This document shows, piece by piece, positions 1 through 36,046 of a DNA stretch of 36,046 nt. The DNA lies in contig CANQLI010000014.1 in assembly GCA_947624675.1 (NCBI GenBank), positions 1 through 36,046 on the forward strand. The letters are read 5' to 3'. Each line of letters starts with the position of its first letter. Position 1 is the stretch's first letter. Made by a program: the position numbers and the translations under genes. The stretch is from an uncultured Clostridia bacterium (GTDB lineage Bacteria > Bacillota > Clostridia > Oscillospirales > Ruminococcaceae). The notes under the pieces were generated by a model. The model saw only the letters and a program-made list of their open reading frames with translations. It was not told where the DNA came from and ran no database searches.

Positions 1-149
1 CTACCGTTTTATACAATATAATTCCTGTGTTGACATATTAACATGGGGAAAGCTGAAAACTGTCCCCGAAATGGGGGCAATTATGGAAATACCACGAGTC
101 GGGACAGGCTATTCACCGCCCGGAAGAAAGAAACAAGTTCATTTTTTAC

Positions 150-186
150 ATACCGTAGTCCTTAAGGGGATTGCGGTATTTTTTTA
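150..186 (+). terminator. Intrinsic terminator-like hairpin
   Basis: ATACCG at 150-155 pairs with CGGTAT at 174-179, and a T-rich run follows directly. No complete gene lies upstream in the window, so it either ends a gene outside the window or acts as an attenuator for the downstream ORF. Confidence 0.6.
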
Positions 187-248
187 TTTGACATTTTTTC
201 TATCGTTCCCCCCTAATAGTCTAATACATAACGAAATCCTACTGAAAG

Positions 249-280
249 ACGTATCCGCTTTATGGCGGGTGCGTTTTTTT
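249..280 (+). terminator. Second intrinsic terminator-like hairpin
   Basis: The stem is ACG plus ATCCGC (249-258) against GCGGGT plus CGT (265-274), with one mismatch step, followed by seven T. It sits about 100 bp after a similar hairpin and before the GTG of a sigma-like ORF. Tandem terminators in a leader suggest attenuation. Confidence 0.55.
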
Positions 281-330
281 ATGGCGAAAAAAGGCAATTT
301 CTGACTATTTGCCGCCCTCGCCCACCGCCG

Positions 331-366
331 CTCCAATCTCATTTTCAAAAAAATTCGAGATTGGAG
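331..366 (+). promoter_or_regulatory. Inverted repeat that would hide a ribosome site
   Basis: CTCCAATCTC (331-340) is the exact reverse complement of GAGATTGGAG (357-366). The right arm contains most of the GGAGG ribosome site (363-367) of the GTG-start ORF at 376. If the RNA folds this way, the Shine-Dalgarno is paired and translation is restrained. Confidence 0.6.
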
Positions 367-375
367 GAATCACTT

Positions 376-486
376 GTGAAAGTCAAATACGAGTTTGTAA
401 ACGGAGAAGTTTCGGAAATCAAGGTGGATGACAGCCTCGGTGAACTGCTGGTAGAGATGGACCGGCAGGAATACAACATCAACCAC
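376..486 (+). pseudogene. N-terminal fragment of conjugative-element sigma-like protein
   Basis: It starts at GTG 376 behind GGAGG at 363-367. The first ~40 codons (VKVKYEFVNGEVSEIKVD..., ending near HKETRR) resemble the start of the small sigma-70-like proteins found beside the recombinase in clostridial integrative conjugative elements. After about position 486 the similarity ends, and a different reading frame carries recombinase sequence. The gene is therefore truncated and joined to a foreign 3' part. The family assignment is from memory of typical N-termini, so moderate. Confidence 0.5.
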
Positions 487-500
487 AAGGAAACAAGGCG

Positions 501-1185
501 CTGCTCCTCTGTCAAGACTGCGGGAACAAAGTCCGTCTTGCGTGGAACAACACCACCAATGGCAGCAAGAAAAAGCCGAGAAAGTACGTCCGCTACATTT
601 ACAACTGCACATCTTACATAAAGTTTGGCAAGCGATACTGTCCGAGCCATTACATCAAAATGAAAGATATGGACACTATTGTGCTTGAAGATATTCACAA
701 TCTCACACAGCTTATTGTAGAGGACGAGGAGAAAGCCAAGGAGAGGTTTCTCACACGCAAGGCGAAGCATCATGAGAGCATTATTCCGTTGACATCAAGA
801 AGCTCTCAGAGGGCAGATTTCGCTTACAAGAGCTTGACACGCTGATCCAGAACATCTATGAAAATAAAATCCTCGGAAAGGTATCTGAGGACATAGAGAT
901 GAAGCTGATTGCGAAATACGAAACCGAGCAGAAAAATCTGACCGCAGAAGTCGTTGATCTCGAAGAAAAGTTATCCACGATCAGACAGTACGAGGAAGAT
1001 GTGGCTCTGTTCATGGAACGTCTGAAAAGTACACTGATGTGCAGGAGCTTACACGTGAGATGTGCTTGGAGCTGATCGAGTATATAACGCTTGATGCCCA
1101 TGTTGAAGGACAGCTCAGGGAGATTTACATCTACTACATGCTGCTCGATGAACCCTTAAAGACAAAAGAAGCCTATTTTAAGGCA
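501..1185 (+). pseudogene. Frameshifted C-terminal part of a large serine recombinase
   Basis: The catalytic N-terminal domain is absent. What remains is the recombinase zinc-ribbon (CQDCGNKVR, then CTSYIKFG and CPSHYIKM) in the frame of 501, then a coiled-coil stretch (LDTLIQNIYENKILGKVSED) after a frameshift near 790, then ELTREMCLELIEYITLD after another near 1030, ending about LREIYIYYMLLDEP. Pieces in three frames over continuous homology show a dead gene. Known members of the family move conjugative or mobilisable elements. It abuts a tyrosine integrase remnant downstream, so at least two element types decayed here. Confidence 0.7.
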
Positions 1186-1217
1186 TATTTACGTTATTTA
1201 TCAACCGTACGAAAGTG

Positions 1218-1373
1218 TGGTTACCATCTGGCAAGAGGACAACAGCCAATATCTATGCGCATCTGGATTATTCATCGAAACTTTCCTCCGCACAGGCGAT
1301 GATGAGTGGGATGCTGCTGCCAGAAGCTGGGGACTTTACAAGCAAGTTGAGCGAAATACACCCGGAATCGTGA
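1218..1373 (+). pseudogene. C-terminal remnant of a tyrosine integrase
   Basis: The frame beginning at 1218 reads WLPSGKRTTANIYAHLDYSS, then KLSSAQAMMSG, and stops at TGA 1371-1373. TTANIYAHLDYSSKLSSA is the characteristic end of phage/ICE-type tyrosine integrases. The Tyr of NIYAH is the catalytic nucleophile, while the upstream GH(S) motif looks altered. Only about 50 residues remain. It lies 90 bp from the 3' end of tRNA-Ser, where such integrases typically recombine. Confidence 0.7.
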
Positions 1374-1427
1374 AAAGCAGCTCTGCCCTAAAAATCCTGT
1401 ATGCTGCGAACACTTGCCGGGAAAAGG

Positions 1428-1462
1428 AAAAGTCCAGGAATCCACATGATTTCTGGACTTTT
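1428..1462 (-). terminator. Terminator of tRNA-Ser
   Basis: AAAAGTCCAG (1428-1437) pairs perfectly with CTGGACTTTT (1453-1462), with an inner AATC/GATT extension. It begins right after the tRNA CCA end on the minus strand. Confidence 0.7.
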
Positions 1463-1554
1463 TGGCGGAGCAGGAGAGATTCGAACTCTCGGTCCCGATT
1501 AAAGGATTACTCGATTTCGAGTCGAGCCCGTTATGACCACTTCGATACTGCTCC
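1463..1554 (-). tRNA. tRNA-Ser (anticodon CGA)
   Basis: Read on the minus strand, it has acceptor GGAGCAG pairing with CTGCTCC, discriminator G and an encoded CCA. The anticodon loop CTCGAAA closed by CTCGA/TCGAG gives anticodon CGA, which reads UCG serine codons. The T-arm GAGAGTTCGAATCTCTC is canonical. The long variable arm (class II) and total length of 92 nt fit serine tRNAs. A promoter lies upstream at 1585-1613 and a hairpin terminator follows. Mobile-element remnants abut its 3' side. Confidence 0.95.
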
Positions 1555-1584
1555 ATATATTGCTATTATTAAGACAGCTTAATC

Positions 1585-1613
1585 AGTATATCATATTTTC
1601 AATGTGAATGCAA
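1585..1613 (-). promoter_or_regulatory. Sigma-A promoter of tRNA-Ser
   Basis: On the minus strand the sequence is TTGCAT (1608-1613), a 17-bp spacer, then TATACT (1585-1590). This places the transcript start about 25 bp before the tRNA. Confidence 0.7.
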
Positions 1614-1690
1614 GTGATTTTATAAAACTTTTTGTTGCTTTGTTTTCTAAGAATTATATTTAATAAAACGGAAATAATAAAAGCAAAACA

Positions 1691-2143
1691 TTGAAAGAAG
1701 ATCATCTTTTGATAGAACAAGATACAATTAAGCTTTTAAGGGAATGTGATGCTGGAGTTAAAATGGGAGTTTCCGCAATAGATGAAGTTAAAGATCGGGT
1801 AAAAAGTGAAGAGTTTAAGCATTGCCTTACCTATTGTAAATCTGAACACATAAAACTCCAACATGAGATCGAATCGGCTCTTGACAGATTTCAAGACGAT
1901 GGCAAGGAGCCTAATCCAATGGCAAAGGGTATGTCGTGGATGAAAACTAATTTTAAGATGGCGGCAGACGCATCGGATAACACAATAGCTGATCTTATAA
2001 CCGATGGCTGTAATATGGGAGTAAAGTCATTAAACAGATATTTAAATCAATATGAAGCAGCAGACGAGCATATTAAAGACATCACAAAACGACTTATAAA
2101 TCTTGAGCAACAGCTCACTAACGATGTTCGCGGTTATCTTTAA
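1691..2143 (+). CDS. Four-helix-bundle (ferritin-like/DUF2383-type) protein
   Basis: 150 residues, all helical in character, with heptad-like patterns and regularly spaced His/Glu/Asp (CKSEHIKLQHEIES). The conserved-looking parts are the NPMAKGMSWMKTN and ITDGCNMGVKSLNRYLNQY segments. This matches small ferritin-like hypothetical proteins common in gut clostridia; function is unknown. No signal peptide or membrane segment is visible. The start is awkward: the only sensible in-frame start is TTG 1691, without a good ribosome site close by. It appears monocistronic, with a strong terminator at 2168-2208 and spo0A following. Confidence 0.75.
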   Translation: MKEDHLLIEQDTIKLLRECDAGVKMGVSAIDEVKDRVKSEEFKHCLTYCKSEHIKLQHEIESALDRFQDDGKEPNPMAKGMSWMKTNFKMAADASDNTIADLITDGCNMGVKSLNRYLNQYEAADEHIKDITKRLINLEQQLTNDVRGYL

Positions 2144-2167
2144 TTTACGGCATTTATAATCCTATTA

Positions 2168-2208
2168 AAATGCGGCAAATCCCTAATACAAAGGAGTTTG
2201 CCGCATTT
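2168..2208 (+). terminator. Intrinsic terminator
   Basis: AAATGCGGCAAA (2168-2179) is complementary to TTTGCCGCATTT (2197-2208), with an additional TCC/GGA pair inside. It ends the four-helix-bundle gene. Confidence 0.8.
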
Positions 2209-2285
2209 ATTATACATATTTTTATGAGTAAAACAATATAAAATATCGTAATTTTTAATTATTATTTAATAATTTTTTGACATTT

Positions 2286-2292
2286 TTCGACA
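2286..2292 (-). promoter_or_regulatory. Candidate 0A box upstream of spo0A
   Basis: TTCGACA on the plus strand is TGTCGAA on the minus strand, the core Spo0A binding heptamer. It is embedded in TTTTCGACAAAA and lies about 40 bp upstream of the likely -35 of spo0A. This suggests autoregulation, as known for spo0A in bacilli. Confidence 0.5.
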
Positions 2293-2330
2293 AAACACTA
2301 AGAAAATAACAGTTTTAACTGCTTTTTTAC

Positions 2331-2359
2331 TTGTTTTGTAATTTTTATTGTGTTAAAAT
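2331..2359 (+). promoter_or_regulatory. Promoter of spo0A
   Basis: TTGTTT (2331-2336), 17 bp, TAAAAT (2354-2359). A GGGAGTG ribosome site near 2400 precedes ATG 2414. Confidence 0.6.
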
Positions 2360-2413
2360 AATGGTGAAGAATTAACTTGAATCGGACTTATGACTTTGAA
2401 GGGAGTGACATAA

Positions 2414-3175
2414 ATGAATAAGCCGCTCAAGATAGTTATTGGAGACAACAGTTTAAATTTCGGTATTGACATTGCAAACTCAATTCGCAACGACAGTATG
2501 TATGTGATCACCCGACCTAAAGATGGGAATATCATTTTGAAAACAGTAATTGAAGAAGAACCTGATATTGTGGTTATTGATGCTGTTATGCCAAGTTTAG
2601 ATGCCATTGAGTTTATTAAAAGACTTAAAAATTTAAATTGTAAACAACCTCATGTAATCGTTACAAGCACTTTTGACAACCAGATTATTGAGAAAGAAGT
2701 AATGGATCAGGGCGCAGCATATTATATGAGACTTCCATTTGAAGCAAAGATGCTGGCTGACAGAATAAGTCTCATAATGGAACTCAGTGAGAATTCGCAT
2801 AGACTTGACCAACACGAACTAAAGCTATTCGTTACTGATATGATCCATCGCACAGGTGTTCCTGCGCATGTAAAAGGTTACCGTTATCTGAGAGAAGCTA
2901 TTATCCTTTCCGTTAACGACGATGAAATGCTCAACTCAATAACAAAAATGCTGTATCCGGCTGTGGCTAAACGCTTTAATACCACTCCGACCAGAGTCGA
3001 AAGAGCTATACGAAATGCTATAGAAATTGCTTGGGAAAGAGGCGATCTGTCTACTCTTGAGTCAATATTCGGTCATACGATAAGCTTAAGTAAAGGTAAA
3101 CCGACTAACGGTGAGTATATTGCGCTTATTGTTGACAAGATAAGATTGAGAGGAAAACAAGCTTGCTTTTATTAA
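2414..3175 (+). CDS. spo0A: Spo0A sporulation response regulator
   Basis: 253 residues: receiver (about 5-125) and Spo0A_C DNA-binding domain (about 135-250). The C-terminal half has the diagnostic segments [26 protein letters not shown] and [11 protein letters not shown], typical of the master regulator of spore entry. The receiver keeps the phospho-acceptor Asp56 (VIDAVMP) and a Thr/Ser at the VTS position. It is odd elsewhere: the usual acidic pair reads Gly10-Asp11, and the invariant Lys of the KPF motif is Leu107 (MRLPFE). Mg2+ binding and the phosphorylation switch may thus be altered. ATG 2414 has a good ribosome site. A TGTCGAA box lies upstream. Confidence 0.95.
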
Positions 3176-3225
3176 CTGATATTTTTTTGTTGATGCAAAA
3201 CGATCGACACTTGAATACAAATAGT

Positions 3226-3256
3226 TTTCCCCTTACAAAATACCTGTAAGGGGAAA
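3226..3256. terminator. Hairpin between convergent spo0A and prsA-like gene
   Basis: TTTCCCCTTACA (3226-3237) and TGTAAGGGGAAA (3245-3256) form a perfect 12-bp stem. T tracts are weak on either side. Its position between convergent genes suggests a bidirectional terminator. Confidence 0.55.
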
Positions 3257-3316
3257 CTTAACTAAACACATTTCTTAAAAAGTAATACAATAAACCTGTA
3301 TCAATTAGATATGCGG

Positions 3317-3336
3317 TTATAATTGTGCAATTATAA
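3317..3336. repeat. AT-rich palindrome
   Basis: TTATAATTG (3317-3325) and CAATTATAA (3328-3336) are perfect inverted arms with a 2-bp centre, in the gap between convergent genes. No function can be assigned; it may help end transcription. Confidence 0.35.
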
Positions 3337-3405
3337 TGGTTGATCATTATTGTGCTGCAATTTTAGTATGAAACTCCTATACCTTTTCCATATTATCTAA
3401 CAGCG

Positions 3406-4653
3406 TCATTTTAAATCACCATACTGAAGATTTTTTAAAATATCAGATTCCTCTACTTTTATAGTTGCCAAAAGCTTATCTAAAGTGTTAAACTCCAAAG
3501 CAGATACATATTCATCCTTAAATGTATTATCAGAATCCTCGTCCTCTATATTCTTTTTTATATATTCTCTGTCAAACGGAACTCTTTTGATAATATGATA
3601 TCCATAACCCGTTTCAACAAGATCACTTATCTCGTTCTGTTTAAGAGCAACAGAGGCTTTTGTAAAGTTTTCTTCATAAGTGGTGTAAAAATCTCCAACA
3701 AGATACCCACCGGAATATTCAGTCATTCCTCCGTCGTAACCATACTCATTTATAAGGCTGTCGAAATCTTCACCGTCCCGCACCTTTTTAAGAATATCCT
3801 CAGCATACTTTTTTGCCTTATCTTTTTCCTTTTTCTGCTCGTCCTCAGAAAGACTTGCATAAGCAGTCGGTAAGATGCTCATCTTCTGTGCTCTTGTCAT
3901 TGATGAAAAATTAGTTACACCCATACTGCTCAACATATCTGCATCAGGTGTAATATCATATCCAAATGGTATCAAAATATGCTTTACAAGCACAAGCTTA
4001 TCCTCTGCCGTGTCAAGGAACTCATCATCCGAAAGTTTAAAGCTATCCTGGACCTTCTGAGCAAGCTTAGACTGTTGGACTATCTTTTTGAAATAGTCCT
4101 CAGTGAGATAAAGCTGTTTGAGATAATCTGAATACTTATCCTTCTGTTCCTCTTTTATCTTTTCTATCTCTTCATCGCATTTCTTTTTTTCATCATCAGT
4201 AAGCGAAATACCGTTTTCCTTTGCATATTTTGAATACACATATGAGGTTTTTATAAATGACATAATATTTGTCTTGAGCGTCTCAAAGCGCTCTTTTTTT
4301 TCGTCCCCACTAAGCTTTGACATATCCTCGTCAGTAACTCCTAAATTTGCTCCGTAATTTGAAATAAAGTAGTAATAATTATATCGATACTCATCAAAGC
4401 CAATATCGTTACCATCAACAGTGCACAAAACAAGCTCTTTTGTGTCTACTTCTTTTCCATTCAAAGTAAGGCTAGGGTCTGGAGGTTCTGTGGCTTCCTC
4501 CTCAGTGGTCTCTGAAGTTGTATCTGAGGAGCTTGTCACTAAACTGTCAGATGACGATTTTTTGCTTGAGGAATCATCGTCTGAACAAGCACTGAGTAAG
4601 CCCGAAACTAACAGAAGAGATATACATACAGCCAGTATTTTTTTCTTCATCAT
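3406..4653 (-). CDS. Lipoprotein peptidyl-prolyl isomerase (PrsA/SurA-like foldase)
   Basis: 415 residues from the first ATG of MMKKKIL, chosen because AAAGGA lies 7-8 nt upstream; a longer frame to 4689 has no such support. A signal peptide ends in a lipobox (LLSAC), followed by a Ser/Thr/Glu-rich linker, so the protein is probably anchored outside the membrane. A helical, Lys/Glu-rich chaperone region comes next, then a parvulin-type domain (LVLVKHILIPFG; GEDFDSLINEYG; FTKASVALKQNEISDLVET; GYGYHIIKR). Members fold exported proteins. It sits 59 bp after the gatB::aspS fusion with no clear terminator between, so it may share that transcript although the functions are unrelated. Confidence 0.85.
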   Translation of the reverse strand: MMKKKILAVCISLLLVSGLLSACSDDDSSSKKSSSDSLVTSSSDTTSETTEEEATEPPDPSLTLNGKEVDTKELVLCTVDGNDIGFDEYRYNYYYFISNYGANLGVTDEDMSKLSGDEKKERFETLKTNIMSFIKTSYVYSKYAKENGISLTDDEKKKCDEEIEKIKEEQKDKYSDYLKQLYLTEDYFKKIVQQSKLAQKVQDSFKLSDDEFLDTAEDKLVLVKHILIPFGYDITPDADMLSSMGVTNFSSMTRAQKMSILPTAYASLSEDEQKKEKDKAKKYAEDILKKVRDGEDFDSLINEYGYDGGMTEYSGGYLVGDFYTTYEENFTKASVALKQNEISDLVETGYGYHIIKRVPFDREYIKKNIEDEDSDNTFKDEYVSALEFNTLDKLLATIKVEESDILKNLQYGDLK

Positions 4654-4712
4654 TAAAAATCCTTTCAAATAGCCATTAAATAAAGACATTATTGTGAAAC
4701 CTTCAGGATAAA

Positions 4713-7583
4713 TTATGGTAAAAGCCTGTTAATATCTCTCGGGAACATTGAAGCTGTTCTTATGTTCTGAGCTTTTATAAGCTTCATCAACAGTCTCTCA
4801 AGTCCTATTCCAAGACCGCCGTGCGGAGGAAGTCCGTACTTGTGGGCCTCAAGATAGTTTTCAAAGTCTTTAGGGTCAAGACCTTGGCGCATCATTTTTT
4901 CGACCTGCTCGTCATAATCATGTATTCTCTGTCCACCCGAAGTTATTTCAAGCCCTCTGAATAAAAGGTCAAACTTATACGCAACTCTTTTATCCTCTCT
5001 GCTGTCCATTGCGTAAAACGGAGGCTTTGAGCTTGGAAAATGTGTAATAAAGATAAAATCCGAATCATACTTTTCCTTTGCATATTCTCCAAGTTTTACC
5101 TCATCCTCCGGATCAAGATCAAACTTTGTGCTTACGCTCTTTCCTCTCAACAAAGTTAAAGCATCAGAAAACTTTATTGACGGGATCTCTCCGACATTTG
5201 GAACATCAACTTCTAAAAGGTTAACCTCATATTCATAGTTTTTCTTTATATATTCCATTATATGACGAAGCATTGCTGTTTCCATATTCATAACATCATA
5301 CATACTGTCGATATATCCCATCTCGAAATCAAGACCGATATATTCGTTTATATGACGACTTGTGGCATGCTTTTCAGCCCTGTAAACGGGTGCTATCTCA
5401 TAAACTCTGTCAAAAAACGCAACCGCCGCCTGTTTGTAAAACTGAGGTGACTGATTTAAAAACGCAGGCTTCTGAAAGTAATCTATCTTAAAAATATTTG
5501 CGCCGCCCTCTGCACCTTGTGCAACGATTTTCGGCGTGTGGATCTCTGTAAAGCCGTTTGCCCGCATAAACTCGTGCATACCGTGCACGATTCCCTCCTG
5601 GAGCTTAAACACAGCTCTTTCATAAGGATTCCTCAAAGAAACATTTCTGTTATCAAGATTTACTTCTATTGAACAATCAAGCTTTCTCTGATAGATTTTA
5701 AGCGGATACTCCTCCTTCGGCTTTGAAATAAGACTTATGTTTTCAAGCACTATCTCAACGCCGTTTAAGTCCTTCGGATTTTCATTTACAATTCCGCTGA
5801 CCCTTACATACTGACCCTCTCTGAGCCCCTCAATAGAGTCCTTACATCTGTCAGAATATACCGCCTGAACAACATACTCCCCTGTTCTCAGCGCTATAAA
5901 CGAAACCTTACCAAGATTTTTGATTCGGTGAACACATGCGGAAAGCGAAATACTTTCACCGATATGCTCGGTAGCATCAGTAAGTTTGAATTCCGGGAGA
6001 ACATCTTTTCCTCCGACCATTTTAAAGTATTCACCATCGTTCGTTGGCTGATACATATCATAATTTTTATATACAGTCAACTTATCAGTGTTCTTTTCTT
6101 CGCTTATCTCCGTCTCTGTTTTTACTTCAGAATCGTCCGCTGCTGCATTTTTAAGTTTGTTTTCTAGGCGCTCTTTTATTACCTTTGGTGTGGCAACACC
6201 TTTAAGCGCCTTTGTCAAGCTTCCCATAAAAAATCCGAAAACCTTTTGCTCACCGTTTTTGTACTGTGAGACCTGCGTCTTACTTTCATCTAAAAGCTTA
6301 TCTATTGCCTCATCCACCTTATCTGTGTCTACAATGATGAGATAGCCCTCATTTTTCGCAATATCAAGAGGTTTTTGCGAAGTCTCGACCATTTTTCTGA
6401 AAATAGCTTTAGCGTCGTTTTTAGAAACCTTTTCTTCGTCGGACATTTTAACAAGCTCCGCAAAATCAGACGGCGTAAAGTTTAGGCTGTTAACATCTAT
6501 CTCTCCAAGATTTATTCTTCTCATAAATTCTGTCAATACAAAAGCGCATACACTCTTCGGATTATTATAAGTCTTGAGTGACTCGTCAAAAAAGTCTGAG
6601 ATTATCTTGTTTCCTATAAGTATCTTAGCATCCGACTGAGAAAGTCCATACTCATTTGTATATCTCAATATTCTTTTATTCGGGAGCTCAGGAAGTTTTG
6701 ACTTAATATCATCAAGCATCTCATCCGTAAAGTTGACCTGCAAAATATCAGGCTCGGGAAAATAACGATAGTCGTGAGCATTCTCCTTATTTCTCATAGA
6801 TTTTGTTTCATCTCGGTTATCGTTATATCTTCTGGTTTCCTGAATCACTCTTTTTCCCGCATCAAGAAGGAGCGCCTGACGCCTTTCCTCATATTCAATA
6901 GCTCTTCCTACCGCCTTAATTGAATTCAGGTTTTTGATTTCAGCTCGCGTGCCAAACTCTTTGTCCTCAGGTTTCATAAGAGAAATATTTACATCACACC
7001 TCAATGAACCCTGCTCCATTTTACAGTCGCACACTCCCGCATACTGAAGCAAAAGTGAAATCTGTTCTACAAAAGCTTTAGCCTCCTCAGCGGAAGAAAT
7101 ATCCGGCTCTGTTACTATCTCTATGAGCGGGATGCCGCAGCGGTTGTAGTCAGCAAGAGACACTCCGTTAAAATCGTCGTGAACGAGCTTTCCTGCGTCC
7201 TCTTCTAAGTGTATTCTGTTTATTCTTATGTTCTTCTTTTTTCCGTCTACCTCTATTGGAACAAGTCCGTTTATACAAAGAGGAAGATTGAGCTGTGAAA
7301 TCTGATATGCTTTTGGAAGGTCGGGATAAAAATAGTTTTTTCTGTCAAAAACAGAAAACTTATTGATGTCGCAATTTAGTGCAAATCCCGCTTTTACCGC
7401 ATACTCAACTGCCGTCTGGTTTATGACCGGCAATGTTCCCGGCATTCCCGAACATACGGGACAGCATCTTGTATTCTGATCTCCGCCAAACTCAGCGCTA
7501 CAGGTACAGAAAACCTTTGATTTTGTCAAAAGCTCTGCGTGTATTTCAAGACCTATTACAGTTATATACTTGGAATTTTTCAT
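4713..7583 (-). CDS. GatB fused to archaeal-type aspartyl-tRNA synthetase
   Basis: One open frame of 956 residues. Residues 1 to about 478 are a complete GatB: the ITVIGLEIHAEL start, zinc-type cysteines (FCTCS and CCPVCSGMPG), the QGSLRCDVN and GTRAEIKNLNS segments, and the helical plus YqeY-like tail (QKVFGFFMGSLTKA). A charged linker (about 479-505) leads into a complete class II AspRS: OB-fold anticodon domain (CVHRIKNLGKVSF), GAEGGANIF, motif 2 (YRAEKHATSRH) and motif 3 (GLGIGLERLLM) at the very C-terminus. It lacks the large insertion of bacterial AspRS, so it is archaeal-type. The ATG at 7583 is preceded by GAAAGG. It lies 26 bp after gatA in gatC-gatA order. Known logic: a non-discriminating AspRS makes Asp-tRNA(Asn), which GatCAB amidates. 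No frameshift or stop interrupts the join. Confidence 0.92.
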   Translation of the reverse strand: MKNSKYITVIGLEIHAELLTKSKVFCTCSAEFGGDQNTRCCPVCSGMPGTLPVINQTAVEYAVKAGFALNCDINKFSVFDRKNYFYPDLPKAYQISQLNLPLCINGLVPIEVDGKKKNIRINRIHLEEDAGKLVHDDFNGVSLADYNRCGIPLIEIVTEPDISSAEEAKAFVEQISLLLQYAGVCDCKMEQGSLRCDVNISLMKPEDKEFGTRAEIKNLNSIKAVGRAIEYEERRQALLLDAGKRVIQETRRYNDNRDETKSMRNKENAHDYRYFPEPDILQVNFTDEMLDDIKSKLPELPNKRILRYTNEYGLSQSDAKILIGNKIISDFFDESLKTYNNPKSVCAFVLTEFMRRINLGEIDVNSLNFTPSDFAELVKMSDEEKVSKNDAKAIFRKMVETSQKPLDIAKNEGYLIIVDTDKVDEAIDKLLDESKTQVSQYKNGEQKVFGFFMGSLTKALKGVATPKVIKERLENKLKNAAADDSEVKTETEISEEKNTDKLTVYKNYDMYQPTNDGEYFKMVGGKDVLPEFKLTDATEHIGESISLSACVHRIKNLGKVSFIALRTGEYVVQAVYSDRCKDSIEGLREGQYVRVSGIVNENPKDLNGVEIVLENISLISKPKEEYPLKIYQRKLDCSIEVNLDNRNVSLRNPYERAVFKLQEGIVHGMHEFMRANGFTEIHTPKIVAQGAEGGANIFKIDYFQKPAFLNQSPQFYKQAAVAFFDRVYEIAPVYRAEKHATSRHINEYIGLDFEMGYIDSMYDVMNMETAMLRHIMEYIKKNYEYEVNLLEVDVPNVGEIPSIKFSDALTLLRGKSVSTKFDLDPEDEVKLGEYAKEKYDSDFIFITHFPSSKPPFYAMDSREDKRVAYKFDLLFRGLEITSGGQRIHDYDEQVEKMMRQGLDPKDFENYLEAHKYGLPPHGGLGIGLERLLMKLIKAQNIRTASMFPRDINRLLP

Positions 7584-7609
7584 AACTTTCAAACCTTTCA
7601 ACAATTAAG

Positions 7610-9061
7610 TTAGATCGTCGGCATTATTCTTTCAAAGCCCTGTTCAAAACTGTCTGCAATCTGAATGATCGTCTGTTCATCAAACTGCTTTCCGATTATA
7701 GACATACCTATCGGCAGACCCTTTCCGTCATATCCGCAAGGAGTCGATATTGCGGGAAGCCCTGCAATATTTACCGTAACGGTACATATATCGGCCTGAT
7801 ACATCTTTACAGGATCACTTATGTTTTCGTTACACCTGTATGCAGTCGTCGGAGCGGTCGGAGTAAGAACAGCATCACACTTTGCAAAAATATCGTTATA
7901 CTCTTTCCTGATAAGCTGCTTAAGAGCCATAGCCTTTCCGTAATAAGCGTCATAATATCCGCTTGAAAGCGCATAGTTACCTAAGAGTATCCTTCTCTTT
8001 ACCTCATCGCCAAAGCCCTCACGCCTTGAATTTTTAATAAGCTCCTCATAGCTTGAACCTATTTCGGACCTATGACCGTATTTTATTCCATCGTATCTTG
8101 AAAGATTAGAACAAGCCTCCGCTGATGATATGAGATAATATGCCGCTGTCGCATATTTTAGCGATGGCATAGAGCATTCTACAAGCTCTGCTCCCATACT
8201 TTTATACATATCAGCAGCTTTTAAAACGCTGTCTCTTACTTCTTCGTCAATACCCTCAGCGTAAAACTCCTTTGGAAGAGCAATTTTTATACCCTTTATA
8301 TCTTTGCCGATTTTTGCGGTAAAGTCAGGTACATCTCTTTTTGAGCTTGTGCCGTCATGAGGGTCAAAGCCACAGATGTGATTTAAAATCAAAGCACAGT
8401 CGTGACTGTCTCTTGCGATTGGTCCTATCTGGTCAAGCGATGAAGCAAACGCTACCAGCCCGTACCTTGAAACTCTCGAATATGTTGGCTTTAATCCCGT
8501 CACTCCGCAAAAGCTTGACGGTTGCCTTATTGAACCTCCCGTATCAGAGCCCAGCGCCGCAAGGCACAAATCTGCTGAAACCGCACTTGCCGAACCTCCG
8601 GAAGAACCTCCGGGAACTCTGTTTTTGTCATATGGATTTTTTGTTTTCTTAAAAGCAGATGTCTGTGTGGATCCGCCCATTGCAAACTCGTCAAGAGAAA
8701 CCTTTCCGAGCATAACTATTCCCTCTTTGTCAAGTCGTTCCATAACCGTTGCGTTATAAGGCGGAATAAAATCCTCCAGCATCTTAGACGAACAGGTGGT
8801 AAGCACTCCCTCAGTACATATGTTATCCTTTATCGCCATAGGGATACCTGTAAGATCAGTTGCTTCTCCCCTATCGATTTTTTTCTGAGCTTCGTCAGCC
8901 TGTTTAAGCGCATTATCCTCTGTTACTGTTATATAGCACTCAAGCTCATCGTCGTAAGCCTTTATCCTCTTAAGATACTCTTCAGTTATTTCCCTGACAG
9001 ACACCTGTTTTTCATCAAGAGCTTTTCTTAGTTCTCTTATCTTCAATCCTCTTATCTCCAC
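7610..9061 (-). CDS. gatA: Asp/Glu-tRNA amidotransferase subunit A
   Basis: 483 residues, the normal GatA length. It is an amidase-signature enzyme that releases ammonia from Gln or Asn for the GatB transamidation site. The Ser-cisSer-Lys triad is present: Lys78 (GIPMAIKDN), Ser153 (PGGSSGGSAS) and Ser177 (DTGGSIRQP). The EFAMGGS segment is also typical. It lies between gatC (14-bp gap) and the gatB::aspS fusion (26-bp gap), all in one operon with a promoter before gatC. The fused AspRS suggests the physiological substrate is mainly Asp-tRNA(Asn), but Glu-tRNA(Gln) cannot be excluded. Confidence 0.97.
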   Translation of the reverse strand: MEIRGLKIRELRKALDEKQVSVREITEEYLKRIKAYDDELECYITVTEDNALKQADEAQKKIDRGEATDLTGIPMAIKDNICTEGVLTTCSSKMLEDFIPPYNATVMERLDKEGIVMLGKVSLDEFAMGGSTQTSAFKKTKNPYDKNRVPGGSSGGSASAVSADLCLAALGSDTGGSIRQPSSFCGVTGLKPTYSRVSRYGLVAFASSLDQIGPIARDSHDCALILNHICGFDPHDGTSSKRDVPDFTAKIGKDIKGIKIALPKEFYAEGIDEEVRDSVLKAADMYKSMGAELVECSMPSLKYATAAYYLISSAEACSNLSRYDGIKYGHRSEIGSSYEELIKNSRREGFGDEVKRRILLGNYALSSGYYDAYYGKAMALKQLIRKEYNDIFAKCDAVLTPTAPTTAYRCNENISDPVKMYQADICTVTVNIAGLPAISTPCGYDGKGLPIGMSIIGKQFDEQTIIQIADSFEQGFERIMPTI

Positions 9062-9075
9062 TAGCCCTTATCCTC

Positions 9076-9354
9076 CTATTCCACTACCTTAGGCACAACA
9101 AAACAGTTGCGCTGATTTTTTGCATTCTGCAAAAGCTTTGAGGTCTCAAGGCTCTGAGATTTCTCATCAATGCGCAAATCGTTCAGATAAATGTTTTTAT
9201 TGTCAAGAACAGGGTCATATGTCACATCAATTTCCTTTACCGTATCCATAAGCTTGATTATACTTGTCATATCCTCGCTTGCTTTTTTAAGTTCTTCATC
9301 AGTAAATTCAAGCTTTCCAAGCTCTGCCAGATATTTTATCATATCAAGATCCAT
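9076..9354 (-). CDS. gatC: Asp/Glu-tRNA amidotransferase subunit C
   Basis: 92 residues from ATG 9354, which has AAGGTGAGG just upstream; an in-frame extension to 9420 would overlap the promoter and is rejected. It shows the GatC pattern: N-terminal helix MIKYLAELGKLEFTDEEL, IIKLMDTVKEIDV in the middle, then a C-terminal part (PVLDNKNIYLNDLR...) that normally wraps around GatA. It stabilises the GatA-GatB complex. First gene of the gatC-gatA-gatB::aspS operon. Confidence 0.93.
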   Translation of the reverse strand: MDLDMIKYLAELGKLEFTDEELKKASEDMTSIIKLMDTVKEIDVTYDPVLDNKNIYLNDLRIDEKSQSLETSKLLQNAKNQRNCFVVPKVVE

Positions 9355-9410
9355 ACTTTGCCTCACCTTTCTTTTACTATCAAGGGTATATTTCCCAATA
9401 CTAAGTATAT

Positions 9411-9439
9411 ATTGTACCACAACAATGTTTATTTTGCAA
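9411..9439 (-). promoter_or_regulatory. Promoter of gatC operon
   Basis: Minus strand TTGCAA (9434-9439), 17 bp, TACAAT (9411-9416), giving a leader of about 50 nt before the gatC ATG. Confidence 0.7.
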
Positions 9440-9459
9440 GCAAAAGTGCTTAAAAAATA

Positions 9460-9495
9460 AAGACACCAAGGCTTAATGAAAGACCCCGGTGTCTT
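9460..9495 (-). terminator. Terminator of ackA
   Basis: AAGACACC (9460-9467) pairs with GGTGTCTT (9488-9495). On the minus strand it is followed by TTTATTTTTT. Confidence 0.75.
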
Positions 9496-9524
9496 AAAAT
9501 CACATTATTTAAACATTGAACAGG

Positions 9525-10721
9525 TTACTTTGATATAAGTTCAAGCGTATCTCTTGCGATAAGAAGCTCCTCGTTTGTTGGAATTACCCAGACTTCCGTT
9601 TTGGAATCAGGTGCTGAGATCTTGACAAGCTTGCCCTTACAGTCATTTGCGCTTAAGTCTAGTTTGATGCCAAAGTAATCCATATCCGCACATACATCCA
9701 CCCTGACATCAGGAGCATTCTCTCCGATACCTCCGGTAAAGATTATAACATCAAGCCCGTTCATTACAGCGGCATAAGAGCCAATGTACTTTTTGATGTC
9801 ATAAACGAGCATTTCCTTTGCTAGAAGCGCTCTTTCGTTTCCTTCATCAGCCGCAGCGGAAACATCTCTGTTGTCGCTCGACACGCCCGAAACACCGAGG
9901 AATCCCGATTTTTTGTTCATATAATCGCTCATCTCGCCTGTTGTAAACCCATGCTTTTGTGCGACAAAAGTGACAGCAGACGGATCGATCGCACCTGTCC
10001 TTGTTCCCATCAGTAACCCGTCAAGAGGTGTAAATCCCATAGAGGTGTCTACGCTTTTCCCGTCCTTAACAGCCGTTATTGATGAACCGTTACCAAGGTG
10101 ACAGGTAACTATGTTAAGCCCCTCAAGGCTCTTTCCTGTTTCCTTTGCATACTTTGCGGTAACAAATCTGTGACTTGTTCCGTGAAATCCGTATTTTCTT
10201 ACAGCATATTTCTCATAATCCTCGTAAGGAAGTCCGTACATAAACGCCTTTTTTGGCATTGTCTGATGAAAAGCGGTATCAAATACGACTACCTGAGGAG
10301 TTGTCTTTGGAATTACCTTTGAGCAAGCTCTTAGTGCAAGTGCGTGAGCGTGATTATGCACAGGCGCCAGATCTCTTAATTCATCTATCTTATCAATTAT
10401 CTCATCTGTTACAAGACAAGGCTTGTCAAAAACCTCAGCGCCCTGAACGATTCTGTGTCCGACCGCTGATATTTCAGACATCGAAGAAATTACTGACGCT
10501 TCTCCTGTTGTTAATACCTCAACAAGCTTTTCAAAGGCCTCTGTGTGAGTAGGAAAATCACAATCTGCCGAATACTCTCTTCCGTCAAAGGTCTTGTGAG
10601 AAATGTGACCGTCAATTCCTATTCTGTCACAGTTTCCCTTTGCGATAACGCTTTCGTCCTCCATATTGAGAAGCTGATACTTTAACGACGAGCTTCCTGC
10701 ATTTACGACTAAAATCTTCAT
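9525..10721 (-). CDS. ackA: Acetate kinase
   Basis: 398 residues, the usual length. It interconverts acetyl phosphate and ADP with acetate and ATP, the main energy-yielding last step of acetate fermentation. ASKHA-fold signatures are clear: NAGSSSLKYQLL at the N-terminus, GHRIVQGAE, FDTAFHQTMP, KYGFHGTSHRFV, CHLGNGSSITAV, GTRTGAIDPSA and FTGGIGENAP. The ATG is preceded by AAAAGGAG. It has its own promoter and terminator and no adjacent pta. It is divergent from tmcAL, whose enzyme uses acetate and ATP; whether this proximity matters is only a guess. Confidence 0.97.
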   Translation of the reverse strand: MKILVVNAGSSSLKYQLLNMEDESVIAKGNCDRIGIDGHISHKTFDGREYSADCDFPTHTEAFEKLVEVLTTGEASVISSMSEISAVGHRIVQGAEVFDKPCLVTDEIIDKIDELRDLAPVHNHAHALALRACSKVIPKTTPQVVVFDTAFHQTMPKKAFMYGLPYEDYEKYAVRKYGFHGTSHRFVTAKYAKETGKSLEGLNIVTCHLGNGSSITAVKDGKSVDTSMGFTPLDGLLMGTRTGAIDPSAVTFVAQKHGFTTGEMSDYMNKKSGFLGVSGVSSDNRDVSAAADEGNERALLAKEMLVYDIKKYIGSYAAVMNGLDVIIFTGGIGENAPDVRVDVCADMDYFGIKLDLSANDCKGKLVKISAPDSKTEVWVIPTNEELLIARDTLELISK

Positions 10722-10768
10722 TTTAAAAACTCCTTTTCAGTTTTACTTGACATTTTAAGTATATTTTT

Positions 10769-10797
10769 ATATTATAACAATAGCAGAAAAATTTCAA
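10769..10797 (-). promoter_or_regulatory. Promoter of ackA
   Basis: Minus strand TTGAAA (10792-10797), 17 bp, TAATAT (10769-10774). Confidence 0.6.
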
Positions 10798-10885
10798 GTA
10801 CATTTTAGAAAAAATTTACTTTTAAAGACTTTTTCTAAGAATGTTTAAATCTTGTTCATATTCAATATATCAGAAAGGAAAAGCT

Positions 10886-12004
10886 TTGAAAACAGCAGGG
10901 ATCGTAGCTGAGTTTAACCCATTTCACACGGGTCATAAATACTTGCTTGATAAGGTACGGGAAAAAGGCTTTACTCATATTCTTGTATGCCTTTCAAGTG
11001 ACATTACACAACGCGGAGATATAGCCATTTTTGACCGTCATAAAAGAGCGGAATGTGCAATAAGATGCGGTGCTGATCTAGTCGTTGAGCTGCCTGTACC
11101 GTTTTCTATGTCAAGCGCTGAGATTTTCGCAAAAAAAGCGCTTGAGATACTAAAAAAGATAGGTATAGACGCTCTTTTTTTCGGAAGTGAGACGGATGAC
11201 AAAAATGCGCTTATAAATGCCGCTCAATTTAGCAGGGCCATAAAATGCAACAAGGACATCAAGACTTTTCTTAAAAGCGGTGAAAGCTATCCGTCCGCAG
11301 TTTATAAAACTGCGGTAAAGCTTATCGGATGCGAAGCCGCAAAGGTTTTTAAAGATCCTAATTCCACTCTTGCGATAGAATATATAAATGCGCTTGGAGA
11401 TATACCATTTTTTCCTGTGATAAGAACCGTTCCCCACGACGGAGAACCGCAAGGAGATTTCGCATCGGCTTCGTTCATCAGAAAAGGCATAATAAGCAAA
11501 GATAATGATGTTTATAAGTATTTAACTTATAGGATTAAGGACTTAGCTGCTGCCGACATTAAAAACACAGAGCGTGCCGTTTTGCTTTCTCTTTATCAAA
11601 AAAATACTGATGAGTTATCGAGCTGTTACGATATAAATGACGATCTTGCACATAGGATATTTAATGCACTGCGAACCGCAAAAAGCTATGAAGAGCTTAT
11701 ATGTGGAATAAAAACAAAAGCGTATACTATGGCAAGAATCAAAAGATGTGTTTTTAATGCGTACCTAGGCATAACAAAAAATGATATTACGCTTACCCCG
11801 TATATAAGACCGCTTGCCGCAAACGAAAAAGGAAAAGAGATATTGTCATCAGCAAAGTGTGAAATGTCTCCGTCTCTTAAAGAGCTTTCAGAAAATCATC
11901 CGAGGCTGTGCGAGCTTTCCGAAGCTTCTCATAGGCTTTTTGATATGTCCACAGATAACCCTACGGGACAAAGCGAATATTCAAAACGGCTGGTGATCAA
12001 CTAA
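10886..12004 (+). CDS. tmcAL: tRNA(Met) cytidine acetate ligase TmcAL
   Basis: 372 residues from TTG 10886, chosen because AGAAAGGA lies about 7 nt upstream and the protein then starts exactly at the family N-terminus (KTAGIVAEFNPFHTGH). An ATG at 10841 in the same frame would add 15 unrelated residues. The nucleotidyltransferase motif NPFHTGHKYL binds ATP, and SSDITQRGD and ELPVPFSMSSAEIFA are also typical. The enzyme activates acetate with ATP and acetylates C34 of elongator tRNA-Met (known for the B. subtilis homologue). It is followed after 42 bp by a hisA-like gene. Confidence 0.9.
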   Translation: MKTAGIVAEFNPFHTGHKYLLDKVREKGFTHILVCLSSDITQRGDIAIFDRHKRAECAIRCGADLVVELPVPFSMSSAEIFAKKALEILKKIGIDALFFGSETDDKNALINAAQFSRAIKCNKDIKTFLKSGESYPSAVYKTAVKLIGCEAAKVFKDPNSTLAIEYINALGDIPFFPVIRTVPHDGEPQGDFASASFIRKGIISKDNDVYKYLTYRIKDLAAADIKNTERAVLLSLYQKNTDELSSCYDINDDLAHRIFNALRTAKSYEELICGIKTKAYTMARIKRCVFNAYLGITKNDITLTPYIRPLAANEKGKEILSSAKCEMSPSLKELSENHPRLCELSEASHRLFDMSTDNPTGQSEYSKRLVIN

Positions 12005-12046
12005 ATAATAATTAAAAGATTGAAAAATGAAAGAAGGTGTACGCCT

Positions 12047-12826
12047 ATGAGGTTTCGCCCGTGTATCGATATTCATAACGGCTGTGTAAAGCAGATAGTT
12101 GGCTCAACTCTTGACGGAAGCAATGCTACTGAAAACTTTAAAAGCGCAGAAAGCTCCGATTATTACGCTGATCTTTATAAAAAAAACGGTCTGTACGGTG
12201 GACATATAATCCTGTTAAACGCTCAGGGCACAGAGGAATATGAGGCTGATAAGAAGGAAGCTGAAAAAGCGCTTTCGACTTTTTACGGAGGACTTCAGAT
12301 AGGCGGAGGAATAACCAACAGAAATGCTTCAGAGTATTTATCTCTCGGCGCATCACATATAATCGTTACAAGCTATGTTTTTAAAGACGGAAAAATCAAC
12401 TACGACAATTTAAGGAAGCTTAATGCCGAAGTCGGAAAAGAAAAAATCGTTCTTGACCTATCCTGCCGCAAAAAAAACGGCAAGTATTATATCGTGACCG
12501 ATCGCTGGAAAAAATTCACCGATGTTGAGTTTAATAAGTCAACAATAGAGAATTTAAAAAATTATTGTTGTGAATTGTTGGTACACGCAGTTGATATAGA
12601 AGGAAAAAGGAACGGTATAGATTTAGAGCTTGTTGACATACTTTCCGAATCATCTTTACCGGCGACCTATGCCGGTGGAATTTCATCACTTAATGATCTG
12701 TCGCTTATAAAAATGCACGGAAAAGGCAGAGTTGATTTTACAATAGGCTCTGCGCTCGACATCTTTGGCGGAAACTTATCCTTTAAAGACGTATGTACTT
12801 ACAGTTTATCGGAGGAAAAGCTATGA
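12047..12826 (+). CDS. hisA: Eukaryotic-type HisA isomerase (ProFAR isomerase)
   Basis: 259 residues from ATG 12047 with AGAAGG upstream; a TTG at 12020 is less likely. The start RFRPCIDIHNGCVKQIVGST matches the eukaryotic/HIS6-like branch of HisA better than the usual bacterial type (which has PAIDLKDG). Other HisA-fold features are GGLQIGGGIT, VLDLSCRKKNGKYYI, LLVHAVDIEGKRNGID, YAGGISSLNDL and the phosphate-binding FTIGSALDIFGG. The reaction is histidine step 4, the Amadori isomerisation of ProFAR to PRFAR. No other his genes are nearby. Its stop overlaps the next ATG by 4 bp (ATGA), implying translational coupling to the lipid kinase. Confidence 0.85.
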   Translation: MRFRPCIDIHNGCVKQIVGSTLDGSNATENFKSAESSDYYADLYKKNGLYGGHIILLNAQGTEEYEADKKEAEKALSTFYGGLQIGGGITNRNASEYLSLGASHIIVTSYVFKDGKINYDNLRKLNAEVGKEKIVLDLSCRKKNGKYYIVTDRWKKFTDVEFNKSTIENLKNYCCELLVHAVDIEGKRNGIDLELVDILSESSLPATYAGGISSLNDLSLIKMHGKGRVDFTIGSALDIFGGNLSFKDVCTYSLSEEKL

Positions 12827-13782
12827 AAAAGCTTATGTTTGTTTATAATCCAAATGCCGGAAAGGGTCTTTTAAGAAAGAATATATGCGAGGTGATTGAC
12901 GCATTTACAAAGCACGGTTATCTTACCACAGCGTATCCCACACAAGCAAAAGGTGACGGCTTTGAAAAAATAATAGCTTTCGGAAGGGATTACGATATGA
13001 TCGTCTGCTCAGGAGGAGACGGAACTCTTTCTGAGACTATTTCCGCTTTGATGCAGTTTGAACCGGACAGACGCCCGACCCTGGGATATATCCCGGCAGG
13101 CTCTACAAATGATTTTGCAAACTCGCTTGACATTCCGAGAAACTTTGTGCTTGCTGCGGAAAACGCAGTTGAAGGGATTCCGTTCAAATGCGATGTCGGA
13201 ACGCTTGGAGAAAATTATTTTTGCTATGTCGCAGCGTTTGGAGCTTTTACACATGTTACCTATCAGACCGACCAATCGCTCAAAAACAAGCTCGGACATA
13301 TGGCTTATGTTATAGAGGCATTAAAGAGTCTTAACAAAATCGAAGGCTACGATATGCGATTTGAATACGACAACGGAAATGTATGTGAGGGCAGATTTAT
13401 TCTGGGAATGATAACAAACTCGGTATCTGTCGGCGGAATAGTTAAGCTTGACAAAAATTCTGTTATTTACGATGACGGAATGTTTGAGGTTATGCTCGTT
13501 CGCCAGCCAAAAAACATAATCAAGTTTACAAATATGTTAAATAATTTTGTAAGCTCTAATATGCTTAAGTTTTCCGAGCTAAAGGATAAATATTTTGCGA
13601 CTTTCAAAGCAAGCCGTATAAAAATAACCTGTGAGAAAGAGATCGCTTGGACGGTAGACGGTGAAAACGGCGGAGAACATAAAGAAGTTGAGATAAAAAA
13701 TCATATGCAGGCAATAACAATAGTTACACCGAAGCTTCCAGAAAATGAAACTCCCGCTTCTATTACCGATAAGGAAGAATGA
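12823..13782 (+). CDS. Diacylglycerol-kinase family lipid kinase (YegS/DagK-like)
   Basis: 319 residues from ATG 12823 with GGAGG upstream. The catalytic domain begins KKLMFVYNPNAGKG and carries the nucleotide-binding CSGGDGTLSE and YIPAGSTNDFANSL motifs; the C-terminal beta-rich domain includes the ITCEKEIAWTVDGENGG segment typical of the family. It probably phosphorylates diacylglycerol or a related lipid at the inner membrane surface, recycling lipids. The exact substrate is not readable. It overlaps hisA by 4 bp and is followed after 55 bp by the cotH-like gene. Confidence 0.9.
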   Translation: MKKLMFVYNPNAGKGLLRKNICEVIDAFTKHGYLTTAYPTQAKGDGFEKIIAFGRDYDMIVCSGGDGTLSETISALMQFEPDRRPTLGYIPAGSTNDFANSLDIPRNFVLAAENAVEGIPFKCDVGTLGENYFCYVAAFGAFTHVTYQTDQSLKNKLGHMAYVIEALKSLNKIEGYDMRFEYDNGNVCEGRFILGMITNSVSVGGIVKLDKNSVIYDDGMFEVMLVRQPKNIIKFTNMLNNFVSSNMLKFSELKDKYFATFKASRIKITCEKEIAWTVDGENGGEHKEVEIKNHMQAITIVTPKLPENETPASITDKEE

Positions 13783-13837
13783 AAACAGTTGGTTAGTAAA
13801 TAAATGTTTAATGATCTGTAATTCATAAGGAGGTATT

Positions 13838-15727
13838 ATGAAGACGTCAATCAAAAGATCTATTTCGGCGTCGATAGCCGTGTGCCTTTCATTTACGGTG
13901 CTTTCCGCCTGTAAATCTACAAGAAGTATCGAATCAGACCTTGCTGTAAGCTTTTCAAAGGAAAGCGGAGTATATTCGGAGGAATTTTCCTTAGAGCTTG
14001 AAAGCGGTACCGAAGGAACTATTTACTATACGACTGACGGAAGTGATCCGTCAACCAGTGATACTGCGGAGAAATACAGCAAAGCTATTGAGATCACCGA
14101 CAGAAAGAACGATAAAAATGTAGTATCGGCGGTAGAGCCGGGACTTTTTGACGCTGCACACGACAGTCCCGCAAGAGATAGAAAGAGCTTTGAAAACTCA
14201 ATGGAAGCACCTGAAGATTCTGCCGTTGACAAATGCACAGTTATAAGGGCAAGTGTAAAGGACAAAAACGGAAGCTTCTCAAAGCCTGCAACAGCTACAT
14301 ACTTTATTAACGGTATGACAGAACACATAAAAGGAATAAAGGAAAGCTGTGAAGCAAGCAGACAGGATCTTGCGATTATTTCTATAAGTGCAAATTTTGA
14401 CGATTTCTTTTCACCTGAGACGGGAATTTATGTAAAGGGTAATGTTTACGAAAAGGCGCTTGCCGAATACCTTGAGGAAGAAAAAAGAGTAAAGGATACA
14501 GAAACATCAAGAGGACTTGACGCAAACTACAAGCAAAAGGGAAAAGATTGGGAGCGTCCCGTCCATATAGATTTCTTTGAATCAGACGGAGACAGCACTT
14601 CACTTGCTATGAGCCAGGACTGCGGAATAAGAACTCAGGGAAATTACTCAAGGTCCGATCTTCAGAAGGGTCTGCGCCTTTATGCAAGAGAACAGTACGG
14701 AATAAAGAACTTTTACTATCCTGTTTTCGGTGACGATGCTAAGGATTCCGACGGAAATACCATTGAGAAGTTTAAAACTCTTAACTTAAGAGCCGGCGGA
14801 AACAACGCTTTTATCGCAAAGTACAACGACGCATATTGGCAGTCTCTCGTAACAGAGCTTGATGTTGCCACTCAGGCATCAAGACCTTGTGTAGTATACT
14901 TAAACGGAGAATATATGGGCCTTTATATTTTACAGGAGAACTATTCGGATAATTTCTTTTCAAATAAGTACGGAGTAAAGGATACCGATGTTGTTTTGTA
15001 TAAGGGCGATGCTGAACAGTACGCTTCCGGCTATAAGCTTGATATAGGAGACGCCCCTGAAGATGCACAAAACGACGGCTACTATTTTTCTGAACTCAAC
15101 GCATTTTTCAGAAAGCACAGAGACCTGTCTGATGACGCAGATTTAAAAGAATTTGAAAAGCTTGTTGATATCGAAAGTGTTTTAGACTACTTTGCAGTAG
15201 AGGTGTGGCTCAACAATAAGTGGGACTGGCCGGGAAAAAACTGGTCAATGTGGAAAACAATAACCACTGACAAATCAAATGAATATAATGACGGACGGTG
15301 GAGAATGTGTCTTTACGATCTTGATTTCGGCGGAGTATCCGGCGAAAGTGATGCTTATGCAAACACGGTCGCTGAGGACAACTACAAGCCAGACGGACTT
15401 CTTGACTTCAGCACAAACAATCCCGCTGTTCTGTGTTTTGCATCTCTTATGACAAACAAGTCAGCAAGGGAATCTTTTGAGAAAAAGCTTAACGATCTTT
15501 CAAATAAAAACTTTGAGAGAACCTCAGCCATTGAGTCCTTGGATAGATTTAACAATACATACTCACCTCTGTTTGACCAGTTCTATGAAAGGTATCCGGG
15601 ATCAGGTAATACCGATAATGCCGTGAACGGCGGATACGGAAGCTATCAGTGTATCAAGGACTTCCTTGAATACAGAGCCGACAATGTTCAGACAATGATA
15701 GACTTTATCGAAAGTACAAGAGGTTAA
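13838..15727 (+). CDS. CotH-kinase-family lipoprotein with chitobiase-like domain
   Basis: 629 residues. The signal peptide has lipobox LSAC (Cys25), so the protein is likely membrane anchored and outside the cell. A chitobiase/hexosaminidase C-terminal-like domain (about 33-155) has the repeat signature IYYTTDGSDPS. The CotH domain (about 175-620) shows RTQGNYSR, LNLRAGGNNAF, GLYILQENYS, VLYKGDAE, VWLNNKWDWPGKNW with the Asp/Asn of a catalytic loop, and YDLDFGG, similar to a DFG metal-binding motif. In bacilli CotH phosphorylates spore coat proteins; in ruminococci, family members are common among extracellular and cellulosome-associated proteins. No dockerin is seen here. AAGGAGG precedes ATG. 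Confidence 0.85.
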   Translation: MKTSIKRSISASIAVCLSFTVLSACKSTRSIESDLAVSFSKESGVYSEEFSLELESGTEGTIYYTTDGSDPSTSDTAEKYSKAIEITDRKNDKNVVSAVEPGLFDAAHDSPARDRKSFENSMEAPEDSAVDKCTVIRASVKDKNGSFSKPATATYFINGMTEHIKGIKESCEASRQDLAIISISANFDDFFSPETGIYVKGNVYEKALAEYLEEEKRVKDTETSRGLDANYKQKGKDWERPVHIDFFESDGDSTSLAMSQDCGIRTQGNYSRSDLQKGLRLYAREQYGIKNFYYPVFGDDAKDSDGNTIEKFKTLNLRAGGNNAFIAKYNDAYWQSLVTELDVATQASRPCVVYLNGEYMGLYILQENYSDNFFSNKYGVKDTDVVLYKGDAEQYASGYKLDIGDAPEDAQNDGYYFSELNAFFRKHRDLSDDADLKEFEKLVDIESVLDYFAVEVWLNNKWDWPGKNWSMWKTITTDKSNEYNDGRWRMCLYDLDFGGVSGESDAYANTVAEDNYKPDGLLDFSTNNPAVLCFASLMTNKSARESFEKKLNDLSNKNFERTSAIESLDRFNNTYSPLFDQFYERYPGSGNTDNAVNGGYGSYQCIKDFLEYRADNVQTMIDFIESTRG

Positions 15728-15753
15728 GTCACAAATTATATTTTTATAAAATT

Positions 15754-15787
15754 AAAGCCGCAAGATATAAAATGATCTTGTGGCTTT
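15754..15787 (+). terminator. Terminator of cotH-like gene
   Basis: AAAGCCGCAAGAT (15754-15766) pairs with ATCTTGTGGCTTT (15775-15787) with one G-T pair. Confidence 0.75.
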
Positions 15788-15925
15788 AATTGTAAAGTAA
15801 GAGCTATCATTGTAAAAAAATTCACATCTATATTTATTAAAATTTTTCTTCCACAAGAAAATGACAATTTATTTATAAAAAACTTATTTCTTTAGAAAAA
15901 ATTCACAAAATCTTTAGAATACATC

Positions 15926-15954
15926 TTGAAATTTTTAGCGAAATATGATATATT
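15926..15954 (+). promoter_or_regulatory. Promoter of the GH5-dockerin gene
   Basis: TTGAAA (15926-15931), 17 bp, TATATT (15949-15954), with an AGAGGAGG ribosome site just before ATG 16011. Confidence 0.55.
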
Positions 15955-16010
15955 TATAGTAGCGTAATTTTTCAATTATCGCAAATACTTTCTGGAAAGA
16001 GGAGGAAAAA

Positions 16011-19000
16011 ATGAAGCTGAAAAAAAGAATTATGTGTGGCATTTTAAGCATCGCCGTAACAGCTTCGGCGTGCATCTCAGGAACCTTTACGGCATTTGCC
16101 GAGGAAACCGAGAACGATTATTTGCTTTCTGAGAAAAAGACCGTAATGTATGTTACGGGAACAGATCTTCAGAAAGCAGGACTTGATGTTGACAGCATCA
16201 TTTCAAAAGACCCTAAAGCGACTTACTATGTTCATCTTACTAAAACAAACAAATATTCATACCTTAGGGCTTCTGCCGGTGATACTGTTGCGGGAAGTTC
16301 AAATAAGGCTCTTGTAGCATATGCCAGCACACAAAGCAACGACACAAAGCATTACATTCAAAATCCGGATACTCAAAACGGAGTAGGAGAAGCGGGAACC
16401 GCTAATTACAGCTTCCCTGAATGTAACACGAACAAGGCGACAAGCGCTGAGACACTGTATTTCCGTATTCAGATATGGACAAAGGATACAGAAGCTGAAC
16501 CATTGGGAATTGTGTTCTCAGATAAGCAAAGCGTTACGATCAATCCCGACGGAACTCTGACAAAAGGCTTTACAGTACCTAAGCTTGAGTCTAACGAGCT
16601 TGTTGATCCAAACAGAGACCCTGATGTTGACGGAGAAGTCTGGGAGCAGTCTGTTACAAAAAGAAAAGCAAACTTAAAGCTTACTCTTGATTATGTAAAG
16701 ACTATGGATAAGTCCAAGTACACAGCAGAGTCTTGGGCAGATTTTGAAGCTGCAATCCCGGCTGCACAAGCTGAATATGACAATTCAAGTGCGACAGCCG
16801 ACAGCCTTAAAAAAGCGAGAGACACTCTGGAAAAGGCAAAGTCTAAGCTTATATTTGCAGCAGAACCCGAGGAGTCTAATCCGATGCCTTTCAGAGAACT
16901 AAATGCAGAACAGACAGTCAAGGAAATGGGAGTCGGCACAAACCTCGGCAACACAATGGACGGACACTCCAACTTTACGCCTTCGGAAACCTCGTGGCAG
17001 AGCGCGGTTACGACCAAGGCATATATCAAGGCGCTTCACGATGCAGGCTACAATACGCTGAGAATACCTGTTACCTGGGGAAATATGATCGATGACGACA
17101 ACGGTTACGCTCTTAAGGAAAACTGGCTTAACAGAGTTCAGGAAATAGTTGATTACTGTATCGATCAAGACATGTACGCTATAATCAATGTCCATCACGA
17201 CGGTGCGGAACAGCTAAGCTGGCTGAGAGTAGCAGCTGACGATATTGACTCTGTTATGGAAAAATTTGAAGGCGTATGGCGCAATATCGCAGAGAGATTC
17301 AAGGATTACAATGAGCATCTTATCTTTGAATCAATGAACGAGATAACAAGCGGAAAAACAGAGGGAACAAAGAATTCTTCACAGGCTGTTACATATGACA
17401 CTCCGATAATTGTAAACTTCAATCAGCTCTTCGTAAACACAGTGCGTTCTACTGGCTCTAATAACGAAAAGCGCTGGCTTGCGGCGGTAGCTCACTATGC
17501 AAATAACGGTACAAGCAAGGATTTCGTAATGCCTGAGGATACTTACAATGAATCAAACAGGCTGATGTTTGCTCTTCATATTTATTCGGATGTAAATGGT
17601 GTCCTTGACAGATTAAAGGGAGCATACAACAAATTCGGAAACAAAGACATTCCTATGTATCTTGGAGAATACGGAAGAACTCTCGCAAAAGATGCAAATA
17701 CCGATTCCGGATACAATGATCCTTTCAGAGCAAATTATTCTGAAATTGTAAACAGAGCTTGTCAGGTCTACGGGATATGTCCGGTTGTCTGGGATCAGGG
17801 CTTTGGAAACAACGGTGAATATGAGACGGGTCTGTACTCATATTGGAACCGTGCTGAGTTAAGACCTATTTTTAAGTCAATAACAGATGCTTTAGCGAGA
17901 GGAACACTTCTTGAACCAAGCGATAAGAATAAAAACGGTGATTTCTCCGACATTTACGAAGGAACCAAAAATGCCGGAATAGTAAACGAGTTTGACTCTG
18001 TTGATTCGGAAAAGACAGTTGTTGATATGACCGTCGGAGATTGGACAGAAATAAAGGCTGAGGGTATTGTTGAAGAAAACACACCCGATTACAATGTTTC
18101 CGATGTACTTGTCTGGTCTACCGACAACGACGATGTAGCTACTGTGTTTAACGGTAAGATACACGCTACCGGTATCGGTGAGACGACAATACACGCATCT
18201 GCATTAAGCGGCTCAGCTAAAGCAGACATAAAGGTAAATGTAAAGGCTGTTGTATCGGATAAAAAGGCTGTTATTACGACTGACTCCGAGGAATACAGTC
18301 TTGTAAAGGATCTTAGCGTTCAAATTAGTGCTTCAACCGATAACGGCGAGAGAGTTACCTATAAATCTTCAAATCCTGACATAGCTACTGTAAACAGTCA
18401 GGGAAGAGTATTCGGAATATCATTTGGTACAGCTTATGTTGTTATCACATCAGAGAGCGGAGCTACAAAGACCGTTAAGGTAATCGTTACCGATGCGTTG
18501 ACGACAAACGAGATAACACTAGGACTAAAGGTTCTTTATAACGACAGCACACATAATTATTACAGTGCAGAAACCGGTGATTTAATAACCGTAAGCGAGG
18601 AAGGAACCTATACGCTTAAGTTTGATATTGACAAAAACCTGTCATCAGCAGGTAAAACCGCAGGTATAACTGATATTTCAAACCTTACCGCAATATACAT
18701 TCAGGACCAGACATATGCTTTGGGAGATGCGAAGTCCTCACCGCTTGAGACCTGTGATATTAAGTATACAAGTGTCAAGCTAAACGGAAAAGAGCTTACG
18801 CTACTTCCTGATAAAGCAGGTCCTAAGACCGCAATAAAAAGCGGAATCTTCGATACCGGCGACCCTGTTAATGCTTGGGACGGCTCTGCAGTAGATGAAA
18901 GTCAGTTAGTCTGGGATCAAAGCAATCATGTTGTAAGCTTTAAGGAATCAAGTCCTAAAACCTTTGAAGTTACATTTACGCTTTCTAATATGAAGTTTAA

Positions 19001-19730
19001 GACAGCTTCACCTACTAGAGCTACCGAGATCACAAGAATAAAGGAAGCTTCTGAAACTGTGATAAACGGAAGCGTTGGAGATACAGTAAATGTAAAGGTT
19101 TCCGTCCGTCCGATTACTACTGATATGATGACGACCTTTATATCAAGTGACGAATCTGTTGCAATAGTTGAAAACGGCGCATTTTCTCCTGACGAAGACG
19201 GATACATTACCGTACCTGTAAAGATTGTAGGAAAAGGCACTGCGACAGTGAAAGCTATAACAGAAAACGGACTTGAGGTAGTGTTCACGGTCAACAGCGG
19301 AGTTAATACGCTGACAGGAAATATTGTAACGCCCGGAGGAGACAGCGCTCCGGTAACGGTAGAGATCACAAAAGACGGCGAGACTGAACCGATTTTGACA
19401 GTAGCTTCTACCGACTCAATGACCTACGAAGCAGCACTTGCACCGGGATCATACACCGTAAGATTCATAAAAGAAGGCTTTGTAACAAGAACATATACTG
19501 TAAGCATTTCGGATAAGAACGAAACGCTGGACGCTGAGATACATCTGATAGGCGATGTAAACGGCGACGGAAAACGAACAACTGTTGATGTCGGGATAGT
19601 AAATTCTTGTGTTAAGAAATCATCAGAACTGACCGGCTATGATCTTGAAGTTGCTAACGCAAACAACGATAAAATTATTTCAACAGTCGATGTCGGAATG
19701 ATAAACAGAATAGCAAAAGGCTTGGCATAA
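16011..19730 (+). CDS. Cellulosomal GH5 glycanase with FIVAR, Ig-like modules and dockerin
   Basis: 1239 residues, secreted (signal peptide to about 30, ending AFA). Order: an unassigned module (31-212); FIVAR-like helical segment (213-285); GH5 domain (about 293-630) with acid/base Glu444 (ESMNE) and nucleophile Glu553 (LGEYG), NVHHDG and NLGNTMD, suggesting the endoglucanase-rich GH5_4 type; two Big2-like domains (667-745, 750-828); an unassigned beta-rich, possibly carbohydrate-binding module (833-998); another Ig-like domain (1005-1095); a carboxypeptidase-regulatory-like domain (1100-1178); and a type I dockerin (1180-1239). The first dockerin repeat (DVNGDGKRTTVD) is canonical. The second (NANNDKIISTVD) has Asn for the first Asp and Lys for Gly. 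It likely cuts beta-glucan, cellulose or xyloglucan while docked on a scaffoldin. Confidence 0.93.
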   Translation: MKLKKRIMCGILSIAVTASACISGTFTAFAEETENDYLLSEKKTVMYVTGTDLQKAGLDVDSIISKDPKATYYVHLTKTNKYSYLRASAGDTVAGSSNKALVAYASTQSNDTKHYIQNPDTQNGVGEAGTANYSFPECNTNKATSAETLYFRIQIWTKDTEAEPLGIVFSDKQSVTINPDGTLTKGFTVPKLESNELVDPNRDPDVDGEVWEQSVTKRKANLKLTLDYVKTMDKSKYTAESWADFEAAIPAAQAEYDNSSATADSLKKARDTLEKAKSKLIFAAEPEESNPMPFRELNAEQTVKEMGVGTNLGNTMDGHSNFTPSETSWQSAVTTKAYIKALHDAGYNTLRIPVTWGNMIDDDNGYALKENWLNRVQEIVDYCIDQDMYAIINVHHDGAEQLSWLRVAADDIDSVMEKFEGVWRNIAERFKDYNEHLIFESMNEITSGKTEGTKNSSQAVTYDTPIIVNFNQLFVNTVRSTGSNNEKRWLAAVAHYANNGTSKDFVMPEDTYNESNRLMFALHIYSDVNGVLDRLKGAYNKFGNKDIPMYLGEYGRTLAKDANTDSGYNDPFRANYSEIVNRACQVYGICPVVWDQGFGNNGEYETGLYSYWNRAELRPIFKSITDALARGTLLEPSDKNKNGDFSDIYEGTKNAGIVNEFDSVDSEKTVVDMTVGDWTEIKAEGIVEENTPDYNVSDVLVWSTDNDDVATVFNGKIHATGIGETTIHASALSGSAKADIKVNVKAVVSDKKAVITTDSEEYSLVKDLSVQISASTDNGERVTYKSSNPDIATVNSQGRVFGISFGTAYVVITSESGATKTVKVIVTDALTTNEITLGLKVLYNDSTHNYYSAETGDLITVSEEGTYTLKFDIDKNLSSAGKTAGITDISNLTAIYIQDQTYALGDAKSSPLETCDIKYTSVKLNGKELTLLPDKAGPKTAIKSGIFDTGDPVNAWDGSAVDESQLVWDQSNHVVSFKESSPKTFEVTFTLSNMKFKTASPTRATEITRIKEASETVINGSVGDTVNVKVSVRPITTDMMTTFISSDESVAIVENGAFSPDEDGYITVPVKIVGKGTATVKAITENGLEVVFTVNSGVNTLTGNIVTPGGDSAPVTVEITKDGETEPILTVASTDSMTYEAALAPGSYTVRFIKEGFVTRTYTVSISDKNETLDAEIHLIGDVNGDGKRTTVDVGIVNSCVKKSSELTGYDLEVANANNDKIISTVDVGMINRIAKGLA

Positions 19731-19751
19731 AGCTTTATAGCCGAAACGATT

Positions 19752-19784
19752 ACGCCCCGCAGGGATTATCTCCCTGCGGGGCGT
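19752..19784. terminator. Strong GC-rich hairpin, likely bidirectional terminator
   Basis: ACGCCCCGCAGGGA (19752-19765) pairs with TCCCTGCGGGGCGT (19771-19784) around a 5-nt loop, between the convergent GH5 and mpg genes. T tracts are short. Confidence 0.75.
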
Positions 19785-19796
19785 TTGTATCAACTC

Positions 19797-20312
19797 TTAT
19801 TTATCCTCTTTTAAAATAAATCTCCACTTTATATTTCTGTATTTTGGAGTAGCATAGCTTATTCCTACTCTTTTATCTCTGAAAATTTTCACACGCTCTC
19901 CCGTGTCCTCTATGCGTATAAGTTTGTTTTGGAAAATCTTTTCACCGTTTAAGCTGCCTGTGATTTTAAGGTATTTAGTTAGCTTTCCCGGACCGTTAAA
20001 ATTGCCCTCACAGGCTCTTATCAAAACCGCCTGAGGTTCGTCTTTTTCACCCGTCACAATATTTATGAGCCAATGCATACCGTAACAAAGGTAGACATAG
20101 ATCGTCCCTGCTTCCCTGTAAAGAACATCAGTGCGGTTGGTCCTGCCCTTTGACGCATGACAAGCCGTATCCTCCTCACCGCGGTAAGCCTCAGTTTCTG
20201 TTATCATAAGCCTGCGCTCGACTCCGTCTATATTAGTGACCAATATTTTACCGACAAGCTCAGGTGCTACCTCAAGAACATCCCTTTCAAAAAAGCTTTT
20301 TTCTAATATCAT
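19797..20312 (-). CDS. 3-methyladenine DNA glycosylase (AAG/Mpg family)
   Basis: 171 residues, slightly short for the family but complete in motifs: ITETEAYRGEEDTACHA with the catalytic Glu, GTIYVYLCYGMHWLINI, PQAVLIRACE and NGPGKLTKYL. It removes alkylated and deaminated purines (3-methyladenine, hypoxanthine) from DNA as the first base-excision step. Its ATG overlaps the rqcH stop by 4 bp (ATGA), so it is the last, translationally coupled gene of the DUF1858-trmK-nif3-rqcH-mpg run. Confidence 0.93.
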   Translation of the reverse strand: MILEKSFFERDVLEVAPELVGKILVTNIDGVERRLMITETEAYRGEEDTACHASKGRTNRTDVLYREAGTIYVYLCYGMHWLINIVTGEKDEPQAVLIRACEGNFNGPGKLTKYLKITGSLNGEKIFQNKLIRIEDTGERVKIFRDKRVGISYATPKYRNIKWRFILKEDK

Positions 20313-22066
20313 TTTACCCTTAGCCTTTCTGTAACTTCCTCATCGGGAGTGACATAAAGCGTTTTGTTGTTTGTAAAAATCACCATTCCGGGCTTTGCTC
20401 CGCCAGGCTTTTTGACATTTTTCACTTCGGTAAGATCAACAGGAACAGATGAAGAGCCCTTAGCCTTTGAATGATATGCGGCAATACAAGCCGCCTCGAT
20501 CATATCTCTGTCATCAGGAATTCTTCCGGAGGTTTTCAATATTATATGAGAGCCGGGAATATCCTTTGTGTGAAACCAAATATCGCTTTTATCGCTGTCC
20601 TTTAAAGTGAGCTTATCATTCTGGCGGTTGTTTCTTCCCACAAGTACATCAAAGCCGCCGCTTGTTCTGAATCTTATAGGAGGAAGTGCTTTAAGCGGCT
20701 TGGTTTTTCCTTTTTGTGAGCGTAGGTATCCCTGTTCGCAAAGCTCCTCTCGTAAAGCCATAATATCCTGTTCGGTCACCGCACGGGTAAGAGCGTCAAA
20801 AACGCTGTCGATATATCTAAGCTCATCCTCACCCTCTTTTATGAGCCTTGTGAGCATTTTTCGAGCAGTATCGCATTTTTTGTATTCTGAATAATACCTT
20901 TGTGCATTCTGCTGAGGGGTAAGGCGCTTGTCCAGCCGAACCTTCACCTTTGGCATTTCTTCAACAGTATAGTCTGTAAGCATAACCTCTCCGTCGCCCT
21001 TGTTTATCATATAGATGTTAGATATTATAAGGTCGCCGATTTTTTTATAATCATCCTGCCTGTCGCAGTCCTTAAGCTCAGTCATCTGATTTGAGATCCT
21101 TCTTGTTATCCTCTCACTTGTTCTGACAAGAAGTCTGAATAAGTCCTCCGCGCGCTGTTTAGTCCTTGAAAGCCTGTCACGCTCGGAGTAAAAATAATCA
21201 AGCAACTCACAGACATCATCAAATTCCTTTCGCACCATAAGATTGCCGTATTGCAAAATATCAATAAAGCAAAAATCCTTTAGCTGATTTTCCCTGTTTT
21301 TTAAAACGACAAGCTTGTTCTTTCCGGCTTTCACGGTATCGGCTGTATTTTGAAAGAAAAAGCAAAGCCTATCCTTTTGGTCGTCTGTAAGCTCTTCAAA
21401 TGTAACAGTATCCGTCCTTGCACAGTAAAATACCGCCTCTCTTGCCATCACCGCAGAGATGCCCTCAAAAGTGTGAAGGAGGGTCTTTGAAAGGTCCTTG
21501 CTGTTATTGTTTTGAAGACAGGCAAAAAGCTCTTCTTTGTCAAAATCAAAAACAGACAGTCTTTTTTCTCTGACGACCGCCGAATATGTCAAACCGGGAA
21601 GAACCGGTCTGACACTTGACATATCCTGTCCGACACGCTTTATGCTGTCTATTATTCTGCCGGTTTCGTCTGTGAGAATAAGATTTGAATGTCTGCCCAT
21701 TATCTCGGAGATAAGAGTGAGCTTTACAGGATCGCCCATTTCGTTTACCGTGTCAAAATCAAAGTAAAGTATTCTCTCGTAACCGTCCTGACGGATATTT
21801 GTAAGTCTTGATGAGGACAGCCGCTTTCTTAAAAGCATGCAGAACATCGGCGGAGTAAGAGGATTATCAATTTCGCAAAAAGTCTCGTGTACTCTTGCCT
21901 GTGATGCGTTTACATTAAAAAGTACCCTGTGCGAGCCTTCCGTCGTGCGAAAGTTTATTACTATTTCGTCCTTAGACGGCTGATATATTTTATCCACTCT
22001 CGCGTCAGCAAGAACACTGACAAGCCGCTTTTTTACAAGACTTAAAAATATCCCGTCCAGCGCCAT
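20309..22066 (-). CDS. rqcH: NFACT protein RqcH (ribosome quality control; FbpA-like)
   Basis: 585 residues with NFACT-N (MALDGIFLSLVKKRL; EIMGRHSNLIL), a middle coiled-coil region rich in Arg/Glu/Lys, and C-terminal NFACT-R (DVLVGRNNRQND, DIWFHTKDIPGSHIIL). Known role in Firmicutes: it binds stalled 50S subunits with peptidyl-tRNA and recruits tRNA-Ala to add alanine tails that mark chains for degradation. Older annotation calls it fibronectin-binding protein. It starts 18 bp after the nif3-like gene and overlaps mpg by 4 bp. Confidence 0.93.
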   Translation of the reverse strand: MALDGIFLSLVKKRLVSVLADARVDKIYQPSKDEIVINFRTTEGSHRVLFNVNASQARVHETFCEIDNPLTPPMFCMLLRKRLSSSRLTNIRQDGYERILYFDFDTVNEMGDPVKLTLISEIMGRHSNLILTDETGRIIDSIKRVGQDMSSVRPVLPGLTYSAVVREKRLSVFDFDKEELFACLQNNNSKDLSKTLLHTFEGISAVMAREAVFYCARTDTVTFEELTDDQKDRLCFFFQNTADTVKAGKNKLVVLKNRENQLKDFCFIDILQYGNLMVRKEFDDVCELLDYFYSERDRLSRTKQRAEDLFRLLVRTSERITRRISNQMTELKDCDRQDDYKKIGDLIISNIYMINKGDGEVMLTDYTVEEMPKVKVRLDKRLTPQQNAQRYYSEYKKCDTARKMLTRLIKEGEDELRYIDSVFDALTRAVTEQDIMALREELCEQGYLRSQKGKTKPLKALPPIRFRTSGGFDVLVGRNNRQNDKLTLKDSDKSDIWFHTKDIPGSHIILKTSGRIPDDRDMIEAACIAAYHSKAKGSSSVPVDLTEVKNVKKPGGAKPGMVIFTNNKTLYVTPDEEVTERLRVK

Positions 22067-22084
22067 CCTTTTCCCTCCATATTA

Positions 22085-22840
22085 TCAAATCGTCATTGTT
22101 ATGTCTGTGTTGTTTTCCGCAATAAAAATATTTTCAGAAAAGCCCTTTAACTTTTCAAGCAAAAACTCTGTTATTATGTTTTCCGTGTAATAATGTCCTG
22201 CGTCTATGATAGCAAGACCTATGTTTTCAGCGTCAATAAAAGCTGAATGCTTAACATCTCCGGTTATAAGAGCATCACATCCGACCTGATACGCCTCTTT
22301 AAAATACCCCGAGCCAGAACCCGATATTATGCCTACCCTTTTGACAATTTTTTCGGGAAGGTTAAATCTGACAAAACTGCACCCGAGCATATCCTTTACC
22401 CTCTTTGACAGTTCTTTTACCGAACAGGGCTCATTCAAAACTGCGACCCTGCCAAGACCGGTTTGATTATCGATAGTAATTCCCTTAAGCGAACGTAGCT
22501 CAAGCTTATTTACAAGAAGATCGTTAAGCCCACCGTCTGCGAGATCAAAGCTTGTGTGCATACAAATTGAGGCAATACCGTGTGCCGCAAGGATCACAGC
22601 CGGATTTTCTCCGTCAAGGCATTTTAAAGGCGAAAATATAACGGGATGATGTGCGATAACAAGATCCGCTTTCTTTTTGACAGCCTCAAGCGCCACCGCC
22701 TTGGTAATATCAAGACACAGCATAATACTTTTTACCTCTGTTTTTCTGTCCCCTGTCAAAATTCCGCTGTTATCCCAGCTCTCCTGTTTATCAAACGGTG
22801 AAAATTTGTCTATCTCCTCATAAATTTCTCCGACAGTCAT
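22085..22840 (-). CDS. Nif3-like dinuclear metal-centre protein
   Basis: 251 residues, about the short form of the family without the middle insertion seen in B. subtilis YqfO. Metal-ligand segments are visible: WDNSGILTGD, DLVIAHHPVIF (His-His pair), CMHTSFDLADGGLND, and near the end IDAGHYYTENIITEF. The biochemical role is uncertain; members form hexameric rings with two metals per subunit. Pairing with trmK, which it overlaps by 4 bp, is conserved in Firmicutes, hinting at a link with tRNA or methyl metabolism. Confidence 0.92.
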   Translation of the reverse strand: MTVGEIYEEIDKFSPFDKQESWDNSGILTGDRKTEVKSIMLCLDITKAVALEAVKKKADLVIAHHPVIFSPLKCLDGENPAVILAAHGIASICMHTSFDLADGGLNDLLVNKLELRSLKGITIDNQTGLGRVAVLNEPCSVKELSKRVKDMLGCSFVRFNLPEKIVKRVGIISGSGSGYFKEAYQVGCDALITGDVKHSAFIDAENIGLAIIDAGHYYTENIITEFLLEKLKGFSENIFIAENNTDITMTI

Positions 22841-23520
22841 TTATTTCCCTCCTTTAAAAACCGAGCTATTTTGTTTGCGATGAGCGTATTTTTTTCTCCC
22901 TCGGTTTTTTTATCTAAAGACCTTTTCATACCCTCTCCGGAAACAGTAAGCTTGTTTATAAGTCTGTTTAAATATTTTATATCATCAGGCTTTTTATTTG
23001 AAAGCTCTCCCGTGTAAAAATAGTATTCATCGAGCTTAGCTTCACCCGGCATATATTCAGCGTTTATCACTGTGTAACAAAACTCGCCCGAGCTTACCGC
23101 TGATTCAGCCTTTATCGCAAAACCGTTCTCACACAAAAACCTACGAAGGAAATATGCTCTTGTCATAGGTTGTAAAACAAGGTTTACCCTGTTTTTCTTT
23201 ATGTAATTACAGCGGTCAATTATCTGCGCTATCGTCTCTCCGCCGATTCCAGCGGCTATAATGTCTGTGATCCCATCGAGCGGAACGCTGTCAAGTCCGT
23301 CAGATTTTAAAACTGATATTTCTTCATCAAGTCCTTCACGAGCCACAGAGGCTCTTGCAGCCTCAAGAGGACCGTCTTTTATGTCACACGCATAGACAAA
23401 GCGTGATATACCGCTTTTAATTAGGTAAACAGGAAGGTAAGCGTGGTCGGTTCCTATATCCGCCGCAACTGAACCATGAGTCACATATAAAGCGCACTCC
23501 ATAAGTCTTTTATCAAGCAT
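22837..23520 (-). CDS. trmK: tRNA (adenine-22-N1) methyltransferase TrmK
   Basis: 227 residues from ATG 23520, preceded by AAGGGA; the open frame extends to 23571 without a start signal. A Rossmann methyltransferase: VAADIGTDHAYLPVYL binds S-adenosylmethionine, then ACDIKDGPLEAA, and IIAAGIGGETI as the catalytic-site strand, then LVLQPMTRAYFLRRFL. The family methylates N1 of A22 in bacterial tRNAs, chiefly Ser and Tyr. The tRNA-Ser at 1463-1554 in this window could be a substrate. The gene is coupled to the downstream nif3-like gene by an ATGA overlap. Confidence 0.92.
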   Translation of the reverse strand: MLDKRLMECALYVTHGSVAADIGTDHAYLPVYLIKSGISRFVYACDIKDGPLEAARASVAREGLDEEISVLKSDGLDSVPLDGITDIIAAGIGGETIAQIIDRCNYIKKNRVNLVLQPMTRAYFLRRFLCENGFAIKAESAVSSGEFCYTVINAEYMPGEAKLDEYYFYTGELSNKKPDDIKYLNRLINKLTVSGEGMKRSLDKKTEGEKNTLIANKIARFLKEGNK

Positions 23521-23541
23521 AATTATTCCCTTTTCAGCAAA

Positions 23542-23568
23542 ATCGGGTGACAAGCTATGCCACCCGAT
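23542..23568 (-). terminator. Hairpin between DUF1858 gene and trmK
   Basis: ATCGGGTG (23542-23549) pairs with CACCCGAT (23561-23568). On the minus strand it follows the DUF1858 gene and is trailed by TTTTG. It probably weakens but does not abolish read-through to trmK, whose ribosome site comes immediately after. Confidence 0.55.
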
Positions 23569-23585
23569 CAAGTCGCTGATATTTT

Positions 23586-23792
23586 TTAATTACCGAAATG
23601 CTTGTTGAGCTTGTCAACAAGCTCGTTCACATCGATTCCGTGAACACTGCAAGCCTGTTCAAGGGATTCTCCCCTTGAAGCGGGACATCCTAAACAGTGC
23701 ATTCCCATTTCAAGAAAATACGGTGCGGTGTCCGAATCAAAATCCAAAATATCGCCGATAATCGAGTCCTTGGTTACCTTAAATCCTTCCAT
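23586..23792 (-). CDS. Small DUF1858 protein with CxxC motif
   Basis: 68 residues: MEGFKVTKDSIIGDIL, then MGMHCLGCPASRGESLEQAC with Cys33, Cys36 and Cys48, then a C-terminal helix. This is the DUF1858 pattern of small proteins resembling the N-terminal part of hybrid-cluster and some redox proteins, suggesting metal or redox chemistry. Its role is unknown. AGGAGGTAT precedes the ATG, and a consensus promoter is present at 23838-23866. It is the first gene of the minus-strand run toward trmK. Confidence 0.88.
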   Translation of the reverse strand: MEGFKVTKDSIIGDILDFDSDTAPYFLEMGMHCLGCPASRGESLEQACSVHGIDVNELVDKLNKHFGN

Positions 23793-23837
23793 TTTTATAC
23801 CTCCTGTAAATTAGACAAAAAATCTTGGTTTTAGTTT

Positions 23838-23866
23838 ATTATAACCGATATTTTTATAAAATGCAA
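23838..23866 (-). promoter_or_regulatory. Promoter of DUF1858 gene
   Basis: Minus strand TTGCAT (23861-23866), 17 bp, TATAAT (23838-23843). Confidence 0.75.
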
Positions 23867-23908
23867 GAGAAGATTTTTCTTAAAGTAAATATTAACAAAT
23901 TATGAATA

Positions 23909-23928
23909 TTGTAAACATTTTGTTACAA
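23909..23928. promoter_or_regulatory. Inverted repeat TTGTAA-N8-TTACAA
   Basis: The arms 23909-23914 and 23923-23928 are perfect. The spacing and sequence are reminiscent of, but not identical to, Rex-type or CRP/FNR-type operators. It lies about 45 bp upstream of the DUF1858 promoter on the minus strand. Confidence 0.35.
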
Positions 23929-23949
23929 AACATAATTTATTTTATGAAG

Positions 23950-23973
23950 AATGTACGTTTGCGTACATTTTTT
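23950..23973 (+). terminator. Orphan terminator-like hairpin
   Basis: AATGTACG (23950-23957), loop TTTG, CGTACATT (23962-23969), then further T. No plus-strand gene precedes it. Confidence 0.45.
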
Positions 23974-24149
23974 CCTGATTTTGTGCTGTTAGTAGAGGGA
24001 CATAAAAATCCAAAAAAACAAAGTTAACTAATCAGCTGAACCAAGTAGTTACTTACCTCATATTTTATAAGATTTTACCCCGGCTTAAAATCTGAATGAT
24101 ACCTCCCTTTTGCCAGGCAGCATATATTCGGCTAAAATATCTGATTTAA

Positions 24150-24160
24150 AGCTAATTAAG
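24150..24160 (+). promoter_or_regulatory. AGCTAATTAAG box 1
   Basis: Identical 11-mer to the one at 24331-24341, with a near copy in the other orientation at 24211-24221. Probable operator series for the downstream diguanylate cyclase gene. Confidence 0.4.
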
Positions 24161-24210
24161 GTTTTTACTTTAAAGTCAAGATCAAACCAATCAGACTAAA
24201 CAATAAAACG

Positions 24211-24221
24211 CCTAATTAGCT
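24211..24221 (-). promoter_or_regulatory. AGCTAATTAGG box 2 (inverted)
   Basis: CCTAATTAGCT on the plus strand reads AGCTAATTAGG on the minus strand, one base different from the other two boxes. Confidence 0.35.
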
Positions 24222-24295
24222 TACAAAGCTTTAGATATATTTGTTAATCGTTTTTAACAATTTACAGAAAATTTATTGATTTTTTACAATAGTTA

Positions 24296-24324
24296 ATGAC
24301 AATAAACAAAATATGTGATATAAT
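24296..24324 (+). promoter_or_regulatory. Extended -10 promoter of the diguanylate cyclase gene
   Basis: ATGACA (24296-24301), 17 bp, TATAAT (24319-24324) preceded by TGA, an extended -10. The predicted start, about 24331, falls on an AGCTAATTAAG box. Confidence 0.65.
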
Positions 24325-24330
24325 TAAAAT

Positions 24331-24341
24331 AGCTAATTAAG
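24331..24341 (+). promoter_or_regulatory. AGCTAATTAAG box 3 at the transcription start
   Basis: Exact copy of the box at 24150-24160, placed at about +1 to +11 of the promoter, a position where a bound repressor would block initiation. Confidence 0.45.
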
Positions 24342-24381
24342 TCCGAATACTTAAAAACTTATTATTAAGAGGGGAATAATT

Positions 24382-26271
24382 ATGAAGAGATTGTGCTTTG
24401 CGGTTTTAGCGAGAAGCATAGACGAATCCTACCCTACCGATGTTTTGGAGGGAATTATTACTCAGGCATATTCTCTAGGCTGTGATATTGCGGTTTTCAG
24501 TATGTTTGATGAGAATAATTATCTTCCTGAAAACTTTGACGGAGAGAAAAATATTTATAAGCTGATAAACCCTGAAAAATTTGATGGGTTTATGATCCCC
24601 GGCGCACTGTTTAACGATTCCGATCTGAGAAACGAGCTGTTTGAAATGCTTAAAAACACTGGAAAACCTGTTGTAAGTGTTGACTATTCGACAGATTTGT
24701 TTCCTTGTGTTTTAAAGGACGAAAAGACTCCGTTTAAAGATATTATCTCACATCTTACCGATGTTCACGGCTTTACCGACATAATGTGCCTTACAGGTCT
24801 TAAGGATACCTTTCAGGCGGAAGAAAGACTCACGGCATATAAGGAATTTATGGCAGAGCGCGGGCTTAAGATAAGAGAAGACCGCTGTATTTACGGTGAC
24901 TACTGGGCAGATGCAGCTTATAATCTTGCCGAAAATATACACATTGGAAAAATTAAAAAGCCGGAGGCGCTTGTCTGTGCAAATGACAGAATGGCTATGT
25001 TTTTCATTGAAAGATTTACACAGCTTGGACATAAGGTCCCCGAAGAGATAGCTGTTGTCGGATATGACGGTATACCCGAGTCAAGAGACAATGTTCCTAC
25101 TATCTGCACATATAAAGTCCCGGATGCTCAGGTAGGAGCGGAAGGCTGCGCTAAGCTTTACGAGATAGTGACCGGAAAAAAGTGTGAAACAATAAATCTT
25201 CACAGCGGCTTTGTAATTGAGGGAGAAAGCTGCGGCTGCCTTGAGGACAATTCGGAAAATGTCCGTGAGATGCGAAAGCGCATAAGACAAGAACAGATAT
25301 GCAGAGAGTTTTTCCGCACGGCAAATATGTTCGAGTGCCTTGCTAACGCCGCGACTATGAACGACTTTATAGATCATCTTCAAAAAACACCGTATATCTT
25401 CGGTGCGGGAGATAATGATTACGCTTACGATCTTTGCCTTTGTAAGGATTGGGACTCTCTTGATTCACAAAATAACTATATAAAGGTAGGCTATTCAAAT
25501 CAGATGCTTGCCTCCTGCAGAGATGTTGATAAGCGCTTTACTTTTGATGCAAAAGAGGTTTTCCCGCCGATGTGGGAACAAAGAGATGTACCTAACACAT
25601 TTTTCTTTTTCCCCGTTCATTTCAACAACAGATGTCTCGGATTTTCTGTAGTATGGCAAAGCGCATCAAATGTAGTTTGTGGAAAGACCTTCTGGGATTG
25701 GCACAAGGCACTTACTAACGGACTTGAGTTTCAACGCACAAAGATATGCCTTGAAAGCCTTAACCACATAACCTATTTAAACTCGATAAAGGATAAGCTT
25801 ACCGGGATCTACAATAGAAGAGGCTACGACAAGTACGCCGACGAGTTTATGCAAAGCGCAAAACAACAGGGCAAAAAGTTTATGCTTATTTCCTGTGATA
25901 TGGACGGTCTGAAATACATAAACGATACCTTCGGACACCTCGAAGGTGATGTTTCACTACGAATAATCGCAAACGGATTAAGCTATGTATGTTTAAACAA
26001 CGAGATCTGTGCAAGAGTCGGAGGCGATGAGTTTGTAGTTATCGGATACGGAGATTACACAGAAAAGTCAGCTCTCGCTATGATAGATCAATTTGAAAGG
26101 TATCTGAAGCGTTATAATGACGCAAATGACAACAAGTACACAGTAGACGCTTCAACGGGCTTTGTCATCTGCGACATAAACGACGATACCGAGCTTGAAG
26201 ATGTTTTAAAGAAAGCTGACAAGCTTATGTATGAAAATAAATTTTCAAAGCCTAACAGGCACAAAAGATAA
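24382..26271 (+). CDS. Diguanylate cyclase with LacI-type ligand-sensing domain
   Basis: 629 residues, no signal peptide or membrane segment, so cytoplasmic. Residues 1 to about 285 form a LacI/GalR-type periplasmic-binding-fold sensor (FDGFMIPGALFND; EALVCANDRMAMF; VPEEIAVVGYDGIPES; GFVIEGESCGC) without the N-terminal DNA-binding helix-turn-helix. A linker/helical region (about 290-455) follows, then a GGDEF domain (about 465-625): KLTGIYNRRGYDKY, CDMDGLKYINDTFGHLEGD and an intact GGDEF at 547-551. It should make cyclic di-GMP from GTP under control of a small ligand, plausibly a sugar. No RxxD inhibitory site is apparent five residues before GGDEF. GAGGGG precedes the ATG. Confidence 0.93.
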   Translation: MKRLCFAVLARSIDESYPTDVLEGIITQAYSLGCDIAVFSMFDENNYLPENFDGEKNIYKLINPEKFDGFMIPGALFNDSDLRNELFEMLKNTGKPVVSVDYSTDLFPCVLKDEKTPFKDIISHLTDVHGFTDIMCLTGLKDTFQAEERLTAYKEFMAERGLKIREDRCIYGDYWADAAYNLAENIHIGKIKKPEALVCANDRMAMFFIERFTQLGHKVPEEIAVVGYDGIPESRDNVPTICTYKVPDAQVGAEGCAKLYEIVTGKKCETINLHSGFVIEGESCGCLEDNSENVREMRKRIRQEQICREFFRTANMFECLANAATMNDFIDHLQKTPYIFGAGDNDYAYDLCLCKDWDSLDSQNNYIKVGYSNQMLASCRDVDKRFTFDAKEVFPPMWEQRDVPNTFFFFPVHFNNRCLGFSVVWQSASNVVCGKTFWDWHKALTNGLEFQRTKICLESLNHITYLNSIKDKLTGIYNRRGYDKYADEFMQSAKQQGKKFMLISCDMDGLKYINDTFGHLEGDVSLRIIANGLSYVCLNNEICARVGGDEFVVIGYGDYTEKSALAMIDQFERYLKRYNDANDNKYTVDASTGFVICDINDDTELEDVLKKADKLMYENKFSKPNRHKR

Positions 26272-26280
26272 AATCTACAT

Positions 26281-26314
26281 ATATCAGCCGGCTATTAGGT
26301 CGGCTGATATTTTT
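26281..26314 (+). terminator. Terminator of the diguanylate cyclase gene
   Basis: ATATCAGCCG (26281-26290) pairs with CGGCTGATAT (26301-26310), followed by TTTT. Confidence 0.85.
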
Positions 26315-26341
26315 AGCCTTTAGCTCTTTACAGCATAATTA

Positions 26342-26369
26342 AAGCGACCGAAAATTATCCCGGTCGCTT
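26342..26369 (-). terminator. Terminator of pckA
   Basis: AAGCGACCG (26342-26350) pairs with CGGTCGCTT (26361-26369), downstream of pckA on the minus strand. Confidence 0.7.
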
Positions 26370-26420
26370 ATAATTACGATTTTATCTTTTAAATATCAAA
26401 ATACCCTATTCGTATAAATT

Positions 26421-28214
26421 TTACTTATTAAGTCTTGCCTCAAGGCCTTCAAGCTGATCTGACATTTCCTTTGGAAGTCTGTCGCCAAACTGCTTGTAAA
26501 ACTCCTTTATATCCTCGACCTCAGCCTTCCAGAGGTCCTTATCCACATCAAGAAGATTATCAAGCACCTCAGGAGTTACCTCGTCCTCGATTCCTTCAAG
26601 ATTGAGATCCTCAGGCTTTGGAAGATAACCGATAGCAGTCTCTTCAGCACCAACTGTGCCCTCACATCTTCTTATGATCCAGTCGAGAACTCTCATATTG
26701 TCTCCGAAGCCCGGCCAGATGAAGTTGCCCTCATCATCCTGCTTGAACCAGTTTACATTGAAGATCTTAGGAGCCTTATCACCCAGCTTTTCACCCATTT
26801 CTACCCAGTGTGCCCAATAATCAGCCATATGGTATCCGCAGAAAGGCTTCATAGCCATCGGGTCGTGACGAAGCACACCGACAGCTCCTGTTGCTGCTGC
26901 TGTCGTTTCAGAAGAAACTACCGAGCCCACAAAGGTTCCGTGATTCCAGTCAAACGATTGATATACAAGCGGAGTGGTCTTTGCTCTTCTTCCTCCGAAG
27001 ATTATCGCTGAGATCGGCACACCCTGAGGATTGTTAAACTCAGGAGAAATACAAGGACAATTTACAGCAGGTGCGGTAAAGCGTGAGTTTGGATGTGCAA
27101 GCGTATTGCCTTGTGCAACATACTCAGGACCGTTTACCTTAGCGCCCTTCCACTCGGTAGCGTTTACAGGAGGATTCTTGTCGAGCTTCTCCCACCAAAC
27201 TGTCATATCGTCGTTGTTAATTGCAACATTTGTGAAAATCGTATTCTTCTTAGTTGATTCAAGGGCATTGTGATTTGACTTATCGTTTGTTCCAGGAGCT
27301 ACTCCGAAGAATCCGTTTTCAGGATTTATGGCGTAGAGTCGTCCGTCCTCGCCCTGCTTCATCCAAGCTATGTCATCTCCGACAGTCCATACCTTATATC
27401 CCTTTTCGGTATATGTCTTAGGCGGAATAAGCATAGCGAGATTTGTCTTTCCGCAGGCAGACGGGAAAGCCGCAGTAATGTACTTTACCTCACCGTCCGG
27501 CTTTTCAACACCGAGTATCAGCATATGCTCTGCCATCCAGCCCTCGTTCTTTCCCTGGAATGACGCAATTCTTAAAGCAAAGCATTTTTTACCGAGAAGC
27601 ACATTTCCGCCGTATGCGGAATTTATCGACCATATCGTGTTGTCCTCAGGGAACTGTACTATATATCTGTTCTCAGGGTCAACCTGAGCTTTTGAATGAA
27701 GACCTCTTACAAAGTCATTTGACTCATCCCCGAGATTTTCAAAAGCCTTTGCTCCCATTCTTGTCATTATATCCATATTCAAAACTACATAGATTGAATC
27801 TGTTATCTCTACTCCGACCTTAGCAAGCGGCGAGCCGATAGGTCCCATTGAATAAGGAATAACATACATAGTTCTTCCCTTCATAACACCGTCATACATA
27901 GGAGTGAGCTTTGCATACATCTCTTTTGGATCACACCAGTTATTTGTCGGACCTGCGTCCTCCTTGTTTCTCGTACAGATAAAGGTTCTGTCCTCTACTC
28001 TTGCAACATCATTAGGAAGAGTTCTGTGATAAAGACATCCCGGAAGCTTTTCCTGATTAAGTCTTATCATCTCTCCACTTTCACAAGCCTCATCTCTTAA
28101 AGCTTCAAGCTGTTCATCGCTTCCGTCGATCCAGACTACCTTATCCGGCTTTGTAAGAGCGATCATCTCTTCTACCCATGCGTTTACATTTGGGTTTTTT
28201 GTCAAACCAGCCAT
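26421..28214 (-). CDS. pckA: Phosphoenolpyruvate carboxykinase (GTP type)
   Basis: 597 residues from ATG 28214, preceded by AGAGGAG; the frame runs on to 28259 without a better site. This is the GTP family rather than the ATP family: DRTFICTRNKEDAGPTNNW, MYVIPYSMGPIGSPLAKVGV, P-loop FPSACGKTNLAM with the reactive Cys, VGDDIAWMK, and FGGRRAKTTPLVY. It interconverts oxaloacetate with PEP and CO2; in rumen-type fibre degraders it usually fixes CO2 toward succinate. It is monocistronic, with a near-perfect promoter and a terminator. Confidence 0.97.
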   Translation of the reverse strand: MAGLTKNPNVNAWVEEMIALTKPDKVVWIDGSDEQLEALRDEACESGEMIRLNQEKLPGCLYHRTLPNDVARVEDRTFICTRNKEDAGPTNNWCDPKEMYAKLTPMYDGVMKGRTMYVIPYSMGPIGSPLAKVGVEITDSIYVVLNMDIMTRMGAKAFENLGDESNDFVRGLHSKAQVDPENRYIVQFPEDNTIWSINSAYGGNVLLGKKCFALRIASFQGKNEGWMAEHMLILGVEKPDGEVKYITAAFPSACGKTNLAMLIPPKTYTEKGYKVWTVGDDIAWMKQGEDGRLYAINPENGFFGVAPGTNDKSNHNALESTKKNTIFTNVAINNDDMTVWWEKLDKNPPVNATEWKGAKVNGPEYVAQGNTLAHPNSRFTAPAVNCPCISPEFNNPQGVPISAIIFGGRRAKTTPLVYQSFDWNHGTFVGSVVSSETTAAATGAVGVLRHDPMAMKPFCGYHMADYWAHWVEMGEKLGDKAPKIFNVNWFKQDDEGNFIWPGFGDNMRVLDWIIRRCEGTVGAEETAIGYLPKPEDLNLEGIEDEVTPEVLDNLLDVDKDLWKAEVEDIKEFYKQFGDRLPKEMSDQLEGLEARLNK

Positions 28215-28284
28215 TACTATTTCTCCTCTCATAACAATAAATTGAATACCAAGCATCAAAAAAATGCTTGATTTTTCCTTTTAC

Positions 28285-28313
28285 ATTATACTTTGTTTTA
28301 CGCTTGTTGTCAA
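28285..28313 (-). promoter_or_regulatory. Consensus promoter of pckA
   Basis: Minus strand TTGACA (28308-28313), exactly 17 bp, TATAAT (28285-28290). Both hexamers match the sigma-A consensus, so high expression is expected. Confidence 0.9.
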
Positions 28314-28392
28314 CCGTTAATTCGTTAAAAAAATAACAATTACCCCGTGATCCTCAGTAATATCAGGCGATACGATAATGAAAATATTTCCG

Positions 28393-29241
28393 TCATTCCA
28401 CGAGTGAGTTTATCTCTTCAAGCGTAAGAGACGGGAACAGCGCTAAATTGATTCCCGAGGAGATGAGCTTTGAAGCTCTTGAAATGATCCGATCAATATC
28501 TTTTGGAGCAACGCTTAATGAGCGATAACTTTTATCCGCCTTTTGCTTAAAAATATGTTCGGCTATCGTCTGCATATCCACGACCGTCGGCACACCGATA
28601 GCTATTGTTGGAACTCCGAGAGTGCTTTTTGAAAGCTCAGCGCGGGAATTCTGTACACCGCTTCCGGGCGATATTCCCGTATCGGTAAGCTGTATCGTTT
28701 TTGCAAGATTATCAAGCTCCGCACAAGCAAGAGAATCCACTACAATAACTGCATCCGGTGAAACAGACTTTACTATTGCGCCTACCGCCTCGGCTGTTTC
28801 GATTCCTGTTTCTCCCATCACACCAGGTGAAAGTACACTTACCTTTGACATATTCTCTGTAACTAGGTCGGGCGCCAGGTTGTGGATGTGTCGTGTTGCA
28901 AATATATGCTCTGATGTGTCAACGCCCAAACGGTCCGGAGTTATTTCCCTGTTACCGAGCCCCACAACAAGTATATTTTCAGCGCCGTTTATGAGCTCTG
29001 TTATCACCTCAGACAAAACTCTCGCGCGCTCATAGAACTGATCGGAATGGGTATTAAGCGTTGTATCAGAGGTAAGTGTAATGTACTTCCCTTTTGGCTT
29101 ACCTATCTGACGAGCGGCTTCTTCGGAGATTATTTCGATTTCGGTAACGGTTAGGTCACTTTTTGTTGACTTTTTTGATGTTACACCTTTGTAATTGTTG
29201 TTTTCGGTGATTTCCACAGCTAAATCAGTGCGTATAGACAT
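28393..29241 (-). CDS. gpr: Germination protease GPR
   Basis: 282 residues from ATG 29241, preceded by GGAAGGA; the frame extends to 29340 without support. The N-terminus MSIRTDLAVEITE is the GPR propeptide region, cut after the conserved Glu on activation. Family segments: VVGLGNREITPDRLG, SVLSPGVMGETGIETAE, VVDSLACAEL, GVQNSRAELSKSTLGVPTI and GVPTVVD. The protease degrades small acid-soluble spore proteins during germination. The divergent gpr/rpsT arrangement is conserved in Firmicutes. The spoIIP gene that often follows gpr is not here. Confidence 0.95.
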   Translation of the reverse strand: MSIRTDLAVEITENNNYKGVTSKKSTKSDLTVTEIEIISEEAARQIGKPKGKYITLTSDTTLNTHSDQFYERARVLSEVITELINGAENILVVGLGNREITPDRLGVDTSEHIFATRHIHNLAPDLVTENMSKVSVLSPGVMGETGIETAEAVGAIVKSVSPDAVIVVDSLACAELDNLAKTIQLTDTGISPGSGVQNSRAELSKSTLGVPTIAIGVPTVVDMQTIAEHIFKQKADKSYRSLSVAPKDIDRIISRASKLISSGINLALFPSLTLEEINSLVE

Positions 29242-29277
29242 ATAATTCCTTCCTTTGAAAAAAATTTGAAAAAAGAC

Positions 29278-29306
29278 TTGCAATTTTCTGTCTTTTATGT
29301 TATTAT
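29278..29306 (+). promoter_or_regulatory. Promoter of rpsT
   Basis: TTGCAA (29278-29283), 17 bp, TATTAT (29301-29306). A minus-strand TATAAT (29302-29307) facing gpr overlaps it. The ~95-nt rpsT leader contains GCCGCA/TGCGGC (29334-29339 and 29353-29358), a possible hairpin. Confidence 0.5.
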
Positions 29307-29406
29307 ACCAGTTGAGACTTGTTTTATGAATCAGCCGCATTTCCTCTCAGTCTGCGGCGATATTCACTGAATAAGTGATATTAAGGTGTATGAGGAGGGA
29401 AACGGT

Positions 29407-29637
29407 ATGCCAAATATTAAGTCTGCTAAGAAGAGAGTTAAGGTTATTGAAACTAAAACTCTAAGAAACAAGATGATAAAGTCTGACCTTAAGACCGCTC
29501 TTAAAAAGGCTGAGTCAGGCGATGCAAACGATGTTAAGGCTGCTATCAAAAAGGTTGATATGGCTTGCTCTAAAGGCGTTATGCACAAGAACAAGGCTGC
29601 CAGAAAGAAGTCGCAGCTTATGAAGCTTGCTAAATAA
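29407..29637 (+). CDS. rpsT: 30S ribosomal protein S20
   Basis: 76 residues from ATG 29407 ([13 protein letters not shown]), with GAGGAGGG upstream; an ATG at 29386 lies before that ribosome site. Lys-rich helices typical of S20 ([37 protein letters not shown]). It binds 16S rRNA early in assembly. Divergent from gpr, with a strong terminator downstream. Confidence 0.96.
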
Positions 29638-29660
29638 GATCAGATATCAAATCGTAGCTT

Positions 29661-29691
29661 AAAACCCCGGGATGTTTTATCTCGGGGTTTT
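29661..29691 (+). terminator. Terminator of rpsT
   Basis: AAAACCCCG (29661-29669) pairs with CGGGGTTTT (29683-29691). Confidence 0.85.
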
Positions 29692-30033
29692 GTGTTTCTA
29701 AATGCAAGCTTTTGTTAAAATAAAAATTGCACACCCTGAAATAATCAAGGTGTGCAGATAATTTGGCGAATAACCGTAATTTTGATACAAACGAACCCCC
29801 TTTTCGGTTAGGAGGTTCAAATTTATAAAAAAGAGAGTCCTTTCAGATTTCTTTCATGGTTTGACATATTGTCTGTTTCGTGGTAAAATATAATTGCTGG
29901 TTCGGATGTAAGGGCGATGTCTGTGTTCACGCGGAGCCGCCTTTGCGGCCTGCAGGATATGTCATAGATGACGGTGGTTTCAAGGCACTTATGCACAAGC
30001 AAAAAATGTATTTCGATAGTTAGGAGGATTGTT
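29692..30033. other. Intergenic start of the accessory region
   Basis: It contains a hairpin GCACACC/GGTGTGC (29729-29755, T-rich on the minus side), a second GAACC/GGTTC (29793-29818), a consensus-like promoter (29861-29889) and an open frame 29880-30023 whose end reads GDVCVHAEPPLRPAGYVI. That frame has no start codon after the promoter, so it is probably a gene remnant rather than a gene. Confidence 0.4.
29861..29889 (+). promoter_or_regulatory. Promoter facing the accessory genes
   Basis: TTGACA (29861-29866), 17 bp, TAAAAT (29884-29889). It would drive the DUF262 remnant and possibly the two-gene module beyond it. Confidence 0.65.
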
Positions 30034-30580
30034 GTGTCTTACATTAAAAAACAATCAACAATATACTGGATGAATAAACGGGGGTAATATGTACCTTCCC
30101 GCAATCCAGCGGAAATATGTATGGAGTGAAAATCAGATTACGCGGCTTATGGATTCTATTATGTTAAATTATCCAATTGGCACATTCCTGCTGTGGAAAG
30201 TCAAGCGCAATATAGTCAATGATAAACAATACTCCATGTATGAGTTCATTCGAGATTATCACGAACGGGACACATATAAGAACCCTGCCGCCCCGAACCC
30301 GTTTTCGGCAACAGGCAAATATGACTTTATATGGGCTGTTCTCGATGGCCAGCAACGATTAACTTCACTTTACATAGCATTGCAAGGAAGTATGAGACGC
30401 AAACTTCCTATGAAACGCTGGACAAATGACGATGCCTTTCCTAAAAAGGAACTATACTTTAATTTGCACAGTGAAAAGCAAACTGAGGACGATGAAGTCA
30501 CATATGAGTTTGCGTTTCTGACTGCCGACGAAAGCAAAGTGCAGAATAAAATACAATTTAGCGATAGCCTCGTTGCTTGA
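30034..30580 (+). pseudogene. Broken DUF262-family gene
   Basis: A GTG at 30034, behind TAGGAGG, starts VSYIKKQSTIYWMNKRG and hits TAA at 30085. A different frame from 30089 continues MYLPAIQRKYVWSENQITRL, GTFLLWKVKR, and AVLDGQQRLTSLYIALQ, the DUF262 DGQQRLT nucleotide-related motif, and stops at 30578-30580, far short of a full protein. A frameshift or deletion near 30075-30089 and a missing C-terminal half indicate decay. DUF262 proteins include restriction of modified DNA (GmrS/GmrD type) and other defence enzymes. Confidence 0.75.
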
Positions 30581-30589
30581 ATATCAAAG

Positions 30590-30634
30590 GGGTGCAAGCT
30601 CATTTTTAGAGGGTGCATTTCATAAATGGGTGCA
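30590..30634 (+). repeat. Three GGGTGCA direct repeats
   Basis: GGGTGCA at 30590-30596, 30611-30617 and 30628-30634, between the DUF262 remnant and the next gene. They may be protein-binding sites or chance. Confidence 0.35.
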
Positions 30635-30653
30635 AATCCCAGAATACAAATTC

Positions 30654-30677
30654 CGAAATCACAGATTTCGATTTTTT
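30654..30677 (+). terminator. Terminator-like hairpin just before a ribosome site
   Basis: CGAAATC (30654-30660), ACA, GATTTCG (30664-30670), then ATTTTTT, placed immediately before AAAGGAG and ATG 30692. It either ends the DUF262 transcript or acts as an attenuator for the downstream module. Confidence 0.6.
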
Positions 30678-30691
30678 AAAGGAGAAAAATC

Positions 30692-31258
30692 ATGAGTAAT
30701 TTAAAGAAAAAGGATACCTATGTAAAGAAAAAAAAAGACATGAACTTTCAGAGTGTGGACTCTATGCAGTCAGTAGTTAATGTTGTAAATGAGGCTGCAG
30801 CGGCTCTAAATGATAAAAACCGTACCATTAAAAAGAGTGCTATTCCAGAAGTGCTTGCAGGTGCATTAGGAGCCGGCATAGGAGGAATAGGTTCTTTTGC
30901 CGCCCTTTACGGTCTTGGTGTTGTAGGACTTTCTGCAGCAGGCATTACATCTGGTCTTGCTACCGCTGGAGCCATTGTAGGAGGCGGCATGGTGGCTGGT
31001 GTATTTGTTCTTGCCGCACCTGTTGCGGGCCTTGCCGCTGCTGGGGTTGGAGTTGCCTCACATTTAAAGAATAAACAGCTACGACAGGAGAAAGAGCGTT
31101 TATACAAAGAAGCATTGAGAAAACATGACGCTATAATAAATGCGATGAAAGCGGAGATTGATGCAGATAAAGAACGTTTGGATTACTTGCAGAGTCTTAA
31201 TATTCTGCTTCAGCAAGCTATAAAAGATTTACAGCACGATCTTGGAATCACAGCATAA
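30692..31258 (+). CDS. Unknown Gly/Ala-rich membrane protein with coiled coil
   Basis: 188 residues, family not recognised. The Lys-rich N-terminus (1-30) and a soluble helix (35-50) precede a long hydrophobic Gly/Ala region (about 53-122; LGAGIGGIGSFAALYGLGVV, ATAGAIVGGGMVAGVFVLA) that could form a glycine-zipper hairpin of two membrane helices. A charged coiled coil follows (125-185; RQEKERLYKEALRKHDAI). This layout is like small pore-forming or membrane-anchoring partners in bacterial conflict systems, but no homology is claimed. AAAGGAG precedes the ATG. After its TAA (31256) the same frame stays open for 21 codons, to a TAA that overlaps the start of the next gene. Confidence 0.75.
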   Translation: MSNLKKKDTYVKKKKDMNFQSVDSMQSVVNVVNEAAAALNDKNRTIKKSAIPEVLAGALGAGIGGIGSFAALYGLGVVGLSAAGITSGLATAGAIVGGGMVAGVFVLAAPVAGLAAAGVGVASHLKNKQLRQEKERLYKEALRKHDAIINAMKAEIDADKERLDYLQSLNILLQQAIKDLQHDLGITA

Positions 31259-31316
31259 TCTGTGATTCATAAATTTAAAAAGCAGATTGTTGAACTTGAG
31301 AAAAAGAAGGCAGACA

Positions 31317-32681
31317 ATGAGTAAATATAAATATTCTGAAACAGAGCAGCAAATCAATGATGTCCTGAAATATCATGATGAAGAACTGAAAAAAATCAAA
31401 GCCGCACGGCCTTCTACTTCTGAGCTTGACAGTAGAATTCAAGAAAGTGAAGACTTGCTTCGAATGCTGGGATATACGGAAATGCCAATGGTATCAAAGC
31501 GAGAAGAACCGAAGAAAGTGATGGTAGTGCCATCGTGGGAGAATTTATGTTTTGAAGCAGAACAGGCTGTCGGCTCCGGTCACGCGCTTGAATCAATTTT
31601 TACTGAAGAAGAGCTTAAACAAAATCGACAAGAAATCAGTATGCTTAACGCTGAGTATGATCAGCTTCATCATTTAGACAGGTATGATATAGCGATTAGT
31701 GTCGCTGCAGGATTGCTTGGAGCAGCTGTAGATATCTTGCTGGTAGGTATTCCGAAAAAAACACCTGAAGGGTTAAAGGGCGGTCCTCTTGCAAATTATA
31801 TCAGGGACTGGTTTGACAAGAAATTTCCACAAGAAGAGATGGAAAAGCTAGCTAATTCTAAGGCTAGCAAAGTTCCCTATGATGCACAGGATAATCGAAA
31901 CACATCCGTATATGTTGAAGGGCTGTCCGCATATTATCATCGGTTGCTTTCACTTGGGCATGATCCGTTGCTTGGATTAATATTTGGTGTGACAGACATA
32001 CTGACGGGGAGAATGACCACTATTGATAAGACGGGTAAAATCGTGTCGCAGGTTATGAAGAATTATGCTGATCGAAAAGAAACAGACATTTTTGCTGCCA
32101 TAGCAAAACAGATTATTCATTTCAAATCGGACATAACAACCTCAATGGGTCTTCCGGCTCCAATGATGGGATTATTTAATCTTCTGCAATTTGGAAAAAT
32201 CGGAGAATACGAGCAGACTATTGCAGAGATTGTGCAGGGTATGTATTACGAGGGATACGACTTTATCCATTTCTGTACATTATCTATTCCTGTTATGATT
32301 GTTGAAGTTGTGACTCGTATAGGGTACGCTTTCAAACGAATCAAAGAAGGATACTCTGTAAAAGAGTCTATTCCGTTTTCTCTCAATCGGGAAAAATATC
32401 CCAAACTTGCAACGATGTTATTTGTTGGACATTCAGCAGCAACTGCTGTTAACGCAGGAAAAGTATATTTTACACATAATCCAAAGGCAATCAACTATCC
32501 CCAGTGGATTGCCTTTGCGAAATATTCATTTAAACAACTTAAGTGGGCTTTAATGGAAAAGCCAAAAACGCGAGACGCTTATGTTCATGGTAAGTTGAAC
32601 GAGCAGCTTTCTGAAGTGCTTGAGGATGTAGATTCCACATTCAATGAAATATCAACAAACTATATTGTTGTAATTGAGTAG
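31317..32681 (+). CDS. Unknown 454-residue partner protein of the module
   Basis: Start ATG 31317 (MSKYKYSETEQQ) is chosen for AGAAGG six bases upstream. I do not recognise the family. The N-terminal ~60 residues and the EEELKQNRQEISMLNAEYDQ region look coiled-coil. A hydrophobic stretch IAISVAAGLLGAAVDILLVG (about 133-152) and LSIPVMIVEVVTRIGYAF could sit in a membrane. Other segments (LSLGHDPLLGLIFGVTDIL; FVGHSAATAVNAGKVYF) resemble no motif I can name. No nuclease, NTPase or protease signature is seen. Close spacing with the preceding membrane protein and a shared terminator suggest a two-protein unit; toxin/immunity or phage defence are guesses from the location only. Confidence 0.75.
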   Translation: MSKYKYSETEQQINDVLKYHDEELKKIKAARPSTSELDSRIQESEDLLRMLGYTEMPMVSKREEPKKVMVVPSWENLCFEAEQAVGSGHALESIFTEEELKQNRQEISMLNAEYDQLHHLDRYDIAISVAAGLLGAAVDILLVGIPKKTPEGLKGGPLANYIRDWFDKKFPQEEMEKLANSKASKVPYDAQDNRNTSVYVEGLSAYYHRLLSLGHDPLLGLIFGVTDILTGRMTTIDKTGKIVSQVMKNYADRKETDIFAAIAKQIIHFKSDITTSMGLPAPMMGLFNLLQFGKIGEYEQTIAEIVQGMYYEGYDFIHFCTLSIPVMIVEVVTRIGYAFKRIKEGYSVKESIPFSLNREKYPKLATMLFVGHSAATAVNAGKVYFTHNPKAINYPQWIAFAKYSFKQLKWALMEKPKTRDAYVHGKLNEQLSEVLEDVDSTFNEISTNYIVVIE

Positions 32682-32691
32682 GCACATAAAG

Positions 32692-32733
32692 CTCCTCATT
32701 TCCGACATCAAATCGGCTATGAGGAGTTTTCTT
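32692..32733. terminator. Terminator of the two-gene module, probably bidirectional
   Basis: CTCCTCA (32692-32698) pairs with TGAGGAG (32720-32726), with an inner CCGA/TCGG stem, then TTTTCTTT on the plus strand. It abuts the stop of the minus-strand recombinase remnant. Confidence 0.75.
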
Positions 32734-33536
32734 TATACCCTGATTTCCGTTCCATCCTTCATGGTAAAGCGGATGTTATCTTTGTTGAAAACAGTTACAA
32801 ATTCAACCATGCCGTGCCAGAGGCTGGCATCGAATTCTGTGATTGCGTCCTTATGTTCCTCCAAAAGTTCAAGATAATGCTCGATTGATTTGCGGAGGGA
32901 TTTCTTGTCGTGAATTTCAGCCTCAACCTCATCAAGGCGGCCTTTTGCTTTCTCATACCGGGCAGTGAGCGTTTCATATTCTTTGTTATAATCAGCCTGA
33001 TTCTGCGCCACATGGGCGTTTTGGTAAATGCCGTCTTGTATAAGTCCTGCGATGATGTTCAGTTCATCGGTCAGTTTAGTCCGTTCTCGTTCAAGTGTGG
33101 AGGTGTCAAAGACTGAGTCCCGGATAAGGCGAAAGGTTTCGATGACCTTATCCTTGTCGGTGAGAGCCTTGTTTACCGCCTTCACGAACGTTGCCTTTAT
33201 TTCTTCCTCGGTCAGATGAGGAGTGGAGCATTTTTCGCCGCCGTATTTGTGGTTGCACTGCCAGATAATCTTTCGGTATTTGTCGGTGCTGTGCAAGACC
33301 TTTGATCCGTACCATGAGCCGCATTGTCCGCATTTTATCTTGCCGGAGAAGTCGTGGACTCCGCTGTGCCTGTTCTTCCCAGAGCAGCGCCTTTCAATTT
33401 CTATCTGCACGCAGTCAAAAACATCGGGATCTATAATTGCTTCATGATCGCCCTCGACATAGTATTGCGGAATCTCTCCCTCGTTGACCTTCGTCTTTTT
33501 CGTAAGGTAGTCCACGGTGTATGTTCCCATAGAACT
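32733..33536 (-). pseudogene. C-terminal half of a large serine recombinase
   Basis: About 265 residues. It begins within the recombinase domain (YTVDYLTKKTKVNEGEIPQY; DPDVFDCVQIEIERR), then a zinc ribbon (IKCGQCGSWYG, WQCNHKYGGEKC), a long coiled coil (LTDELNIIAGL; YEKAKGRLDEVEAEIHDK) and the normal C-terminus (WHGMVEFVTVFNKDNIRFT). The catalytic N-terminal serine domain and the first part of the recombinase domain are missing, and sequence to the right belongs to another gene on the plus strand, so the junction is near 33525-33545. It is inactive. It differs clearly from the serine recombinase remnant at 501-1185. Confidence 0.8.
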
Positions 33537-33540
33537 GCTG

Positions 33541-33660
33541 GATTTCAAATTCCTAGTCATGAAATGGAAAGGATATAAGTTGATAGAACCGCCTATCAAT
33601 GCGAGGAACAACTTTTTGCGGGACATGGATGTACCAGATGAAACAGAACTCTATGACTAA
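33541..33660 (+). pseudogene. 3' end of an unknown mobile-element gene
   Basis: The frame ending at TAA 33658-33660 reads ...IEPPINARNNFLRDMDVPDE and ETELYD. Its stop overlaps the ATG of the next ORF (ATGACTAA), as in a coupled operon, and no start is visible, so it is the tail of a truncated gene. The family was not recognised. Confidence 0.45.
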
Positions 33661-33928
33661 GCCGATCAAGGTTTATGTGAAAGTTTGGGTGGATTTCGCC
33701 CAGAACGGAACGATGCTTCCCAGAGTGATCGTCTGAGAGGACGGCGAGAAATACACCATCGACCGCATCACAGATATTCGCCAGGCAGCAGCGATGAAGG
33801 CCGGAGGCCAAGGCGACAGGTACACAATCATTATCAACAGACATCAAAGCTACCTCTTTTTTGAAAGAAGCGCGTCTCTGACCGGCAACAATATCGGCCG
33901 CTGGTTTGTCGAGCGAAAAGTAGCATAA
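33653..33928 (+). pseudogene. Small mobile-element ORF with in-frame TGA
   Basis: From ATG 33653 the frame reads TKPIKVYVKVWVDFAQNGTM, then LPRVIV-stop-EDGEKYTIDRI, continuing without further interruption to GRWFVERKVA and TAA at 33926. The TGA (33734-33736) sits where related clostridial element proteins have Trp (pattern ...WEDG). One TGG-to-TGA change therefore explains the break. About 91 codons in total; function unknown. The next ORF has the same kind of lesion, which argues for decay, not recoding. Confidence 0.65.
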
Positions 33929-33967
33929 AAGAAGAATACCGTTTTTGAACAAGCGGGCTGGGCGGTG

Positions 33968-34429
33968 ATGGAAATAAAAAAATTCAGAATCGAAACGAAT
34001 ATCATCGCATATGGTCCCGAACCGGCGCCGAGCGACGAAGTGGAACAGCATCTCACTGTTTCGTAAAACGGTAGGGTTTGGTTCAAAGCCTACCAATATG
34101 GCGACGGCAACTACCTGCGCAGCAGGAGCCGCCAGCTTTATATCGGGACCGAAGCGGCAAGGGACATTCTGCAAATAGTCTTGTCCTGGGCGGAGAAAGA
34201 CTATCGGGAACTACTTGTAACCGACGTGGGATTCTGGAAAATCACGCTGTTTGAATCAGAGAATTTTGAACTGAACGCCTATGGCAGCGTCGTTGAACGA
34301 CCTATGGTGGACGGCCAAAGTCTGTCCGACATTCTTCGGAGGAAAATCCCTATCGACAATCTGTTTCTTTTTGACGGCGGAGTCGATTCTTCTAATAATC
34401 CGGCAATCGGAGAAAAAGAAAATGCGTAG
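33968..34429 (+). pseudogene. Mobile-element ORF with in-frame TAA
   Basis: From ATG 33968: MEIKKFRIETNIIAYGPEPA, DEVEQHLTVS, a TAA at 34064-34066, then NGRVWFKAYQYG, LQIVLSWAEKDYRELLVTDV and FLFDGGVDSSNN to TAG 34427-34429. Conserved-looking sequence on both sides of a single stop shows a disrupted gene of about 153 codons. It follows the previous small ORF in the usual element order. The function of the family is unknown to me. A terminator overlaps its stop. Confidence 0.65.
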
Positions 34430-34455
34430 TCGATTCCGTGAATCAGCTACGCATT
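34421..34455 (+). terminator. Terminator overlapping the stop codon
   Basis: AATGCGTAG (34421-34429) pairs with CTACGCATT (34447-34455), plus inner GATTC/GAATC, then TTTT. The stop TAG is inside the stem. Confidence 0.8.
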
Positions 34456-34468
34456 TTTTATACCTTTG

Positions 34469-34780
34469 TCAGTTCTCGTGACTCATCGCTTTTAGCATCT
34501 GCAGAGCGGCGGTCTTTTGCTCTACCGTAAGACAGACCCAACAGTCAAACAATCCTTTGAGGTCGGGTGTCATTTCCACCATTTCGCCTTCTGCAAAAAA
34601 TTGAGCCAACGTGATGCCGAACCCCTTGCAGATTGCTTCTAAGGTCGCAATCGAAGGAAGGGTGTTTCGGCGGAATATGTTTGCAAGCGTCGCCTGCGAA
34701 AGTCCGCTTTGCAAGGACAGCCTATACATCGACCAGCCGCGTTCCTTCAGCAACCGTTGAAGCCTCTCGTTAGTGTTCAC
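34469..34780 (-). CDS. XRE-family HTH regulator
   Basis: 103 residues from GTG 34780 with AGAAGGTGG upstream. Residues about 5-62 form a Cro/C1-type helix-turn-helix: MYRLSLQSGLSQATLANIFR and LPSIATLEAICKGFGITLAQ. The tail (TVEQKTAALQMLKAM) matches the short C-terminal extension common in this group. It probably binds DNA as a dimer and represses its own divergent promoter region, where repeated TTACCGTT and TGTATAT motifs lie. The neighbour across that region is a SLOG-family gene. Confidence 0.85.
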   Translation of the reverse strand: MNTNERLQRLLKERGWSMYRLSLQSGLSQATLANIFRRNTLPSIATLEAICKGFGITLAQFFAEGEMVEMTPDLKGLFDCWVCLTVEQKTAALQMLKAMSHEN

Positions 34781-34802
34781 TGCACCACCTTCTTTCCGAT
34801 AC

Positions 34803-34886
34803 GTTTACCTGTATATATTTACCGTTTTTTATGCTTCTTTTGTAGAAAAGCATTGTTAGGTCTTACCGTTATGTTAAACTGTATAT
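34803..34886. promoter_or_regulatory. Divergent control region with repeated motifs
   Basis: TTTACC-TGTATAT at 34804-34816, TTTACCGTT at 34818-34826, TTACCGTT at 34863-34870 and CTGTATAT at 34879-34886. Shared half-sites on both sides of the intergenic gap suit an operator for the XRE regulator. A TATACT at 34890-34895 is a possible -10 for the SLOG gene. Confidence 0.4.
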
Positions 34887-34913
34887 GCCTATACTTTTTT
34901 CGGAGGATAACGA

Positions 34914-35405
34914 ATGTTAACAGAAAGCAAAATGCGGATGAACCGTTGCTGCTTTACGGGACACCGCTCCGGAAAACTAAATCGGAAGGAATCGGAAATA
35001 TGTGCTGATTTGGAATCAGAGATCAGAGTTGCCATAAATAAAGGTTTTCAAGTATTCATAACGGGGATGGCCCGCGGCACCGACATTTGGGCGGGAGAAA
35101 TCGTTCTCAAGCTGCGCAATGAGGGCTTTCCTGTGAAATTGATTTGTGCCTCCCCCTTTCCTGGGTTTGATAGGTCTTTGGCGGACGATTGGAAACAGCG
35201 ATACCGACAATTATCCGATGCAGCGGATCAAATTCAATTTGTTTCACCCGCCTATCGCCCGTCGTGTTTCCGGGTGCGAAACGAGTGGATGGTCAATCGT
35301 TCTGCTCTCGTGATTGCGGTCTATAACGGCACCCGTGGAGGAACGAATAATACCATAAAATATGCGCAAAAGTGTGGCGTATCGGTTTCAATCATTGACG
35401 GGTGA
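34914..35405 (+). CDS. SLOG-family protein (YpsA/DUF1273-like)
   Basis: 163 residues from ATG 34914 with CGGAGG upstream. A Rossmann-like SLOG fold: RCCFTGHRSGKL near the start, FQVFITGMARGTDIWAGE for the nucleotide-binding glycine loop, and NRSALVIAVYNGTRGGTNNT with the second conserved Gly-rich/Asn segment. SLOG proteins bind nucleotide-derived ligands and often occur in mobile elements and conflict systems; some act as sensors of modified nucleotides. It is divergent from an XRE regulator that may control it. Confidence 0.85.
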   Translation: MLTESKMRMNRCCFTGHRSGKLNRKESEICADLESEIRVAINKGFQVFITGMARGTDIWAGEIVLKLRNEGFPVKLICASPFPGFDRSLADDWKQRYRQLSDAADQIQFVSPAYRPSCFRVRNEWMVNRSALVIAVYNGTRGGTNNTIKYAQKCGVSVSIIDG

Positions 35406-35499
35406 AATAATGTGTATTTTCCATTCCACCGCAGAGGTTTTAGAAGAAGATGAAAATTCGATATTTTTGTTAAAAATCTTCAAGGACCCGACTAACCCA

Positions 35500-35528
35500 T
35501 TGATTTTTTGAAGATTGTATGCTATAAT
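35500..35528 (+). promoter_or_regulatory. Promoter of the small HTH gene
   Basis: TTGATT (35500-35505), 17 bp, TATAAT (35523-35528). Confidence 0.65.
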
Positions 35529-35559
35529 GGAAGCTGAAATTGAAAGCGAGGCGAGGAGC

Positions 35560-35769
35560 ATGGAAATTTCATTCAACAAACTTTTTAAATTGCTCATTGA
35601 CCGAGGTATGTCCAAAAAGGACCTGCGCGAAGCCGCCGGCATCAGCCAAGGCTCGATGTGGAAGATGGGTAAAAACGAATTTGTCAGCCTGGATGTGCTT
35701 GTAAAAATCTGTAACGCTCTTCGGGTTGACATTGGAGACATTATGGAGGTCATATTGAAAGAACCGTAA
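35560..35769 (+). CDS. Small Cro/C1-type HTH protein
   Basis: 69 residues from ATG 35560, chosen for the GGCGAGGAG ribosome site; the frame is open to 35515, but that would overlap the promoter. MEISFNKLFKLLIDRGMSKK, LREAAGISQGSMWKMGKNEF and VLVKICNALRVDIGDIM form one complete helix-turn-helix domain of the compact type, with little else. Such stand-alone regulators are frequent in conjugative elements and phages. It has its own promoter. Confidence 0.85.
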   Translation: MEISFNKLFKLLIDRGMSKKDLREAAGISQGSMWKMGKNEFVSLDVLVKICNALRVDIGDIMEVILKEP

Positions 35770-35880
35770 AGCTGATGCTTTTGCAGGATGTTCTGAAATA
35801 GGCTTATGAGTACCGTCTCATATATTGATCTGCGCATAAACCACTAATGAGGGCAGAACGCCAGATAAGGAGGGTTGGAG

Positions 35881-36046
35881 ATGTCTGGAAAAGACGGAGG
35901 CAATAAGGGCTTTTGGGACAGCTTCTTTGATAATCCGTTTGGGGGAATCTTCGATTTCAACGGTGACGGCAAAGAGGACTTCGGCGAACAATGGCTCGGA
36001 TATAAGATTTTTGAGGAAGTTACAAAAGAGGAAGAAGAAAAGGATA
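35881..36046 (+). CDS. Partial ORF with EF-hand-like loop, runs off the window
   Basis: ATG 35881 with AGGAGGG upstream. The 55 codons present read MSGKDGGNKGFWDSFFDNPF, GGIFDFNGDGKEDFGEQWLG, then an acidic helix (FEEVTKEEEEKD). DFNGDGKEDFGE resembles a Dx[DN]xDG calcium loop as in EF-hand or dockerin repeats. Similar short proteins with this start are common in gut clostridia; their role is unknown. The 3' end is beyond the window. Confidence 0.75.
   Translation, partial: MSGKDGGNKGFWDSFFDNPFGGIFDFNGDGKEDFGEQWLGYKIFEEVTKEEEEKD

Follow-up and report, generated by a model that had tools for sequence, protein, structure and literature searches.

A GatB-aspartyl-tRNA synthetase fusion conserved in some bacteria related to Ruminococcus, a candidate covalent asparagine transamidosome

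The stretch of DNA analysed here (36,046 nucleotides; hereafter, the window) carries on its minus strand an open reading frame (4713-7604) that, from the ATG at position 7583, encodes 956 residues without any stop codon (Table 1). The product is a complete GatB joined to a complete archaeal-type aspartyl-tRNA synthetase (AspRS), as had been claimed in an earlier note made from the sequence alone; the open frame, the curated models and the Pfam families agree on this point. The gatA and gatC genes stand directly upstream on the same strand, over the cut-offs of their models, in line with the gene order already described. As a promoter-like site, a consensus match only, precedes gatC, in the interval separating it from the acetate kinase gene, the gatC-gatA-gatB::aspS cluster may be a transcription unit of its own. 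The number of promoter-like sites within positions 3200-9700 was 21, versus a mean of 15.7 (standard deviation 3.8) after shuffling. On the other side, 23 bases past the stop codon of the fusion, lies the start of a gene (3406-4689) whose product has a PPIC-type isomerase domain. At the Rfam gathering thresholds the sole match in the window was a tRNA; a T-box control of the kind described in C. acetobutylicum was rejected for want of a T-box match in the window.

Table 1. Features of the gatB::aspS locus, with their positions in the window.
Feature	Position	Strand	Basis
gatB::aspS fusion gene, 956 aa	4713..7583	-	single open frame; both halves over the curated cut-offs
GatB half, residues 1-478	6150..7583	-	
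Charged linker, residues about 479-521 (about 43 residues)	6021..6149	-	alignment of 18 fused proteins, structure model, dN/dS
Archaeal-type AspRS half, residues about 522-956	4716..6020	-	matches to NF003483, TIGR00458, PF01336, PF00152 and 1n9w/3kfu
gatA	7610..9061	-	TIGR00132, 615.5 bits (cut-off 481.1)
gatC	9076..9357	-	TIGR00135, 51.6 bits (cut-off 47.1)
Promoter-like site, TTGCAA-17-TACAAT, TG before the second hexamer	9411..9439	-	consensus match only

The GatB half scored 621.6 bits against the curated model NF004012 (cut-off 338; residues 5-479) and contains the Pfam domains PF02934 (GatB_N, 8-290) and PF02637 (GatB_Yqey, 330-477). Similarly, the AspRS half scored 532.1 bits against NF003483, the model of aspartate--tRNA(Asn) ligase (cut-off 353; matched region, residues 536-956), and 387.1 bits against TIGR00458 (cut-off 368.4). 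It comprises an OB fold (PF01336, tRNA_anti-codon, 547-618) and a class II core (PF00152, tRNA-synt_2, 640-950), and its nearest PDB entry is the non-discriminating T. thermophilus AspRS2 (1n9w/3kfu, 347 bits). Each half falls within a known family, GatB for one and archaeal-type AspRS for the other. No GAD domain occurs among the four Pfam families matched by the fusion protein at E 0.001; the lack of this bacterial insertion domain is a criterion for archaeal-type AspRSs, according to the accessible part of PMC4206432.

The earlier note had placed the linker at about residues 479-505. Its start stands, but its end has to be moved to about residue 521, the residue 522 being a Met located at about the start point of the AspRS of unfused relatives. 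In the structure model residues 484-522 have a pLDDT below 50, and the linker is probably flexible. For three pairs of closely related fused genes, the dN/dS ratio was 0.006-0.05 in the halves versus about 0.2-0.3 in the linker, the linker ratios being computed over 48-49 codons only. Strong purifying selection acts on the two halves in these pairs, while the linker drifts and remains in frame, a difference in dN/dS which argues that the linker is a translated, loosely constrained sequence.

Related fusions were mapped on the family, as the earlier note had proposed, with trees built for both halves. An unbroken fusion, with frames checked, is present in 18 of the 197 sampled genomes of the family, belonging to 12 genera: the window's own genome, two of its genus and 15 others. 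In these 18, a stop or a frameshift at the join, previously named as grounds for abandoning the fusion, was not seen, and 17 of the 196 other sampled genomes share the same architecture. The fusion also occurs on a contig of Ruminococcus sp. RGIG8501 (L074; Oscillospiraceae by NCBI ranks). Since the same join recurs in these genomes, genera and named contig, it is not an assembly slip: the GatB-AspRS fusion is real, conserved and recurrent in bacteria related to Ruminococcus. Other loci have the split form, with gatB and aspS adjacent and a stop or an overlap between them (L023, L025-L032, L152-L157, L162 and L165); these split relatives work without a tether, an observation that counts against the transamidosome reading. 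In four genomes (G090, G118, G177 and G194), the archaeal aspS does not follow gatB and lies on another contig. Among the matches listed, strongest first, for the wider class (391 genomes sampled), the only unbroken full-length one was the window's own, and none of 29 loci of this class (L183-L211) is fused, the GatB frame stopping at 469-511 residues in each.

In neither the AspRS tree (41 rows; two changes; AU p 0.007) nor the GatB tree (31 rows; three changes; AU p 1.3e-5) do the fused rows group together as a single clade, and this grouping was again rejected in a GatB tree of 36 rows (p 2.0e-5). Joining and/or splitting therefore recurred, and the trees would fit either several joinings or one joining with later splits and exchange. 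When the AspRS start is included, the linkers of the two fused clades, A and B, match well. When it is excluded, an HMM built from clade A and run on seven B linkers found one that beats all 500 shuffles, and an HMM built from clade B found four such linkers among 11 of clade A. This similarity is weak and partial, and too mixed to settle a single origin.

As regards the specificity of the archaeal-type AspRS, the T. kodakarensis enzyme discriminates, whereas the S. tokodaii one does not. We take a His at the position of T. kodakarensis W26 and a Pro at that of K85 to be tied to the non-discriminating archaeal AspRS; in a study of the D. radiodurans AspRS2, only the Pro at the K85 position reportedly supported the use of tRNA(Asn). 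The His of the motif CVHRIKNLG, which had been proposed as one of these residues, does occur at the known position: H552 aligns to W26, which is a His in both T. thermophilus and S. tokodaii, and a His is found there in 43 of the 44 rows (18/19 fused; 25/25 split). The proposal failed for the Pro of NENPKDLNG. This residue, P603, lies three residues away from the relevant position, which is occupied by L606 in the window and by a Pro in both T. thermophilus and S. tokodaii (gapless alignment, loops equally long). A Pro stands at the K85 position in 3 of the 44 rows, the window's row being counted (1/19 fused; 2/25 split), the residues found among the relatives being Q, Y, F, S, I, A, V, P, R, N, K or E. 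Given these counts, and the presence of the T. kodakarensis Lys in two split rows without asnS (G090 and G177), the K85 position predicts little here. The residues at the two positions do not certify non-discrimination, and would leave room for an enzyme that discriminates, that uses other contacts or that is specialised for tRNA(Asn).

Positions 31 and 82 of the bacterial AspRS, as specificity positions that might show which AspRS charges tRNA(Asn), were examined in 90 proteins from a selection of the 197 genomes: 15 fused without asnS (G009, a sixteenth such genome, was left out), 6 split without asnS, 9 with both an archaeal AspRS and asnS, 25 with neither gene and 35 with asnS only. His occupies position 31 in none of the 90 rows; Leu and Lys occur there both where neither gene is present (12 L and 13 K; n=25) and where asnS alone is (13 L, 20 K and 2 M; n=35).

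The window's own genome (2.08 Mb in 49 contigs, 99.99% complete) was searched for the genes on which the earlier note's reading bears. No asnS product was found over the cut-off; the best match resembling asparaginyl-tRNA synthetase (AsnRS) is the fusion protein, with LysRS and the bacterial AspRS ranking next. A bacterial-type AspRS of 593 residues is encoded, as are two AsnB-like proteins, so that free asparagine may have a different source, a point that we counted against our main reading. The genome lacks GlnRS, since its sole tRNA-synt_1c protein is a GluRS, and it carries a second GatCAB on another contig (gene order ligA-gatC-gatA-gatB), the GatB of which is 50% identical to that of the window. 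Among the tRNAs (30 of 42 matches read as loci), tRNA-Asn(GUU) carries the pair U1-A72 together with G73, U1-A72 is also found in both tRNA-Gln, and tRNA-Asp, one base longer, shows G1-C72. According to the accessible part of PMC9976931, U1-A72 is the amidation signal, while G1-C72 and U20a are antideterminants. The genome therefore combines AspRS and GatCAB with a tRNA(Asn) that bears U1-A72, and in the absence of an AsnRS match, Asn-tRNA must be made by amidation in this organism. The most economical reading is that the fused enzyme makes it. Where a bacterium has two AspRSs, non-discrimination belongs to the archaeal-type one, as stated for T. thermophilus and D. radiodurans in the accessible part of PMC6523644.

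Over the family, asnS above the cut-off is absent from 16 of the 18 fused genomes, as compared with 51 of the 179 others (Fisher test, 7e-7, kinship being ignored; three of these 51, G047, G159 and G194, have a partial asnS). The association is not significant when relatedness is counted, since only two phylogenetically independent pairs are available. Two genomes (G111 and G190) have both the fusion and asnS, and asnS is absent in 9 of the 20 rows with a split archaeal AspRS. Three genera contain both a species with the fusion and no asnS and another with asnS over the cut-off and no comparable fusion match (G027/G138, G065/G158 and G162/G071, the last pair involving a partial asnS).

Several known systems can be compared to the fusion. 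In the T. thermophilus asparagine transamidosome (PDB 3kfu; AspRS2, 1n9w), it is tRNA(Asn) that assembles AspRS and GatCAB, which are separate chains, as described in the accessible part of PMC9499178. The enzymes held together by tRNA(Asn) in that particle would be held by a peptide in the window's fusion, and the two specificity positions are His and Pro in T. thermophilus, but His and Leu in the window. The accessible part of the same review also describes the archaeal transamidosome as devoid of the GAD domain (PMC9499178), and the tether could compensate for the missing domain. The bifunctional AspRS/GatC family NF009460 (PRK12820) resembles the window in that a synthetase is covalently joined to a GatCAB subunit, but there a bacterial-type AspRS is N-terminal and fused to GatC, whereas here an archaeal-type AspRS is C-terminal and fused to GatB. 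The window protein scored 75.6 bits against NF009460 (cut-off 1379) and has no GatC domain. A bacterial AspRS joined to GatC also occurs at the locus L121, upstream of gatA and gatB (over the cut-offs of NF001750 and TIGR00135; 641.9 bits against NF009460, below its cut-off). In the T. maritima glutamine transamidosome (PDB 3al0, chain C, 'GatC,Linker,Glutamate--tRNA ligase 2'), the partners are tethered as in the window, but they are GluRS and GatC, and this chain was reportedly built for crystallisation. The GlnRS-YqeY fusion NF011291 (PRK14703) also combines a synthetase with a GatB-tail domain, but the synthetase is GlnRS, and the window protein matches only the YqeY end of the model. C. 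acetobutylicum has an extra AspRS and GatCAB, under T-box control by the title of the study (Saad 2012, cited in PMC4206432); it resembles the window as a clostridial second AspRS with GatCAB, no fusion being mentioned in the accessible part of PMC4206432. A covalent link between a synthetase and the amidotransferase has thus a precedent in the catalogued AspRS-GatC fusion; no description of the GatB-AspRS form was found in the open PMC literature, which is weak evidence of absence.

By analogy with the asparagine transamidosome, like which the fusion should work, we propose that it is a natural covalent asparagine transamidosome, an interpretation already put forward in the earlier note and which we regard as likely. 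The conserved fusion in an operon, the lack of AsnRS and the likeness to AspRS2 speak for it, whereas the argument from the Pro has to be dropped. We infer the specificity of the AspRS, the division of labour between the two GatCABs, the dimer and the channelling as follows. The AspRS half would bind tRNA(Asn) and load Asp; the CCA end would then pass to the GatB half at the other end of the tether, and there Asp-tRNA(Asn) would be amidated to Asn-tRNA(Asn) with ammonia supplied by GatA, both GatA and GatC coming from the same operon. The flexible linker would provide a permanent attachment in place of a tRNA-dependent assembly, and because of this permanence, the misacylated intermediate would likely be amidated before EF-Tu takes it. 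Since non-discriminating AspRSs are dimers (according to the accessible part of PMC9976931), a (GatCAB-AspRS)2 particle is expected. The fusion would be the organism's route to Asn-tRNA, and the second GatCAB would serve tRNA(Gln).

A bolder possibility, to which we give some but limited credence, is that the fused AspRS is specific for tRNA(Asn), so that with GatA and GatC it would make only Asn-tRNA(Asn), never release Asp-tRNA(Asn), and replace AsnRS as one chain; the diverged diagnostic loop and the separate bacterial AspRS, which can serve tRNA(Asp), point in this direction. Such a fusion would do for Asn what the tRNA(Gln)-only GluRS2 does for Gln, while being physically attached to its amidotransferase, and would be exchangeable with asnS between related species. 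We consider it rather unlikely that the join is a mere convenience of co-expression and one-to-one stoichiometry, with enzymes acting as if apart and no handover. The unfused operon neighbours of many relatives, the fast evolution of the linker and the split locus of G128, in the same genus as the fused G009, are in keeping with such a convenience, but the fused form has stayed in frame across 12 genera, having been joined or lost more than once, and the linkers of the two fused clades are weakly similar in part.

The polypeptide might also not be single in the cell, owing to cleavage of the linker or to an internal start at the relic Met522 giving a free AspRS as well. The Met persists at the ancestral AspRS start in the window and in the majority of its clade, and the model gives the linker low confidence. 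However, 15 of the 18 fused genes, the window's included, have no Shine-Dalgarno-like word of at least four bases before a candidate internal start (three of the 15 having no such start at all), GGAGG precedes the gatB ATG in 12 of the 18 (not in the window, where the site is weak), and the Met is missing in L006 and L007, so that we judge this quite improbable. It is quite improbable, too, that the fused AspRS acts on tRNA(Asp) alone and that the bacterial-type AspRS provides the Asp-tRNA(Asn) to be amidated by either GatCAB. This would account for the loss of the diagnostic Pro, and 38 of the 197 genomes, some of them incomplete (G046 was left out as unclear), match neither AsnRS nor an archaeal-type AspRS; they must rely on the bacterial AspRS or on an unseen gene, hence the bacterial enzymes can probably do it here. 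Yet it gives no reason for binding a second AspRS to the amidotransferase, and is at odds with the conservation of the His and with the occurrence of the fusion mostly in genomes lacking asnS. As for two genes joined by a sequencing or assembly error, the draft state of the genome leaves this a negligible chance, already contradicted by the same join in the other genomes, two of them of the same genus, and in L074, and by the codon-level purifying selection acting on both halves in relatives.

Whether a transamidosome hands over its intermediate or only raises its local concentration has so far been argued from complexes that form and dissociate on tRNA. With the single-chain form, and the split sister proteins as matched controls, handover becomes directly testable with and without the tether. 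A covalent transamidosome would show how Asn-to-Asp errors are kept away in bacteria whose Asn-tRNA comes from amidation alone, and by what means AsnRS can be replaced. As regards the two GatCABs, a quick GatB tree of 89 rows, in which archaeal-type AspRS neighbours were called by sequence pattern alone, places the window's GatB in a 43-row lineage where 33 rows have an archaeal-type AspRS as neighbour or fusion partner, and the second GatB of the genome among 46 rows, six of them with such an AspRS. The dividing branch has an SH-aLRT value of 99, and this split supports the existence of a GatB lineage dedicated to an AspRS partner.

In the clade to which the window belongs, the linkers of the fused gatB-aspS genes repeatedly show a short motif (K-L-T/S-x-Y/N-x-N/H...Y/F-x-P; see the table), while the linker otherwise evolves fast. 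The motif is also found, weakly, in the linkers of the second clade of fused genes.

Coordinates of features in the window
Feature	Window position	Remarks
Short linker motif	6045-6086	linker residues about 500-513; from alignment of fused genes
LacI-type periplasmic-binding domain and GGDEF diguanylate cyclase domain	24382-26271	single 629-aa protein
Partial match to the GmrSD_N model	30089-30580	163-residue frame
First frame after the GmrSD_N-like frame	30692-31258	Pfam: no match
Second frame after the GmrSD_N-like frame	31287-32681	Pfam: no match

Two genomes of one genus, G009 and G128, differ in that gatB and aspS are fused in the former (locus L010) and split in the latter (locus L023). 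Since the GatB halves of these two loci are sisters in the tree, whereas their AspRS halves are not, we suggest that the AspRS half was replaced. The partner synthetase also seems to have been swapped at four other loci (L167, L168, L169 and L170), where gatA and a gatB of the window's type are followed by a separate frame of ~600 aa in place of the archaeal aspS. This frame was identified, over the cut-off, as a bacterial-type AspRS in both of the loci scanned (L168 and L170).

As for the bacterial AspRS of the family, the N-termini of 90 proteins from a chosen part of the 197 sampled genomes were compared at the residue that aligns with position 31 of the P. aeruginosa enzyme. A lysine occupies this site in 40 of the 90 proteins, and in none of the 15 from fusion-bearing genomes lacking asnS (the AsnRS gene).

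In an Oscillospiraceae MAG (L121:1630-6718), a bacterial AspRS is joined to GatC in a protein of 735 aa, with gatA and gatB immediately downstream of its gene. This AspRS-GatC protein is a second synthetase-amidotransferase fusion, unlike the GatB-AspRS of the window.
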